A DNA stretch of 64,000 nt, from contig NZ_JAPVBH010000008.1 of the NCBI RefSeq assembly GCF_026967795.1, forward strand, positions 1-64,000, in the 5' to 3' direction. The DNA comes from Modestobacter sp. VKM Ac-2986 (GTDB taxonomy: Bacteria > Actinomycetota > Actinomycetes > Mycobacteriales > Geodermatophilaceae). Both the position numbers and the translations under genes were made by a program. The notes below the pieces were generated by a model, which worked only from the letters and a program-made list of their open reading frames with translations, made no database searches and was not told where the DNA came from. Shown one piece after another: positions 1-64,000 of this stretch; within the stretch, counting starts at the first letter, position 1, and each line of letters opens with the position of its first letter.

Positions 1-2
1 TG

Positions 3-272
3 CGGGTCGGGCCGGTGGAGCTGCGCGAGTCGCAGGTGATGAAGCTGTCCCGGCTGGCCGAGGGCGCCACCTACAAGAACGGACCCGCCGGGTGTGTGAG
101 GCTGTCGGCGTGGCCCCGGGCGATGCAGCTGCTCCGACGACGCGACCCCTGCGGTGGTTGCTCATGGCCGGTCACGTGCCGGCGGACGGCCGGGGCGGGG
201 GCATCGTGCGCTACACGGTCGAACTGGCCCGCGCGCTCGGCCGCCGCGCCGACGTCGAGCTGCACCTGCTGA
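3..272 (+). CDS. possible C-terminal end of an upstream gene (partial, left edge)
   Basis: From the left edge to about base 90 one frame has G or C at nearly every third position and reads like protein (ending ...LSRLAEGATYKNG), so an upstream gene probably ends here. The frame does not stop until 270-272, which would overlap the next gene by about 180 bases, and past base 120 it reads like the antiphase of that gene. The true end may be earlier if there is a frameshift. Too little is visible to assign a family. Confidence 0.2.
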   Translation, partial: RVGPVELRESQVMKLSRLAEGATYKNGPAGCVRLSAWPRAMQLLRRRDPCGGCSWPVTCRRTAGAGASCATRSNWPARSAAAPTSSCTC

Positions 273-1249
273 CCTCCCCCGCCGCGGCCGGGCCGCTGGC
301 CGAGCTCGCCGGGGGCAGCGACCGGGTCGTGCCGCTGCCGGCGGTGCCCGACGCCGCCGTCCCGGCGTTCGAGCGGTTCGCGCTGGGGCGGCGGCTGGGG
401 TCCCGGTTCGACGTCGTCCAGGGCACCAAGCACCTGCTCCCCCGCGGCGTGACCGCCCGCACCGTGCTCACCGTGCACGACCTGCTGCTGTTCGACCGGC
501 CGGCGGACTTCCCGCTGCCCAAGCGCACGCTGCTGGGCAGGCCGTACGCCGGGTCGCTGCGGCAGGCGGACACCCTGCTGTGCGTCAGCGCGGCCACCCG
601 TGACCGGCTCGTCCGCTGGGACGCCGCACTGGCGGGCCGCGCCGCCGTCGCGCCGCTCACCACGAGCCCGCAGCTGCTCGACAGCGTCCCGGTCGCCGTC
701 CCCGCGCTGGTCGGCCGGCCCTTCGCCCTCGTGGTCGGTGACGCCTCCCAGCGCAAGAACGTCGCCGTGGCCGTCTCGGCCATGGCCCGGGTCGTCCGCC
801 GACGCCCGGACGCCGTCCTGGCACTCGTCGGCCCGCCGGCCTGGGGCGCCGAGGCCTACGGCCCCGACCACGCCGCCCTGCTGGCCAGCGGGAACGTCGT
901 CCAGCTCACCGGCGTGGACGACGGGACGCTCCGCTGGTGCTACGAGAACTGTGCGGTGGTGCTGGCGCCCAGCCTCGCGGAGGGGTTCGGTCTGCCGGCC
1001 GTCGAGGCGCTGGACCTCGGCGCGCCGCTGGTCACCTCGCTGGACCCGGCGCTGGTCGAGGTCAGCGGGGACCGCGCCGAGCACCTGCCCGCCGACGACG
1101 TCCCCGGCTGGGCCGACGCCGTGCTGCGCCACCTCGACCGGCCGGCGTCCGGTCGAGGTGGGCCCGCGCGCCGTCGGCGCACCTGGGACGACGTGGCGGC
1201 GGAGACCGTCGCCGCCGTCTCCGGCTCCCCGGACCCCGCCGCGAGCTGA
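92..1249 (+). CDS. glycosyltransferase family 4 (GT-B fold)
   Basis: Cytosolic sugar transferase that probably adds a residue to a lipid-linked glycan. The N-terminal Rossmann strand with a glycine-rich loop (LLMAGHVP...GRGGG, residues about 23-36) is the acceptor-domain signature. Near residue 297 the EGFGLPAVEA stretch is the GT4 donor-nucleotide motif, and VVGDASQRKN near residue 210 resembles the usual GR...KN hinge. Its 385 residues are normal for GT4. GTG 92 is used; GTG 110 is also possible, but ATG 164 would remove the first strand. It opens the polysaccharide locus. Donor and acceptor cannot be read from sequence. Confidence 0.85.
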   Translation: MCEAVGVAPGDAAAPTTRPLRWLLMAGHVPADGRGGGIVRYTVELARALGRRADVELHLLTSPAAAGPLAELAGGSDRVVPLPAVPDAAVPAFERFALGRRLGSRFDVVQGTKHLLPRGVTARTVLTVHDLLLFDRPADFPLPKRTLLGRPYAGSLRQADTLLCVSAATRDRLVRWDAALAGRAAVAPLTTSPQLLDSVPVAVPALVGRPFALVVGDASQRKNVAVAVSAMARVVRRRPDAVLALVGPPAWGAEAYGPDHAALLASGNVVQLTGVDDGTLRWCYENCAVVLAPSLAEGFGLPAVEALDLGAPLVTSLDPALVEVSGDRAEHLPADDVPGWADAVLRHLDRPASGRGGPARRRRTWDDVAAETVAAVSGSPDPAAS

Positions 1250-1262
1250 GCCCGCACGCCCG

Positions 1263-1293
1263 CCGGGCCCCACCCGGAGCACCGGGGGCCCGG
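1263..1293 (+). terminator. hairpin after the first glycosyltransferase gene
   Basis: Nine-base perfect arms CCGGGCCCC (1263-1271) and GGGGCCCGG (1285-1293) with a 13-base loop lie 14 bases after the stop at 1249. No T-tract follows, as is usual in actinobacteria. Confidence 0.55.
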
Positions 1294-1329
1294 GCGGACC
1301 GGGTCGGGCGGACCGGGTCGGGCGGACCG
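1291..1329. repeat. 14-bp tandem repeat, about 2.8 copies
   Basis: The unit CGGGCGGACCGGGT occurs at 1291-1304 and 1305-1318, with a partial third copy at 1319-1329. It overlaps the last bases of the hairpin above. No function is evident; slippage in GC-rich intergenic DNA is the simplest explanation. Confidence 0.7.
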
Positions 1330-1350
1330 CCGGCGCACGGTGGTCGGGCA

Positions 1351-1482
1351 CGTCCCCGGGGCGCCGAGAGCGGAGGGCGGCGAGAACGCCTCCGGGGGGA
1401 CCTCCTCGCGCTCGGCGACGTGCTCCGCGGCCGGTCCACCCCCGAGCGCGTCCCCGACGTGCCCGCTGCCGGGGACACCCGT
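1351..1482 (+). pseudogene. remnant of a GT2 glycosyltransferase C-terminus
   Basis: In the frame containing base 1381, this stretch translates to a sequence matching the C-terminus of the intact GT2 gene just downstream (stop at 2614). Both contain PRG/VRG, then RRER(L/V)RG(D/N)L, then GD, then TPER(V/I). Only about 40 codons are recognisable, and no start, catalytic domain or proper stop remains. It is best read as the tail of a lost tandem copy. The rest of the 1250-1666 gap holds the hairpin and repeat above and nothing else I can support. Confidence 0.6.
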
Positions 1483-1666
1483 GGTCCGCTCCCCCGAGGA
1501 CGCCGGCCCGCCCCGGCCGGACGGGCGACAGGTGCCGCCTGCCGGTGAGTCGCAGGTCGCACTGCTCCGGGGCCGCAGGCGGGAGGCCGCGCCCACTACC
1601 CTCCTTGTGCCCCGGCACCTGCAGGAACGGTGCCACCCGCCACACCCAGCGACGATGGAGGACTCG

Positions 1667-2614
1667 GTGCCCGGCTCGACCCCCCGCTCGAGCCGACCCG
1701 CTCGACGTCCCGCCGGTGCGGACGACGCGACGGCTGCCCGCACGGCCGTCGTCCTCGCCTCCGCCAACCGGCCCGAGCTCCTCGGTGAGGTCGTGGCCGA
1801 CCTGCAGCGGCAGACCCACCGCGACTTCACCCTCGTGCTCTCCGTGCCCGACCGCGCCAGCCTGCCCGCCGGGCCGCTGCCCGAGGGCACGGTCGTGGTC
1901 CACGACCGGGGGCTGGCCGCGCAGCGCAACGCCGGCCTGGCCGCGGTGCCGGAGGCCACCCACGTGTTCTGCTTCGACGACGACGCCGTGGTGCGCGAGG
2001 ACTTCCTCGAGCAGGCGCTCCGCTTCTTCGCCGACCACCCCGACGTGGTCGGTCTCACCGGCCGGGTGCTGCTGGACGGCGCCGCGGGCGAGGAGGTCGT
2101 GCGGGCCGAGGCCGACGACGCGCTCGCCGCCTCCTCGGCCGAACCGCTCTCGGGCGCCTGGGCGCCGAGCCGTGAGCTGTACGGCTGCAACTTCGCCTTC
2201 CGGGCCGACGCCGTCGGGGGCGAGCAGTTCGACGCACGCCTGCCGCTGTACTCCTGGCTCGAGGACCACGACTTCGCCCGCCGACTGATGCGCCACGGCG
2301 CGCTGGCCAAGGTCCAGGACTGCGTCATCGTGCACCGCGGGGTCAAGTCCGGTGGCCGGATGGCGCACGAGCGGCTCGGCTACTCCCAGGTGATGAACCC
2401 CGCCTACCTGCACCACGTCGGCAGCTTCCCGATGTGGCTCACGCTGTACGAGACGCTCCCGCGGGCGGCCAAGAACCTGGTGCGGGCCGTGCGTGGCCCC
2501 GAGGCCGACTGGCGCCGGGAGCGCGTGCGGGGCAACCTGCGCGCGGCCGGCGACATCGCCCGTCGTCGCTTCACCCCCGAGCGCATCCTCGAGCTGCCCG
2601 TCTCCCGGGACTGA
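1667..2614 (+). CDS. glycosyltransferase family 2 (GT-A fold)
   Basis: Transfers a sugar from a nucleotide donor during surface glycan assembly. The GT-A core is clear: an N-terminal ASANRP strand, the metal-binding acidic motif FDDD near residues 103-106, and LEDHDF near residue 198 as the likely catalytic-base region. GTG 1667 is chosen because GGAGGA (1657-1662) sits just upstream; an ATG at 1655 would place that ribosome site inside the gene. There is no membrane segment, so it is not a processive synthase. A decayed copy of its tail lies upstream, suggesting past tandem duplication. 315 residues. Confidence 0.85.
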   Translation: MPGSTPRSSRPARRPAGADDATAARTAVVLASANRPELLGEVVADLQRQTHRDFTLVLSVPDRASLPAGPLPEGTVVVHDRGLAAQRNAGLAAVPEATHVFCFDDDAVVREDFLEQALRFFADHPDVVGLTGRVLLDGAAGEEVVRAEADDALAASSAEPLSGAWAPSRELYGCNFAFRADAVGGEQFDARLPLYSWLEDHDFARRLMRHGALAKVQDCVIVHRGVKSGGRMAHERLGYSQVMNPAYLHHVGSFPMWLTLYETLPRAAKNLVRAVRGPEADWRRERVRGNLRAAGDIARRRFTPERILELPVSRD

Positions 2615-2717
2615 CCCACCCGTCGTCGCCGTGGACGCGGGACCGGCCCGGCACCGCCGGAGCCGTACCGGACGTCTTCGACCCGACCGGCCCATCCGAC
2701 ACGACGGAGGCACCACG

Positions 2718-3668
2718 ATGACCCGCGCAGTCTGTTACACGGCGACGGCTGGATACCTCTTCCAGACGGTCGTGAGCGCCGTCCAGGCCCGCCGGCACAC
2801 CGCCGCCGGCGTCGACGTGACCGTGGTCTTCGTCGGCGACGCCACCTCGGTCGAGCACCGGGTCTTCGAGCGGATCTGCACCGAGCACGGGATCACCGTC
2901 CTCACCGCCCCGCAGGCCTCGCTGCGCGGGTTGCACCCCATGTACGCGCGGCTGTTCCTGGACCTCCTGCTCCCGGCCGAGGTGGACGAGGTGCTCTACC
3001 TCGACGGGGACACCCAGGTCGTCGACGACATCACCCCCCTGGTCGAGGCGAGCGTCCCACCCGGAGGGGCGCTGGCCTCGCTGGACCCGATGGTCTTCAA
3101 CCGGCGCGCCGACGCCAGGGCGCGGGCCCGGATCGACCGCTGGTGGGACGCCAGCGGCATCCCCGCGGCCGTGCGCGAGAGGTACGTCAACTCGGGGGTG
3201 CTGCGGATCGCGCGCCGGGACATCGCCGGCCTGCGGGACCACGCCCTGCAGCAGACCGCCGAGGAGCGCGCCGCCCTGAGGTTCCCCGACCAGGACGCCA
3301 TCAACACGACCCTCGGCGACCGGATCGTGCCGGTGTCGATGAGCTGGAACTTCCCTGGGTTCCTGCTGGACACCCAGCTGGTCGAGCTCGCCCCGCCGCG
3401 CATCATCCACTTCATGTCCGACCCGCGACCGTGGAACGCGGCCCTCACCCCGTGGGGGGAGACCCACCACCGGCCCTACGTCGACTTCACCCGGCAGCAC
3501 CCGGAGGCGGAGCCGTACTGGTCGCGGCTCACGGGGGTGCGTCTGCTCCGCTACCGGGCTCAGCAGCGCTTCAAGCGTGCGACGGAGCGCCGCGTGTGGC
3601 AGTCCCCCGAGGCTGCCCGGGCGGTCACCGAGCTGGAGCGCGGCACGCTGGCCCTGCCGGCCCGCTGA
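2718..3668 (+). CDS. glycosyltransferase family 8 (GT8)
   Basis: Retaining GT-A sugar transferase of the galactosyl/glucosyltransferase type found in LPS and capsule loci. It shows the GT8 landmarks: LYLDGD near residues 93-98 (metal-binding DxD), YVNSGVL near 155, DQDAINTTL near 195 and the late HFMS...PW metal/nucleotide region near 235. ATG 2718 follows ACGGAGG at 2704-2710 with good spacing; longer readings upstream are not credible protein. It lies 103 bases after the GT2 gene on the same strand and is probably co-transcribed. 316 residues; the sugar is unknown. Confidence 0.88.
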   Translation: MTRAVCYTATAGYLFQTVVSAVQARRHTAAGVDVTVVFVGDATSVEHRVFERICTEHGITVLTAPQASLRGLHPMYARLFLDLLLPAEVDEVLYLDGDTQVVDDITPLVEASVPPGGALASLDPMVFNRRADARARARIDRWWDASGIPAAVRERYVNSGVLRIARRDIAGLRDHALQQTAEERAALRFPDQDAINTTLGDRIVPVSMSWNFPGFLLDTQLVELAPPRIIHFMSDPRPWNAALTPWGETHHRPYVDFTRQHPEAEPYWSRLTGVRLLRYRAQQRFKRATERRVWQSPEAARAVTELERGTLALPAR

Positions 3669-3677
3669 GGTCGGCGG

Positions 3678-5162
3678 TCACCACCGGGAGCCGTCTCGGC
3701 CCAGGCCGGGGACGCGGGCCAGCACCAGCCGTGCCGACCGCCGGCCCTCCCGCCACAGCAGGGTGACGTCGGCGGACTTGGGGACGACGAAGTGGTGCAC
3801 CGCCAGCCCCAGCACGCGTGAGGCGGCCAGCACCATCAGACCCGTCTGGACCGCGGCGCTGATGATGCTGGCCCAGCAGGCGCCGACCACACCGGCGTGC
3901 GGCACCAACAGGACGAAGGCGGTGACGTTCACCGCGAAGGTGCAGGCGTAGACGCTGCTCCGCAGCCCTGGCCGGCCCGACGACGCCAGACCGGCACCGG
4001 CCATCGGCCCCGGGATGTACAGCACGGCCGCGACACAGAGCAGGAGCGTCGGGACCACCGCGTCCTGGAACTCCGCCCCGAACAGCGGGGCGATCCACCA
4101 GGGTGCGGTGGCACCGATGGCGACCGAGACGACCAGCCCCAGCAGGAGCGTCACCCGGGTCGCCCGGGCCAGCTGCGGCGGGTTGCTCGACCGGCTGTTC
4201 ACCCCGTGCAGGGCGTTGGAGACGGCGAGGGCGAACAGGACCGGGACGTCGGTGACCGCCGTCGCGACGCTGTACAACCCGAGGTCCCGGACGCTGGACA
4301 ACGGCGTCATCAGCACCTGGTCGGTCTTCGCCACCAGCATGCTCGCCACCGAACCGAACCACGTCCTGCCGCCGTAGGCGACCAGCGGGACGAGCACCCG
4401 GCCCGCCGGCCGGGACGCGCCGCTGCCCCGCCGGCGCACCAACGGCCAGTAGACGACGCCGGCGACGAGCGGGACGGTGAACGTGACGACGACGGCGACC
4501 GTCGGGGTGAGGTCCCCGCTCAGCCACAGGCCCACCAGGAGCAGCACCCGCAGGCCGGCGGTGGCCAGGCTCTCCGTGGCCACCGCACCCCACATCTGCT
4601 GCCCCATGGCGGCCCCGCGGGCCGCGCCGACGAAGAGCACGGGGACGGTGAGGACCATCGCCAGCAGCATGAGCCGGCCGAGCGCGGCGTCGCCCGCGGA
4701 CAGCAGGGGGAGGACCGCCCACGCGAGCACGAGGCACAGCGCCCCCAGGACGGTGGACAGGGCGACCGACCAGGCCAACGCGTGCCGCGTGACCCTGGGG
4801 TCCTTGGCGGTGAGGTAGGTCAGCGCGTCGGGCAACCCGAGGGTGGCGACCGAGCCGGCCAGCACCGCTGGGACGATCGCCGCGGTCATCTCCCCGCGGC
4901 CCGCCGCACCCAGCGCGCGGGCGAGGACCGGCTGGGTGAGCACGCCCGCGACCGGCACGAGCAGGCTCGAGGCGCTCATCAGCACGACGGCGCGGCGGAG
5001 CCCGGCCCCGGCGGGCGGGGCGCTCGGCAGCCCGGTCGACGGGCTCACCCCGGACGGGGACGGCCCGACGACCGACGCACGGTCCAGCGGGCCCGGCCGC
5101 AACGGCTCGGGTGCCCCGGCAGTGCCGGCGGGGCCGAGGAGCTCCCCGCCGGGCCCGCTCAC
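3678..5162 (-). CDS. polysaccharide flippase (Wzx/MurJ-like, MOP superfamily)
   Basis: Integral membrane protein that would flip a lipid-linked repeat unit across the plasma membrane. After a Pro/Gly-rich head of about 60 residues come roughly 12-14 hydrophobic segments, with repeated small-residue helices (GVLTQPVLARALGAAGRGE) typical of the O-antigen translocase group. GTG 5162 is used because it overlaps the stop of the upstream GT4 gene as GTGA, implying translational coupling. 494 residues is normal for the family. It ends nine bases from the convergent GT8 gene. Together with the Wzy-like gene it suggests a Wzx/Wzy-dependent polymer. Confidence 0.85.
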   Translation of the reverse strand: MSGPGGELLGPAGTAGAPEPLRPGPLDRASVVGPSPSGVSPSTGLPSAPPAGAGLRRAVVLMSASSLLVPVAGVLTQPVLARALGAAGRGEMTAAIVPAVLAGSVATLGLPDALTYLTAKDPRVTRHALAWSVALSTVLGALCLVLAWAVLPLLSAGDAALGRLMLLAMVLTVPVLFVGAARGAAMGQQMWGAVATESLATAGLRVLLLVGLWLSGDLTPTVAVVVTFTVPLVAGVVYWPLVRRRGSGASRPAGRVLVPLVAYGGRTWFGSVASMLVAKTDQVLMTPLSSVRDLGLYSVATAVTDVPVLFALAVSNALHGVNSRSSNPPQLARATRVTLLLGLVVSVAIGATAPWWIAPLFGAEFQDAVVPTLLLCVAAVLYIPGPMAGAGLASSGRPGLRSSVYACTFAVNVTAFVLLVPHAGVVGACWASIISAAVQTGLMVLAASRVLGLAVHHFVVPKSADVTLLWREGRRSARLVLARVPGLGRDGSRW

Positions 5163-6211
5163 AGGACCGATCGGTAGACCCGGTCGTAGTCCGACTGCAC
5201 CCGCTGCACGGTCAGCGCCTCCAGCCCGTCCCGTGCCCGGGCCTGCCAGCTCGCCAGGACGGCGGGGTCGCTCATCAGCTCCCGCAGGACCGCGGCCATC
5301 GCCGAGGGGTCGGACGGCGGCACGAGCTGGCCGGCGCGGCCGTGGTCGAGGACCTCCGGGATGCCACCGACCGCGGTCGCGACGACGGCGCAGCCGGCCG
5401 CCCGCGCCTCCGCGACGCTGAGCCCGAAGGGCTCGTCGAGGGAGGCGGAGGCGTACACGTCGGCCTGCTCCAGCAGCCCCCACGGGGTGGGGGTCGACCC
5501 GATGAAGTGCACCGACGCCCCGAGACCGGACCGCTCGACGAGCTCTTCCAACCGCTCGCGGTCCGGCCCCTCCCCGATGATGTTGAGGTGCCAGCCGGGA
5601 GCGTGTGGCAGCGCCTCACCGAAGGCGGTGATGATGTCGCCGACGGCCTTGCGTGCGTGCAGGCCGGAGAGGCTGACCACGCACGGGGTCGCCATCTGCC
5701 GCACCTCCCTGCCCTCGCGGAGCTCCTCCCGCGCGGAGGCGACCGGGCCGTTCAGCACGGTCACCGTGCTGCGCGCCGGGAAGCCCCGGGCCAGGAGCGC
5801 CGTCCGCTCGGCCTCGCTGACCGCGACCACCACCTTGCCGAGCCGCATGAGCGCCGAGTGCCGGTCGAAGGAGTTGTGCATCGTGGTCACCAGCACGGCT
5901 CCGGTGAGCTTGGCCACCGGATGGGCCAGCACGGCCGAGGACATCATGTGCGCGTGGACGATCTGCGGCCGCACGTCGCGTGCCAGTCGCAGCAACGCCC
6001 AGCCGCTGACCAGCGGAGCCCGCAGGCCGACCGCCTCGGGCACGTCGACGACGCGGACGCCGTGGCGTCGGAGCAGTTCCTCGTAGGAGTTGCGGGTGCT
6101 GGCGAAGGTGACCTGGTGTCCGGCGTCCGCCTGGGCGCAGGCCAGGTCGACCGCCATGTGCACGTGCCCGTTGTTCTCGTACGCGTGCTTGAGCACGTGC
6201 ATGATCTTCAT
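5159..6211 (-). CDS. glycosyltransferase family 4
   Basis: Begins MKIMHVLKHAYENNGHVH, with the GT4 pattern of strand, glycine loop and His. It has the acceptor-domain HAHMMSS stretch, the SLSGLHARKA hinge near residue 175 and the donor motif EPFGLSVAEARAAG near residue 275. ATG 6211 is preferred over upstream in-frame codons because the Rossmann strand starts immediately after it; AGAAGGG lies about 12 bases upstream. The stop overlaps the flippase start by four bases. 350 residues. Specificity unknown. Confidence 0.87.
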   Translation of the reverse strand: MKIMHVLKHAYENNGHVHMAVDLACAQADAGHQVTFASTRNSYEELLRRHGVRVVDVPEAVGLRAPLVSGWALLRLARDVRPQIVHAHMMSSAVLAHPVAKLTGAVLVTTMHNSFDRHSALMRLGKVVVAVSEAERTALLARGFPARSTVTVLNGPVASAREELREGREVRQMATPCVVSLSGLHARKAVGDIITAFGEALPHAPGWHLNIIGEGPDRERLEELVERSGLGASVHFIGSTPTPWGLLEQADVYASASLDEPFGLSVAEARAAGCAVVATAVGGIPEVLDHGRAGQLVPPSDPSAMAAVLRELMSDPAVLASWQARARDGLEALTVQRVQSDYDRVYRSVL

Positions 6212-6273
6212 ACGTGGTGACGCCCTTCTGCTGGCTCCGGTGGTCATGGAGCGGACGCACGCAGTGACGATCC

Positions 6274-6291
6274 GCCTCCCACGAGGGAGGC
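6274..6291. terminator. small stem-loop between the Wzy-like and GT4 genes
   Basis: GCCTCCC (6274-6280) and GGGAGGC (6285-6291) form a perfect 7-bp stem around ACGA. It lies 63 bases upstream of the GT4 start and 174 bases after the Wzy-like stop. It could be a terminator for the upstream gene or a leader structure; there is no T-tract. Confidence 0.3.
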
Positions 6292-6464
6292 CGACGGACC
6301 CGAGGAGGCGTCTCCGGTGGGCCGGCGGTTCGAGACCGCGGACCCGTGGCCCCGCGACCGCTCCTGGCCCGCTGGCCACCGACCTGCATCCGGCTCGAGC
6401 GACGTTGCCGAGCGCATGACTGTCAGGCGCGCACCTTACCCACCGGCCGCCGCCTCCGGGCCGG

Positions 6465-7886
6465 TCAGCGAGCTGGCGAGGGCGTCCCGACCGCAGTTCC
6501 CGTCCTGGGTGTGTTCCGGCGCTCGACCCGGGACGCCGCGTGCGCCAGCACCCCCAGGGACAACCAGAGCACGCCCGTGCTGTCGGACAGCTCCGGCCCG
6601 GACACCGCCCTGCCGATCACGAGGGCGATCAGCGCCCAGGCGGCCGGCCGTGCGTGCGGGACGCTCCAGGCTCCCCGGACCAGCACCACCACGACCGCGA
6701 TGAACAGCACCGTCCCGACGATCCCGACGGTGCTCAGCAGGGTGGCGAAGAACGACGACCCGCGGTTGGCACCGAGGCCGGTGCCGATCCCGTAGGTGTC
6801 CAGCAGCAGCCGCAGCGAGGTGCTGTCGGACGAGGAACGGTCCACGTAGGAGGACGAACCGACCTTCTCCCCGACCTGTTCGCCGATCACGGCGGCCAGG
6901 TAGGGCAGGAGGAACAGCGAGGCCAGGGCCGCGGCACACAACGCACTCACCGCCGACCGCTGGAGCGAGCCCCCGCGCAGGACGAAGCTGGACGTCGCGA
7001 CGAGGGCCGCCACGGCCACGAGGGCGATGCCGGCGATCAGGAAGGTCGTCGACGTCGAGATCGACCCGAGGAACAGCGCGGCGGCGCCGACCAGGAACAC
7101 GCCCAGCTTGCGGGGTCCCCGCACCTGGCCGAACCGGGAGGCGCAGTAGGCGATGGTGACCAGGCAGGAGCCGGCGAGCCCCGCCGGCTCGGAGAAGATG
7201 CCGCGCACGCGGGGGGCGCCGCCGGGCAGCGTCTCGATGAAGGCGAACGCCGGCGAGTTGTCGAAGACGCCCTCGGGGAAGGGCAGCCCCGCGTTGATGT
7301 GCGCCCAGCTCCACAGCGACAGCAGGGTCGCCAGGCAGGTCGCCGTGCCCACCAGTTCCGGCCCGGCCCACCGCGACCTCGCCAGGAACGCGACCACGGC
7401 CACGCTGAGCAGCAGGTAGGCGATCTGGGCCAGGTTGGACTTGGTCACCACGCCTGCGGCCAGGGCCGCCCCCTCGCCCTCGGGGCGCAGGACGGGGAGC
7501 CCGTTGAACAGCAGCGGGGCGACCAGCGTCGTCAGCACCGCGCCCACGACGAAGAGCACGAGCAGCCGGCTCCCGGTGACCGGACGCCCCGGCCCGGCGG
7601 ACGCCTGCCGGGACCGTTGGAGCAGGCGCAGGACCACCCCGGCGACGGCACCGACGGCCACCGCGTAGAAGGTCGGCACCGCGACGGCCCCGACCACGAA
7701 GGCGGCCCCGACGGGCGTCGCCCCGCCCAGGGCGAGTGCCCGCCCGTACCCGCGCCGGTTGAGCACGCCGTAGACCACGACCGCCACCGTGACGAGCGTC
7801 AGGCTGGTGATGGGTCCTCCTGGGCGACGAACGTGGCCGGACCCGGCCGGCGGTCCGCGTGCACCCGCGGCCGCCGGGGGGTGCAC
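6465..7886 (-). CDS. O-antigen/exopolysaccharide polymerase-like membrane protein (Wzy/WaaL type)
   Basis: About 11-12 hydrophobic segments with one large extracytoplasmic loop (about residues 330-375, counted from the GTG, containing VGSSSYVDRSSSDSTS...YGIGTGLGANRGSS). This topology is typical of Wzy polymerases and O-antigen ligases, whose sequences are poorly conserved. GTG 7886, seven bases past the upstream stop, gives 473 residues. However, AGGAGG at 7821-7816 is followed four bases later by an in-frame ATC (7811), and a non-canonical or CTG 7802 start would remove a Pro/Gly head that does not look native. Function is inferred from topology and locus. Confidence 0.72.
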   Translation of the reverse strand: MHPPAAAGARGPPAGSGHVRRPGGPITSLTLVTVAVVVYGVLNRRGYGRALALGGATPVGAAFVVGAVAVPTFYAVAVGAVAGVVLRLLQRSRQASAGPGRPVTGSRLLVLFVVGAVLTTLVAPLLFNGLPVLRPEGEGAALAAGVVTKSNLAQIAYLLLSVAVVAFLARSRWAGPELVGTATCLATLLSLWSWAHINAGLPFPEGVFDNSPAFAFIETLPGGAPRVRGIFSEPAGLAGSCLVTIAYCASRFGQVRGPRKLGVFLVGAAALFLGSISTSTTFLIAGIALVAVAALVATSSFVLRGGSLQRSAVSALCAAALASLFLLPYLAAVIGEQVGEKVGSSSYVDRSSSDSTSLRLLLDTYGIGTGLGANRGSSFFATLLSTVGIVGTVLFIAVVVVLVRGAWSVPHARPAAWALIALVIGRAVSGPELSDSTGVLWLSLGVLAHAASRVERRNTPRTGTAVGTPSPAR

Positions 7887-7890
7887 GCCC

Positions 7891-8880
7891 TCACGTGCCG
7901 GGCCATCGTAGACGGAGCAGGGGCCGCACGAGGCGTCCCGGGACGGCGAGCACGACCAGGCACCAGGCGGCGATGGCCAGCCGGGCGGGCCAGGGCTCAG
8001 GGCCGGGGTGGACCGGGGACCGGAGGACGTCGAGCACGAGCCGTCCCGGCCCGTCGCCCGGCAGCGGTCGCTGCCCGGGCGTCAGGCGCGCGGCCGCGGT
8101 GCGGAACTGGACGAGCTCGCGGCTGCGGAACAGGGGGCGGTCGTCGACGTCCGGGGCCGGCGTCCCGATCGACCGGTGGGCGAAGTGCCATCGCGCCCGG
8201 GCGCGTTCCACCTCACGGGCGAAGCGGGTGTCCTCGGTCAGCAGGTGGCTGTCGTTCGCCTCGTGCTGCCGGTAGCCGACCACGACCTCGGGCAGCGTGA
8301 CCACGTCCCCGTGCAGGGGGGCCGCGGCCAGACACCCCGAGTCGGCGGAGTCCCCGATGCTCGCGTCCAGCGGGAAGATGCGCTCGAGGAACCAGCGGGC
8401 GTAGGCGTTCCCGGACCCGGGCGGGGTCGGCTGGGCCGAGGTCTGCAGCACCCAGTGCCGCACCCGTTCCGGGGTCGGCACCGGCCGCCATCGGGGGAAC
8501 GGCCGGCGGAACGGCGCTCCGCCGGCGTCGATCCGCTGCATCCGGAACTGCGCCTTGCTGACCGAGGGCCGCCACACCGCGACCAGCAGCTCGGGGAGCT
8601 CGGGCGGCAGCAGGTCGTCGGAGTCGAGGAAGATCACCACGTCGCCGGTGGTCGCGGCGAACCCGCGGTTGGCCGCGGCGCGCTGGCCCTGGTTGCGGCC
8701 GGTCAGCAGCAGCACGCGCCCCTCGTACTGCCGGAGGACGCCGGTCGACCCGTCCGTGGAGCCGTCGTCCACGACGACCACCTCGACGTCGGGCCACCGT
8801 AGGGCCAGGGCGCTCTCCACGGCTTCGCCGACGTACCGGGCGTAGTTGTAGTTGGCGATCACCACGCTCACGCGCCTCAC
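7891..8880 (-). CDS. glycosyltransferase family 2
   Basis: Starts RRVSVVIANYNYARYVGEAV, then VVVVDDGSTDGS near residues 36-47 and IFLDSDD near 86-92, the canonical GT2 GT-A motifs (nucleotide-binding DDGS and metal DxD). The C-terminal helix AIAAWCLVVLAVPG may anchor it to the membrane. Two starts are possible, GTG 8880 and GTG 8871; the second has GAGG just upstream, so up to three N-terminal residues are uncertain. About 329 residues. It is the first gene of the minus-strand run Wzy-GT4-flippase and is divergent from the next GT2 gene. Confidence 0.87.
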   Translation of the reverse strand: MRRVSVVIANYNYARYVGEAVESALALRWPDVEVVVVDDGSTDGSTGVLRQYEGRVLLLTGRNQGQRAAANRGFAATTGDVVIFLDSDDLLPPELPELLVAVWRPSVSKAQFRMQRIDAGGAPFRRPFPRWRPVPTPERVRHWVLQTSAQPTPPGSGNAYARWFLERIFPLDASIGDSADSGCLAAAPLHGDVVTLPEVVVGYRQHEANDSHLLTEDTRFAREVERARARWHFAHRSIGTPAPDVDDRPLFRSRELVQFRTAAARLTPGQRPLPGDGPGRLVLDVLRSPVHPGPEPWPARLAIAAWCLVVLAVPGRLVRPLLRLRWPGT

Positions 8881-9258
8881 GCGGGTGCCGCGCTCGCCAC
8901 TCGACCGCCCCGCACGTGACCTCCTCACCCGGCCGAGACGCTGCGGGACTCGGTGCGTCGCCGACCCGGGACCCCGGGCCGCGCCCGGCAGCCTAGGCGC
9001 GGGGAGGCCCGGGCAGGCGCATCGGCGTCCTCGGCCGTCCGGGACCCGCACCGCCGGCCGGCCGAGCCGGGCCCCCGGCGCCGGTCGCCACGCACACCCC
9101 GCACGGGCGAGGTCCCGTCGTCCGCCGACCCGGGTGCTGGCGCGCGCGTGCCGTCGGGCGCATGATCTCGTCCCGGGTCCGCCGGACCCGTGCCCGCCTG
9201 CACCGTGCCCGCTGGGCGGTCGGGCCGCACGTGGTCCGCCGTCGTCCCTGGAGACCCG
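8881..9258. promoter_or_regulatory. divergent intergenic region between two GT2 genes
   Basis: 378 bases separate two divergent starts, so promoters for both operons must lie here. It is GC-rich and not convincingly coding in any frame. I cannot identify a confident -10 or operator. Only the TTG-proximal TGGAG (9249-9253) is clear, as the ribosome site of the rightward gene. Confidence 0.4.
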
Positions 9259-10635
9259 TTGATCCTGAAGAAGGCGCTGCGCCTGAGCCGGCGGATGTGC
9301 CGGCCGGGCACGTCCCGGCTCTTCTCCTCCCTGGTCGTGGCCGACGTCGACCTGGACCGGGGCACCGCGACGGCGCAGCCGCCCCTGACCCCCGCCGACA
9401 CCGCGCCGGAGGGGGTGCACGCCCTCGTCTGGCTGCACGGCGTCCCGATCGGGGAGATGACCGTCCCCGGTCCCCCCGCCGACGTGCTGGTCGGGCTGCC
9501 GGACCTGGCGCGCGCCGCCACCGCGACGGCCGCGGCGGGGCACCTCGCCCGGCACGGTCGTCCGGTCGGCCCACGCGAGGGCCGCGACGACCGCTCGCCG
9601 TGTCTCGCCGAGACCTCGTGGCGTGCCCGGGTGGACGGCTCGCTGGTGACGGTGGCCGTCTGCACCCGGGGCCGCCCCGAGGACCTGGAGCGGTGCCTGC
9701 AGGCCCTCGCCGACCTCACGGTGGACGTGGCGGAGGTCCTCGTGGTCGACAACGCCCCGACGGACGACCTGACCCGGGAGGTCGTCGCGCGCCACCCGCG
9801 GGCCCGGTACGTCCGGGAGCCGAGGCGCGGTCTGTCCTGGGCCCGCAACCGGGCGCTGCTCGAGGCGCGCACGCCGTTGATCGCCTTCACCGACGACGAC
9901 GTCCTGGTCCACCCGCGGTGGGCGGAGGCGCTGCTCATGGCGTTCGACGCCCATCCCGGGGCCACCGTCGTCACCGGCCTCGTGGCACCGGCGGAGCTGT
10001 CGACCCGCGCCCAGGTGGTGTTCGAGGCCTGCGGCGGGTTCGGCCGGGGCTACGACCACCGGTGGCTGCAGGCGGCGTCGACCAGCCCGCGGGACGCCGC
10101 TGCGGCCGTGCACCGCATCGGGTCGGTGGGCACCGGCGCGAACATGGCCTTCCGGCGCGACCGGCTCGTGTCGATGGGCGGGTTCGACCCCGCGCTGGGG
10201 TCCGGCACGGTGACGCGTGGTGGTGAGGACCACGAGGCCCTCTGCCGGCTGCTCGCCCACGGGGACCTCATCGTCTACGAGCCCGCCGCCGTCGTGCGGC
10301 ACCGTCACCGCCGCACGATGGCCGAGCTCCGCGAGCAGCGCGTGGGCGACGGCATCGGCAGCGCCGGCGTGCTCGTCGGTGCCGGGGCGACGCTCGGGCG
10401 TGCACACCACCGCTGGTGGACCCTGGTGGCGGCGCGGTGGTTGCTGGTGAACACGGCGTGGACCCTCACCGGGAGCCTGCTCCGTCCCGCGGCGCGGCCG
10501 ATGTCGCTGACCGTCGCCACCGCCCGTGGATGGGCGACCGCCCTGACGCGGCACAGCTACCGGCGGGCGGTCACCCAGGCTCGGCTCCAGGCGCAGGCAC
10601 ACCCGGACGAGCCGCTCCTGGCACCCGCCCGCTGA
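9259..10635 (+). CDS. GT2 glycosyltransferase with N-terminal extension (paralog A)
   Basis: An N-terminal domain of about 130 residues of unknown role precedes a GT2 core: VTVAVCTRGRPEDLERCL, VLVVDNAPTDD, then ARYVREP...GLSWARNRALLEARTP and FTDDDVLVHPRW (metal DDD). This layout is that of mycofactocin-type and rhamnosyl-like GT2 proteins, but no specificity can be assigned. TTG 9259 is chosen because TGGAG precedes it at 5-base spacing. 458 residues. The convergent gene next door shares the same two-domain layout and many identical stretches, so the two are diverged inverted duplicates meeting tail to tail, 21 bases apart. Confidence 0.85.
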   Translation: MILKKALRLSRRMCRPGTSRLFSSLVVADVDLDRGTATAQPPLTPADTAPEGVHALVWLHGVPIGEMTVPGPPADVLVGLPDLARAATATAAAGHLARHGRPVGPREGRDDRSPCLAETSWRARVDGSLVTVAVCTRGRPEDLERCLQALADLTVDVAEVLVVDNAPTDDLTREVVARHPRARYVREPRRGLSWARNRALLEARTPLIAFTDDDVLVHPRWAEALLMAFDAHPGATVVTGLVAPAELSTRAQVVFEACGGFGRGYDHRWLQAASTSPRDAAAAVHRIGSVGTGANMAFRRDRLVSMGGFDPALGSGTVTRGGEDHEALCRLLAHGDLIVYEPAAVVRHRHRRTMAELREQRVGDGIGSAGVLVGAGATLGRAHHRWWTLVAARWLLVNTAWTLTGSLLRPAARPMSLTVATARGWATALTRHSYRRAVTQARLQAQAHPDEPLLAPAR

Positions 10636-10656
10636 GCGGGGCTGCGGTCCGGCTGC

Positions 10657-12060
10657 TCAACCGCGGGGGTGCACCAGCGGGGGCGCGGTCGGCTCCGCCG
10701 GGTGGGCGGCCGCCTGCTCGGCCGCCTGGCGCAGTGCCCTGCGGTAGAGGTCGCCGGTGGCGGCCCGCGCCGCCCCGCGGGCGTCCGCCCACGACAGCAC
10801 CGGCGGGAAGAGCTCGGGGTACAGCAGGCTCCGGGCGGCGTTGAGGACGTGGTGGTGGACCGCCCAGCGGACCGCCTGCCGTCGCAGTCCGGCGTACTGC
10901 CGCCCGCCGTACCGCCGGCCCGCGCCCAGCCACCAGCTGTAGGACCCCGTCCCGTCGCCGCGTCGCTGCCGGGCCAGGCCTGCCATCGTCGCGCGGTGCC
11001 GGTGCCGGACGACTGCGGACGGCTCGTAGACCAGCGCGTGGCCGGCGGCGACGAGCCGGAACAGCAGCTCGTGGTCGCCGCCTCCTCCGGTGGGCGTGCC
11101 CACGTCCAGCGCCGGGTCGAAGCCGCCCAGCGCCAGGACCGGCTCCCGCAGCACCGCCATGTTGGCCCCGGTGCCGGTGTCGCCGAGGTCGGCGTGCTCG
11201 CGGCCCGCCGGGACACCGGGCGAGGACCGGAACACCCGCCGCGCGTAGCCGCGCCCGAAGCCGCGCGCCTCGAAGACCACCTGCGCCGGGGTGGACAGCT
11301 CCAGGGGCACGACCAGGCCGGTGACCGCGGCGGCCCCGGGCACCTCGGCGAAGCCACGGAGCAGGCCGTCGACCCAGCGGGGGTGCACGAGCGCGTCGTC
11401 GTCGGTGAAGGCGACGACGGGGGTCCGCGCCTCTAGGAGGGCCCGGTTGCGCGCCCAGTCGAGCCCCGCGCGCGGCTCGCGGACGTACCGGGCGAACGGG
11501 AAGTCGGCCACGACCCGCCGGGTGCTGTCGTCCACCGACGCGTTGTCGACCACCAGGACCTCGGCGACCGTGGTCGCCAGCGCGCCGATCGCCGTGAGGC
11601 AGTGCACCAGGTCCTCCGCCCGGTCCCGGGTGCAGACGGCGACGGTCACCCCCGACCCGTCGACGGACCCGGCCGGTCGCCCGGCGGCACCGGCCTCCGG
11701 GGCGGGACCCGCGGCCGCGGCTGCGGCCGCGTCCGCGGCGAGGGGGAGCAGCCGCGTGGACAGCTCCTCCGGACGCCCCTCGACGGTGACGTCGGCGACC
11801 GGGCGCCCTCCCGCCCACACGATCGCGTACACCCCCTCGGGGGCCTCCGCGAACGGCGTCGGGCCGGCCTGCGGGGCGAGCTCACCGGTGTCGAGGTCGA
11901 CGTCGACGACCGTCAGGGCGCGGAGGTACCGCCCGCGGGGCCCGGTCCGCATCCGGGGGTTGCTCGGGCCGGGCAGCGCACGGCGCAGCAGACCGCGCAC
12001 GAGCCGCACCACGCGGGCCGGCGGTGCGGGGTCAGGCGCGGGACTCGAGATCGGGGTCAC
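10657..12060 (-). CDS. GT2 glycosyltransferase with N-terminal extension (paralog B)
   Basis: Paralog of the convergent gene: matching N-terminal domain (VVDVDLDTG, APEGVYAIVW), then VTVAVCTRDRAEDLVHCL, VLVVDNASVDDS, WARNRALLEARTPVVAFTDDD and the RHRHRATMAGL stretch. It keeps all GT-A residues seen in paralog A. GTG 12060 overlaps the upstream gene by 29 bases without a good ribosome site; GTG 12012 or 12009 would begin just before the RLVRGLLRRAL helix and are credible. 467 residues at most. Co-directional with the Wzz-like gene upstream, so probably one operon. Confidence 0.83.
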   Translation of the reverse strand: MTPISSPAPDPAPPARVVRLVRGLLRRALPGPSNPRMRTGPRGRYLRALTVVDVDLDTGELAPQAGPTPFAEAPEGVYAIVWAGGRPVADVTVEGRPEELSTRLLPLAADAAAAAAAGPAPEAGAAGRPAGSVDGSGVTVAVCTRDRAEDLVHCLTAIGALATTVAEVLVVDNASVDDSTRRVVADFPFARYVREPRAGLDWARNRALLEARTPVVAFTDDDALVHPRWVDGLLRGFAEVPGAAAVTGLVVPLELSTPAQVVFEARGFGRGYARRVFRSSPGVPAGREHADLGDTGTGANMAVLREPVLALGGFDPALDVGTPTGGGGDHELLFRLVAAGHALVYEPSAVVRHRHRATMAGLARQRRGDGTGSYSWWLGAGRRYGGRQYAGLRRQAVRWAVHHHVLNAARSLLYPELFPPVLSWADARGAARAATGDLYRRALRQAAEQAAAHPAEPTAPPLVHPRG

Positions 12061-13405
12061 CGGAGGTCCCCGGTCGGTTGGACATCCCGCCGCCGAGGTC
12101 GAGGTCGCGGACGTGGTCGACGGCCACGCTGATCGACGTCACGCGGACCCCGGCCAGCAGCTCGAGGGCGAACTGGAACTCCGAGCGCTTGGTCTGCCCG
12201 GACTCCACGACCACCAGCGCGCTGCCGGCGAGCGCGGCCGCCACCGCGGACTCCGAGCGCTCGACCAGCGGCGGGCAGGCCAGGATGACGTGGTCGAAGC
12301 GGGCGCCCAGCGAGTCGAGCACCTGGCGCATGGCCGGGGTGCTCAGCCGCTGCGCCGACGAGCTGTCCACGTGCCCGGCGGGGACCTCGTGCACGCGGTC
12401 CCCGATCGCCAGCGTCACCACGTCGTCGAGCTCCGCCGCGCCGTTGAGGACGTCGGCCACCCCCAGCGCCGACGAGGTCGGTTCGGCCGGGCTCCCGCGG
12501 CGCGCGCGTGCCCCTCCGTCGGGCACGCGGAAGTCGAGGTCCAGGACGACCACGTACGACCCGATCTCGCCGAAGGCCGCGGCGAGCTGCCGGGCGACGG
12601 CGTGCCCGTCGGAGGCGCCGGTGACACCGGCGACGGCGATCGTCCCGCCCACGTGCGAGCCGAACTGGAGGTTGGCCCGCAGCTGGCGGAAGGCCTCGAG
12701 TCGCGCGTCGGTCTCGGACAGGTGCCGCGAGCGCTTCTTCGGCCCGGTCGGCATGGACGTGAGGGTGGCCAGTCCGACGCCCCGCGGGAGGTCGGCGCTG
12801 GACCGGATCGTCGTGGACAGCGCATCGGCGACGACCACGGCGGCGAGACCCAGCACCAGCCCGACGGCCAGTCCGATCATGAGGTTGTTCCGGGGCCGGG
12901 GCTCGGTCGCGGTCTCCGGGACCTCGGCCGGCTGGACGACGGCCAGCCGCACCGCGGGCACCGGACCGGAGGCGTCCAGCCTGGCGGCCTCCGCGCCGAG
13001 CGCGGTCGCCACGGCGTTGGCGCGCTCCGCCACGACCGCCGGGTCCGTGCCACCGGCGGTGATGTCGACGAACGAGGTCTCGGCGCGAGCCGTCGCGGTC
13101 ACCGACTCCCGCAGCGTGGCCACGTCGTCGGCGCCCCCGCGGGCGACCACCACCCGGTCGAGGACGGCGGTGGTCGTCACCAGGCTGGCGTACGTCGCCG
13201 CCCGCTCGGTGGCGAAGCTGTTGCCGTTCTGCAGGTCCGTCGGCGTCCCGTCACCGGGGACGGACACGTACAGCGAGGCGGTGGAGTAGTACGTGGCCGG
13301 GGTGGCGAGGGTGAGGGCGACCGCTGCCGCCACACCGAACACGGCGCCGAGCAGCACGACCCACCAGCCCCGCCGGAACAGGCGCACGTAGTCGTGCAGA
13401 CTCAC
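12032..13405 (-). CDS. Wzz / BY-kinase-like chain-length protein with degenerate kinase domain
   Basis: Resembles one-piece polysaccharide co-polymerase/tyrosine-kinase proteins. It has a Wzz head with TM1 (residues 14-34), an extracytoplasmic domain, TM2 (175-193), then a CpsD-like domain with DARLEAFRQLRANLQF just before it, as in BY-kinases. The nucleotide site is broken: the P-loop position (260-270) reads GVTGASDGHAV with no GK(S/T); Walker A' keeps only LDLDFRVP; and Walker B reads VILACPP with Asp replaced by Ala. The C-terminus has no tyrosine cluster. It may regulate chain length without catalysis. GTG 13405 (M-SLHDYVRLFRRGW) follows GAAGGTGG. 457 residues. Confidence 0.82.
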   Translation of the reverse strand: MSLHDYVRLFRRGWWVVLLGAVFGVAAAVALTLATPATYYSTASLYVSVPGDGTPTDLQNGNSFATERAATYASLVTTTAVLDRVVVARGGADDVATLRESVTATARAETSFVDITAGGTDPAVVAERANAVATALGAEAARLDASGPVPAVRLAVVQPAEVPETATEPRPRNNLMIGLAVGLVLGLAAVVVADALSTTIRSSADLPRGVGLATLTSMPTGPKKRSRHLSETDARLEAFRQLRANLQFGSHVGGTIAVAGVTGASDGHAVARQLAAAFGEIGSYVVVLDLDFRVPDGGARARRGSPAEPTSSALGVADVLNGAAELDDVVTLAIGDRVHEVPAGHVDSSSAQRLSTPAMRQVLDSLGARFDHVILACPPLVERSESAVAAALAGSALVVVESGQTKRSEFQFALELLAGVRVTSISVAVDHVRDLDLGGGMSNRPGTSGDPDLESRA

Positions 13406-13523
13406 GCAACCACCTTCAGGCCGGAGGGTGTGCCGGGAGCTGCACTGCGATCCGGCCTGGACACGTCCGCAAGACGGTAACAGAGGACGGCGCGCCCTCC
13501 TGATCATGACGCAGCGTCGTGGA

Positions 13524-14501
13524 TCACCTCGTCGGCGTCGAGCGCTCCTCGCCCACGGTGTCCCGGAAGCGGTCCAGCCAGCCGTCCGCGACCGGCGGCA
13601 GGGCCGGGGCCACCGGCGCGGTCCTGCGGGTCAGGCGGCCGCGGACCTTGTCCCGGGTCATGCGGAGCGAGGTGCCCGGCGGGAGCGTGGTGAACGCCTC
13701 GCGGGCGAGCTGCGCGGCGGCGCGGCGGTCGCCGAGGCCACGCGCCATGGACCACATCGACGAGTACCACCAGGCCCGGTCGGCGGCGAAGGACCGGCCG
13801 TCGGGCAGCCGGCCGTGCACCCGGGCCAGGTGCGTCAGCTCCCGCATCACCCCGAGCGGGTCGTGGAACATGCTGTCGGGGTGGACGAAGTACCCCACGA
13901 GCGGGCGGTCCACCGAGGCGACCGGCGAGGCCAGCGCCAGCCGGAGGTCGAAGTCCCAGTCCGCCAGGATCGAGATCGTCTCGTCGAACCCGCCGACCTC
14001 ACGGGCCAGCGCGGTCTCCACCAGCAGACCGGACCCGCCCCCGGGCACCACGTTCATCTCCAGCAGCGCGTCGTCCACCCGGCCGGACGGCGGTGGCGCG
14101 TGGTAGGTCACGACGTCCAGGGCGCGGTCGACGTGCAGCGCGCCGGAGCACGACCAGCGGGCACCCGCGGTGGCCGCCATCGCGGCGAGCTGGTCGGCCG
14201 TCTTCGTCGGGGCCCACAGGTCGTCGTCGTCCACGAAGGCCGTGTACGGGGTGGTGACCAGGGCCAGGCCGGCGTTCCGGGCCGCGGAGACCCCCTTGCT
14301 GCGCTCGTGCCTCAGCACGCGGACACCGGGGAGGTCGAGTTCCCGGAGGGCCGCGGTGGTGCCGTCGGAGCCCCCGTCGTCGACGACCACGACGGCCATC
14401 CCCACCTCGGTCTGCGCGCGGACGGACTCCAGCGTGCGCAGCAGCAGCCCGAGCCGGTCGTGCGTGGGGACGACGGCCGTCACGGTGGGCGGCGGTGCCA
14501 C
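13524..14501 (-). CDS. glycosyltransferase family 2
   Basis: VTAVVPTHDRLGLLLRTLESV, then VVVVDDGGSDGT (residues about 36-47) and YTAFVDDDDLW (about 86-96) are the GT2 nucleotide and metal motifs. DETISILADWDFDLRL supplies the usual catalytic-base region. No membrane segments are seen. GTG 14501 has AGGGGGT just upstream. 325 residues. It heads a minus-strand operon with the Wzz-like protein and GT2 paralog B, and is divergent from the deacetylase gene 170 bases away. Confidence 0.87.
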   Translation of the reverse strand: MAPPPTVTAVVPTHDRLGLLLRTLESVRAQTEVGMAVVVVDDGGSDGTTAALRELDLPGVRVLRHERSKGVSAARNAGLALVTTPYTAFVDDDDLWAPTKTADQLAAMAATAGARWSCSGALHVDRALDVVTYHAPPPSGRVDDALLEMNVVPGGGSGLLVETALAREVGGFDETISILADWDFDLRLALASPVASVDRPLVGYFVHPDSMFHDPLGVMRELTHLARVHGRLPDGRSFAADRAWWYSSMWSMARGLGDRRAAAQLAREAFTTLPPGTSLRMTRDKVRGRLTRRTAPVAPALPPVADGWLDRFRDTVGEERSTPTR

Positions 14502-14670
14502 GGGACCCCCTGTGCTCGCTCGTCACCAGCAGCCCGGGTGACGTCCTGTGCGGAGTCTCGCACGCACGGACGCTCACCCGCAGGGACGACGGGTGACGCC
14601 GGCGCCGTCCGCAGGACATGATGCGGTCCCGTCCGGGGCGACCGGACACGCACACCGACAGGAGCCGCTC
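14502..14670. promoter_or_regulatory. divergent promoter region (GT2 / deacetylase)
   Basis: 169 bases between two divergent starts must carry both promoters. The ribosome sites are clear on each side (AGGGGGT for the leftward gene, AGGAG at 14660-14664 for the rightward gene); -10 boxes are not confidently identified. Confidence 0.4.
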
Positions 14671-15360
14671 GTGCTGCGCACCCGTGACATCGCCGGCGGC
14701 ATCGGCCGCCGCGCCCGGCGCGCCCGGTGGTCGGTGGTCGAGTCGATCGGCCGGGTGGAGCGGCGGGTGGGCGCCGGCGAGGTGGCGCTGACCTTCGACG
14801 ACGGCCCGCACCCCGACTCGACCCCACGGGTCCTCGACCGGCTGGGCGAGCTGGGCGTCGTCGCGACGTTCTTCTGCGTCGGGCGCAACGCGACGGCCCA
14901 CCCGGAGATCGTCCGCCGCGCCCTGGCCGAGGGCCACGCTGTCGGGTCGCACAGCGGCACCCACCCCGACCCGGCGGAGCTCGGCATCGGCCCGCTCGCC
15001 GGGGAGTACCGGGACGGCCGGGCGGCCGTCACGGCGGTGGTGGGCCGGGAGGTCCCCCTGTTCCGGCCGCCGCACGGGCACCTCACACCGCGCAGCGCCG
15101 CCATGGTCCGCCGGCAGTCGCTCCGCCCCTGGCTGTGGACGGTCGACCCGACGGACTGGCGTCCGGGGGTCACCGCCGCCGAGGTGGCCGCCGTGGCGAC
15201 GTCGGCGGTCTCCGGGGACGTCGTCCTGATGCACGACTGGGTGGAGCAGCCCTGGGCGCCGGAGGCGCTGGACCGCTCGGCGACGATCGAGGCGCTCCCG
15301 GCGGTCGTGCGGTCGGCCCGGGACCGGGGCCTGGTCTTCACCACCCTGCCCGCCCGGTGA
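14671..15360 (+). CDS. polysaccharide deacetylase (carbohydrate esterase family 4)
   Basis: Metal-dependent N- or O-deacetylase. All five CE4 motifs are visible: ALTFDDGPHP (residues about 39-48, catalytic base and metal Asp), SHSGTHPD (about 92-99, metal His pair), RPPHGHL (about 131-137), DPTDW (about 158-162) and LMHDW (about 188-192). GTG 14671 follows AGGAG with 6-base spacing. No signal peptide is seen, though a basic stretch (RRARRARW) precedes the catalytic domain, so it may act on a cytoplasmic or lipid-linked precursor. 229 residues. Its stop overlaps the next start as GTGA. Confidence 0.88.
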   Translation: MLRTRDIAGGIGRRARRARWSVVESIGRVERRVGAGEVALTFDDGPHPDSTPRVLDRLGELGVVATFFCVGRNATAHPEIVRRALAEGHAVGSHSGTHPDPAELGIGPLAGEYRDGRAAVTAVVGREVPLFRPPHGHLTPRSAAMVRRQSLRPWLWTVDPTDWRPGVTAAEVAAVATSAVSGDVVLMHDWVEQPWAPEALDRSATIEALPAVVRSARDRGLVFTTLPAR

Positions 15361-16979
15361 GCGGCTCCCCGCCCGAGCTGGTCTCGGTCGTGATGATCTT
15401 CCGGGACGCGGTGGAGTTCTTCGACGAGGCCATCCGCAGCGTCCTGGCGCAGGACCACCCGCTGGAGCTGCTGCTCTGCGACGACGGCTCCGGGCCGGAG
15501 AGCACGGCGATCGCCCGGGACTGGGCGGCGCGGGAGCCTGCCCGGGTGCGCTACCTGGACCACCCGGGCCACGGCCACCAGGGGATGAGCAGCACCCGCA
15601 ACCTCGGCATCCGCGCCGCTCGCGGCGACCTGGTCGCCTTCCTCGACGCCGACGACGTCTGGCTGCCCGGGCACGTGGCCCACGAGGTGGCCCTCCTCCG
15701 CGCCCACCCGGACGCCGGGCTGGTGTGCGGCCAGGCGATGGAGTGGCACTCGTGGCGGCCCGGCGCGACCGGCGACGAGTGGACGCCGCTGCCCTGGCCG
15801 CCCGGCACCGTCGTCGCCGTCCCGCGGATGCTCACCGCCACGCTCCGGCGCGGCGCCCACCGGACGCCCACCTGCAGCCTGATGGTGCGGCGCTCGCTGC
15901 TGACCGAGGTGGGCGGCGCCGCGGACGAGTTCCCCGGCATGTTCGAGGACCAGGCACTGCTGGCCGCGCTGCACACCGCCGCACCGGCGGTCGTCAGCGG
16001 CACCCGCACCGCGCTGTACCGGCGGCACGCCGCCTCCACGACCGCGCGGGCCGTGCGCGACCTCTCGTACCACCCCTGGACGCCCAACCCGAGCATGGAG
16101 ACCTACCTCCGGTGGCTGGAGGCCCGGCTGGCCGGGTCGCCCGCGGGCGGGGACCCCGAACTGCACGCGGCCCTGGAGACTGCCCTCATGCCCTACCGCA
16201 GCGAGCACCGCCGCCGTCCTGCCGTCCGCTCCGCCGTCGCCCGTGTCCTCCCGGCGGGGGCGGCGCGCGTGGTGCGCGGCGTGGCGCGCCGGGCGCGGGA
16301 CCTCGCCCCCGCCCGCGTCGGGCTGCTGCGCCGGGTCGAGCCGCTGAGCCGGCAGTTCGGCTACGACCGGGGGCTCCCGGTCGACCGCCACTACGTCGAG
16401 CAGTTCCTCACCGAGCACGCCCACCTGGTCGCCGGGCGGGTCCTGGAGGTCGGCGACCGCGACTACACCCGGCGCTTCGGGCAGGACCGGGTCACCCGGT
16501 CCGACGTCCTCAACGTCCGCGCCGGGCACCCGGAGACGACCCTCGTGGGCGACCTGGCGGACGGCGCCGGGCTGCCCTCCGACACCTTCGACTGCGTCGT
16601 GCTGACGCAGACCCTCCACCTGGTGCACGACCTGCCGGCCGCCGTACGGACCCTGCACCGCATGGTGCGGCCGGGCGGGACCGTGCTGGCCACCTTCCCG
16701 GGCATCTCACCGGTGAGCGACGACGAGTGGGCGGACACCTGGCAGTGGGCCCTGACCCCGGTGTCGGCCCGCCGGCTGTTCGGCGACGTGTTCGGCGCCG
16801 AACACGTCGAGGTCGCCCACCACGGCAACGTGCTGACCAGCGCGGCCTTCCTCTACGGGATGGCGGCGCACGAGCTCAGCGCGAGAGAGCTGGCGGTGAC
16901 GGACCCCCAGTTCCCGATGCTGATCACCGTGCGGGCGGTCCGGCCGGCCACCCCCGGACCGCTCACCCCAGCGGGCTGA
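15357..16979 (+). CDS. GT2 glycosyltransferase fused to a SAM-dependent methyltransferase
   Basis: Residues about 8-250 are a GT2 domain (VSVVMIFRDAVEFF, LLLCDDGSGP, AFLDADDVW). After a basic linker, residues about 335-520 form a class I methyltransferase of the WbdD/UbiE-like size: VLEVGDRDYTRRFG replaces the usual glycine-rich loop, followed by DCVVLTQTLHLVHDL and MVRPGGTVLATFPG. The protein would add a sugar and methylate it, possibly as a capping step. GTG 15357 overlaps the deacetylase stop by four bases, implying coupled translation. The 3' end overlaps the convergent ABC gene by 17 bases. 540 residues. Confidence 0.85.
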   Translation: MSGSPPELVSVVMIFRDAVEFFDEAIRSVLAQDHPLELLLCDDGSGPESTAIARDWAAREPARVRYLDHPGHGHQGMSSTRNLGIRAARGDLVAFLDADDVWLPGHVAHEVALLRAHPDAGLVCGQAMEWHSWRPGATGDEWTPLPWPPGTVVAVPRMLTATLRRGAHRTPTCSLMVRRSLLTEVGGAADEFPGMFEDQALLAALHTAAPAVVSGTRTALYRRHAASTTARAVRDLSYHPWTPNPSMETYLRWLEARLAGSPAGGDPELHAALETALMPYRSEHRRRPAVRSAVARVLPAGAARVVRGVARRARDLAPARVGLLRRVEPLSRQFGYDRGLPVDRHYVEQFLTEHAHLVAGRVLEVGDRDYTRRFGQDRVTRSDVLNVRAGHPETTLVGDLADGAGLPSDTFDCVVLTQTLHLVHDLPAAVRTLHRMVRPGGTVLATFPGISPVSDDEWADTWQWALTPVSARRLFGDVFGAEHVEVAHHGNVLTSAAFLYGMAAHELSARELAVTDPQFPMLITVRAVRPATPGPLTPAG

Positions 16980-18147
16980 CCTCCACCGGCAGGTCGTAGA
17001 CCAGCACCCGGTCGGGCCGCCCGCGGTCGCTGCCGTGCAGCGTGAAGGTAGCCGCGGCCGGCTCGTCGAGCAGCTCGTGCTGGGCCGTGCCGAACCACAC
17101 GCCGACCGCGAAGGTCCCCACGTTGAGGATCGGCGGCACCGACACCCGCGCCCGCTGCCGCCCCGGCCGGAAGGAGACCGGCCCGCTGTCACCGGCGGTC
17201 ACGTCGAGCACCCGCACCCCGGTCCGGGTGGTCACGTAGACCGCCAGGTCGAGCCCGGGTACGGCCTCCGCCAGGTCGAAGTCGACGTCGATCTCGATCG
17301 GGTCGTCGCGCAGGAGGGCCGCCTCGGCCCCGCGGCCGCCGGAGCTGACCCGGACGTCGAGCACCTGGAGCGGGCCGGAGCGGATCAGCGCCGACGACGA
17401 GCCGGGGGCGCTCAGGCCGGAGGACAGGTAGTCGCGGACGATGTCGCTCGAGGCACCCTCCGCCCGGACGGCACCGGCCTCCATCCACAGCGAGCGACGG
17501 CAGAGGCTGCTGAGCGTGTCGAGGTCGTGGCTGACGAACACCAGGGTGCGCCCCTCGCGCTCGGCCTGTTCCATCCTGCCCAGGCACTTCCGCTGGAACT
17601 CCGCGTCGCCGACCGCGAGGACCTCGTCCACCACCAGGACGTCGGGCTCCAGGTGCGCCGCCACGGCGAAGGCCAGCCGCAGCGACATGCCACTGGAGTA
17701 GCGCTTGACCGGGGTGTCGAGGAACTGCCGGACCCCGGAGAACTCGACGATGTCGTCGAAGGCGCGGCCGATGTCCCGCCGGGACATCCCCAGGATGGCC
17801 CCGTTGAGGTAGACGTTCTCCCGCCCGGTGAGCTCGGGGTGGAAGCCCGTCCCGACCTCCAGCAGGGCCGCCACCCGCCCCCGCGTCCGGGACACCCCGC
17901 TCGTCGGTGCGGTGATGCCGGTCATCACCTTCAGGATCGTGCTCTTCCCGGCCCCGTTGCGGCCGACGATGCCCACGCTCTCGCCGTCGGCCACGGTGAA
18001 GGAGACGTCCCGCAGCGACCAGAGCTCCCGCGGCTCCGGGCGGCGGCCGGTCAGCCGCCGGGCCCCGGCGACGAGCGCCTCGCGGGCGGTGCGCTGCTCG
18101 CCGAGGACGTAGCGCTTGCTGACCCGGTCGAACTCGATGCGGTCCAC
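16963..18147 (-). CDS. wzt: polysaccharide ABC exporter, ATP-binding subunit (Wzt/RfbE/TagH type)
   Basis: ATPase that drives export of a finished glycan with the adjacent permease. Visible motifs are Walker A GRNGAGKST (residues 62-70), the Wzt/TagH-type signature KRYSSGMS (148-155) in place of LSGGQ, Walker B VLVVDE (170-175) and the H-loop SHD (about 206-208). Residues about 250-394 form a beta-rich Wzt C-terminal domain that in the family can read the terminal modification of the glycan; the neighbouring GT2-methyltransferase could supply such a cap. GTG 18147 directly abuts the permease stop. Symbol by family resemblance. Confidence 0.88.
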   Translation of the reverse strand: MDRIEFDRVSKRYVLGEQRTAREALVAGARRLTGRRPEPRELWSLRDVSFTVADGESVGIVGRNGAGKSTILKVMTGITAPTSGVSRTRGRVAALLEVGTGFHPELTGRENVYLNGAILGMSRRDIGRAFDDIVEFSGVRQFLDTPVKRYSSGMSLRLAFAVAAHLEPDVLVVDEVLAVGDAEFQRKCLGRMEQAEREGRTLVFVSHDLDTLSSLCRRSLWMEAGAVRAEGASSDIVRDYLSSGLSAPGSSSALIRSGPLQVLDVRVSSGGRGAEAALLRDDPIEIDVDFDLAEAVPGLDLAVYVTTRTGVRVLDVTAGDSGPVSFRPGRQRARVSVPPILNVGTFAVGVWFGTAQHELLDEPAAATFTLHGSDRGRPDRVLVYDLPVEVSPLG

Positions 18148-18978
18148 TCAGATCACGTCGGCGAAGGAACGCTGGGCGCGGTTGAAGTAGGCCACGCCGC
18201 TGACCAGCAGGACCCCTGCGCTGACGACCGAGACCAGCAGCTGCCACCCGGGCCACGGCGTCCCCAGGAAGGACCAGCGCCCGAGGGCGATGACGCCCAC
18301 CATCGGGTTGACCGCGTACAGCTGCGCCTGCCACCCGGACAGGGCAGTGGCGGCGTAGGCGACGGGACTGGCGAACAGCAGCACCTGCAGGACCGGCCCC
18401 ACCGCGTGCTGGACGTCCCGGTACCGCACGTTCAGCGCCGACAGCCACAGCGCGGCGCCGAGGGCGGTGACCACCATGAGCACCAGCCAGAGCGGGGCTG
18501 CCAGCAGCCGCCAGGTCGGGCCCACCCCGTAGACCACGGTGGCGACCTCGACCAGGACGAGGGAGACGGCCAGGTCGACACCCGGGGAGAGCAGCGCGGC
18601 CGCCGGGGCGGCCATCCGCGGGAAGTAGACCTTGCTGACCAGGCTGGCGTTGGCCACCAGCACCTGGCCCCCCGCGGTCACCGACGTCGAGAAGTAGGTC
18701 CAGCTCACCATCCCCACCAGCGCGAAGACCGGGTACGGGACGCCCTGACTGCTCACCCCGGCCAGCCGGCTGAAGACCAGCGTGAACACGACGACGCTCG
18801 CGATGGGCTGGGCGAGCACCCAGATCGCGCCGAGCACCGCCTGGCGGTAGCGCAGCTTGACGTCGCGGACGGCGAAGTACCAGATGAGGTCGCGGGAACG
18901 CCACAACGCCGTCCAGGCCCGGTCCTGGACCATGCCCCGCGCGGTGTTCTCCGTCCAGGGGCCGAGGTGGTCGCTCAC
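18148..18978 (-). CDS. wzm: polysaccharide ABC exporter, permease subunit (Wzm/RfbA/TagG type)
   Basis: Six membrane segments of the ABC-2 exporter family, starting with RDLIWYFAVRDVKLRYRQAVLGAIW, the amphipathic helix plus first TM seen in Wzm/TagG proteins, and containing LNVRYRDVQHAVGPVLQ before TM5, the conserved ABC-2 gate region. It partners the ATPase encoded immediately downstream with no spacer. GTG 18978 is chosen since upstream in-frame sequence does not look native; no strong ribosome site is seen. 276 residues, normal for the family. Confidence 0.87.
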   Translation of the reverse strand: MSDHLGPWTENTARGMVQDRAWTALWRSRDLIWYFAVRDVKLRYRQAVLGAIWVLAQPIASVVVFTLVFSRLAGVSSQGVPYPVFALVGMVSWTYFSTSVTAGGQVLVANASLVSKVYFPRMAAPAAALLSPGVDLAVSLVLVEVATVVYGVGPTWRLLAAPLWLVLMVVTALGAALWLSALNVRYRDVQHAVGPVLQVLLFASPVAYAATALSGWQAQLYAVNPMVGVIALGRWSFLGTPWPGWQLLVSVVSAGVLLVSGVAYFNRAQRSFADVI

Positions 18979-19240
18979 GGGCGGGGCCACCGGTCGGCCA
19001 GTCGTGTCACGGGACCCTCTCGGTGGACTGCGTGCCTGCGCGGACCATTCTGGCGGGAGGGTGCCACGGCCCGGGCGGTGACCTGCCCCACGTACCGCCG
19101 CACCTGCCACCGACGGGGTGGACGGACGCTCCCGCGGCGGCCCTGGCCGGGCCCGTGTCGCGTGTAACTTCGTCGGTGCCCTCGTCACGCCGTCCGGACC
19201 GGTGCGTCGCTGCGTCGACGCCCGAGCCCGAGAGGACCCC
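18979..19240. promoter_or_regulatory. divergent promoter region (exporter / GH16)
   Basis: 262 bases between the exporter operon and the secreted glucanase gene. The only clear element is AGAGG at 19231-19235, the ribosome site for GH16. No confident promoter boxes. Confidence 0.35.
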
Positions 19241-21352
19241 ATGTCCCGCAGGTCGCTCGTCGCCGTGCTGGCGGGCGTGCTGGTCGCAGCCCTCGCCGCC
19301 CTCGCCGTCGTGGTGCTGGTGCACCGCTCGTCGGTGACGGTCTCCGCGTCGTCCACGCGCGCCGGCACCGACGCCGGCGACCTGCTGGGCGGGGACGGCG
19401 ACGCGCCCGACGGTGACCGGGACGTGGCCTGGCAGAGCGACGGCGAGGCCGTCGGCGCCTGGGTGCGGCTGACCTGGCCCGAGCCCACCGAGGTCGACCA
19501 CGTGGAGGTCAGCACCCCCGGCGACCCGGCGACCGCCTTCGGCTCGGCCACGGTCGAGTTCGACGGGGGTCCCTCGGTGCTGGTCACGGCGGACGCGTCC
19601 GGCCGGGCCACGGCCGACTTCCCGGCCCGCCGCGTGTCGAGCGTCCGCCTCGTCATCGCCACCGTGCCGGACGGCGCGACGTCGGTCGCCCTGTCCTCCC
19701 TCACCGTCGACGACACCGGCTCCCCGGTCGCCACCAGCCCCCCGGCCCCCGGCAGCACCACCGTCACCAGCTCGAGCGACCCCGGCTCCGCGGGCGCCCT
19801 GGTCGACGGCGACGTCGCAGCGGGAGCCACCGGCGAGGCGTGGGCCGCAGCCGCCGACGACCCCTCCCCGTGGGTGGAGCTCGCCTGGCCGCAGCCGCGA
19901 CTGGTGGCCAGCGTCCAGGTCTTCGGCCCGGAGGGCACGGCCGGCGACCCCACCCAGGACCCCGACACCCCCCTGCACGGCGTGCTCCGCTTCAGCGACG
20001 GCAGCACCGTCCCGGTGTCGGGGATCGCCGCGGGTGGCGGACCGGCCACCACGCTGGCCTTCGCCCCGCGGACGGTGTCCGGCGTGCGCCTCGAGCTGGC
20101 GAGGACCGACCCCGCCGGGAGCACCCCCGTCTCGCTCCGCGAGCTCGCGGTCCACGACGCCGGCACCACGCCCCCGCCGTGGCCCCGCGGAGCCGACGGC
20201 CACGCGACCACGACGTACGCGGTGACGCCGCCCGACGCCGAGGACTGCTCCACCACGTCACCGGCCGTGGGCCGGTCCACCGGCGGTCAACTGGCCCTGG
20301 TGTGCCCCGCGCCCGGCTCCGCGGTGTCGGGGACGACGACCGTCGTCGTCGCCGGGCCCGCGGACACCGCGGTGTCCGCCACCGCGTACGTCGACCCGGC
20401 CGGCAGCGTGCCCGGCACCGTCCAGCAGGTGGCCGCGGGGACGACGGACGCCTCCGGCCGCGTGGCGCTGACCGTCGACACGAGCGTCCTCGCGGCGGGG
20501 CCCACGGCCCTGCGGGTCGACCTCGCGGCCCCCGCGGGCTCGACACCTGCCGTGCCGGTGTACGTGCAGCTGGTCAACCGGTCGGGCGTGGCGCTCGACG
20601 GCGAGAGCCACGCCCCGGCGGGGATGACGCTGCAGCACGCCGAGGAGTTCACCGACCCGCTGTCGATCAGCCGGACCGGCGCGGGCAGCCAGTACGCCGC
20701 CACCAAGCCCTCCTACGAGCAGGGCGGGACCTTCGGGGAGGCGTCCTTCGCCGACCCGGCCGACGGCGGCGGGACGCTCGCGACGCTCGACTCCTCCTAC
20801 CTCCGGATCCGGACCCAGGGCACGGACCCGGAGGGACGGACGCACGAGAGCGGCATCCTCTCCTCCGCCCGGGTCGGGGGCAGCGGCTTCGCCGCCCAGT
20901 ACGGCTACTTCGAGGCCCGCATGCTCGGCGCCCCCGGCACCGGCTCCTGGCCGGCCTTCTGGATGCTCGACACCGAGAACACCACCCCCCGCGGCCCCAC
21001 CGCCGGTGAGATCGACGCCGTCGAGCTCTACGGCCACGACACCACCGGCACCTGCCACACCGGCCACAACTGGGGCTACGGCGTCGACGACGGGGGCGTC
21101 GCCACCTGCATCCAGGACACCATCACCGACTGGGCGCTGAGCTGGCACACCTACGGCGTCCGCTTCCTCCCCGACGGCGCCGACTTCTACATCGACGGCG
21201 TCCGCGTCGCCCAGTACACCGGCCTGCGCCAGTCCGCCGACCCCTACTACTTCCTCGTCGACCTCGCCCTCGGCGGCGGCTGGCCCGTCGACCTGGCCCC
21301 CACCGGCGACACCACCGACCTCTACGTCGACTGGATCCGCGCCTACACCTGA
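19241..21352 (+). CDS. secreted glycoside hydrolase family 16 with two discoidin-like domains
   Basis: Residues 1-27 form a signal/anchor (RRSLVAVLAGVLVAALAALAVVVLV). Two F5/8-type C (discoidin-like, carbohydrate-binding) repeats follow at about 32-165 and 170-305, the first with WQSDGEAVGAWVRLTWPEPTEV. After a spacer, the catalytic beta-jelly-roll occupies about 465-703. The GH16 signature GEIDAVELYG places nucleophile Glu590 and acid/base Glu595, both intact. Likely substrates are beta-1,3 or mixed beta-glucans or the organism's own exopolymer. ATG 19241 follows AGAGG. 703 residues. A decayed partial copy lies at 22772-23401. Confidence 0.88.
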   Translation: MSRRSLVAVLAGVLVAALAALAVVVLVHRSSVTVSASSTRAGTDAGDLLGGDGDAPDGDRDVAWQSDGEAVGAWVRLTWPEPTEVDHVEVSTPGDPATAFGSATVEFDGGPSVLVTADASGRATADFPARRVSSVRLVIATVPDGATSVALSSLTVDDTGSPVATSPPAPGSTTVTSSSDPGSAGALVDGDVAAGATGEAWAAAADDPSPWVELAWPQPRLVASVQVFGPEGTAGDPTQDPDTPLHGVLRFSDGSTVPVSGIAAGGGPATTLAFAPRTVSGVRLELARTDPAGSTPVSLRELAVHDAGTTPPPWPRGADGHATTTYAVTPPDAEDCSTTSPAVGRSTGGQLALVCPAPGSAVSGTTTVVVAGPADTAVSATAYVDPAGSVPGTVQQVAAGTTDASGRVALTVDTSVLAAGPTALRVDLAAPAGSTPAVPVYVQLVNRSGVALDGESHAPAGMTLQHAEEFTDPLSISRTGAGSQYAATKPSYEQGGTFGEASFADPADGGGTLATLDSSYLRIRTQGTDPEGRTHESGILSSARVGGSGFAAQYGYFEARMLGAPGTGSWPAFWMLDTENTTPRGPTAGEIDAVELYGHDTTGTCHTGHNWGYGVDDGGVATCIQDTITDWALSWHTYGVRFLPDGADFYIDGVRVAQYTGLRQSADPYYFLVDLALGGGWPVDLAPTGDTTDLYVDWIRAYT

Positions 21353-21474
21353 CCGACCACCGACCGGACCTCCCCCACCGCGACGGTCAACCGGCAGGAT
21401 GAGCACGTGCCGAACCAGTACCCGCTCAGTCGCAGCACTCCCTCCGTGCAGTCGGTCACGGCCGGGTGCCGCCG

Positions 21475-22575
21475 GTGAACCAGCCCCGTGTCGTCCTCGT
21501 ACACGAGCGCTTCACCGAGTACGCGGGCTCGGAGGCGGTCGTCGAGCAGCTGGCCCGCGAGTGGCCCGACGCTCCGATCCACGCCCCCATCGGCCGGCCG
21601 GGCGTGCTGCCGGCCGACCTCGCGGCGCGGTTGCACACGACCCCGCTCAGCCGCCTGCTCCGCGGCTCGACCTACGCCCACCTGCTGCCGGCCCTCCCGG
21701 TGGCCATGAGCCGCCTGCCGCTGCCACCTGCCGACGTCGTGATCGCGTCCCACCACGCCTTCGCCACCCAGGTCGTGCGGGCCACCCCCGCGCCGGTCGT
21801 GGCCTACGTGCACACCCCCGCCCGCTGGGTCTGGGACCCCGCCATGCGCGCCGGCGAGTTCGGTGGACGCCTGGGCGAGGCGGCGCTCGGCGCCTTCTCG
21901 ACGGCCTTCCGCCCGCGCGACCGGGCGGCAGCGGCCCGCGTGCACACCCTCGTCGCCAACTCGACCGCCGTGGCCGAGCGCATCAGGAACTGGTGGGACC
22001 GTGACGCGACGGTCGTGCACCCGCCGGTGGACACCGAGTTCTACGTCCCCGACGAGTCCGTCGAACGGGAGCCCTTCTTCCTCATCGCCGGCCGCCTGGT
22101 GCCCTACAAGCGTCCCGACCTCGCCGTGCGGGCCGCGGCCCGCGCCGGGGTCCCCCTGGTCGTCGCCGGCAACGGCCGCATCCGTGCCGAGCTCGAGCAG
22201 CTGGCCGGGCCGGACACCCGCTTCGTCGGCCGGGTCGACGACGAGGGACTGCGCGACCTCTTCCGGCGCTGCCGCGCGCTGCTGATGCCCGGCGTCGAGG
22301 ACTTCGGCATCGTGCCGGTCGAGGCCCAGGCCTGCGGCGCGCCGGTCATCGCCATCGACGCCGGTGGCGCCCGGGACACGGTGCTGCCGGGTCGGACGGG
22401 TGAGCTGGTGCCGGTCACCGGCCCCGAGGAGGAGGTGGAGACCTGGTCCAGGCAGCTGCTGGCCTTCGACCCCACCGCCTACGACTCCCAGGACATCCGC
22501 CGGCACGCGGAGGCCTTCTCCCGGCTGGAGTTCCGGCGGGCGATGGCCGGCGTCGTGAGGGACGTGCTCGCCTAG
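21475..22575 (+). CDS. glycosyltransferase family 4 (mannosyltransferase-like)
   Basis: RVVLVHERFTEYAGSE is the GT4 N-terminal loop of WbaZ/MtfB-like mannosyltransferases. AYVHTPARWVWD near residue 105, FLIAGRLVPYKRPDLAV near 200 and VEDFGIVPVEAQACG near 275 (donor Glu motif) complete the family pattern. GTG 21475 fits the start of the first strand; GTG 21466 is three codons earlier and possible. The gene ends with TAG, which matters given the UAG selenocysteine codon elsewhere in the window. 366 residues. Last glycosyltransferase of the locus. Confidence 0.87.
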   Translation: MNQPRVVLVHERFTEYAGSEAVVEQLAREWPDAPIHAPIGRPGVLPADLAARLHTTPLSRLLRGSTYAHLLPALPVAMSRLPLPPADVVIASHHAFATQVVRATPAPVVAYVHTPARWVWDPAMRAGEFGGRLGEAALGAFSTAFRPRDRAAAARVHTLVANSTAVAERIRNWWDRDATVVHPPVDTEFYVPDESVEREPFFLIAGRLVPYKRPDLAVRAAARAGVPLVVAGNGRIRAELEQLAGPDTRFVGRVDDEGLRDLFRRCRALLMPGVEDFGIVPVEAQACGAPVIAIDAGGARDTVLPGRTGELVPVTGPEEEVETWSRQLLAFDPTAYDSQDIRRHAEAFSRLEFRRAMAGVVRDVLA

Positions 22576-22602
22576 GGCCGTCGTACGCCTCGTCCGGGAC
22601 AA

Positions 22603-22664
22603 CAGGCTCAGGGACCCCACGGTGCGCGTCCGCCTCAGGAACACGCTGGACGTCCCTGAGCCTG
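22603..22664. repeat. 13-bp perfect inverted repeat after the GT4 gene
   Basis: CAGGCTCAGGGAC (22603-22615) and GTCCCTGAGCCTG (22652-22664) are perfect arms around 36 bases. It begins 27 bases after the GT4 stop, so a terminator is possible, but the loop is long. It also lies near the edge of a decayed gene, so a relic of a mobile element cannot be excluded; no transposase is present. Confidence 0.55.
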
Positions 22665-22771
22665 GCCTCCTCGTCTCGTGACTTCGCGACCACAGGACGT
22701 CACAGCGGTCGCACGATCGTCGAGGCGTTCGACGGTGCGCGCCTGCGCACACCTGTGACCAGGCGGTCCTG

Positions 22772-23401
22772 ATGCCCGCAGGTGGCTGACCGTCATCTCG
22801 TCGGCGGTCGCCGTCCTGCTCATGACACTGGCCGCCTCGGGATGGGCGACCTGGTCGGGCGAGGCGCTGGCCACCGGGGTCCCGGGTACGCCACCCCGGA
22901 CCGGTCGCGACGGCGGCGAGCACCAGCACTGCGGAGCCGGGCGCCGACGTGGTGTGGCAGAGCGACGGGGAGACGGTCGGGGCCCTGGGTGGAGCTCACC
23001 TGGCCGGCCCCCACGGAGGTCGTCCACGTCCACGTCCGCGCAGCGGGGCCCGCGTCCTCCACCTCCTCCCGCCTCGATCTCAGCGAGGGCGGGCCGGTGT
23101 CCCTGACCCCGGGCCCGGACGGCGCGGTGGACGTCGCCTTCCCCGTGCGTGAGGTCACGACCGCACGGTTCGTCGTCACCGGCGCCCCGGCCGACGCCAC
23201 GTCGGTCGCACTCACCCGGCTCACCGTGGACCGGACGGGCGCCACGGCCTCGGTGGCACCAAGGCCGTGGGAAGGCACCGCAGCAGGAGGTACCACGGGC
23301 CCGGTAGGCACACTGACGGCCGGCCAGGCAGTGGCGTCGACCTCGAGTGCTCCTGCGGCCGCCGGGGCCCTCACGTCGACAGGATCCGCGCCCACACCTG
23401 A
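22772..23401 (+). pseudogene. decayed, internally deleted copy of the GH16 gene
   Basis: The copy begins ATG-CCCGCAGGT where the intact gene has ATGTCCCGCAGGT, a one-base loss that shifts the signal segment (LTVISSAVAVLLMTLAA) out of frame. VVWQSDGETVGA then appears in a second frame, and an extra C before the TGGGTGGAG run moves WVELTWPAPTEV onward into a third. Near 23375 the sequence jumps at GTCGAC straight to the last codons of the parent: VDRIRAHT-stop against VDWIRAYT-stop. The catalytic domain is absent. In the intact gene, GTCGAC occurs at 19802 and 21326, a spacing that fits a deletion between short repeats. It makes no functional product. Confidence 0.85.
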
Positions 23402-23534
23402 GGGGCGCACGGCCACCCAGCCGCGCGCCCGGTCCCGGAGGGGCGCGTGGTCGGCCGGTGGCGGCAGGGCGAGCCCACGGCTGCCACCTCCCACCGGTCT
23501 CGTGCGGCAGCTCAGCGCAGCGCCCGCGCACCGG

Positions 23535-23540
23535 TAGCGT
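23535..23540 (+). promoter_or_regulatory. -10 box for a probable leaderless transcript (SGNH gene)
   Basis: TAGCGT ends seven bases before ATG 23548, so transcription would start at or next to the ATG. There is no ribosome site in the gap. No clear -35. Confidence 0.4.
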
Positions 23541-23547
23541 CCGCGGC

Positions 23548-24315
23548 ATGGCGAGGCGGTGGGCGGGACGGGGGCCGCGACGGCGTGTCCTGGGCCAGCT
23601 CGAGCGGCCACCGCTGTGGGGTTCGATCGCCTTGGGCGTGAGCATCGCCCTGCTCGCAGGGCTGCTGGTGGTCCTCGGGACCGGAGCCCGCGTGGACCGT
23701 CCCACGGCAACGCCACCACTGGCCGCCCCGACCGCCGCCCCGGCGGCCGAGCCCACACCCACCGGACCCGCGATCGTCCGGCCCGCGCAGATCGCGCGCA
23801 TGCTGGTGCTGGGCGACGGCCTCAGCCTCGGACAGGGCGCGACCGACCCATCCGCCGGCTTTGCGGCCCTCGTCGAGGATGCCGTACCGCTGCCGTTCGC
23901 CTGGGACGTCCAGGCATCCGCCGGAGGGACCGTCGACGCGGTCTTCGACCAGGCCGACCTGCCCGACCGGACCGATGCCGTCGTCGTCGAGCTCGGCACC
24001 AACGACTGGGAAACGGTACCGGCGGCCCGGTTCGTCACGTCCTACCGCGACCGACTCGCCGGGCTGCGGGACCGCTACCCGGAGGCACTGCTGCTCTGCC
24101 TCGGGGTGTGGCAGCCGCCGTCCCGGCCGGAGACAGTCGGGTACGACGACGCCGTCCGGGCCGGCTGCGAGTCGGTGGGCGGCCGGTTCGTCCAGCTCTC
24201 CGACCTGTTCGCCGACCCGGCCAACCACCGGTCGGGCCAGGCGGACGCCAATCCCGGGGACGCCGGGTACCGCCTCATCGCCGACCGGGTCGTCGCCGAG
24301 CTGCGGGGCACCTAG
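23548..24315 (+). CDS. membrane-anchored SGNH-fold protein lacking catalytic Ser and His
   Basis: A single N-terminal TM (residues about 24-44) and a Pro/Ala/Thr linker lead to an SGNH/GDSL fold outside the membrane. Block I reads VLGDGLSLG, with Gly91 where the nucleophilic Ser of GDS(L) belongs. Block III ELGTND (about 149-153) is intact. Block V reads DANPGDAGY, with Asn235 in place of the catalytic His. Two of the three catalytic groups are thus missing, so binding rather than hydrolysis is likely, unless the nearby Ser93 substitutes. It ends with TAG. 255 residues. Confidence 0.78.
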   Translation: MARRWAGRGPRRRVLGQLERPPLWGSIALGVSIALLAGLLVVLGTGARVDRPTATPPLAAPTAAPAAEPTPTGPAIVRPAQIARMLVLGDGLSLGQGATDPSAGFAALVEDAVPLPFAWDVQASAGGTVDAVFDQADLPDRTDAVVVELGTNDWETVPAARFVTSYRDRLAGLRDRYPEALLLCLGVWQPPSRPETVGYDDAVRAGCESVGGRFVQLSDLFADPANHRSGQADANPGDAGYRLIADRVVAELRGT

Positions 24316-24394
24316 CCGCTGCCACCGGTTGGTGCGTGCCGGTCCGACCCGAGGCCGGACCCGTCGTCCACCGGGCTGGACCAGGCCACTGGGC

Positions 24395-24400
24395 TAGACT
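24395..24400 (+). promoter_or_regulatory. -10 box for a probable leaderless transcript (hydrolase-Mur-Ddl operon)
   Basis: TAGACT lies six bases before GTG 24407, with no Shine-Dalgarno sequence between. A weak hairpin (GGTCCG 24341-24346 / CGGACC 24356-24361) upstream could end the previous transcript. Confidence 0.4.
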
Positions 24401-24406
24401 CCGCAG

Positions 24407-25153
24407 GTGCTCGTCAGTCTCCTGGATGGTCGGTTCCTGGCCGAGCGATTCGGGAGCGAGCCCGACCGCGTGATCGCCCTGCACGGCTGGGGCCGCACCC
24501 GTCAGGACTGGGCCGGCGCGCTCGCCGGGGTCGGTGGCCTCGCCCTCGACCAGCCTGGATTCGGGTCTGCCGCACCTCCGCCGGCGGCCTGGGGCACCGA
24601 CGACTACGCCCGCTGGCTGCTCCCGCTGGTCGAGTCCCTCGACCGCCCTGTGCTGGTCGGTCACTCCTTCGGTGGGCGGGTCGCCGCCCAGCTGACCGCG
24701 ATGCGCCCGGAGCTCGTCGGCGGACTGCTGCTCACCGGCACCCCGCTGGTTCGCGCCGGCGCCGCCCCGAGGGCACCGCTGGCCTACCGCGTCCTGCGCA
24801 AGGCCGGGAAGCTGGGCATCCTGCCGGAGAAGCAGGTCGAGGCGGCCCGCAAGAAGTACGGCTCCGCCGACTACCGCAACGCCGAGGGCGTCATGCGTGA
24901 GGTCCTGGTCCGCACCGTCAATGAGGAGTACAGCAGCGTGCTCGATGCACTCGCCCGGTACGACGGCCCGATCGAGCTGGTCTGGGGCGCCGGTGACACG
25001 GCCGCGCCGCTGTCCACCGCCCGTCAGATCGCCGAGCGCACGGGCGGCACGCTGACCGTCGTCGACGACGCGGCGCACCTGCTGCAGCCCTCGCTCGACG
25101 ACGCGATCGACCAGCGGCTGCGCGCCCTCCTGGCCACCGGGACCGACGCGTGA
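24407..25153 (+). CDS. alpha/beta hydrolase
   Basis: Canonical small alpha/beta hydrolase: HGWG oxyanion-hole motif near residue 25, nucleophile elbow VGHSFGG near residues 86-91, acid Asp in VWGAGD near 199 and His in DAAHLLQ near 225. The full Ser-Asp-His triad is visible. 248 residues, no signal peptide, so cytoplasmic. Its TGA overlaps the next GTG, coupling it to a MurF-like ligase and, 55 bases further, a Ddl-like ligase. This suggests it acts on the same metabolite, for instance as thioesterase, esterase or amidase. Substrate unknown. Confidence 0.85.
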   Translation: MLVSLLDGRFLAERFGSEPDRVIALHGWGRTRQDWAGALAGVGGLALDQPGFGSAAPPPAAWGTDDYARWLLPLVESLDRPVLVGHSFGGRVAAQLTAMRPELVGGLLLTGTPLVRAGAAPRAPLAYRVLRKAGKLGILPEKQVEAARKKYGSADYRNAEGVMREVLVRTVNEEYSSVLDALARYDGPIELVWGAGDTAAPLSTARQIAERTGGTLTVVDDAAHLLQPSLDDAIDQRLRALLATGTDA

Positions 25154-26673
25154 GCGCCGGCCTCACCGCAGCCGAGTGGATGGCCATCGCCGCCGGCACC
25201 GCCGCCGCGGACCTCACCTGGTGGCGCGTCGCCCAGCGCGAGCACTACGAGCCCGGCCGCAACACCGCGGTGCTGCGCATGTGGGCCAGCCGCACGCCGG
25301 TGTCCGTGGTGCCCTACGCGGTCGGCGCCGTCTGCGCCGCGGGCGCCTTCCGCTACCCGGTGCTGGGCATCCCGGCTGCCCTGGCCGCCGCTGCGGCGCC
25401 GGTCGGGCTGGTCTTCCGCAAGCCGTTCCCCCGCCCGGCGTTCACCCAGCGGCTGCGCCGGCTCGCGGGCGGCACCGTGGCCGTGCAGGTGGCCGCCGCG
25501 GTCGCCTTCCGCTCCCCCACCGTCAGCGCAGCTCTGGTGCTGTTCACCGCGCCGGTCACCGACGCCGTCCTGGCCGCGCTCAAGCCGGTCGAGGCGAAGC
25601 TCGGCGAGAAGTTCGTGACCAGCGCCCGGGCCCGGCTGACCCAGGTCGCCCCCGACGTCGTCGCGATCACCGGCTCCTACGGCAAGACCTCGACCAAGGC
25701 CTACGTCGAGGCCCTGCTGGCGCCGGAGAAGAGCGTCTTCGCCAGCCCGGCCAGCTTCAACAACATGATGGGGCTGTCCCGCAGCATCAACGACGGGCTG
25801 TCCGGGTCCACCGAGGTGTTCGTCGCCGAGATGGGCACCTACGGCCCCGGTGAGATCCGCCGGCTGACGGAGACCTTCCCGCCCCGCATCGCCGCGATCA
25901 CCACCATCGGCGAGGCGCACCTGGAACGCATGGGCTCCCGCGCGGCCATCGTCACCGCCAAGCTCGAGATCACCGAGCGCGCCGAGATCGTCGTCCTCAA
26001 CATCGACGTGCCCGAGCTCGCCGAGGCCGCCGACCGGCTGCAGTCGTCCAAGACCGTCGTCCGGGTCTCCACCCGGCCCGACACCGTCGCCGACGTCCGC
26101 GTCGTGCCGGACGGCGGCGCGTGGGTGCTCACCGACGAGGGCCGCGGCACCACCCGGATCGCGACACCCCCTGGTGGCGGCCACCCGGTCAACCTGGCGA
26201 TCGCCACCGGCATCGCCCGGGTGCTGGGTGTCTCGTGGGCCAGCATCGAGGCCACCGTGGCCCGCAAGCTCCCCGGCGTCGCGCACCGCGCCGAGGCCTC
26301 GGTCAACGAGGCCGGCATCCACGTCATCGACGACACGTACAACGCCAACCCCGACGGCGCCGCCCAGGCACTGGCGCTGGCCCGTCAGCTCGGCGAAGGC
26401 CACCGGGTCTGGGTCGTGACCCCGGGCATGGTCGAGCTGGGCTCCTCCCAGGACCAGCGGAACCGCGAGTTCGCCGAGCAGGTCATGGCCACCCCGGGCG
26501 CGACGCTGGTCGTCGTCGGCGGCACCAACCGCCGTCCGCTGGTGGCCGGGTCGGCGCCCGACCGCACCGTGCTGGTCAACAGCCGGGTGGCGGCGATGGC
26601 CCACATCTCCGGCAAGGCCGAACCAGGGGACGTCGTACTGTTCGAGAACGACCTGCCTGATCACTACCCGTGA
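25150..26673 (+). CDS. membrane-anchored MurF-like Mur ligase
   Basis: Residues about 1-140 contain several hydrophobic segments not found in housekeeping MurF. The rest is a Mur ligase: ATP-binding AITGSYGKTSTK near 171-182, FNNMMGLSRSI near 204, EMGTYGPGEI near 228, TIGEAHLERMGS near 254 and the C-terminal DDTYNANPDG near 396, a MurF hallmark. It would join an amino-acid or D-Ala-D-Ala-like piece to a carboxylate. It is not in a dcw-type cluster, and the N-terminal extension is unusual, so a specialised role is likelier than cell-wall MurF. GTG 25150 overlaps the hydrolase stop. 507 residues. Confidence 0.82.
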   Translation: MSAGLTAAEWMAIAAGTAAADLTWWRVAQREHYEPGRNTAVLRMWASRTPVSVVPYAVGAVCAAGAFRYPVLGIPAALAAAAAPVGLVFRKPFPRPAFTQRLRRLAGGTVAVQVAAAVAFRSPTVSAALVLFTAPVTDAVLAALKPVEAKLGEKFVTSARARLTQVAPDVVAITGSYGKTSTKAYVEALLAPEKSVFASPASFNNMMGLSRSINDGLSGSTEVFVAEMGTYGPGEIRRLTETFPPRIAAITTIGEAHLERMGSRAAIVTAKLEITERAEIVVLNIDVPELAEAADRLQSSKTVVRVSTRPDTVADVRVVPDGGAWVLTDEGRGTTRIATPPGGGHPVNLAIATGIARVLGVSWASIEATVARKLPGVAHRAEASVNEAGIHVIDDTYNANPDGAAQALALARQLGEGHRVWVVTPGMVELGSSQDQRNREFAEQVMATPGATLVVVGGTNRRPLVAGSAPDRTVLVNSRVAAMAHISGKAEPGDVVLFENDLPDHYP

Positions 26674-26728
26674 CCGGTAGCGCCCCCGACAGCTGGTCAG
26701 CCACGCCCCCCAGGCAGCAGGAGGAACG

Positions 26729-27847
26729 ATGAAGCAGGTCGCCGTCGCATTCGGTGGTCCCTCGGCCGAGCACGACATCAGCATCCTGACCGGCCTGCAG
26801 GCCGCGCGACTGCTGAACCAGGGCGGGCTCGACGTCCTCGCCGTGTACTGGGACCGCGGTGGCAACTGGCACACCGTCCCGGTCGACAGCGAGGCCCGCG
26901 ACTTCATCGACGGCGCCCCCGCCCGGGCCACGCAGGTGGAGCCGGTGCTGGGCCGCAACGGTGGCTGGCGCCCGGTCAAGGGCCTGCGCCCCAAGACCTA
27001 CCGCCCCGAGGCCGTGCTCAGCTGCTTCCACGGCGGCTACGCCGAGGCCGGCGGCGCCCGCGCGCTGTTCGACTGGATGGGCCTGCCCTCCACCGGCGGC
27101 TCGCTGTTCGCCGGCGCCCTGTCGGTCGACAAGCTCGCGTTCGGCTCGGTCATCGCCCAGGCCGGCCTGCCGACCCTCCCCCGGCTCATCGTCGGTGACG
27201 GCCACGCCGACCCCGACTTCGACGGCCCCTACATCGTCAAGCCGCGCTTCGGTGGCTCCAGCATCGGCATCGAGGTCGTCCAGGACCTCGCAGCAGCCAA
27301 GGGCTTGGCCAAGCAGAACGTGCACCTGGCCGACGGCGCCGTCCTCGAGCCCTACCGGCCCGACCTCTACGACCTCAACGTCGCGGTGATCACCCACCCG
27401 ACGTTCCGGGCCTCGCTGATCGAGAAGCCGATCCGCCCCGGCTCGGACTCGATCTACAGCTACTCGGACAAGTACCTGCACACGTCCGGGCTGAGCCAGG
27501 CGCCGCGTGAGATGCCCGCCCCGATCTCCGACGAGCTCGCCGCGCGCATCCGCGAGCTCGCCGAGCAGGTCGCCGGCCTCGTCGGGCTGGGCAGCCTCGC
27601 CCGGTTGGACTTCCTCAGCGACGGCACCGAGGTGTTCGTCAACGAGGTCAACAACATCCCCGGCGCCATGTCGCTGTACCTGTGGCCCGACGACTCCCCG
27701 GCCGCGCTGCTCATCAACGCCCTCGAGCAGGCCGTGCGCGGCCGCAGCTCCAACGAGGCCCCCACCGTGTTCGCCCGCGGTGAGGCACTGCGCGCCGCCG
27801 GCGGCATCGCCGGCAAGCTGGCCAACCTGGGTGGCCCCACCCGCTGA
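26729..27847 (+). CDS. D-Ala-D-Ala ligase-like ATP-grasp enzyme
   Basis: ATP-grasp ligase of the Ddl family. N-terminal FGGPSAEHDIS carries the substrate-binding Glu; YIVKPRFGGSSIGIE is the ATP lysine/glycine loop near residue 170; SYSDKYL supplies the Tyr position; and FVNEVNNIPGAMS near 308 holds the metal Glu and Asn. The central stretch CFHGGYAEAGGARALFDWMG differs from the usual LHG..GEDG of cell-wall Ddl, so the substrates may differ. GCAGGAGG precedes ATG 26729. 372 residues. It follows the MurF-like gene, making a Mur+Ddl pair that parallels the last two cytoplasmic steps of peptidoglycan precursor synthesis. Confidence 0.83.
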   Translation: MKQVAVAFGGPSAEHDISILTGLQAARLLNQGGLDVLAVYWDRGGNWHTVPVDSEARDFIDGAPARATQVEPVLGRNGGWRPVKGLRPKTYRPEAVLSCFHGGYAEAGGARALFDWMGLPSTGGSLFAGALSVDKLAFGSVIAQAGLPTLPRLIVGDGHADPDFDGPYIVKPRFGGSSIGIEVVQDLAAAKGLAKQNVHLADGAVLEPYRPDLYDLNVAVITHPTFRASLIEKPIRPGSDSIYSYSDKYLHTSGLSQAPREMPAPISDELAARIRELAEQVAGLVGLGSLARLDFLSDGTEVFVNEVNNIPGAMSLYLWPDDSPAALLINALEQAVRGRSSNEAPTVFARGEALRAAGGIAGKLANLGGPTR

Positions 27848-27859
27848 GCCCGCACCCCT

Positions 27860-27896
27860 CGGAGCCCCGCCCCTCGCGTCGAGGAGCGGGGCTCCG
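27860..27896 (+). terminator. terminator of the hydrolase-Mur-Ddl operon
   Basis: CGGAGCCCCGC (27860-27870) and GCGGGGCTCCG (27886-27896) form an 11-bp stem, extended inside by CCTC/GAGG, thirteen bases after the Ddl-like stop. Confidence 0.8.
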
Positions 27897-27966
27897 CGCA
27901 TCCGGGCCCAGGTGAGGATTCGGTAACGGCGCTCAACCCGGCCGGGCTGGGCGCCGACAAGACCGT

Positions 27967-28476
27967 ATGCCGTTCGCCGCCCACCTCACCCTCGCCGCAG
28001 ACCAGCGAGCCGACACCGCCACGCACGACGCGATCACGCTGCTCCCCAGCCGGGTCACGCTGCTCGACCGGCTCGCCGAGCGCGCCCGCACCGTCGCCGA
28101 GGCACCGGCCACCCTCCTGCTGATCGGGCTGCTGCGCCGCGACACCGCCTGGCCCATGCCCGGCAGCCAGCTCGACCAGGTCGCCGCGGCCCTGTCGGCG
28201 GACCTGCGCGGCACCGACTGGCTGGCCCGCTCCGGCCCCACCGAGTTCGCCGTCCTGCTCGACGGCGCCGCCCACGACGCGGAGACCGCGGCCCACCGCC
28301 TCGTCACCACCGTCGCCGACGCCGGCGTCGACGGCGTGACCGCCTGCGTCGGCATCGCCGGGCTGTCCACGGACGCCTCGCCGGGCGAGGTCCACCGCCG
28401 GGCCACCCTCTGCCTCACCGCCGCCCGCAGCATCGGCGCCGGCCGCGTCATCCGCTACAGCGGCGGGCGCCCCTGA
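27967..28476 (+). CDS. stand-alone degenerate GGDEF domain protein (copy 1)
   Basis: A single GGDEF-fold domain: DAITLLPSRVTLLDRL at the start, then LRGTDWLARSGPTEFAVLLDG, and VTACVGIAGLS...RRATLCLTAARSIGAGR at the end. The active site GG(D/E)EF reads GPTEF, so cyclase activity is very unlikely. The inhibitory-site motif RxxD is intact as RGTD, five residues before GPTEF, exactly the I-site spacing. It therefore looks like a c-di-GMP receptor rather than an enzyme. 169 residues, cytoplasmic. A tandem copy follows at 28655. Confidence 0.78.
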   Translation: MPFAAHLTLAADQRADTATHDAITLLPSRVTLLDRLAERARTVAEAPATLLLIGLLRRDTAWPMPGSQLDQVAAALSADLRGTDWLARSGPTEFAVLLDGAAHDAETAAHRLVTTVADAGVDGVTACVGIAGLSTDASPGEVHRRATLCLTAARSIGAGRVIRYSGGRP

Positions 28477-28509
28477 CCCTCGACGGTCAGCCGGTGCCGC
28501 ACCCCAGAC

Positions 28510-28546
28510 CTGCCCCGTGTCGCCGCGTCCCGGCGGCACGGGGCAG
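28510..28546 (+). terminator. hairpin after degenerate GGDEF copy 1 (identical to 29225-29261)
   Basis: Outer arms CTGCCCCGTG (28510-28519) and CACGGGGCAG (28537-28546), continued by a T-G wobble and CGCCG/CGGCG, give a 16-bp stem with a 5-base loop. The same 37 bases recur after copy 2, so the hairpin was duplicated with the gene. Confidence 0.85.
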
Positions 28547-28654
28547 CTCCACGTGCGACCCGGCGAGTCGGGGACAGGGGCCCGCACCGTCCCGCGCTCC
28601 CCCTCCTGAGGGAACTCACTCCGCAGGACCGCACGAGCGGCCGACATCCCTCTC

Positions 28655-29167
28655 ATGTCGATCACCTCCTCCCCCGTCACGCAGGAGGTCACGGCACAGC
28701 CCGACCTCCGGCACGTCGACGCGGTCACCCTGCTCCCTGGCCGGACCGCCCTGCTCGGCCGTCTCCTCGAGCGCACCGCCACCGTCGACGACTCCCCCGC
28801 CGCCCTGGTGCTGATCGGGCTGCTGCGACGCGACACCGGCTGGCCATTGCCCGGCAGGTCCCTCGACCGCATCGCCAGCGCCCTCTCCGCCGACCTGCGG
28901 GGCACCGACTGGCTGGCCTGGTCCGGTCCCACCGAGTTCGCCGTCCTGCTCGACGGGCCCGCCCACGACGCGGAGACCGCGGCCCACCGCCTCGTCCACA
29001 CCGTCGCCGGTGCCGGCGTCGAGGGCGTCACCGCCTGCGTCGGCATCAGCGGGCTCGCCGCGGACGCCTCGCCCGACGAGGTCCACCGCCGCGCCACCTA
29101 CTGCCTCACCGCCGCCCGCAGCCTCGGGGCCGGCCGCGTCGTCCGCTACAGCGGCGCCCGCAGCTGA
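28655..29167 (+). CDS. stand-alone degenerate GGDEF domain protein (copy 2)
   Basis: Tandem paralog of the preceding gene, nearly identical through the core: DAVTLLPGRTALLGRL, LRGTDWLAWSGPTEFAVLLDG, RRATYCLTAARSLGAGR. The active site is again GPTEF with RGTD conserved at the I-site, so both copies have lost catalysis while keeping the probable c-di-GMP-binding motif. The two differ mainly in the N-terminal 20 residues. ATG 28655 lacks a clear ribosome site. 170 residues. Confidence 0.77.
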   Translation: MSITSSPVTQEVTAQPDLRHVDAVTLLPGRTALLGRLLERTATVDDSPAALVLIGLLRRDTGWPLPGRSLDRIASALSADLRGTDWLAWSGPTEFAVLLDGPAHDAETAAHRLVHTVAGAGVEGVTACVGISGLAADASPDEVHRRATYCLTAARSLGAGRVVRYSGARS

Positions 29168-29224
29168 CGCGTCGCCGTCGTCCTGCCGGCGGTCGGCCGG
29201 GACGTCGGTCCACCGCTCGCACCC

Positions 29225-29261
29225 CTGCCCCGTGTCGCCGCGTCCCGGCGGCACGGGGCAG
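29225..29261 (+). terminator. hairpin after degenerate GGDEF copy 2
   Basis: Exact repeat of the 28510-28546 hairpin: CTGCCCCGTG (29225-29234) pairs with CACGGGGCAG (29252-29261). Confidence 0.85.
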
Positions 29262-29292
29262 CTCCGCGTGGTGCCTCGTGCCGCGGATGCGA

Positions 29293-29317
29293 CGGACACC
29301 CACTCGACGGGTGTCCG
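29293..29317. terminator. second hairpin in the 29168-29568 gap
   Basis: CGGACACCC (29293-29301) and GGGTGTCCG (29309-29317) are perfect 9-bp arms with a 7-base loop. It lies between convergent genes and could serve the leftward ddl transcript. The rest of the 400-base gap shows no convincing coding frame. Confidence 0.55.
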
Positions 29318-29568
29318 GGACGCGTCGACTGCTCGGGATGTGCCCGACCGCGATGGACGGTGTGCGGCCTGTCAGTGAGCCGGTGCACAGGTGGCCCACT
29401 CGCCTGGCCGGAGGCGTGCCGGTCGACCGGGCGCACCAGTGCACGTACGGCACGACGGCCGCTGCTCCGGGGACTGCACCCGCTCGGTGTCGCCGAACAG
29501 CGGCTGGCACCGAGGTCCTGCTCGGCCGAACACGCCACCCTCGACCGAGCGGAGTCGCTGATCTGCCG

Positions 29569-30558
29569 CTAGGGCGTCGCTGAGCCCTGCGTACGGGCAA
29601 CGGCGGCCTGCAACAGGGACACCAGCACCGAGCTGAACGACCCACCGTCGGCCTGGACGCTGAACGGGAACAGCGACGTGGCCGTCATGCCGGGGATCGC
29701 CGAGACCTCCAGCACCACGAACTCGCCGTCCGGGGCGACCAGGAAGTCCACCCGGGACAGGTCGCGCATGCCCAGCGCCTCGTGTGCCGTCTCCGCGGCC
29801 GTGCGCAGCGCCGCCAGCGTCTCCTCCGGCAGCTCCGCCGGGGTGTTGACCTGCACCCGCGCCGGGTCGTAGCGGGCCACGAAGTCGAAGCGGTCCTTGC
29901 GGTCGTAGTCCAGGCCCACCGGCACCCCGGCGCGCGGCCGGCCGTCGACGTCCAGGACGGCCACGCTGACGTCCATGCCCTCGGTGAAGCTCTCGATCAG
30001 CACCGTCTCGCCGTAGGCGAAGGCCTGCATCAGGGCGTCGACCAGCGCGTCGACCGTCTCCACACCGTTGACGCCGAGCACGCTGCCACCGCGGTTGGGC
30101 TTGACCACCAGCGGCCAGCTCATGTCCTCGACCAGGAACCGCACGACCTCGCTGCTGCCCAGCTCCTTGAACGACGAGCTCGTCAGCGCCACCCACGGCG
30201 GTGCGGACAGCCCCGCCCGCTCGGTGAGGGTGCGGCCCACCGTCTTGTCCCAGGCCAGCCGGCACGCTTTGGACGACGACCCGGTGAACGGCACCCCGGC
30301 CATCTCCAGCACCGTCTGCAAGGTGCCGTCCTCGCCGATGTCACCGTGGATCGTCGGGATCACCGCCGTGTAGCCACCGGTGCGCAGCGAGGCCAGCAGC
30401 GACTGGTCGGCGTCGACCACGTGCGCGTCGACCCCCACCGACTGCAGCTCCCGCTGGATCCGCTCCCCAGACAGCAGCGACACCGCGCGCTCGTGCGACA
30501 GCCCACCGGCGACGATCGCGACCGGTCCGTGCAGATCAGGGTGCGGGCGAACGGCCAT
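29569..30558 (-). CDS. D-alanine-D-alanine ligase family protein
   Basis: ATP-grasp ligase closer to classical Ddl than its neighbour at 26729: VAGGLSHERAVSLLSG (Glu), IPTIHGDIGEDGTLQTVLEMAGVP, VVKPNRGGSVLGV, FDFVARYD with the conserved Tyr, and EVSAIPGMT near residue 293. The last is normally E(V/A)NxxPGMT; here the metal-binding Asn is Ser, which may lower activity or change metal handling. Cytoplasmic, 329 residues. It stands alone, reading away from the fdh terminator. TAGCGT (30570-30565) six bases before ATG 30558 suggests a leaderless transcript. Confidence 0.83.
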   Translation of the reverse strand: MAVRPHPDLHGPVAIVAGGLSHERAVSLLSGERIQRELQSVGVDAHVVDADQSLLASLRTGGYTAVIPTIHGDIGEDGTLQTVLEMAGVPFTGSSSKACRLAWDKTVGRTLTERAGLSAPPWVALTSSSFKELGSSEVVRFLVEDMSWPLVVKPNRGGSVLGVNGVETVDALVDALMQAFAYGETVLIESFTEGMDVSVAVLDVDGRPRAGVPVGLDYDRKDRFDFVARYDPARVQVNTPAELPEETLAALRTAAETAHEALGMRDLSRVDFLVAPDGEFVVLEVSAIPGMTATSLFPFSVQADGGSFSSVLVSLLQAAVARTQGSATP

Positions 30559-30564
30559 GCCCTG

Positions 30565-30570
30565 ACGCTA
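30565..30570 (-). promoter_or_regulatory. -10 box for a probable leaderless transcript (ddl family gene)
   Basis: On the minus strand TAGCGT (30570-30565) is followed by six bases and ATG 30558, with no ribosome site between. Confidence 0.4.
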
Positions 30571-30584
30571 GCAACTCCCGGGCG

Positions 30585-30619
30585 CCCCGTCGGGCCGGAC
30601 TCGGTCCGGCCCGACGGGG
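30585..30619 (-). terminator. strong terminator of the formate dehydrogenase operon
   Basis: The 16-bp perfect arms CCCCGTCGGGCCGGAC (30585-30600) and GTCCGGCCCGACGGGG (30604-30619) enclose a TCG triloop. It lies one base past the NrfD-type gene's stop and 27 bases upstream of the ddl start, so it ends the fdh transcript. Confidence 0.88.
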
Positions 30620-30620
30620 A

Positions 30621-31835
30621 TCAGCGGACGACGGAGCGCGCCTCGTCCTCGGCGACGGCCTCGCCGGCCTTGCGCGCCGCCATCCGCTCCTTCTGCGGGA
30701 TGACGATGTACTTCGGGTCCTTCGTGCTGGCGATGCCGGCCTCGAAGACGCCCATGCGGGTCATCACCGAGCCCGCGGCCAGCAGCGTGCCGCCGATGAC
30801 GGCACCGACCCGGGTACGGCCCAGCAGCGCGGTGAACGCCGCACCGGTGATCGTGGCCTTCTTGGCCGCGCGCATCAGCGTGCCGGCCTTGCCCTCGTGG
30901 TACGGCTCGCTCAGCAGGCCGTGACCGTGCTCCACCTTGTTGACCATGAACAGCTCGAGGGCCACCCCGGTCAGCGCCGTCTTGCGCGAGGGCCCGGCCT
31001 CGGCGACCGGGGTCAGGGCCATCGTGATCCCGCCGCCGGCCGCCATCGCCGACCCGGCGAAGACGAACGGCAGCTCGGTGTGCACCTCGTGCCAGCTCGG
31101 CGCCGCGGTGTTGGACAGCAGCACCGCGGTGTAGGTGGCCATCGGCCCGCCGAACGCGGCCGCGGCGATCGCCGAGGCCTTGCGGGCACCGGGGAAGAAC
31201 CGGGCCAGCGCCGGCAGGAACGGCAGCACCTTCGTGCCCAGCTTCAGCAGGGGCGCCAGCTCCAGCAGCCGGAAGCCGGCCGCGGCGGAGGTGAAGGCGC
31301 TGAACGGCGACAGGATGTAGGAGCCCACGGACAGCGGGGACGTCGGCTTGAACACCCGGAGCATGTGCAGGAAGCGCTCCGGCCGGCCCAGGTCGTCGAT
31401 CAGCAGCACGACCGAGCCCAGCGCCGCGGCGCCTGCGACGTACTCGGCGTTGCGGGCCAGCGTGGGCCGGTCGGTGAACTCGGCGAGGGCACCCAGCACC
31501 GACGACGTGCCCGCGGCACCACCGAGGAACAGGTACAGCGGGACCTCGGGGTTCTTCCACGTCGGCGTCTTGACGATCTGCCGGCCGTAGTAGGAGCTGA
31601 ACTCCGCGTCGGGGACCATGGCCGCCTCGCGGTTGCCACTGCCCCACCCGCCACCGCCCTTGCGGCGCTTGCGCCGCTTGGGCTGGGTCAGGTCGGCGCC
31701 ACCGGCGCGGTGCCAGCCACCCGCCGCCGCCGCCAGCGGCGCCTCGCCGGCCGGCTCGTTGCCGGTCGAGCCGGCGTCGACGGAGCGCCCGTTGAGGTGC
31801 GCGTCGTCCGGGCTGGTGCTGCTCGGGGTGGTCAT
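30621..31835 (-). CDS. NrfD/PsrC-type membrane subunit of formate dehydrogenase
   Basis: Membrane quinone-side subunit. A hydrophilic head (residues 1-75, with KRRKRRKGGGG) leads to VPLYLFLGGAAGTSSVLGALAEF and about eight further hydrophobic segments; LIDDLGRPERFLHMLRVFKPTSPLSVGSYIL is the hallmark of NrfD-like proteins (D..RP.R..HML.V.K..SP...G). It would pass electrons from the ferredoxin subunit to menaquinone. ATG 31835 overlaps the upstream TGA by one base (TGATG). 404 residues. The organism thus pairs FdhA/B with an NrfD-type rather than cytochrome b-type anchor. Confidence 0.87.
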   Translation of the reverse strand: MTTPSSTSPDDAHLNGRSVDAGSTGNEPAGEAPLAAAAGGWHRAGGADLTQPKRRKRRKGGGGWGSGNREAAMVPDAEFSSYYGRQIVKTPTWKNPEVPLYLFLGGAAGTSSVLGALAEFTDRPTLARNAEYVAGAAALGSVVLLIDDLGRPERFLHMLRVFKPTSPLSVGSYILSPFSAFTSAAAGFRLLELAPLLKLGTKVLPFLPALARFFPGARKASAIAAAAFGGPMATYTAVLLSNTAAPSWHEVHTELPFVFAGSAMAAGGGITMALTPVAEAGPSRKTALTGVALELFMVNKVEHGHGLLSEPYHEGKAGTLMRAAKKATITGAAFTALLGRTRVGAVIGGTLLAAGSVMTRMGVFEAGIASTKDPKYIVIPQKERMAARKAGEAVAEDEARSVVR

Positions 31836-32911
31836 CAGCGCCGCCGTCCCAGGAAGGAGGAGGCGACCACGCCGACGATCATCGCCGCACCGGTGGCCGC
31901 GGCCTTCCACATGGCGGGGAGGTCGCGGGTGGTGACGATCGGGTCCGGCGGCAGGCCGTAGACCTCCGGCTCGTCGAGCAGCAGGAAGAACGCCCCCACG
32001 CCACCGACGCCGTCGCTCTCGTCCCGCCCGTAGAGCCGGGCCGTCTCCACACCCTGGCTCTTGAGCGTGGCCAGCCGGGCGTCGGCCCGGGCCTGCAGCT
32101 CGTCGAGGTCGCCGAACTGGATCGACTGGGTCGGGCACGCCGTGGCACAGGCCGGCTGCAGACCGTCGGTCAGCCGGTCGTAGCACATCGTGCACTTGAA
32201 GGCCCGGCCGTCGTCCTTGCGGACGTCGATGACGCCGTAGGGGCAGGCCGAGACGCAGTAGCCGCAGCCGTTGCAGATGTCGCCCTGGACGACGACGGTG
32301 CCGAACTCGGTGCGGAAGAGCGCACCGGTCGGGCAGACGTCGAGGCAGCCGGCGTGCGTGCAGTGCTTGCAGACGTCGGAGGACATCAGCCAGCGGATCT
32401 GCGTGCCGCCGTCGCCACCGGTGACGGAGGTCTGCGGGTCGAACTCGCTCAGCGCCTCGGCGTTCAGCACGCTGGTCTGCGCGGACAGCACGCTGTCGGC
32501 CTGCGGGCTGATCGCGTTGGCACCGTGGTCGTGACCGTGGTCGTGCCGGTCGGCGCCGGGCATCCCGATCGTGGGCATCGGCAGGTCGACCGAGCGGCTC
32601 TGCTCGATGAAGGACACGTGGCGCCAGGAGTTGGCGCCCAGCTGACCGGTGTTGTCGTAGGACATGCCGGACATGCCCATCTGACCGAGCACGCCGTTCG
32701 AGTCGTCCATCGGGAGCGTGTTCCACTCCTTGCAGGCCACCTCGCACGCCTTGCAGCCGATGCAGACCGAGGTGTCGGTGAAGAAGCCCACCCGGCTCGG
32801 GTGGTCCTCCTCGTACCCCGCGTCGGCCGACACGTCGGGCAGCGGCCCGAACAGCCGGTTCCTGCTGTCGGCGCCCTCCAGGGAGGGACTGGCCGAGCTG
32901 ACCGTGGTCAT
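31835..32911 (-). CDS. iron-sulfur (four [4Fe-4S]) subunit of formate dehydrogenase, FdhB-like
   Basis: Electron-transfer subunit. Four cysteine clusters are visible: CIGCKACEVACKEWN, CKHCTHAGCLDVCPTGA, CNGCGYCVSACPYGV and CTMCYDRLTDGLQPACATACP. Between the first two lies a long insertion with a His/Asp run (DRHDHGHDHG) and many Gln/Ser, longer than usual. The C-terminus ends in a hydrophobic helix and RRR (AAMIVGVVASSFLGRRR), a possible membrane anchor. ATG 32911 has GGGGA nearby. 358 residues; follows fdhA by 37 bases. Confidence 0.88.
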   Translation of the reverse strand: MTTVSSASPSLEGADSRNRLFGPLPDVSADAGYEEDHPSRVGFFTDTSVCIGCKACEVACKEWNTLPMDDSNGVLGQMGMSGMSYDNTGQLGANSWRHVSFIEQSRSVDLPMPTIGMPGADRHDHGHDHGANAISPQADSVLSAQTSVLNAEALSEFDPQTSVTGGDGGTQIRWLMSSDVCKHCTHAGCLDVCPTGALFRTEFGTVVVQGDICNGCGYCVSACPYGVIDVRKDDGRAFKCTMCYDRLTDGLQPACATACPTQSIQFGDLDELQARADARLATLKSQGVETARLYGRDESDGVGGVGAFFLLLDEPEVYGLPPDPIVTTRDLPAMWKAAATGAAMIVGVVASSFLGRRR

Positions 32912-32948
32912 CGCCGTTCCCCGTTCTCGGTGTTCAGTGGACCGGTGC

Positions 32949-35900
32949 TCATGCGCCTGAGGCCTCCATCGCACTGGGGTCCTCGTCGGGGGCGCGGCCG
33001 TTGAGGCCGACCCGGCCCGACTCGACGCCGGCCCGCATCCGGTAGGCCTCGACGTAGTCCAGCAGCTCCGGCCCGCGCGGCCGGCGGCCGGGCACGATGT
33101 CGGCGGTGCTGACCTTGTCCTCCTGGATGTGCGTGTTCGCGTCCAGGACGATCCCGAGCAGGTCGTTGGCGTTGTCGCCGGTCGACAGACCTGCGTAGGA
33201 CCAGTGGTAGGGCATGCCGATCTGGTGCACGACCTGCCCGCCCTTGAGCTTGATCGGGCGCATCCGCTCGGTCACCAGCACCTTGGCCTCGATCGCCGTC
33301 CGGGCGCTGATCAGCGTGGCGAACTCGCCATTGGTCAGGCCGCGCAGCTCGGCGAGCTCGGGGGAGACCTCGACGAAGAACTCCGGCTGGAGCTCGGACA
33401 GGTAGGGCAGGGTGCGGCTCATCGCGCCGGCCGTGTGGTGCTCGGTGAGCCGGTAGGTGGTCACCTGGAACGGGTACACCTCGCTGCGCGAGGGGTTCTC
33501 CCGGTTCCAGGGCCCCGCGATCCGCTCGATGGTCGGGCTGGACTGCTGCCCGTACAGGTGGTTCTCCGCCACCGACTCCGAGGGCTCGTAGTGCGTCGGC
33601 ATCGGGCCGTCGACCAGCCCGGCCGGTGCGTACAGCCAGCCCTTGCCGTCGCCCTGCATGACGAACGGGTCGGCACCACCGATGGCGGCCTGCGCCTGCG
33701 CGCCCTCCGGCGGCACGTAGTCCGGCCGCTTGGTCGCCTCGAAGTCCGGGACGTCCTCCCCGACCCAGCGGCCGGCTGCCTCGTCCCAGGACACGTAGGC
33801 CTTGCGCTCGCTCCACGGCTTGCCGTCGGGGTCGGCCGAGGCGCGGTTGTAGAGCATGCGGCGGTTGAGCGGCCAGGCCCAGCCCCACTCGCCGGCCACC
33901 GGGCCCTGCTCGCGGGCCGGCTTGCGGCGGGCGGCCTGATTGACCTCGTCGGCGTAGACGCCGGTGTAGATCCAGCAGCCGCCGGACGTCGACCCGTCGT
34001 CCTTCATGTCGATGTAGGTCGACAGCGCCCGGCCGTCGGCGCCCACGCCGTTGATCTCGCGCAGCACCGCCTCGGCGTCGGGGTCGGCGGTGTGCCCGAG
34101 GGTCGGGTAGTCCCAGGTGAGGGTCTGCACCGGACGGTCGCGCGGGTCGGTCGAGGAGGCCAGCCGCTCGCGGATGATGCGGCCCAGGTGGAAGTAGAAC
34201 CACAGGTCGCTGCGCGCGTCCATGGGCGGCTCGACGGCCTTCTCCCGCCACTGCAGCAGCCGCTGCGTCTGGGTGAAGGTGCCCTCCTTCTCCACGTGCG
34301 TCGCCGCGGGCATGAAGAAGACCTCGGTGCCGATCGTCTCCGGCGCCATCTCGCCGGACTCGATCTCCGGCCCTTCCTTCCAGAAGGTCGCCGACTCGAT
34401 CATCTGCAGGTCGCGGACGACGAGCCAGTCGAGGTTGGCCAGGCCGAACCGGTTCATCTTGCCGTTGGGGTGCCCGACGGAGGGGTTCTCCCCGACCAGG
34501 AAGTAGCCGTGCACCTTGCCGGCGATCATGTCCGCGATCGTGCGGTAGGAGCTGTGGTCGCCGTTGATCTTGGGGATGTAGTCGAAGGCGAAGTCGTTCT
34601 CTTCCCGAGCCTCGTCGCCCCACCAGCTCTTGAGCATGCTGGTGATGTAGGCGGGCTTGTTGCCCCAGAAGCCGCCCTTGCCGGCGGCGTCGGCCACGTA
34701 GTCGGCCAGCGTCTCGTGCAGCGCCGCGTGCGGCATCGGCAGGTAGCCGGGCAGCAGGTTGTACAGCGTCGGGACGTCGGTCGAGCCCTGGATGCTGGCG
34801 TGGCCGCGCAGCGCCATGATCCCGCCGCCGGGGCGGCCGATGTTGCCCAGCAGCAGCTGCAGGATCGAGGCGGTGCGGATGTACTGCGCGCCGACGCTGT
34901 GCTGCGTCCAGCCCACCGAGTACACCCACGCCGTCGTCCGGTCGCGGTTGCTGTTCGACGTGACCCACTTGGCGACCTGCTCGAACACCTCCGGCTCGAT
35001 GCCGCAGACGTCGGAGACCATCTCCGGGGTGTAGCGGGCGAAGTGCCGCTTCAGCACCTGGAAGACGGTGCGCGGGTGCTCCAGCGTCTCGTCGCGCTTG
35101 GGCTTGGCCGGGATCGTGGGCCCGCCGCTGCCGTGGGTCTGCGCCTGGTCGCTGGCCTCGACGGAGTCCTGCTGGTTGCCGGCCTCCTGCTCGGCGGCCC
35201 CGGCGGGGTCGTCGGAGCTGGCGTGCGGCGCCTCGGCGGGCTCGTAGGCCCAGCTGCTCTCGTCGTACTGACCGGTCTCCGGGTCGAAGCCGGAGAACAG
35301 GCCACCGAGGTCCTCGGTGTCGACGAAGTCCTCGCCCACCAGCGACGCGGCGTTGGTGTAGGAGACCACGTAGTCACGGAAGTACAGGTCGTTGTCCAGC
35401 ACGTACTTGATCAGCGCGCCGAGGAACGCGATGTCGGTGCCGAGCCGGATCGGCACGTGCAGGTCGGCGATCGCCGACGTGCGCGTGAACCGCGGGTCGA
35501 TGTGGATGATCTTGGCGCCGCGCGCCTTGGCCTCCGTCACCCACTGGAACCCGACCGGATGGCACTCGGCCATGTTCGAGCCCTCGATGACGATGCAGTC
35601 GGCGTTGGCGAGGTCCTGCAGGGGGTTCGTGGCGCCGCCACGACCGAACGAGGCTCCCAGACCGGGAACCGTCGCGGAGTGCTATATGCGGGCCTGGTTC
35701 TCGATCTGCACAGCACCCAGGGCGCTGTACAGCTTCTTCATCAAGTAGTTCTCTTCGTTGTCCAGCGTCGCGCCGCCCAGGCTGGCGAAGCCCATGGTGC
35801 GGTTGACGCGCTTGCCGCCGTCCATGGTCTGCCAGCCCTTCTCACGGGCCTCCAGGACGCGGTCGGCGATCATCTCCATCGCCGTGTCGAGGTCGAGGTC

Positions 35901-36284
35901 CTCCCAGTCCGTGGCGTACGGACGGCGGTACTTGACCGTCGTGACGCGCGTCGGGCTGGTGACCAGCTGCTTGGTCGCGCTGCCCTTGGGGCAGAGCCGG
36001 CCGCGGCTGATCGGGGAGTCGGGGTCGCCCTCGATCTGGACGATCTGCTCGTCCTTCACGAAGACCCGCTGCGCGCAACCGACGGCGCAGTACGGGCAGA
36101 CCGACTTCACCACCTTGTCGGCGGTCGCGGTGCGGCTGACCACCTGCTCGGTGGCCTTGCTGCGCGCGGCCACGCCGCGCCCCAGCGGGTCGTTTCCAGT
36201 GAGCTGCCGGAACACCGGCCACGCGTCGAGCCACGTCTTCACGTCCGGGAGCTTGCCACCTGGTCGCGCCCGACGCTCGTCCAC
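32949..36284 (-). CDS. fdhA: selenocysteine formate dehydrogenase alpha subunit, Sec encoded by in-frame TAG
   Basis: Molybdenum/tungsten bis-MGD enzyme oxidising formate to CO2. The reading frame is open on both sides of one TAG at 35684-35682. Before it come the [4Fe-4S] motif (Cys63, 66, 70, 98) and ENQARI; after it HSATVPGLGASFGRG, then AECHPVGF. In selenocysteine homologs such as E. coli FdnG the context is NQARV-Sec-H, so TAG (codon 201) sits at the Sec site. A SECIS hairpin follows at the canonical distance. No Cys codon could serve instead. Total 1111 residues from GTG 36284; GTG 36242 is also possible. A Glu/Gln/Ala-rich insert lies at about 35110-35245. Automated calling would split this gene in two. 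Confidence 0.93.
35652..35684 (-). promoter_or_regulatory. UAG selenocysteine codon with bacterial SECIS element
   Basis: UAG at 35684-35682 is followed by 11 bases and then arm GGUUCCC (35670-35664), loop GGUCU (35663-35659) and arm GGGAGCC (35658-35652): seven pairs, one a G-U. The loop GGUCU is the same as in the E. coli fdhF SECIS, and in both genes 18 bases separate the Sec codon from it. This is the SelB-binding element expected for recoding; the unusual part is that the codon is UAG, not UGA. Confidence 0.92.
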
Positions 36285-36353
36285 CCCACCCCCGGCGGGT
36301 CGGGTCGGCGGGTTGCGCCGTGACGGAACCGGCAGCAGGCCCGGCCCGTCCCC

Positions 36354-36394
36354 GATCACGGACGACCGTGTCCTCTCCGTGATCGATCGATCAC
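36354..36394. promoter_or_regulatory. palindromic operator candidate between fdhA and the zinc-ribbon gene
   Basis: GTGATCGATCGATCAC (36379-36394) is a perfect 16-bp palindrome about 95 bases upstream of the fdhA start. Its left half also pairs with GATCACGG (36354-36361) through CCGTGATC (36377-36384). It could bind a dimeric regulator controlling the divergent fdh operon; it does not match the exact CRP or FNR spacing. Confidence 0.5.
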
Positions 36395-36477
36395 TGCCCG
36401 GCGTCGTCCGCCCAGCACCGGACGGGACCGGGCCGTAACGAGGGCCGGGGGGCTGGTGCGGGCCAGTACCGTGATCG

Positions 36478-36729
36478 GTGACACCCAGGAGGCGCACCAT
36501 CGCGATCAACCCCGCAGGCTGCACGGACGCACATCTCGGCTGCCCCTGTGCCGGCGACCCGGCGGTCCACGCCGCCCGGGCCGAGGCCGTCACCGCGGCC
36601 GCCCCCGACGCCACCGTCGAGTGCCCCGAGTGCGGTGAGGCCAGCACCCCGCGCCCCGTCGCGACCTGGGGCCACTGCCGCGCCTGCCGCACCGCGGACT
36701 CGCGCGCGATCCAGCCGCTGCGCTGGTAG
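36478..36729 (+). CDS. small cysteine-rich (zinc-ribbon-like) protein
   Basis: Third positions are almost all G/C and the product has Cys pairs: GCTDAHLGCPC, then CPECGEAS and GHCRACRT, fitting one or two zinc knuckles. The start is unclear. GTG 36478 lies five bases after a TACCGT -10-like box, fitting a leaderless transcript. AGGAGG at 36487-36492 is followed six bases later by an in-frame ATC (36499), so an AUC start giving a protein beginning AINPAGCTD is conceivable. Up to 83 residues, no known family. Ends with TAG. Divergent from fdhA. Confidence 0.65.
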   Translation: MTPRRRTIAINPAGCTDAHLGCPCAGDPAVHAARAEAVTAAAPDATVECPECGEASTPRPVATWGHCRACRTADSRAIQPLRW

Positions 36730-36751
36730 CCCGGCGGCGCTGACCCCCCGT

Positions 36752-36772
36752 CCCCCCTGCGGGTGAGGGGGG
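36752..36772 (+). terminator. hairpin after the zinc-ribbon gene
   Basis: CCCCCC (36752-36757) and GGGGGG (36767-36772) can form a 6-bp stem, 23 bases after the stop and just before the EAL-protein gene. Simple composition, so only moderate support. Confidence 0.4.
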
Positions 36773-36782
36773 CCCGGCACGG

Positions 36783-39482
36783 GTGCAGGACGGAGCCCGA
36801 ACTCCCGACCACTCCTCCGTGACCTCTGGAGTCCTTGCTGCGCCGGCGCGGGCCGCGACCGCCCCTCGACGTGGCGGCGCGGCCTCCCCCGTGCTGAGAC
36901 GGCACGTGCTGCTCGCCGTCCTCGCCGGCCTCGCCGTGCTCGGGGCCGGTCTGCTGTCCGGTCGGCTGGCGGTCCCGGTGGTCGTCACGCTCAACTTCCT
37001 GGTCGTCGCCGCCGTCCTGGTCGAGCTGGCCCGCAACGGGCGGACGAGTGCCCACCCCGCGGGCTGGCGCTGGTACGTCGTCTCCGTGGCGGTCAGCGCC
37101 GGCGGCGCCCTCCTCCTGGGTGCCACGATGCCCATGGGGCAGACCGCGCTGGGCAGCGTCCCCGGGCAGCTGCTGGTCGTCGTCGCGGTCCACCGGATGC
37201 TCGACCGGGCGACGCTGCGGGCGGCCCGCGCGCAGGTGACGACGATGCTCGCCCTGTTCGTCCTCGCCGACCTGCTCACCGTGCACTCGGTCCACCAGCT
37301 CACCATCGGCCGGTCCGGGGTCCTCACGCTCCCGCAGACGGGCGCGCTGTTCGCCCTGCTGACCAGCATCGCGCTCGGCACCGGGCTGTCGCTGGTCTTC
37401 GTCGCCCTCGCCCCGGTGCGACAGCGGCCGATCGGCTGGACGTTGTTCGCCGCGCAGGTCGCCACCGCACTGGCCGGCGCCGCCTCCTCCGTGGCGAGCG
37501 GCCCGGGCACCGTCCAGTACCTCGCCTGCGCCGCCAGCGTCCTCGGGCTCATGCTGCTCGCCGCCGCCTGCCGCGCCGACCGGCCCGACGACCGGCCCGC
37601 CCCGGCCGGCAGCCAGGACGGCTCCACCCTGAGCGCCCTGCTCCCGCACGCCACCGCGATGGCCGGCGGCTGCCTGCTGCTGATCAGCGTGCTCATCACC
37701 GGCGAGCTGACCTCCTCCGGCACGACGCTCGGGATCCTCGGCCTGGGCGCGCTGCTGGCCCACCAGACCGTCTCCTGGCGCACGCAGCAGCAGCTGACCA
37801 CCGAACTGCAGCGCAGCGAGGCCTACTTCCGGGCGCTGGTGCGCAGCAGCGCCGACCCGGTGCTCATCCTCGACGACCAGCTCACCGTCCGGTGGGTCTC
37901 CCCCTCCATCACCGACCTGCTCGGGCTGGACCCCGCGCGCATCGTCGGCGGCCGGGTGACCGACGTCGTCCACCCCGACGACGTCACGGGACTGACCACC
38001 GCGCTCACCGCCGCCAGCACCGAGGCCGGCTCGACCAAGACCCGCACCGCCCGGGTGCGCCACCTCGACGGCCGCTGGCGGCTCATCCAGGCCCAGGTGC
38101 GCGACCTGCGCAGCGACCCGGACGTCGGCGGGCTGGTGCTCTACTGCCGCGACGTCTCGGCCACCGCACCCACCGCGGTCGAGCCCGACCTCGCCTTCAG
38201 CACCTCCGACCCGGCCACCGGGCTGCCCAACCGCTCCGCGCTCACCACCCGGCTCGGCGCCCTGCTGCGCGACCCGGCCGTGCCCACCACCTCGCTGGTG
38301 CTGCTCGGCGTCGAGGGGCTGCCCGACACCGACGACCCGGCGGTGCTCCGCGAGCTGACCACCCGGTTCTGCCGCGTCCTGCGCGGCGAGGACTGGCTGG
38401 CCCGGTCCGGCGCCGGCGAGTTCGCGGTCCTGGTCGACGGCACCATCGCCGACGCCGAGGTGGTCGCCACCCGGCTCGTCGCCGCCGTCGAGCCGGTCGT
38501 CACCGCCGCGGGGCCCCTCCGGCTGACCGCCGTCGCCGGCATCGCCTCGCTGGGCTCGGACGTCGACGCCGGCGAGGGCCTGCGCCGCGGCGACCTGGCG
38601 CTGCGCAGCGCCCGGGCCGCCGGTCCGAACCGGGTGCGCCGGCACTCCGACGCCCTGCGCATCACCCAGGACCGCCGGGAGTCGCTCCGGGTGGACCTGG
38701 ACCGCGCCCTGGAGCGGGGGCAGCTGCGCCTGGTCTACCAGCCCGTCGTCGACCTGGCCCTGCACCGCACCGTCTCGGTCGAGGCGCTGCTGCGCTGGCG
38801 GCACCCCACCTACGGCGACGTCTCCCCCGCAGAGTTCGTCCCGCTGGCCGAGGAGTCCACGCTGATCAGCGAGATCAGCCGCTGGGTGCTGGCCGAGGCC
38901 ATGACCACGATCGCCGCCCTGCCGCACCGTGACCTCGGCGTGGCCGTCAACGTCTCCGCGCGACACGTGCGCAGCGGTGAGCTGGTCACCGACGTCCTCG
39001 CGGCACTGGAGTCCAGCGGCCTGTCCGCCTCCCGGCTGATCCTGGAGATCACCGAGTCGGTCCTGCTGGACGACAGCCACGTCACCGACGACCTGGCGGC
39101 CCTGCGGCGGCTCGGCGTCCGGATCGCCGTCGACGACTTCGGCACCGGCTGGTCCTCGCTGGCCTACCTGGTGGGCCTGCCCATCGACGTGCTGAAGATG
39201 GACCGGCAGTTCCTGGCCGACGTCGAGACCGACCCCCAGCGGCGGGCGCTGTGCGCCTCGGTGCTGCACCTGGGCAGCAGCCTGGGCCTGGCGGTGGTCG
39301 TCGAGGGCGTGGAGACCGAACCGGAGCTCCAGCTGCTGCGCGACATGGGCCACCGCTACATCCAGGGCTTCCTGCTCGCCCGCCCGATGGACGTCGCGGC
39401 GCTGCCCGCCGGCCTGCCCGGGATCGCCGGGCCCGGCACGGCGACCCAGGTCGGCACCTCCCCCGGCGGGACGGCGTCGTGA
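36783..39482 (+). CDS. membrane PAS-GGDEF(degenerate)-EAL protein, probable c-di-GMP phosphodiesterase
   Basis: Roughly seven to eight TM helices (residues 40-340) precede PAS (345-465), GGDEF (470-625) and EAL (640-885) domains. The GGDEF site reads SGAGEF, inactive, although RGED keeps the RxxD I-site spacing. The EAL domain is complete: VEALLRWRHP, LEITES, DDFGTGWSS, LKMDRQF and VEGVET supply the metal and catalytic residues. Net activity should be c-di-GMP hydrolysis, perhaps tuned by c-di-GMP or GTP binding at the dead GGDEF. Start uncertain: GTG 36783, a later GTG at 36822 or GTG 36891. Coupled to the next gene by GTGA. 899 residues at most. Confidence 0.85.
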   Translation: MQDGARTPDHSSVTSGVLAAPARAATAPRRGGAASPVLRRHVLLAVLAGLAVLGAGLLSGRLAVPVVVTLNFLVVAAVLVELARNGRTSAHPAGWRWYVVSVAVSAGGALLLGATMPMGQTALGSVPGQLLVVVAVHRMLDRATLRAARAQVTTMLALFVLADLLTVHSVHQLTIGRSGVLTLPQTGALFALLTSIALGTGLSLVFVALAPVRQRPIGWTLFAAQVATALAGAASSVASGPGTVQYLACAASVLGLMLLAAACRADRPDDRPAPAGSQDGSTLSALLPHATAMAGGCLLLISVLITGELTSSGTTLGILGLGALLAHQTVSWRTQQQLTTELQRSEAYFRALVRSSADPVLILDDQLTVRWVSPSITDLLGLDPARIVGGRVTDVVHPDDVTGLTTALTAASTEAGSTKTRTARVRHLDGRWRLIQAQVRDLRSDPDVGGLVLYCRDVSATAPTAVEPDLAFSTSDPATGLPNRSALTTRLGALLRDPAVPTTSLVLLGVEGLPDTDDPAVLRELTTRFCRVLRGEDWLARSGAGEFAVLVDGTIADAEVVATRLVAAVEPVVTAAGPLRLTAVAGIASLGSDVDAGEGLRRGDLALRSARAAGPNRVRRHSDALRITQDRRESLRVDLDRALERGQLRLVYQPVVDLALHRTVSVEALLRWRHPTYGDVSPAEFVPLAEESTLISEISRWVLAEAMTTIAALPHRDLGVAVNVSARHVRSGELVTDVLAALESSGLSASRLILEITESVLLDDSHVTDDLAALRRLGVRIAVDDFGTGWSSLAYLVGLPIDVLKMDRQFLADVETDPQRRALCASVLHLGSSLGLAVVVEGVETEPELQLLRDMGHRYIQGFLLARPMDVAALPAGLPGIAGPGTATQVGTSPGGTAS

Positions 39483-42082
39483 CCGGCGTCCGCCGTGCCC
39501 CGCTGACCGCGGTGCTGCTGGCCGCCCTGCTGGCCCTGGCGGCCACCGTCCCGCTCAGCGCCTCCGGCCCGGGGCCGGAGTGGGACAACCTGGTCCTGGC
39601 CGTGGTCGGCGGCTGGGCCGCCTGGCAGAGCCACCGGCTCACCCGGGTGATGCGCCGGCGGGACCGGCTGCCCTGGCGGGTGCTCGGCGGCAGTGCGCTG
39701 CTGTTCGCCCTGGCCGGACTGGTCAGCGGGGTCGGCACCGGCGTCGCCCTCGGCGGCCTGGGGCTGGGCGACCTGCTGGTCCTCCTCGCCGCGTTCGGAC
39801 CCCCGGTCAGCGCGGCGCTGCTCGGCGGCCGGGTGCGCGGCACCAACTGGCCGCTGCTGGTCATCGACGGGGTGATGGTCGCCTTCGCCCTGGTCGTCGT
39901 CGCCGACGTCCTGGTGCTGACCCCCGCCCTGTCCCCCGGTGCGGTGCGCGCGGACCTGCTGCCGCTCGTGGTCGGCTACGGCGTCTACCCGGCGCTCGCG
40001 ATCGGTCTCGTGGGCGCCCTGTGCACCGTCTCCACCGCCGCCGTGCGCCGGCCGGCCACCGCGGTCACCGCGATGACCGTCCTCTTCGGCGCGAGCTCGG
40101 CGTTCCAGGCGGTGTACATCGTGCTGCCGTCGGCGCTGTGGGCCGGCGCGGCCGACGTGGCCGTGGTCGCCGCGCTGGTCGTCGCCGTCCGGGCCGTCCA
40201 GCTCGCCGTCTCCGCGGCGGGCACGGGCGCACCCTCGGACGCCACCCCGGTCGTCAACGCCGCCGGCGTCGCCGTGCAGGTGGCGGCCCTGGTGGGCGTC
40301 CCGGTCACCCTGGTGGCCGCGATCGTGCTCGACGTGCCCGTGCACGACGGCGCGATCGCCTGCACCGCGGTGGTCATCACGATGCTGCTGGTGCGCATCG
40401 TGCTGCGCATCCGCGAGAGCGGGCGGGTGCAGGCCGACCTGGTGCGCAGCGAGGACGACTTCCGCGGCCTGGTCGAGGCCAGCTCCGACGGCGTGGCGAT
40501 CGTCGACGCCGAGCTGCGGCTGGAGTTCACCTCCCCCGCGGCCCGCACGCTGCTCGGCGTCCTGGACTCCGACCTGCACCCCTCGCTGCTGGACCTGCTG
40601 CACGACGGCGACCGCACCCGGGTGCACCGCGAGCTGACCGAGGGCACCGGCGAGGTCGCCCCCGCACTGCACCTGCGGGTGCAGGACGCCGGCGGCGAGC
40701 CCCGCGAGCTCGAGGTCACCCACCACGAGCGCCCCGGCAGCGGGCGGCGCGTGCTGCACCTGCGCGACGTCACCACCCGCCGCCGCCGCGAGCGGGAGCT
40801 GGAGCGGATGGCCTTCACCGACCACCTCACCCGGCTGCCCAACCGCGCGATGCTGTTCCAGGAGATGGCCGCCCCCACGCCGCCGGGCGGTCAGCGCTGC
40901 CTGCTGGTGCTCGACCTCGACGGGTTCAAGGCGGTCAACGACTCCGCCGGGCACGAGGCCGGCGACCTGCTGCTGGTCGAGGTGGCCCGGCGGCTGCAGA
41001 GCCTGCTGCGCACCGACGACCTGGTCGCCCGGCTGGGCGGCGACGAGTTCGCCGTGCTGGTGTCCGGCGCCGAGGAGGACGCCGTCGAGGCGGCCCAGCG
41101 GGTCGTCGACGTCCTGGCCCACCCCTACCGGGTCGGCAACCGCAGCTTCACCGTCGGCGCCAGCGTCGGGCTGGCCCGGCTGGCCCCCGGCGGCGGGCAG
41201 GTCTCCTTCCGCCAGGCCGACGCCGCACTCGGCGCGGCCAAGCAGGCCGGCAAGGGCTGCTGGCGGGTGCACACCGACGACCGGGTCGGGCAGGCCGCGG
41301 CCAGCAGCGACGTCCTGGCCGCCATGGCCGCCGGTGAGGTGCAGCTGCGCTACGACGTGGTGTCCACCAGCGACACCGGCGAGGTCTACGGCCTGCACAG
41401 CACCCCGGTGTGGGTGCACCCCGAGCTCGGACTGCTGCCGGCACCGGAGCTCTGGGCCGCGGCCGAGCGGCAGGGCCGCAACGGCGAGCTGCAGCGGTGG
41501 CTGCTGCGGCGGGCCTGCACGGAGGTGGCGGCCCTGGACGGCGAGCTGACGCTGGGGTTCGACCTGCCGGCCGGGCAGGTGCACGCCGACACGCTCGCCG
41601 GCGAGGTCACCGCGGCGCTGGCCGCGGCCGGCATGGCGCCGCGACAGCTGGCGCTGGCCTTCGACGAGGAGGTGCTGCAGACCTCGGCGGCCGGGCTCAT
41701 CCCCGCGCTGCACACCGTCCGCGCCGCCGGCGTGCACCTGTGCCTGAACGACTTCGGCATGGGCTCCACACTGTGGTCCCAGCTGGCCCGGGTGCCGCTG
41801 GACACCGTGCGCGTCGACGTCCGCGGCCTGGCCGCCCCCGGTGACCACGACCGGGCGATGCGGGTGCTCCTCGCCATCGAGAGCAGCGCGGCCGCCTTCG
41901 ACGTCTACTGCTTCGCCACCGGCGTGGGCAGCCCGGAGCTGTACGAGGCGATCCGCGCGCAGTGCACGATGGCCGTCACCGGGGCGGTGCTGCCCAGCGG
42001 GCTGACCGCCGGTCAGGTCGCCGCCCTGCTGCAGCACCCGTCCTCGACGCTGCTGGCCGCGCGCGCACACGCCGAGGTCTGA
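39479..42082 (+). CDS. membrane PAS-GGDEF-EAL(degenerate) protein, probable diguanylate cyclase
   Basis: Again about nine TM helices (residues 8-315), then PAS (325-435), GGDEF (440-600) and an EAL-derived domain (610-860). GGDEF is intact (LGGDEFAVL) with I-site RTDD five residues before it, so it should make c-di-GMP and be feedback-inhibited. The EAL domain is ruined: the EAL position reads HSTPVW, LEITE becomes LAFDEE, and DDFGTG becomes NDFGMG. It is thus the mirror image of its upstream partner. GTG 39479 overlaps that gene's TGA. 867 residues. Confidence 0.86.
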   Translation: MTGVRRAPLTAVLLAALLALAATVPLSASGPGPEWDNLVLAVVGGWAAWQSHRLTRVMRRRDRLPWRVLGGSALLFALAGLVSGVGTGVALGGLGLGDLLVLLAAFGPPVSAALLGGRVRGTNWPLLVIDGVMVAFALVVVADVLVLTPALSPGAVRADLLPLVVGYGVYPALAIGLVGALCTVSTAAVRRPATAVTAMTVLFGASSAFQAVYIVLPSALWAGAADVAVVAALVVAVRAVQLAVSAAGTGAPSDATPVVNAAGVAVQVAALVGVPVTLVAAIVLDVPVHDGAIACTAVVITMLLVRIVLRIRESGRVQADLVRSEDDFRGLVEASSDGVAIVDAELRLEFTSPAARTLLGVLDSDLHPSLLDLLHDGDRTRVHRELTEGTGEVAPALHLRVQDAGGEPRELEVTHHERPGSGRRVLHLRDVTTRRRRERELERMAFTDHLTRLPNRAMLFQEMAAPTPPGGQRCLLVLDLDGFKAVNDSAGHEAGDLLLVEVARRLQSLLRTDDLVARLGGDEFAVLVSGAEEDAVEAAQRVVDVLAHPYRVGNRSFTVGASVGLARLAPGGGQVSFRQADAALGAAKQAGKGCWRVHTDDRVGQAAASSDVLAAMAAGEVQLRYDVVSTSDTGEVYGLHSTPVWVHPELGLLPAPELWAAAERQGRNGELQRWLLRRACTEVAALDGELTLGFDLPAGQVHADTLAGEVTAALAAAGMAPRQLALAFDEEVLQTSAAGLIPALHTVRAAGVHLCLNDFGMGSTLWSQLARVPLDTVRVDVRGLAAPGDHDRAMRVLLAIESSAAAFDVYCFATGVGSPELYEAIRAQCTMAVTGAVLPSGLTAGQVAALLQHPSSTLLAARAHAEV

Positions 42083-42197
42083 CACCCGGGTGGACTGCCT
42101 GCCATCAAGTGCTCAAGCACCTGGTCAGGGCAGCCGTAATAGGGGTTGACGCCGGAACGCACGCGGCGGACCTCAGACCCGGAGAGACCCCGAGACG
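42083..42197 (+). promoter_or_regulatory. upstream region of the TasA-like gene
   Basis: 115 bases. It contains GTGCT-CA-AGCAC (42109-42120), a short inverted repeat, and TAATAG near 42137, the least GC-rich part of the gap and a plausible -10. The ribosome site (CGGAGAG) is a little far from ATG 42198. I see no convincing match to a known c-di-GMP riboswitch. Confidence 0.35.
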
Positions 42198-42851
42198 ATG
42201 AAGCACTCTGCTCCTTCCCTGCCCCGGCGGCGCGCCGTCCGCCTCGGGCTCGTCCTCACCCCCGTGCTGGCCGTGGCCCTCGGCACCTCGGTCATCTGGC
42301 AGACCTCGTACGCCGCCTTCACCGCGACCACGACCAACGGCGTCAACAACTGGAACTCCGGTGGCGTCACCCTCGTCGACGACGACGGCAGCAACGGCGG
42401 GACCGGCCTCGCGATGTTCAACGTGTCCAACCTCAAGCCCGGCATGAGCGGCGAGAAGTGCATCGTCGTGACCGGCGGCGGCTCGCTGGCGGGCGAGGTG
42501 AAGCTCTACGGCACGGGCTACACGACGAGCAAGCCCGGCACCGCGGACGCGCTCGCCGCCTCGATCGACCTAAGCATCACCAAGGGCACGGGCGGGTCGT
42601 TCGGCGGCGGCTGCGGCACGTTCTCCCCCGACCCGACGACGCCCAACACCTTCACCGGCACCCTCGCGGCCTTCAGCGCCCGGAACAGCTACTCGACCGC
42701 CGGGACCACCCTGTGGACCACGACGCCCAACGCCGACACGAGCCGGACTTTCAAGTTCAACTACACCCTGAAGTCCGACGCGCCGACAGGTAGTCAGAAC
42801 GGGAACGCGTCGATCACGTTCGTCTGGGAGTCCCAGAACACCGCTCCCTGA
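42198..42851 (+). CDS. secreted TasA/camelysin-like protein with SipW-type signal peptide
   Basis: A basic N-terminus, hydrophobic core VLTPVLAVALGTSVIW and cleavage region TSYAAFTATTT match the SipW-dependent signal peptides of TasA-type proteins. The mature part is rich in Gly, Thr, Ser and Asn with beta propensity and has two Cys (EKCIVV, GGGCGTF) that could form a disulfide. The signal-peptidase gene follows 43 bases later, as in Bacillus sipW-tasA loci. Probable biofilm-matrix or surface-fibre component; fibre formation is inference. 217 residues. Confidence 0.75.
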   Translation: MKHSAPSLPRRRAVRLGLVLTPVLAVALGTSVIWQTSYAAFTATTTNGVNNWNSGGVTLVDDDGSNGGTGLAMFNVSNLKPGMSGEKCIVVTGGGSLAGEVKLYGTGYTTSKPGTADALAASIDLSITKGTGGSFGGGCGTFSPDPTTPNTFTGTLAAFSARNSYSTAGTTLWTTTPNADTSRTFKFNYTLKSDAPTGSQNGNASITFVWESQNTAP

Positions 42852-42894
42852 TCCGTCCCCTGACCCGCTCCCGACCCACCCGACGGAGGAACCG

Positions 42895-43791
42895 GTGCTC
42901 TCGCCTGCAGCGTTGCTCCGCGGGCACGTGATCGACGCGGACGGCGTCCCCCGCCCGTCCGCGCGGGCCCTGCAGGCCGCCGCCTCGGCTGCGCCCGGCC
43001 GGGACCGACGTTCGCTGCCGGCCTCCTGGCGGTCCCGCTGGCCGGCGTTCGTGGTCAGCTGCGCCGCCCGCGCGGTGCTCGTCACGCTGCTGTGGCTGGT
43101 CGGCTGGTCGCTGGTGCCCGTGGCCGTCGGCTGGGAGTCGACGGTGGTCGTCTCCGGCTCCATGGCCCCCCGGCTGCAGGTCGGGGACGTGGTCGTCGCC
43201 CGCCCCCTCGAGGTCGACCAACTGCGCACCGGGATGGTGCTGCTCGTCGACGACCCCGACCGGCCCGGTCGGCTGCGCGTCCACCGGCTCGTCGCCCTCG
43301 AGGGCGACCAGCTGCGCCTGCGCGGCGACGCCAACCGCCAGGACGACTCCACGCTGGTCGCCCGCGACGCCGTGCACGGCGTGGGTGCACTCCGGGTGCC
43401 CGCCGTGGGCTGGCCGCTGGTCTGGCTCACCCAGCGGGACGTGCTGCCCCTCGTGGCCGCCGGCGCCGGCCTGACCCTGCTCATGGCCGGCGCGCTGCTG
43501 CACGAGGGACCGGCCGGTGCCTCCTCCACCCGGAGCCGCCGGGCCACCGGCGCCCACCGGCCGGGCACGCCGCCCTCGACTCCCACCCCGGACCACGCCG
43601 CCCGGACGCCGTCCCGGCACCGGCACCGCCCGCCCCGCCCGCGGACCCGCCTCGCCGTTGCCGTCACCGGCGCCCTGACGGCGCTCCTCACCGTCGCCAC
43701 GACCAGCACCGCCGACGCGCGGGACTCCGCCGTCCACCAGACCGTGCCGACCCCGGCCGAGGTGCAGGCGCACCACGACGCCGGGCGCTGA
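42895..43791 (+). CDS. signal peptidase I, SipW-like (S26B)
   Basis: TM1 at residues about 50-75, catalytic Ser in VVSGSMAP near 88 and a His (RVHRLV near 124) in place of Lys, the Ser/His arrangement of SipW/ER-type signal peptidases. It would cleave the TasA-like protein encoded upstream. The C-terminal half is unusual: a second TM, a long basic Pro/Arg tail, and a further hydrophobic segment ending STADARD, itself like a cleavable sorting signal. CGGAGGAACCG precedes GTG 42895. 298 residues. Confidence 0.82.
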   Translation: MLSPAALLRGHVIDADGVPRPSARALQAAASAAPGRDRRSLPASWRSRWPAFVVSCAARAVLVTLLWLVGWSLVPVAVGWESTVVVSGSMAPRLQVGDVVVARPLEVDQLRTGMVLLVDDPDRPGRLRVHRLVALEGDQLRLRGDANRQDDSTLVARDAVHGVGALRVPAVGWPLVWLTQRDVLPLVAAGAGLTLLMAGALLHEGPAGASSTRSRRATGAHRPGTPPSTPTPDHAARTPSRHRHRPPRPRTRLAVAVTGALTALLTVATTSTADARDSAVHQTVPTPAEVQAHHDAGR

Positions 43792-43851
43792 CCGACCAGC
43801 ACCAGGCCCAGGTCACACCACCTCGACGGCCGCACGCCCGATACTGGGCCG

Positions 43852-44679
43852 GTGAGCACGCCGTCGCTGAGCTTCCTCGGCCACTCGACCGTCCGGGCCG
43901 AGCTCGCCGGCCGCACCGTCCTCACCGACCCGCTGCTCACCCCCGCGCTGGGCCCGCTGCGCCGGGTGGTCGCCCCGCTGGCACCCGAGAGCTGGGCCGG
44001 CGTCGACCTGGTGCTCATCTCCCACCTGCACAACGACCACCTGCACCTGCCCTCGCTCCGGCTGCTCGGCCGCGGGACGCCGATCGTCGTCCCGCGCGGC
44101 GCCGGCCGGTGGCTGACCCGGCACGGCTTCAGCGCCGTCGAAGAGCTCGGCCCGGGCGAGAGCCTCACCGACGGCGGCCTCACCGTGACCGCCACCCACG
44201 CCGACCACGCCGCGCACCGGTGGGGGCCGCGGCTGACCCACGGGCCGCACGCTCCCGCCGTCGGCCACCTGCTCACCGGTGACGGCGTCACCGTCTACGC
44301 CGCCGGTGACACCGACGCCTTCCCCGGCATGACCGACCTCGGCGCGGACGGGATCGACGTCGCGCTGGTGCCGGTGTGGGGCTGGGGACCCTCGCTCGGC
44401 CCCGGCCACCTCGACCCGGACGGGGCCGCCGCGGCCGTGCAGCAGCTGCGCCCGCGGGTCGCGGTCCCCGTGCACTGGGGGACCTTCGCCGTCGCCGGGC
44501 TGTGCTCGCTGCCCAGTCCGTGGCGGGCCCGGATGCGCGAGCTGCTGGTCGAGCCGCCGCGCCGCTTCGCCGCCGAGGTCGCCGCGCTGGCCGCCGCCGG
44601 CGGGGCACCGACGCAGGTCGCGCTCACCGCCCCCGGCTCCCCGGTCGTGCTGCCCGCGCAGGTCGAGGGCGGCTCGTGA
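43852..44679 (+). CDS. metallo-beta-lactamase-fold hydrolase (UlaG-like)
   Basis: MBL fold with the metal motif SHLHNDHLH near residues 60-68, an early FLGHST strand, THADHAAHRWG near 120, AAGDTDAFP near 149 and PVHWGTF near 208. This H-x-H-x-D-H and GD-T arrangement is typical of UlaG/NAPE-PLD-like proteins, many of which act on lactones or phosphoester-type substrates. Cytoplasmic, 275 residues. GTG 43852 has a GATACT -10-like box six bases before it. Coupled by GTGA to the DedA gene. Confidence 0.82.
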   Translation: MSTPSLSFLGHSTVRAELAGRTVLTDPLLTPALGPLRRVVAPLAPESWAGVDLVLISHLHNDHLHLPSLRLLGRGTPIVVPRGAGRWLTRHGFSAVEELGPGESLTDGGLTVTATHADHAAHRWGPRLTHGPHAPAVGHLLTGDGVTVYAAGDTDAFPGMTDLGADGIDVALVPVWGWGPSLGPGHLDPDGAAAAVQQLRPRVAVPVHWGTFAVAGLCSLPSPWRARMRELLVEPPRRFAAEVAALAAAGGAPTQVALTAPGSPVVLPAQVEGGS

Positions 44680-45299
44680 CGGTCGACGCGCTGGCCGTCA
44701 GCTGGACCGACGGCAGCTCGCTGGGCCACCCGCTGGTGTTCGGCGGGGTGCTGCTGGGCTCCGTCGTCCCGGTCGTGCCCACCGGGGCGGTCGTCGGGGC
44801 GGCCGCGGCCGTGGCCGTCAGCGGCGGGCAGCTGTCCCTGCCGGTCGTGGTGCTGCTGTCTGTCCTGGGCGCCTTCCTCGGCGACGTCCTCACCTTCGCC
44901 GTCTGCCGCTCCGGCGGCCCGACCGCGGTGCGTTGGGTGGCCCGCCACCAGCAGGCCGACCGGGTCGCCGAGGTGCGCGAGCAGTTCCGCCGGCACGGCT
45001 GGCAGATCGTCGTCGTCGGCCGGCTGCTGCCCGCCGGGCGCATCCCGGTGCTGCTCGCCGCCGGTGCGCTGGCCTACCCGTGGCGCCGGCTGCTGCCCGC
45101 CTCCCTGGCCGGCGCCACGCTGTGGGCGCTGGCCTACGCGCTGCTCGGCGTGGCCAGCGGCGGCGTCTTCGACTCCCCGCTCGTCGCCACCCTGATCGCG
45201 ACCGGGCTGGTGCTGCTGGTGGGCCTCGCGCTGAACCTGGTCGCCGGGCGCCGCCGCCGGGCTCCCGTCCTCACGCCGACCGCCGACCGGACGCCGTGA
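44676..45299 (+). CDS. DedA family membrane protein
   Basis: Five to six hydrophobic segments with the DedA core: VVPTGAVVGAAAAVA near residues 34-48, LGAFLGDVLTFAVCRSGG near 63-80 and the conserved GRLLPAGRIPVLLAAGALAYPWRRLLPAS near 113-142 (family R-x3-P-x-R...G pattern). DedA proteins are undecaprenyl-phosphate or lipid flippases/transporters needed for envelope homeostasis. GTG 44676 overlaps the upstream stop, and its own TGA overlaps the next GTG, so three genes are translationally coupled. 207 residues. Confidence 0.85.
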   Translation: MTVDALAVSWTDGSSLGHPLVFGGVLLGSVVPVVPTGAVVGAAAAVAVSGGQLSLPVVVLLSVLGAFLGDVLTFAVCRSGGPTAVRWVARHQQADRVAEVREQFRRHGWQIVVVGRLLPAGRIPVLLAAGALAYPWRRLLPASLAGATLWALAYALLGVASGGVFDSPLVATLIATGLVLLVGLALNLVAGRRRRAPVLTPTADRTP

Positions 45300-47440
45300 G
45301 CGGGCCCACCCGTCCGGGCCGGGTGCTGCGCGGCGGCCGGACGCTGGCCCGGCTGCTCCTGGTCTGGGCCACCGTCAGCGGCGTGCTCGTCGTCCTGGAC
45401 CGCTGGCTGTCCGGGTTCGCCATGCGCGACCGGTGGCAGCCGCCCGTCGCCGCGCTGGTGCTGGGCGTGCTCGCCGCGGTCGTCTGGCCGCTGGTCATGC
45501 GGATCGCGCTGCCGATCGCGGTGTTCACCTTCGGGTTGGGCAGCTTCCTGCTGCTCGGCGGGGGCGTGCTCGCGGTCGCCCTCGCCATCCCCGGCGTCGA
45601 GGTGCGCAGCTTCGGCACCGCCCTGGTGGTGGCCGTGGCGATGGCCGCCACCGCCGGGGTGATCAGCAGCGTGCTGGCCGTCAACGAGGACGAGGTCTTC
45701 TACCGCCGCACCCGCCGTCGCGGCCGGCACGCCCCCGACGCCGGCGAGTGCCCGCCGGGCGTGGTGTTCCTGCAGATCGACGGGCTCGGGCACGAGGTCG
45801 CCCGCCGCGCCGTGCGGGACGGGTCGATGCCCACCCTGGCCGCATGGCTGCGCGCCGGCAGCCACGAGCTGCGCGCCTGGCACACCGACTGGAGCTCGCA
45901 GACCGGCGCCAGCCAGTGCGGGATCCTGCAGGGCTCCAACGACGACGTCCTGGGCTTCCGCTGGTACGAGAAGGAGCACGATCGGGTCGTCACCGTCTCC
46001 TCCCCCGGCGACGCCGCGGAGATCGAGCGCCGGCACTCCGACGGGCGTGGGCTGCTCGCCGGGGACGGCGCCGGCCGCGGGAACCTGTTCACCGGCGACG
46101 CCGCGCACGTGTCGCTGACCATGAGCTCGCTGGCCGTGGTGGGCCGCCGGTCCCGGCGCGAGCGGCGCACCCGCGACCGGATCGGCGCCGGCTACTACGG
46201 CTACTTCGCCAACCCGGTCAACGCGCTGCGCACCCTGTGCGTCTACGTCGTCGACGTGTTCCGGGAGCTGTCGGCGGCCGCGGCGCAGCGGCGGGCCGAC
46301 GTCCGGCCGCGGATCAGGCGCGGCGGGGTCTACCCGCTGGTGCGGCCGGCGACCACGGTGCTCACCCGCGACGTGGTGGTCAACGCGATCGTCGAGGACG
46401 TGCTGGCCGGGCGGCCGGTCGTCTACGCGGACCTCGTCGGTTACGACGAGGTCGCCCACCACTCCGGCATCGAGCGGTTCGACGCCCTGGACGTCCTGCG
46501 CGGCATCGACCAGCAGGTCGGCCGGCTCTGGCGGGCCATCCAGCTGGCGCCACGGCGCTACCACCTGGTCTGCCTCTCCGACCACGGCCAGACCCAGGGC
46601 GAGGCGTTCGCCGACCGGTTCGGCGAGACCGTCGAGGAGCTCGTCGGCCGGCTGGCCGGGGCCGAGCCGCCGGCACCCCGCCGCCGGCTGCTGGGCCTGC
46701 TGCCCCCGCCCACCGCCCGGACGACGCCCGGCTGGCAGATGACCACCGCGCTGGCCGAGGCCTCCTCCGGCGGCGGCATGGTCGCCCGGCGGCTGCGCGC
46801 GCGGGTGGAGCGCACCGCCGCCCGCGAGGCGCCCACCCCGCCCGGCGAGCCCGGCGCGGTCACCCGGGTCGCCCCCGGCGTGGTGGTCACCGTCAGCGGC
46901 CACATGGCGATGGTCTCCTTCACCGACCACCCGGGCCGGGTGCCGCTGGAGACCATCGAGCAGCACTGGCCCGACCTGCTGCCCAGCCTGGTCGACCACG
47001 CCGGCATCGGCTTCATGCTGGTGCACTCGGAGGAGTTCGGACCCGTGGTGCTCGGCCGCGAGGGGCTGCACCGGCTGCGCACCGGCGTGGTCATCGGCAC
47101 CGACCCGCTCGCCCCCTACGGCCCGCACGCGCACCGCCTGGTCGCCCGGGCGTCGGGCTTCGCGCACTGCCCGGACGTCGTGGTCAACAGCGCCTACGAC
47201 CCGGTCACCGACGAGGCCTCCCCCTTCGAGCCGCACGTCGGCTCACACGGTGGTCTCGGCGGCCCCCAGCAGCACGGGTTCCTGCTCGCGCCCCGGGCGT
47301 GGGCCGACCCCGGCGAGGTCGTCGGCGCCGAGCACCTGCACCGGGTGCTGCGCGGGTGGCTCACCGACCTGGGTCACCCCGAGCCGGCCGGCGACGCCCC
47401 GGCGGACGACGCCGCGCTGACCGCTCCGGCCCCGGTCTGA
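45296..47440 (+). CDS. membrane protein: holin-IV-like domain fused to alkaline-phosphatase-superfamily domain
   Basis: Residues about 20-130 contain four TM helices with the mycobacterial/phage holin family 4 look (AVFTFGLGSFLLLGGGVLAVALAIPGVEV). Residues about 150-690 form an alkaline-phosphatase-like domain: LQIDGLGH near 153 (metal Asp), TDWSSQTGASQ near 197 with the candidate Thr nucleophile, DLVGYDEVAHHSG near 380 and LSDHGQTQG near 425. It resembles nucleotide pyrophosphatase/phosphodiesterase-type enzymes. Substrate unknown; a phospholipid or polymer-phosphate role would fit the DedA partner. 714 residues. Confidence 0.78.
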   Translation: MSGPTRPGRVLRGGRTLARLLLVWATVSGVLVVLDRWLSGFAMRDRWQPPVAALVLGVLAAVVWPLVMRIALPIAVFTFGLGSFLLLGGGVLAVALAIPGVEVRSFGTALVVAVAMAATAGVISSVLAVNEDEVFYRRTRRRGRHAPDAGECPPGVVFLQIDGLGHEVARRAVRDGSMPTLAAWLRAGSHELRAWHTDWSSQTGASQCGILQGSNDDVLGFRWYEKEHDRVVTVSSPGDAAEIERRHSDGRGLLAGDGAGRGNLFTGDAAHVSLTMSSLAVVGRRSRRERRTRDRIGAGYYGYFANPVNALRTLCVYVVDVFRELSAAAAQRRADVRPRIRRGGVYPLVRPATTVLTRDVVVNAIVEDVLAGRPVVYADLVGYDEVAHHSGIERFDALDVLRGIDQQVGRLWRAIQLAPRRYHLVCLSDHGQTQGEAFADRFGETVEELVGRLAGAEPPAPRRRLLGLLPPPTARTTPGWQMTTALAEASSGGGMVARRLRARVERTAAREAPTPPGEPGAVTRVAPGVVVTVSGHMAMVSFTDHPGRVPLETIEQHWPDLLPSLVDHAGIGFMLVHSEEFGPVVLGREGLHRLRTGVVIGTDPLAPYGPHAHRLVARASGFAHCPDVVVNSAYDPVTDEASPFEPHVGSHGGLGGPQQHGFLLAPRAWADPGEVVGAEHLHRVLRGWLTDLGHPEPAGDAPADDAALTAPAPV

Positions 47441-47581
47441 CCGGGCGGGAGCGCTGTTCAGCGGCCGTTCGCCGGGGGGCCGTCCGGTGGTCGCCCGGCT
47501 GAATCCGGCTGGTCACACTGGCGCCACGGGACGTGAAGTTCGTGTGAACGACGTCCCGGCGGCGTGCGGAGGGGGACGGCC

Positions 47582-48592
47582 GTGCCCGACAGTGGGCCGA
47601 TGCGACCTGACGCCCGCGCATGGTTCGAGCACCGCACCACGTCGGCCACCTCCCTGGCCGAGATCGACGTCCGCGCCCTGCTGCTGGCCAAGCGCCGCGG
47701 CGGGCACCGGATCAGCGTCGTCCTCCCGGCGCGCAACGAGGAGGCGACGGTCGGCGTCCTGGTACGGGACCTGGTGACCCGCTGGGTCGAGGACGTCCCG
47801 CTGGTCGACGAGCTGCTGGTCATCGACTCCAACTCCACCGACGCCACCGCCGAGGTCGCCCGCGCCGCCGGCGCCGAGGTCGTGGCCGCCGGCGAGGTGC
47901 TGCCCTCCCACGGCGACCGCCCCGGCAAGGGCGAGGCGCTGTGGAAGTCGCTGGCCGCCACCACCGGCGACCTCGTCGTCTTCATGGACTCCGACCTGCT
48001 CGGCGACGTCAGCCACTACGTGCCCGGGCTGCTCACCCCGCTGCTGCTCGACCCGCGCGTCGACTACGTCAAGGGCTGCTACACCCGCCCGCTCACCGTC
48101 GACGGCGAGCACCGCCCGGTCGGCGGTGGCCGGGTCACCGAGCTCACCGCCCGGCCGCTGCTCAACGCCCTGTGGCCCGAGCTCGCCGGCTTCGTGCAGC
48201 CCCTCGGCGGGGAGTACGCCGGCCGCCGCTCGGTGCTCGAGCAGGTGCCGTTCGTCTCCGGCTACGGCGTCGAGGTGGGCCTGCTGGTCGACCTGCTGCG
48301 GATCTGCGGGCTCCAGGGCCTGGCCCAGGTCGACCTGGGCACCCGCACCCACTCCCACCAGACCGACGCCGCGCTGGGCAAGATGGCCGGCCAGATCGTG
48401 TCGACGGTGCTGTCCCGGGCCGAGCGCGGCCGCCCCGCCCGCGGCCGCCTGGAGCCCGGGGGCCTGCTCACCCAGTTCGCCCACGACGGCAGCGGGTTCG
48501 TGCCGACCAGCCACAGCGTGGCCGTCGACGAGCGCCCACCGATGGCCGACGTCGAGGAGTACGCCGTGCTGCGGGCCGGCGTCGTCGGCTGA
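47582..48592 (+). CDS. gpgS: glucosyl-3-phosphoglycerate synthase (GT81)
   Basis: Makes glucosyl-3-phosphoglycerate from a nucleotide-glucose and 3-phosphoglycerate, first step to glucosylglycerate and, in mycobacteria, methylglucose lipopolysaccharide. Family motifs: ISVVLPARNEEATVGVLV, LLVIDSNSTDAT, RPGKGEALWKSL, VFMDSDLLGD (DxD metal site) and VDYVKGCYTRPL. The N-terminal WFEHRT stretch is also typical. GTG 47582 follows GGAGGGGGAC; ATG 47600 is a shorter option. 336 residues. It stands alone, 54 bases before a histidine kinase. Confidence 0.87.
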   Translation: MPDSGPMRPDARAWFEHRTTSATSLAEIDVRALLLAKRRGGHRISVVLPARNEEATVGVLVRDLVTRWVEDVPLVDELLVIDSNSTDATAEVARAAGAEVVAAGEVLPSHGDRPGKGEALWKSLAATTGDLVVFMDSDLLGDVSHYVPGLLTPLLLDPRVDYVKGCYTRPLTVDGEHRPVGGGRVTELTARPLLNALWPELAGFVQPLGGEYAGRRSVLEQVPFVSGYGVEVGLLVDLLRICGLQGLAQVDLGTRTHSHQTDAALGKMAGQIVSTVLSRAERGRPARGRLEPGGLLTQFAHDGSGFVPTSHSVAVDERPPMADVEEYAVLRAGVVG

Positions 48593-48646
48593 CGCCGCTG
48601 CGGCGGACCGGTCACACGCCCGCCGCGGGGCGCCGATGACCACAGG

Positions 48647-50730
<2,084 letters not shown>

Positions 50731-50734
<4 letters not shown>

Positions 50735-50755
50735 CCCGGGCCGGGACCCCCCGGG

Positions 50756-50759
<4 letters not shown>
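50731..50759. terminator. bidirectional terminator shared by two convergent kinase genes
   Basis: CTGACCCGGG (50731-50740) and CCCGGGTCAG (50750-50759) are perfect 10-bp arms around nine bases. The TGA of each gene lies inside an arm (50732-50734 and 50758-50756), so one hairpin can end both transcripts. Confidence 0.75.
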
Positions 50760-53596
<2,837 letters not shown>

Positions 53597-53756
53597 GGTC
53601 TGGTTGTCGGCCGTTCCCGTGCGCCTCTTGAGCGGACGCGCCGCACACCGCGCGCCGGCGGCGGCCGGGCCGGCGCAGGACGTCGGCGGGGAGTCCTTCA
53701 GTTCTCCCCCGGAGTCGCCGATCACCGTGTCAGTCCCCACCGCTGATCGGAGCCCC

Positions 53757-54143
53757 ATGACCCGCGTGCTCGTCGTCGACGACGACCCCGTGATCGCCGA
53801 CCTCGTCGCCTTCCGGCTGACCCGGCTCGGCCTCGACGTCTCCGTCGAGACCGACGGGCAGGCCGGCCTGGCCGCGGCACGTGAACTGCGCCCGGACCTC
53901 GTCGTCCTGGACTGGATGATGCCGCGGATGAACGGCCTGGAGATGTGCGCGGCGCTGCGGGCCGACCCCGACGAGGCGCTCGCCCGCACCCCGGTCCTGC
54001 TGCTCACCGCCAAGGCCCAGGAGCCCGACCTCGAGCGCGGCTTCGCCGCCGGGGCGACCGACTACATCGTCAAGCCGTTCAGCCCGCGCGAGCTGGCGAC
54101 CCGGGTGACCGCGGCGCTGCCCCCGGGGAGCGTCGCGCCGTGA
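53757..54143 (+). CDS. single-domain response regulator (CheY-like)
   Basis: Receiver only: VLVVDDDPVIADLV (acidic pair), LVVLDWMMPRMNG (phospho-Asp near residue 52), LLLTAKAQ (Thr/Ala switch) and YIVKPFSP (Lys). No output domain, so it signals through protein contact. It is coupled by GTGA to the HEAT-repeat gene, itself coupled to a processive GT2. Divergent from the CHASE3 kinase, its likely phosphodonor. 128 residues. Confidence 0.88.
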   Translation: MTRVLVVDDDPVIADLVAFRLTRLGLDVSVETDGQAGLAAARELRPDLVVLDWMMPRMNGLEMCAALRADPDEALARTPVLLLTAKAQEPDLERGFAAGATDYIVKPFSPRELATRVTAALPPGSVAP

Positions 54144-55213
54144 CCTCGCTGGCCCAGGCGGTGTTCATCGGCTCCCTGGTCGTGACCCTGCTGGTGGTCG
54201 TGCTGCTCGTCGCGGTGGCCGTGGAGCACGGGGCGCGCACCCGCCGCCTCGCCCGGGACGCCCGCCGGCGCGCCGAGCTGACGCCGCTCGTGCACGCCCT
54301 CCTCGACGGGGACGCCGGGGACGAGGCGGCGATGACCGCCGCCCCCGCCCTGCTCGACGAGCTCGTCCTGGAGCTCCTCCCCCAGCTCCGCGGCGCCGAC
54401 CGGACCGCCCTGCAGTCGGTCCTGCTCGACCGCGGGGTGGTGACCCGGGCCGCCGGGGACCTGACCGCCCGCGGCGCCGCCCGGCGCGGCCGGGCCGCCG
54501 TGCTGCTGGGCAACGCCGCGAGCGTCGAGCACACCGGCGCCCTCGTGGAGCTGCTGGGCGACCGCGCCCCCGAGGTGCGCAACGCCGCCGCCCGCGCGCT
54601 GGGCAAGAACGGCGACGCCGCCGCCGTCGGACCGCTGCTGGCCGCCGTCACCGCCGGGCAGCCGCTGCCCCCGGGCGTGGCCGGGATGGCCCTGCTCGAC
54701 CTCGGTGTCGCCGCGCTGCCCTCGCTGCGCGCCGCCCTGGACGCCGGTTTCCCGGTCGCCCAGACACTGGCCGCGGAGCTGCTCGGCCTGCACGGCGACC
54801 CCGCGTCCACCACCACCCTCATCGCCCTGGTCGGCGACGACCACCGTGACCCGCACGCCCGCCGGGCCGCCGCCCAGGCCCTGGGCCGGATCGGTTCCCC
54901 CGTCGCCACCGCGGCCCTGGCCGACGTCCTCCTCGGGTCCGGTCACGCGCCGTTGCAGTGCGCCGCCGCCGAGGCACTGGGCCGGATCGGTGATGCCGGT
55001 GGCCTCCGCGCGCTGACCACCGGCCTGCGCTGCGCGCCCACGGTGGACGTGCGCGGGGCCTGCGCCGACGCACTGGCCCTCACCGGCGACGCCGGCCACC
55101 GCCAGCTCGTCGCCCACGCCCAGCTGCGCAGTGCCACCGGGGAGGCCGCGCGCTCGGCGCTCGACGTCCTCGCGCTGTCCCGCCGGCCCGCCCGTCAGGC
55201 GGCCGCCGCGTGA
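54140..55213 (+). CDS. membrane-anchored HEAT-repeat protein
   Basis: One N-terminal TM (residues about 6-29: VFIGSLVVTLLVVVLLVAVAV), then HEAT/PBS-lyase-like repeats from about 105 to 340: GALVELLGDRAPEVRNAAARALGKNGD, RRAAAQALGRIGSPVATAAL and CAAAEALGRIGDAGGLRAL are three clear units. These are scaffolds for protein binding. Between a response regulator and a polysaccharide synthase, and overlapping both by four bases, it probably transmits phosphorylation state to the synthase. 357 residues; the role is inference. Confidence 0.82.
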   Translation: MTSLAQAVFIGSLVVTLLVVVLLVAVAVEHGARTRRLARDARRRAELTPLVHALLDGDAGDEAAMTAAPALLDELVLELLPQLRGADRTALQSVLLDRGVVTRAAGDLTARGAARRGRAAVLLGNAASVEHTGALVELLGDRAPEVRNAAARALGKNGDAAAVGPLLAAVTAGQPLPPGVAGMALLDLGVAALPSLRAALDAGFPVAQTLAAELLGLHGDPASTTTLIALVGDDHRDPHARRAAAQALGRIGSPVATAALADVLLGSGHAPLQCAAAEALGRIGDAGGLRALTTGLRCAPTVDVRGACADALALTGDAGHRQLVAHAQLRSATGEAARSALDVLALSRRPARQAAAA

Positions 55214-56676
55214 ACGACGCCGCCACCTCCCTCATCCAGACGGTCAACTGGACCGTGCTGGGCTACGTGGTCCTGCTCGACGTCGCCATGCTCGTGCTGG
55301 TCGCCTTCGGTGCCCGCCGGGTGCTGGCCAACCGGCGCTGGGCCGGCGCCGAGGGCCACGAGCAGATCTTCGCCAGCCCGCTGACCCCCGCCGTCTCGGT
55401 CATCGTCCCGGCCCACGACGAGGAGGCCGGGATCCTGGACACCCTGGCGGCGACCCTCGCCCAGCGCTACCCCTCCCTGGAGGTGGTGATGGTCGACGAC
55501 GGCTCGAAGGACCGCACCTTCGATCTCGTCGCGCAGCGGTACGCCCTCACCCGCGTGACGCCCCGTCGCACGGCCGACCTGCAGGTCGACGGCGAGGTCC
55601 TCTCGGTGCACCGGGCGACGACCGGCGACCCGCTCACCGTCATCCGCAAGACCAGCGTCGGACGACGCTCCGACGCGGTCAACGCCGCACTCAACGTGGC
55701 CCGGCACCCGCTGGTGTGCATGGTCGACGGGGACTCCCTGCTCGAGCCCGACGCCCTGCTGAAGGTGGCCCGCCCGTTCGTGGAGGACCCGGTCAACGTG
55801 ATCGGCACCGGCGGCGTCATCCGCACCGTCAACGGGGCACTGACCGACGGCGGCGCGGTGCTCGAGCCGCGGCTGTCCCGGCGCTGGCTGGTGCGGATCC
55901 AGGCCGTGGAGTACCTGCGCTCGTTCCTGCTCGGTCGCACCGGCTGGGCCGACGCGAACGCCCTGCTCATCATCTCCGGGGCGTTCGGGCTCTTCCGGCG
56001 CGACCTCGTGGTCGAGATCGGCGGGCTGGACCCGCTCTCCCTGGCCGAGGACGCCGAGCTGGTGGTCAGCCTGCAGGAGCACATGCGCCGGCAGGGCCGC
56101 CCGCACCGGCTGGTGTTCGTGCCCGAACCGGTCTGCTGGACCGAGGTCCCGGAGACCTGGGAGGTGCTGGGCCGCCAGCGCCGCCGCTGGTCACACGGGC
56201 TGGGCCAGCTGCTGTGGAAGCACAAGCACATGATCGCCAACCCGCGCTACGGCACCGTCGGTCTCCTCGCGCTGCCGTTCTTCCTGCTGTTCGAGCTGCT
56301 CGGGCCGGTGGTCGAGGTGCTGGGACTGCTCTCGGTCGTCCTGGCCGCCGCGATCGGCGTCCTGGACCCCGCCTCGGCCGGTGTGATGATCGGCTTCGCC
56401 CTGCTGGTGGGCACCCTGCTGTCGACCACTGTGGTCGCCGTCGAGGAGTTCACCTTCCACCGCTACCGCAACGGCCGCGACCTGCTGGCCCTGCTGGCCG
56501 CCGGGGTGCTGGAGAACGTCGGCTACCGCCAGGTGCACGCCTGGTACCGCCTGCAGGGCCTGTGCATGGCCCTCACCCGCCGCAAGCCGGTGTGGACCGC
56601 CATGCCCCGCACCGGGTTCACCACCGCCGCCGACGAGGCCCCGGCAGCCGGGCGCCCCGCTCTCAGCGGCGCCTGA
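55210..56676 (+). CDS. processive GT2 polysaccharide synthase (PgaC/NodC/BcsA-like)
   Basis: TM1 at residues about 15-37, GT2 domain with IVPAHDEEAGIL, VVMVDDGSKDRT, CMVDGDSLLEPD (metal DxD), LAEDAELV (catalytic-base ED) and QRRRWSHG (QxxRW near residue 322). At least three C-terminal TM helices follow. The combination of QxxRW and C-terminal TM helices marks a synthase that polymerises and extrudes a beta-linked chain such as poly-GlcNAc or a glucan. No PilZ domain is present; control probably comes through the upstream HEAT protein and response regulator. 488 residues. Confidence 0.87.
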   Translation: MNDAATSLIQTVNWTVLGYVVLLDVAMLVLVAFGARRVLANRRWAGAEGHEQIFASPLTPAVSVIVPAHDEEAGILDTLAATLAQRYPSLEVVMVDDGSKDRTFDLVAQRYALTRVTPRRTADLQVDGEVLSVHRATTGDPLTVIRKTSVGRRSDAVNAALNVARHPLVCMVDGDSLLEPDALLKVARPFVEDPVNVIGTGGVIRTVNGALTDGGAVLEPRLSRRWLVRIQAVEYLRSFLLGRTGWADANALLIISGAFGLFRRDLVVEIGGLDPLSLAEDAELVVSLQEHMRRQGRPHRLVFVPEPVCWTEVPETWEVLGRQRRRWSHGLGQLLWKHKHMIANPRYGTVGLLALPFFLLFELLGPVVEVLGLLSVVLAAAIGVLDPASAGVMIGFALLVGTLLSTTVVAVEEFTFHRYRNGRDLLALLAAGVLENVGYRQVHAWYRLQGLCMALTRRKPVWTAMPRTGFTTAADEAPAAGRPALSGA

Positions 56677-56685
56677 ACGGGCAGC

Positions 56686-56737
56686 CCCCTCACCCCCCGG
56701 CCCCCTGCCGCGAGCCTGCGGGGGTGGGGGCGAGGGG
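56686..56737. terminator. hairpin between convergent synthase and HAD genes
   Basis: CCCCTC-A-CCCCC (56686-56697) opposes GGGGG-C-GAGGGG (56726-56737) with a single A-C mismatch; further C/G-rich pairing is possible inside. It sits between two convergent genes and can serve both. Confidence 0.6.
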
Positions 56738-56744
56738 TCCGCCG

Positions 56745-57410
56745 TCAGGCGAGCGGGGTGTCGTCCAGCGCGGCTGCCAGGTCGGCGGGGGTGTCGTAGA
56801 TCCCGACCGCCCCCGCGTCGCGCAGCTCGTCGTCACCGAAGCCGCCGGAGCGCACGACGATCGCGGGCATCCCGGCCTTCTTCGCCGCCTCCACGTCCCA
56901 CACCGAGTCACCGATCATCACGCTGTCGGCGTCCGGGGCCGCGCCCAGCTTCTGCAGCGCCACCTGCAGCAGGTCCGGCGCGGGCTTGGAGGCCTCGGCG
57001 TCCTCGCTGGAGGTGATCGCGTCGGCGAGGTCCCGCACGCCCAGCAGGTCGACGAACTGGTCCACGTGCTGGGGCTTGCCGGAGCTGGCGAGCACCAGTC
57101 GGTGACCGCGGTCCTTGACCGCTGCGATCAGGTCCCGGGCGCCGGGCAGCGGGGCGATCTCGTCGATGAGCGCGTCGACCTCCTCGACCCACCGTTCCCG
57201 GGCCTGGTCACCGATGCGGGCCTCGACCTCGTCCCCGCCGAGGGCGCCGACGAGCTGGTCCCCGCCCATCCCGATCAGGCGGTGGATGCGCCAGATCGGG
57301 AACGTCTCCCCGAGCGAGCGCAACGCCCGGTACCAGGCCAGGGCGTGCTGGTAGTTCGAGTCGACGAGCGTGCCGTCGACGTCCAGGACGGCGATCGTGG
57401 GTTCGGCCAT
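56745..57410 (-). CDS. HAD-superfamily phosphatase (phosphoglycolate-phosphatase-like)
   Basis: Motif I VLDVDGTLVDS (residues about 8-18, nucleophile Asp and acid Asp), motif II LASSGK near 108, motif III Lys in SKPAPD near 140 and motif IV MIGDSVWDVEAAKKAGM near 163-179. An alpha-helical cap lies between I and II. Likely removes phosphate from a small metabolite. 221 residues from ATG 57410; upstream in-frame sequence is not native-looking. No strong ribosome site. Confidence 0.87.
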   Translation of the reverse strand: MAEPTIAVLDVDGTLVDSNYQHALAWYRALRSLGETFPIWRIHRLIGMGGDQLVGALGGDEVEARIGDQARERWVEEVDALIDEIAPLPGARDLIAAVKDRGHRLVLASSGKPQHVDQFVDLLGVRDLADAITSSEDAEASKPAPDLLQVALQKLGAAPDADSVMIGDSVWDVEAAKKAGMPAIVVRSGGFGDDELRDAGAVGIYDTPADLAAALDDTPLA

Positions 57411-57493
57411 GCTGCTGGGCTTCCCCGTCGGTGCACCGGCCAACCGGTGTCCCGGTCGGCGACTCCCCGGCGAGTGCGGCACGATCGACCGTC

Positions 57494-58018
57494 GTGACCA
57501 CCGCCGACACCGCGCCCGAGACCGCCGACCAGCTCCGGACGACGGTCTGCCCCGGCTGCGGCGCGGTCCTGGTCGCCACCCCCGACGCCGACGGCCAGCA
57601 CCCCGGCGCCTCCGCCAGCTGCTGGCGGCTGTTCCAGGTGACCGTGCGCGGGCTGCGCGACGAGGCGGCGCAGGACCTGCAGACGGCGGCGCTGCTGCAG
57701 CTGGCCCGCGACACCTACGACGCCCAGCACCTGCTGCCCGGCGGACCGGCCGCGGCTGCGGTGCGGCTGTGCCTGGAGCGCGACCGTGGGCAGGACCCAC
57801 TGGCCGCCGCGGCCCTGGCCGCCCGGGTGGAGGACGCCGCGCCCCGGTCGCTGCAGCCGCCGGCCCGCTGGACGACGACGGTGGCCGACCTCGCCGCCGA
57901 CCTCGACGTGGTGGACCTGCCGGCACTGGTCAGCGCCTGGGCCGACGCCACCTGGGCGGACTGGGCACCGGCCGCCCCCGAGCTGCGCCGGGCCGCCGAC
58001 ACCGCGCTGACCAGCTGA
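57494..58018 (+). CDS. DUF5946 family protein
   Basis: CPGCGAVLVATPDADGQHPGASASCWRLFQ matches the Cys-rich head of DUF5946 proteins (CPxCGA...G.....GASPGCW), a small family of unknown function. The rest is helical with a Trp-rich end (SAWADATWADWAP). GTG 57494 is chosen as the last start before the conserved region; GTG-type starts further up are possible. 174 residues. Confidence 0.7.
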   Translation: MTTADTAPETADQLRTTVCPGCGAVLVATPDADGQHPGASASCWRLFQVTVRGLRDEAAQDLQTAALLQLARDTYDAQHLLPGGPAAAAVRLCLERDRGQDPLAAAALAARVEDAAPRSLQPPARWTTTVADLAADLDVVDLPALVSAWADATWADWAPAAPELRRAADTALTS

Positions 58019-58047
58019 TCCACCGGGGAGCCGACCGCAGGGCCGCC

Positions 58048-58053
58048 TACGCT
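58048..58053 (+). promoter_or_regulatory. -10 box for a probable leaderless transcript (TetR gene)
   Basis: TACGCT is followed by GACGGG and GTG 58060, so the start codon would be at or next to +1. Confidence 0.4.
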
Positions 58054-58059
58054 GACGGG

Positions 58060-58734
58060 GTGGAGGACGTCACCGGGGGGCGGCGGGAGCTGCGCAAGGC
58101 CCGGACGAGGGCAGAGATCCGCGCTGCGGCGCACCGGCTGTTCGCCGAGCGCGGGTTCGAGGCCGTCACGACCGCCGACATCGCCGCCGCCGCGGACGTC
58201 GCCGTCCAGACGGTGTTCAACCACTTCGAGAGCAAGGAGGCGCTCTTCCACGACGGGCGCATCCCCGACATCAGCGGTCCGGCCGCCGCCGTCGCCGGGC
58301 GCCCGCCGGGGACCGGACCGCTGACCGCGCTGCGGCGCCAGGTGGAGCGGGACATCAGCGCGCTGGTCGCCGACGCCGGCCGGCCCGAGCGCAGCAGCTA
58401 CGTCGAGGCGATGGTGCACTCCCCCGACCTGCAGACCCGCAGCCGCATGCTCGTGGCCGAGGCCGTCGAGCTGACCGTCGACGCGCTGGCCACCGCCCTC
58501 GCCGGACCGGCACGGCCCGCGCCCGCGCCGGTGGAGCTGCTCGCCCGGCTCGCCGCCGAGCTGTTCTTCAACGCCGGCGCGGTGCTCGTGGCCGAGCACC
58601 GCCGTACCGGCCTGGCCGAGGGCTGGACGCCGGCCGGCCAGGCGGCCGCGCTGGCCGCGGTGACCGCCACCTTCGGCGTCCTCGAGGACGCCGTCCGGGA
58701 GCTGGCCGGGCAGCTGGGCCTGTCGGTGGACTGA
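58060..58734 (+). CDS. TetR family transcriptional regulator
   Basis: N-terminal helix-turn-helix: RAEIRAAAHRLFAERGFEAVTTADIAAAADVAVQTVFNHFESKEALF (residues about 16-62), the TetR signature. The ligand-binding half is divergent. 224 residues. It converges with a second TetR gene seven bases away. Target genes cannot be deduced; no efflux or catabolic gene adjoins it. Confidence 0.87.
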   Translation: MEDVTGGRRELRKARTRAEIRAAAHRLFAERGFEAVTTADIAAAADVAVQTVFNHFESKEALFHDGRIPDISGPAAAVAGRPPGTGPLTALRRQVERDISALVADAGRPERSSYVEAMVHSPDLQTRSRMLVAEAVELTVDALATALAGPARPAPAPVELLARLAAELFFNAGAVLVAEHRRTGLAEGWTPAGQAAALAAVTATFGVLEDAVRELAGQLGLSVD

Positions 58735-58741
58735 GCGCCGG

Positions 58742-59389
58742 TCAGCCGGCCGTGGCCACGTGCTCGGGCCCGGCCACGTGCTCCGGCTCGACGATGGGCA
58801 CCAGCACGTCGGCGACCAGGTGCTCGACCTCGGTGGCGCTGCGCGGGGCGGCGGCGACGGAGGTGTAGCGCTGCCACCACAGCGCCTCCAGCACCGAGCC
58901 CAGCAGCACCACGCGCTCGGCCGCCAGCTCGTGCCCGCGGGCGGCCTCCCGGGCGGCGATCTCGCGCACCGCGGCGCCCAGCGGGCGCAGCAGCGCCTCG
59001 TCCAGGCCGGCGCGCAGCTCCTCGTCGTGCCGGGCAGCGCCCATCAGGCTGGCCGCCGCGCGCTCGGACCGGTCCAGCGGCTGGGTCCAGCGCACCAGCA
59101 GGGCGCACAGGTCCGCGGTGAGCGAGCCGGCGTCGGCGGGCACCTCCACCAGCGAGGTGGTGGAGAGCGCGTGCCGGGCCAGGGCGGCCATCGTGGGCCA
59201 CCGGCGGTAGATGCCGGCCTTGCCGGCCCTGGCCCGGGCCGCGACGCGGTCGCTGTTCAGCCGCCCCCAGCCCTCGTCGGCCAGGATGTCCATCGCCACG
59301 GCGACCAGTTGGTCGGAGAGCTCCGAGGACAGCGGACGGCCCGGAGGACGTGAGCCGGCGGGTCGCTGGGGGAGGTCTGTGGTCGCCAC
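58742..59389 (-). CDS. TetR family transcriptional regulator
   Basis: HTH region LSDQLVAVAMDILADEGWGRLNSDRVAARARAGKAGIYRRWPTMAAL near residues 24-68, with the GKAGIYRRWP variant typical of TetR_C-type actinobacterial regulators. The C-terminal ligand domain includes ALWWQRYTS. GTG 59389 is used, since upstream codons read through the promoter region. 215 residues. Confidence 0.86.
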   Translation of the reverse strand: MATTDLPQRPAGSRPPGRPLSSELSDQLVAVAMDILADEGWGRLNSDRVAARARAGKAGIYRRWPTMAALARHALSTTSLVEVPADAGSLTADLCALLVRWTQPLDRSERAAASLMGAARHDEELRAGLDEALLRPLGAAVREIAAREAARGHELAAERVVLLGSVLEALWWQRYTSVAAAPRSATEVEHLVADVLVPIVEPEHVAGPEHVATAG

Positions 59390-59503
59390 CGTGCAATCGT
59401 GCCCAAGAAACTGGAGTGACCACAACAACCAGGCCGGCACACATCGACCTCACAGCGGCGCCGGGCGGGCCGCGCCGGGGCCGCGACCGGGTGGACGCGC
59501 TGG

Positions 59504-59836
59504 TCAGGCGGACGCGGCGGGCTCTATGTGCACCTGCAGGCCGGCGCCGTCGTCCGCGGTCCAGCCCTTGTCCGCGGCGAAGATCACCATCGCGTCGAAG
59601 CGGTCGCCCCAGTCCGCGGCCGTCGCCTGCGGCTCGGCGGCCGCACGCAGCGCGGCGACGGACACCACGCCGGTGTCACCGTCGGTCAGCCGGCCCATGC
59701 CGGCCGTGCGCAGCGCCGCGTCGGCCTCCTCGTCGGTCACCGCGCCCACGGCCAGGTGCAGCCGGGTCAGGTCGTCGACGTCGGCCACCCGCACCTCGGG
59801 CACCTCGTCGGCACCGCCGATCACCTCGATGATCAC
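59504..59836 (-). CDS. hypothetical protein, 110 residues
   Basis: Acidic protein (IIEVIGGADEVPEVRVADVDDLTRLHLAVG...) with good codon bias and a clear ribosome site (AGAAGGGGG) upstream of GTG 59836. No Cys, no TM and no family I recognise. It lies 87 bases upstream of the menB stop in the opposite-to-transcription sense, i.e. downstream of menB on the same strand, and could share its transcript. Confidence 0.7.
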   Translation of the reverse strand: MIIEVIGGADEVPEVRVADVDDLTRLHLAVGAVTDEEADAALRTAGMGRLTDGDTGVVSVAALRAAAEPQATAADWGDRFDAMVIFAADKGWTADDGAGLQVHIEPAASA

Positions 59837-59923
59837 AAGGACCCCCTTCTCCCCAGCACTCGCAAGCTCGCACTGGGCCCCGGAAGGGGGCCACAGGCGT
59901 ACGTCTGATGCCCGGCCTGCCGC

Positions 59924-60814
59924 CTACACATGCCACGGAAAGCGGGAGAAGTCGGCGGGGCGCTTCTCCAGGAAGGAGTCGCGGCCCTCGACGGCCTCCT
60001 CGGCCATGTAGGCCAGCCGGGTGGTCTCCCCGGCGAAGAGCTGCTGACCGACCAGGCCGTCGTCGATCGCGTTGAACGAGTACTTGAGCATCCGCTGGGC
60101 GGTCGGGCTCTTGGCCACGATCCGGCGTCCCCAGTCCAGCGCGATGGCCTCCAGCTCGGCGTGCGGCACCACCCGGTTGACCATGCCCATCGCGTGCGCG
60201 TCCGCGGCTGAGTACTCCTCGCCGAGGAAGAAGATCTCGCGGGCGAACTTCTGGCCCACCTGCCGGGCGAGGTAGGCCGAGCCGAAGCCGCCGTCGAAGC
60301 TGCCGACGTCTGCGTCGGTCTGCTTGAACCGGGCGTGCTCGGCGCTGGCCAGGGTGAGGTCGGCGACCACGTGCAGGCTGTGCCCACCGCCGGCCGCCCA
60401 CCCCGGGACGACGCAGACGACGACCTTGGGCATGAACCGGATCAGCCGCTGCACCTCCAGGATGTGCAGCCGGCCGCTGACCCCGTCCCCGGCCTCGTAG
60501 CCGTACCTCCCGCGCACCCGCTGGTCACCGCCGGAGCAGAACGCCCAGCCGCCGTCCTTCTCGCTGGGGCCGTTGCCGGTGAGCAGCACGCAGCCGACGT
60601 CGGTCGACAGCCGCGCGTGCTCGAACACGGCGAGCAGCTGGTCGACCGTCTGCGGCCGGAAGGCGTTGCGCACCTCGGGCCGGTCGAGGGCGATCCGCAC
60701 CACCCCGGCGTCGACCGCCCGGTGGTAGGTGACGTCGGTGAGCTGCTCGAAGCCCTCGACCTCCTGCCACGCGGTGGGGTCGAAGATCTCGGAGACGTCG
60801 GCGCGGGCACTCAC
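59924..60814 (-). CDS. menB: 1,4-dihydroxy-2-naphthoyl-CoA synthase
   Basis: Crotonase-fold enzyme of menaquinone synthesis. Diagnostic stretches: VRIALDRPEVRNAFRP, LLTGNGPSEKDGGWAFCSGGDQRVRG (oxyanion hole), VPGWAAGGGHSLHVVADLTLAS, KQTDADVGSFDGGFGSAYLARQVG and the C-terminal FPWHV. The SFDGG segment carries the MenB-specific Asp. Cytoplasmic, 296 residues. Menaquinone would be the electron acceptor for the formate dehydrogenase in this window. GTG 60814 is preceded by TAGGTT seven bases upstream, suggesting leaderless expression. Confidence 0.92.
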   Translation of the reverse strand: MSARADVSEIFDPTAWQEVEGFEQLTDVTYHRAVDAGVVRIALDRPEVRNAFRPQTVDQLLAVFEHARLSTDVGCVLLTGNGPSEKDGGWAFCSGGDQRVRGRYGYEAGDGVSGRLHILEVQRLIRFMPKVVVCVVPGWAAGGGHSLHVVADLTLASAEHARFKQTDADVGSFDGGFGSAYLARQVGQKFAREIFFLGEEYSAADAHAMGMVNRVVPHAELEAIALDWGRRIVAKSPTAQRMLKYSFNAIDDGLVGQQLFAGETTRLAYMAEEAVEGRDSFLEKRPADFSRFPWHV

Positions 60815-60821
60815 GGGTGCG

Positions 60822-60827
60822 AACCTA
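60822..60827 (-). promoter_or_regulatory. -10 box for a probable leaderless transcript (menB)
   Basis: On the minus strand TAGGTT (60827-60822) is followed by seven bases and GTG 60814, with no Shine-Dalgarno sequence. Confidence 0.45.
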
Positions 60828-60921
60828 ACGGCCGCGCCGGGCACCTGCTCCCCGAGGAGCTCGTCCCCTGCCCACCACGGTGAGCAGAGCACGAGCGTCG
60901 CGACCCTGGTCTGATGGGCGG

Positions 60922-61725
60922 GTGGAACTCCGGGTCGGCACGCTGAACCTCGCCTCTGCCCGGGACTCCCGGGGCCGTTCGCTCGACGCCACCGGGTTGC
61001 GGGCCGCCCTGGCCGGGCTGGACGTCGACGTCCTCGCCGTCCAGGAGGTCGACGTCGCCCAGCCGCGGTCACACGGGGTCGACCAGCCGGCCGAGGTGGC
61101 CGCCGCGCTCGGCGTCTCCCAGTGGCGGTTCGCCGCCGCGGTCGCCGGCACGCCCGACCCCTTCCGCAGCTGGACTCCGGTCGACCCGCCCGTGCTGCGC
61201 GGGTCGTGGGAGCAGCTCGCCGGCCCCCACTACGGCATCGCGCTGTTCAGCCGGCTGCCCGTGCGGCGCTGGTCGGTGCAGGCGCTGGGCGCCGGCCGCG
61301 CCAAGCTGCCGATCCGGGCCCCCGACCCGCGCACCGGCGAGGTCCGCACCTGGTGGTTCCCCGACGAGCCGCGGCTGGCCGTGGCCGCCGAGCTCGACGG
61401 GGTCACCGTGATCGGCACCCACCTGTCCTTCGCGCCGCACACCGCGGCCCGCCAGCTGTTCCGGCTGCGCAGCTGGGCGCGCACGCTGCCCGGCCCGGTG
61501 CTCCTCGCCGGCGACCTGAACCTGATCGGCCCGCTGCCGGCGACGCTGGTCCGCGCCCAGCGGCTGGCGACCGCCCCGACCTACCCCGCGCCCGCGCCCC
61601 GGGTGCAGTTCGACCACGTGCTGGCCCTCGACCCGGTGCAGGCCGGGCCGGCGGAGGTGCGGGCGATGGAGTTCGGCGACCACCGGCTCGTCGTCGTCCC
61701 GGTCACCGTCCCCGGGAAGGCGTGA
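60922..61725 (+). CDS. endonuclease/exonuclease/phosphatase family protein
   Basis: DNase I-like fold: RVGTLNLAS at the N-terminus (Asn), VLAVQEVD near residue 44 (metal Glu), VIGTHLSFAP near 164 (His), LAGDLNLIG near 197 (Asp-x-Asn) and EFGDHRLVVV at the end (catalytic His). All core residues are present. Substrate could be nucleic acid or a phosphoester metabolite. GTG 60922 is adopted as the start of the first strand. 267 residues. Divergent from menB. Confidence 0.85.
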   Translation: MELRVGTLNLASARDSRGRSLDATGLRAALAGLDVDVLAVQEVDVAQPRSHGVDQPAEVAAALGVSQWRFAAAVAGTPDPFRSWTPVDPPVLRGSWEQLAGPHYGIALFSRLPVRRWSVQALGAGRAKLPIRAPDPRTGEVRTWWFPDEPRLAVAAELDGVTVIGTHLSFAPHTAARQLFRLRSWARTLPGPVLLAGDLNLIGPLPATLVRAQRLATAPTYPAPAPRVQFDHVLALDPVQAGPAEVRAMEFGDHRLVVVPVTVPGKA

Positions 61726-61726
61726 G

Positions 61727-62188
61727 TCAGGCCGCCAGCAGCGGCAGCAGGGTCGGCAGCGAGCCGGCCAGGCCCGGGTGCAGGACCGGGAGCGCGTCGA
61801 GGGCGAACCACCCGACGTCGGTGCTCTCCTCGTTCAGCACCAGGTCGGTGGGCTCCAGCCGCCCGGCGGGGACGGCCAGCACGGTCGTGTAGCTCCAGCC
61901 GCCGTGGTCGTCGACCGACGCCGTCCCGAGCAGGACGTCCGAACGGCGCAGGCCCAGCTCCTCCCCCGCCTCGCGCAGCGCGCCGTCGGCCGCGTCCTCA
62001 CCGGCGTGCAGCGCACCACCGGGGGTGCCCCAGGTGCCGCCGTGGTGCGACCAGTCCACCCGCAGGTGCAGCAGGACCTCGGTGCCGACCGGGCCGGGGC
62101 GGTGCAGCAGCAGCCCGGCTGCGCCGGCCCGCCCCCAGTGGCGGTGCCCCAGCGCACACGTCGTCCAGCCGTCGGTCGAGGTGCGCAC
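61727..62188 (-). CDS. NUDIX hydrolase
   Basis: The NUDIX box is perfect: GALHAGEDAADGALREAGEEL followed by GL, with the catalytic REAxEE Glu residues near positions 69-73. The early LLLHRPGPVG and later TDVGWFALDALP fit the beta-sandwich. Likely hydrolyses a nucleoside diphosphate derivative. GTG 62188 is preceded by CAGACT at six bases, similar to other leaderless starts here. 153 residues. Converges with the preceding gene with one base between stops. Confidence 0.88.
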   Translation of the reverse strand: MRTSTDGWTTCALGHRHWGRAGAAGLLLHRPGPVGTEVLLHLRVDWSHHGGTWGTPGGALHAGEDAADGALREAGEELGLRRSDVLLGTASVDDHGGWSYTTVLAVPAGRLEPTDLVLNEESTDVGWFALDALPVLHPGLAGSLPTLLPLLAA

Positions 62189-62276
62189 CGTCCCAGTCTG
62201 CCGTGACGCCGCCGTGGTTGCCGGGCCACCCGGGTGGGCACGGGTCGTGCACGACCTACTGACGAGGAGAACTGAC

Positions 62277-62633
62277 GTGGCGAGTGGTGTGGCGAGCGTG
62301 TGGGTGCCGGTCGACGACATGGACCGGGCCCGGGCCTTCTACCGGGACGTCCTGGGGCTGACCGAGAAGAAGGTCACCGAGGACTGGAGCGAGTACGACT
62401 CGAACGGCCTGATGATCGGGCTGAACGCGCGTGAGGGGACGGCGAAGCACGCCGACGGCGGCGCCGTCATCACCTTCCAGCCCGACGGTGACCTCGACGC
62501 CGAGGTGGCCGAGCTGCAGGGCAAGGGCGTGGAGTTCTCCGGCGGCATCAGCGACCACCCGTGGGGCCGGATCGCGCCGTTCAAGGACTCCGAGGGCAAC
62601 GACCTGCAGTTCTACGTCCCGCCGTCGTCCTGA
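62277..62633 (+). CDS. VOC (glyoxalase/bleomycin-resistance) family protein
   Basis: Paired beta-alpha-beta-beta-beta fold: SVWVPVDDMDRARAFYRDVLGL (residues about 7-28) and a C-terminal APFKDSEGNDLQFYVPP containing the usual metal/terminal motif. Only one VOC unit, 118 residues, so it should dimerise. GAGGAGA precedes GTG 62277. Substrate unknown. Confidence 0.86.
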   Translation: MASGVASVWVPVDDMDRARAFYRDVLGLTEKKVTEDWSEYDSNGLMIGLNAREGTAKHADGGAVITFQPDGDLDAEVAELQGKGVEFSGGISDHPWGRIAPFKDSEGNDLQFYVPPSS

Positions 62634-62640
62634 CCCCGCG

Positions 62641-62688
62641 CTGATGGGGTCCCAGGGCGCGCTCTCCGCACCGCTGGGACTCCATCAG
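62641..62688. terminator. 15-bp hairpin between VOC and NIPSNAP-like genes
   Basis: CTGATGGGGTCCCAG (62641-62655) pairs with CTGGGACTCCATCAG (62674-62688), one G-U wobble, loop of 18. It starts eight bases after the VOC stop. A CAGACT box begins at its last bases and may be the -10 of the next gene. Confidence 0.7.
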
Positions 62689-62697
62689 ACTGGGCGC

Positions 62698-62991
62698 ATG
62701 ACCGTGCAGCTGCGTCGTTACGAGATCGAACCGGGCCGGATGGCCGACTTCCTGGCGTGGTTCCCGACCATCGTCCCGGTGCGGGAGCAGTTCGGCTTCC
62801 GGGTGCTGTTCGCCCTGTCCGAGCAGGAGCACTCCACCTTCACCTGGGCGGTGGCCCACGACGGCGACGAGGCCGACTTCCTGGAGGTGGAGGAGCGCTA
62901 CAACGCCTCGCCCGAGCGTGCGGCGGCCTTCGAGACCTTCCCGGCCTGCATCGCCGGCAAGGAGATCGGCTTCGCCACCCCGGCGGTGTGA
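62698..62991 (+). CDS. NIPSNAP-like small protein
   Basis: VQLRRYEIEPGRMADFLAWFPTIVPVREQFGFRVLFAL is the ferredoxin-like dimeric alpha/beta-barrel pattern of NIPSNAP family proteins (YEL/RRYEI..G....F). 97 residues with no cofactor motif. ATG 62698 with CAGACT six bases upstream suggests leaderless expression. Function unknown. Confidence 0.75.
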   Translation: MTVQLRRYEIEPGRMADFLAWFPTIVPVREQFGFRVLFALSEQEHSTFTWAVAHDGDEADFLEVEERYNASPERAAAFETFPACIAGKEIGFATPAV

Positions 62992-62995
62992 CGTG

Positions 62996-63031
62996 CCGGA
63001 GGGGCCGACGCCGGGACGTCGGCCCCTCCGG
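62996..63031. terminator. bidirectional terminator
   Basis: CCGGAGGGGCCGACG (62996-63010) and CGTCGGCCCCTCCGG (63017-63031) form a perfect 15-bp stem with a 6-base loop between two convergent genes. Confidence 0.88.
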
Positions 63032-63037
63032 GACCGC

Positions 63038-63616
63038 TCAGTGACCGGCGCCGCCGCAGCACTCGTGCGGCGACTCGATCTCGAAGGGTCGCAACACCCC
63101 TCCGGCCCCCTGCTCCACCAGCAGCGTCAGCCGGCCGCCCGACCACTGCGGACGCAGGAAGCCCAGCGTGTCCACGACGGCATCCGGGGCCACCTCGACC
63201 CCCACGCCGACGAGCTCGTCGATGGCGGTCCCGGAGACCAGGTCCGCGACCGGGAGCCGGCCGCGGACCGCCTGCTGGCCCGGGAAGCGCACGCAGCGCC
63301 CCGCCGTTCCCTGCCGCGCCGCCTGCAGTGCGGCCGAGGCGACGACGTCAGGCTGACCGGCCTCCTCGTCGAGCACGACGACGGGTCCGCCCAGCGTCTG
63401 CGACAGGGCCGACCGGGTGGCCGACGGGTCCGCCGGCTCCCCGGTCAGCCGCAGCGCCACACCGGTCCGGGGAACCCCGGCCGAGCGGTCCACCGACGTG
63501 CAGACCAGCTCGGCCGAGACACCCGACCCGATCAGGGCCTCGTCGACGGCCGCGAGCAGGTGGGCGTCGGCGAGGACCTCGTCCCGGGGGGCGCCCGCCC
63601 ACCAGCGGTCGACCAT
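63038..63616 (-). CDS. hypothetical protein with C-terminal Cys/His motif
   Basis: 192 residues (MVDRWWAGAPRDEVLADAHLLAAVDEALIG...), ending HECCGGAGH, a possible metal-binding tail. No family recognised, no TM. ATG 63616 overlaps the upstream stop by one base (TGATG), so it is translationally coupled to the beta-rich protein at the right edge. The codon bias is normal for the window. Confidence 0.72.
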   Translation of the reverse strand: MVDRWWAGAPRDEVLADAHLLAAVDEALIGSGVSAELVCTSVDRSAGVPRTGVALRLTGEPADPSATRSALSQTLGGPVVVLDEEAGQPDVVASAALQAARQGTAGRCVRFPGQQAVRGRLPVADLVSGTAIDELVGVGVEVAPDAVVDTLGFLRPQWSGGRLTLLVEQGAGGVLRPFEIESPHECCGGAGH

Positions 63617-64000
63617 CAGACGACGTCGACGAAGACCGGGTTGGCGTAGAACCAGAGGTCGTCCCACGGGTTCGCGTCGCCCACCTTGTCCATCGGCGGG
63701 TTGCCGGCGGAGTCCAGCTGCTTGCCGTCACTGCCGCGCAGTCGCAGGTAGAAGGAGTCCTGGACGTTGCGGAAGGTGTGGTTGAACGTGGCCGTCTTGC
63801 GGCCCTTGCGCACCTCGAAGGTCTCGACCACACGGGTCTCGGGTGCCCGGAAGGTGTCCTTGTCCTTGACCCGGCCGGTGACCGGACCGCTGATCAGGTC
63901 CACCTTCGCCAGCTTCGGGACGTCGCCGTTGGCGTTCGGGCCGGCGGCCAGCTCGACGGTGATCGAGACGTCGACGTCACCACCCCGGCGCACCCAGGTC
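63616..64000 (-). CDS. C-terminal part of a beta-rich hypothetical protein (right edge, partial)
   Basis: The frame is open to the window edge; reading continues upstream of GTG 63993 as TWVRRGGDVDVSITVELAAGPN, so the true start is outside. The content (LAKVDLISGPVTGRVKDKDTF, FYLRLRGSDGKQLD, DDLWFYANPVFVDVV) looks like a secreted or enzyme-attached beta-sandwich; an end of a PHP- or metallophosphoesterase-type protein is possible but not shown. Coupled to the downstream hypothetical gene. Confidence 0.65.
   Translation of the reverse strand, partial: TWVRRGGDVDVSITVELAAGPNANGDVPKLAKVDLISGPVTGRVKDKDTFRAPETRVVETFEVRKGRKTATFNHTFRNVQDSFYLRLRGSDGKQLDSAGNPPMDKVGDANPWDDLWFYANPVFVDVV

Follow-up and report, generated by a model that had tools for sequence, protein, structure and literature searches.

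UAG-encoded selenocysteine (Sec) has reportedly been described in the family Geodermatophilaceae, in the 2016 work of Mukai, where it is said to have been confirmed by 75Se or mass spectrometry. Passages of Santesmasses 2017 describe three Geodermatophilaceae genomes with a tRNA-Sec of anticodon CUA and with FDH, UGSC and AhpC selenoproteins (PMC5330540). Excerpts of other sources state that Sec is written in some species by UAG, UAA and ten sense codons (PMC10778597) and that UAG stands for Sec in some bacteria (PMC8124441), and natural UAG-Sec is unnamed in passages of PMC7609411 and PMC13188914. Our literature search, limited in coverage, returned PMC5330540 and otherwise a tick paper for Geodermatophilaceae with selenoprotein, and no paper for UAG selenocysteine with Modestobacter or for tRNASec UAG with Coriobacteri.

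Here we analyze a stretch of 64,000 nucleotides from the soil actinobacterium Modestobacter sp. VKM Ac-2986, referred to as the window. Judged from sequence, the genome to which it belongs almost certainly decodes one UAG codon, in the formate dehydrogenase gene fdhA, as selenocysteine. The evidence for this use of UAG in the window's fdhA is strong, yet the use itself is no novelty, the trait being already published for Geodermatophilaceae; an earlier interpretation of the window from its letters (the sequence-only reading) had said that it was reported for Geodermatophilus and Blastococcus. The features concerned are the following.

32949..36242, minus strand: fdhA, Sec-containing formate dehydrogenase catalytic subunit (NF041513, 1888.4 bits, cut-off 1400; 1097 aa through one TAG).
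35682..35684, minus strand: in-frame TAG, predicted to encode Sec as residue 187 (opposite the X of PDB 1h0h in alignment; TAG in 118/118 covering family matches).
35685..35687, minus strand: ATA isoleucine codon adjoining the fdhA TAG (ATA in 39/39 TAG fdhA read).
35652..35670, minus strand: predicted SECIS hairpin of 7 pairs, loop GGUCU (pairing in 139/140 cells of 20 distinct TAG sequences).
31835..32974, minus strand: fdhB-like iron-sulfur subunit, start approximate (top match TIGR01582 FDH-beta, E 1.3e-53, 181.9 bits, under the cut-off of 334.7).

On the minus strand the fdhA site reads CAG GCC CGC ATA TAG CAC TCC, with the TAG at 35684-35682. With this codon translated as U, fdhA encodes a single protein of 1097 aa that begins at a GTG at 36242, our choice of start, and ends at 32949; residue 187 is U, and the frame contains no further stop. 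The protein exceeds the curated cut-off of the NCBIfam model NF041513 (formate_DH_Act), and in alignment U187 lies opposite the X of the formate dehydrogenase sequence PDB 1h0h, in the motif QARI-X-HSATV; we take this X to be Sec. The single in-frame TAG that had been placed at the Sec position of fdhA from the letters is confirmed by the codon read-out, the model score and the alignment together.

Long genes with in-frame stops are also what pseudogenes look like, and the TAG could be a nonsense mutation or a sequencing error. Against this stands its conservation. A 260-residue FdhA query gave 125 close matches across 112 Geodermatophilaceae genomes, 118 of them spanning the Sec residue, and every one of the 118, found in 98 of the 112 genomes, carries one TAG; since the codon recurs at the same site in all covering matches, it is not there by chance. 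Nor was a further stop seen from 444 nt before to 1650 nt after the TAG in any of the 38 family fdhA loci read, and codon changes downstream of the TAG, summed over 36 ancestry-sharing comparisons with the window sequence, were synonymous 679 times versus 479 nonsynonymous. Decay of the gene or an error in the read is so improbable as to be negligible, and we retain the reading of the TAG as a Sec codon.

The seven close matches that do not span the Sec residue come from G034, G097, G099 and G080, the last with four, of which one contains a TGA in the second half. Fourteen genomes are without a TAG match. Five of them are G080, G034, G035, G095 and G097; the other nine (G067-G075) belong to genera g6, g7 and g8 and have distant FdhA matches only or none. 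Loss of the Sec codon in G080 (Modestobacter sp. Leaf380; loci L089 and L090) was considered and rejected: both of its fdhA copies are without the Sec/SECIS stretch and are identical just past the gap, which is probably a short-read assembly collapse of two near-identical fdhA copies. A query for the UGSC-type selenoprotein matched 53 of the 112 genomes, the window's genome not among them, so that by this query it has no UGSC-type selenoprotein gene; fdhA is the only selenoprotein gene found there. Among the 94 UGSC-type matches listed in the family, a single TAG is present in 72, and the remaining 22 contain no stop.

The codon before the fdhA TAG is ATA in all 39 TAG genes read, though ATA is rare among sampled isoleucine codons, accounting for one of 1287 in 125 crudely predicted genes of the window's genome. 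In 22 fdhA genes from outside the family the codon before TGA is ATT (14) or ATA (8), never ATC. Avoidance of C immediately ahead of the Sec codon was considered as a rule and rejected, since GAC precedes TAG in all four UGSC genes pattern-read.

The sequence-only reading had placed neither the tRNA nor sel genes in the window, and the 64 kb indeed contain neither a tRNA nor any Rfam match that reaches its gathering score. Elsewhere in the same assembly, which comprises 15 contigs and 4.19 Mb, a covariance search places a tRNA-Sec at C8:534055-534146, scoring 64.6 bits with RF01852 against a gathering score of 47. The match spans the entire tRNA-Sec model, the variable arm is long and ARAGORN reads the anticodon as CTA (CUA). 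Four weaker RF01852 matches in the assembly are three tRNA-Ser and one tRNA-Tyr, and neither the covariance model nor a tRNA pattern found a UCA tRNA-Sec in this genome. On the same contig lie selA (414.6 bits), selB (290.3) and selD (381.3), all above the NCBIfam cut-offs. The tRNA-Sec with a CUA anticodon, SelA and SelB that the sequence-only reading had predicted are thus encoded in the assembly, and neither an absence of selA, selB or selC nor a tRNA-Sec set limited to UCA, which it had named as counter-evidence, is seen there.

That the CUA tRNA might insert pyrrolysine, or an ordinary amino acid in the manner of an amber suppressor, is suggested by ARAGORN, which labels the gene tRNA-Pyl, and by some CUA tRNAs of other phyla that fit the general tRNA model and not tRNA-Sec. 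The ARAGORN label is given by the anticodon, however, and the gene scores 64.6 bits as tRNA-Sec and has a long variable arm; tRNA-Pyl has a short variable region according to passages of PMC7609411, a shape that the window's tRNA does not share. Near-alike UCA tRNA-Sec genes sit on selA contigs of the family, and the TAG occupies the Sec site of a Sec enzyme. We consider insertion of pyrrolysine or an ordinary amino acid highly improbable. A third alternative is that UAG is read as serine from unconverted seryl-tRNA-Sec and that the enzyme carries Ser, given that SerRS acts first on tRNA-Sec (passages of PMC10778597); with selA and selD both present and over their cut-offs, the chance of this is close to nil. 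Selenocysteine therefore remains our reading of the codon.

The genome is placed by sequence comparison in Geodermatophilaceae, near Modestobacter muralis. Aligned pieces of its selA/tRNA-Sec region share 86 to 95% DNA identity with M. muralis DSM 100205, the tRNA-Sec gene is identical in the two and their SelA proteins pair in a tree (100/99). About 6.5 kb between selA and tRNA-Sec in the window's genome is absent from M. muralis; this insert (L006 3519-10052) holds an arabinofuranosidase-like gene, sugar-transport genes and a LacI-like regulator, named by eye.

The hairpin that had been described from the letters, with 7 bp, a GGUCU loop and an 18-base codon-to-loop spacing, is borne out in the window as GGUUCCC-GGUCU-GGGAGCC, with 18 bases separating the TAG from GGUCU; E. 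coli fdhF presumably has the same spacing. Taken alone, the 45-nt fold does not stand out (z -1.38; 22 of 200 shuffles as stable). For comparison, 39 TAG and 22 TGA fdhA genes were read out, giving 20 distinct sequences of each. The loop is GGTCT in all 20 TAG sequences and GGTCT (13), AGTCT (4) or AGTTT (3) in the TGA sequences, at the same distance from the codon, and the position of the hairpin is identical in the 22 TGA genes, all from outside the family. Over all 40 distinct sequences, pairing is seen in 269 of 280 cells (shuffle mean 249.3; 0 of 2000 shuffles reach the observed value). The pair 18-30, which joins two third codon positions, is present in every one of the 40 and takes five forms (0 of 5000 shuffles), and with the TGA sequences alone the observed total is attained by 21 of 2000 shuffles; all of these tests overstate significance because the compared sequences share ancestry. 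The support for the predicted SECIS hairpin is comparative and does not come from single-sequence stability.

Under the proposed mechanism, SerRS would charge tRNA-Sec-CUA, SelA and SelD would turn the tRNA-bound serine into selenocysteine, SelB would deliver the charged tRNA only where a SECIS hairpin comes after UAG, and release factor 1 would compete at the fdhA UAG; the roles of SerRS, SelB and release factor 1 are drawn from the known bacterial Sec system. Stop codons of the 125 crudely predicted genes, sampled from about 200 kb of the window's genome, are UGA (111), UAG (11) and UAA (3). Because UAG ends 11 of these genes, it is a stop recoded by context and not a reassigned codon. We infer Sec insertion at the fdhA UAG, as we do the direction and number of the codon switches considered below.

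Within the family, the tRNA pattern finds tRNA-Sec-CUA in 101 of 112 genomes, a UCA tRNA-Sec alone in seven (G067, G069, G070, G071, G073, G074 and G075, of g6, g7 and g8) and neither in four (G068, G072, G098 and G099); G059 has both. By genus, CUA occurs in nine and UCA in three. A scan of titled records, covering at least 116 loci and possibly missing records very close to the window's genome, shows the CUA tRNA in Blastococcus, Geodermatophilus, Modestobacter, Klenkia, Trujillonella and Goekera. No UGA-fdhA is seen within Geodermatophilaceae because the UCA genera lack this fdhA. In four loci of g7 and g8 the UCA tRNA-Sec and selA share a contig; there selA is 63 to 65% and selB 58 to 69% identical to its counterpart in the window's genome, with partial selB matches in L091 and L093. 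The UCA tRNA-Sec and that of the window's genome differ at the anticodon and at the pair adjoining the loop, U-A against C-G.

We built a SelA tree on 34 rows, a thinned set of 85 that includes a Coriobacteriia row as outgroup. In it, one branch with 97/100 support splits four UCA rows from 29 CUA rows; a branch setting the CUA rows apart appeared in 26% of the bootstrap trees, and two changes at minimum account for all three groups. The Coriobacteriia branch is too long to root the tree, which is therefore silent on the older state within the family; for fdhA only, the TGA outgroup indicates that state. The simplest account would be one switch within Geodermatophilaceae from UCA to CUA and from UGA to UAG, in which the anticodon of an existing tRNA-Sec gene would have changed and the Sec codons with it, the SECIS staying as it was.

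Outside the family, all 65 fdhA matches listed from a search of 397 genomes of the order, in 61 genomes, carry TGA, and a single one of these has a TAG in addition. A Jatrophihabitans MAG (G435) was rejected as a UAG-Sec case: it has a tRNA-Sec-CUA on a 4.8-kb contig, yet both of its fdhA copies have TGA, and the contig is most likely a wrongly binned Geodermatophilaceae fragment. Among 30 listed loci titled outside Geodermatophilaceae, tRNA-Sec-CUA was found in two, L127 and L203; L157 ('Frankiales') and L115 ('Bacillus'), both with tRNA-Sec-CUA, were set aside from those 30. The remaining listed loci were rejected, Rfam or ARAGORN giving suppressor-like tRNAs or nothing at the place of the match. 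CTA-anticodon tRNAs stand at L102, L120, L125, L143, L158 and L175, in Clostridia, Alphaproteobacteria, Deltaproteobacteria, Mollicutes, Saccharimonadia and Erysipelotrichaceae records; these fit the general tRNA model and are therefore amber-suppressor-like.

Locus L203 belongs, together with L304-L307, to one contig (JAUNNF010000009.1) of the Coriobacteriia MAG S32M_St_metabat_43, which is likely an independent UAG-Sec lineage and maybe a new one. In one cluster this contig carries grdB, grdA, selA, selB, tRNA-Sec-CUA and selD. GrdA (PF04723, 266.7 bits) has its TAG in STECFV-TAG-TSAGAMDLENQ and GrdB (TIGR01918, 673.8 bits; PF07355, 553.1 bits) in ILTST-TAG-GTCTRCG, at U347; selA, selB and selD were recognized by similarity (33, 39 and 34% identity) and the tRNA-Sec, with anticodon CTA, scores 64.2 bits. 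As TAG ends 11 of the 50 other long frames found there by a crude caller, it is also a stop on this contig. The 60-base folds from both grd TAGs show no clear SECIS, which counts against the UAG-Sec reading. Thirteen of 137 other genomes of the MAG's family match the strict tRNA pattern, at 14 loci, where ARAGORN found two tRNA-Sec, both UCA (L294 and L296), and no CTA tRNA. The idea that UAG is chosen because UGA is the main stop is unsupported by the Coriobacteriia contig, where TAA leads.

Geodermatophilus sp. LHW52908 (G059) possibly uses two Sec codons in one cell, as its genes would suggest, and this may be new. Beside tRNA-Sec-CUA, a TAG-fdhA and a TAG UGSC gene, it has on contig C17 (L087 1173-2154) a UCA tRNA-Sec of 81.8 bits and, at a distance of about 300 bases, a frame interrupted by TGA in NRCFY-TGA-MESH that matches the CMD family (PF02627, 28.1 bits, cut-off 23); a 60-base fold from this TGA, made without a shuffle control, contains a 7-pair hairpin. 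A second TGA-split frame, L087 4496-5530, gave no Pfam match. The far end of C17 is Geodermatophilus, since a 2-kb piece near it has a match in every one of the 25 other genomes of the genus, at 80 to 85% identity in 24 and at 71% in G061. The first 20 kb have a G+C of 0.697 versus 0.754 to 0.765 and contain transposase-like frames, noted by eye; for both reasons they look like an acquired island, or may perhaps be the product of a misjoin. An ALIL pseudoknot (65.8 bits), which we take to belong to insertion elements, lies at L087 9125-9253 in the low-G+C stretch with the UCA tRNA-Sec. Neither selA nor selB was found on C17, and one selB of this genome was seen on C11; a single SelB may serve both the CUA and the UCA tRNA-Sec.

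The window itself is one more instance of a published code variant. Geodermatophilaceae as a whole, with CUA and UCA genera and a SECIS kept as in its UGA relatives, makes a natural codon change accessible to direct study. We tentatively propose, as plausible yet somewhat short of probable, that the choice of Sec codon has shifted on more than one occasion and that two such codons can coexist, through an independent UAG-Sec in Coriobacteriia and a gain of the UCA tRNA in LHW52908, where two stops would be read as Sec with a single set of sel proteins. A second lineage and a two-codon strain, if true, would bear on how easily the Sec codon shifts and on whether both states coexist.

Among known systems, the closest is the UAG-Sec of the Mukai type, with which the window's genome shares the CUA tRNA-Sec, the TAG at the FDH Sec codon and the family. 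What differs from earlier work on Geodermatophilaceae is a genome near Modestobacter muralis, the survey of 112 genomes and the UCA tRNA in three genera. With canonical UGA-Sec, of the E. coli fdhF/fdnG type, it has in common selA, selB, selD, tRNA-Sec, a SECIS after the codon and an FDH target, but the codon is UAG and the anticodon CUA, and RF1 rather than RF2 would compete. The pyrrolysine system has the same UAG codon and CUA anticodon, whereas here the tRNA fits tRNA-Sec, a SECIS follows the codon and UAG serves also as a stop.
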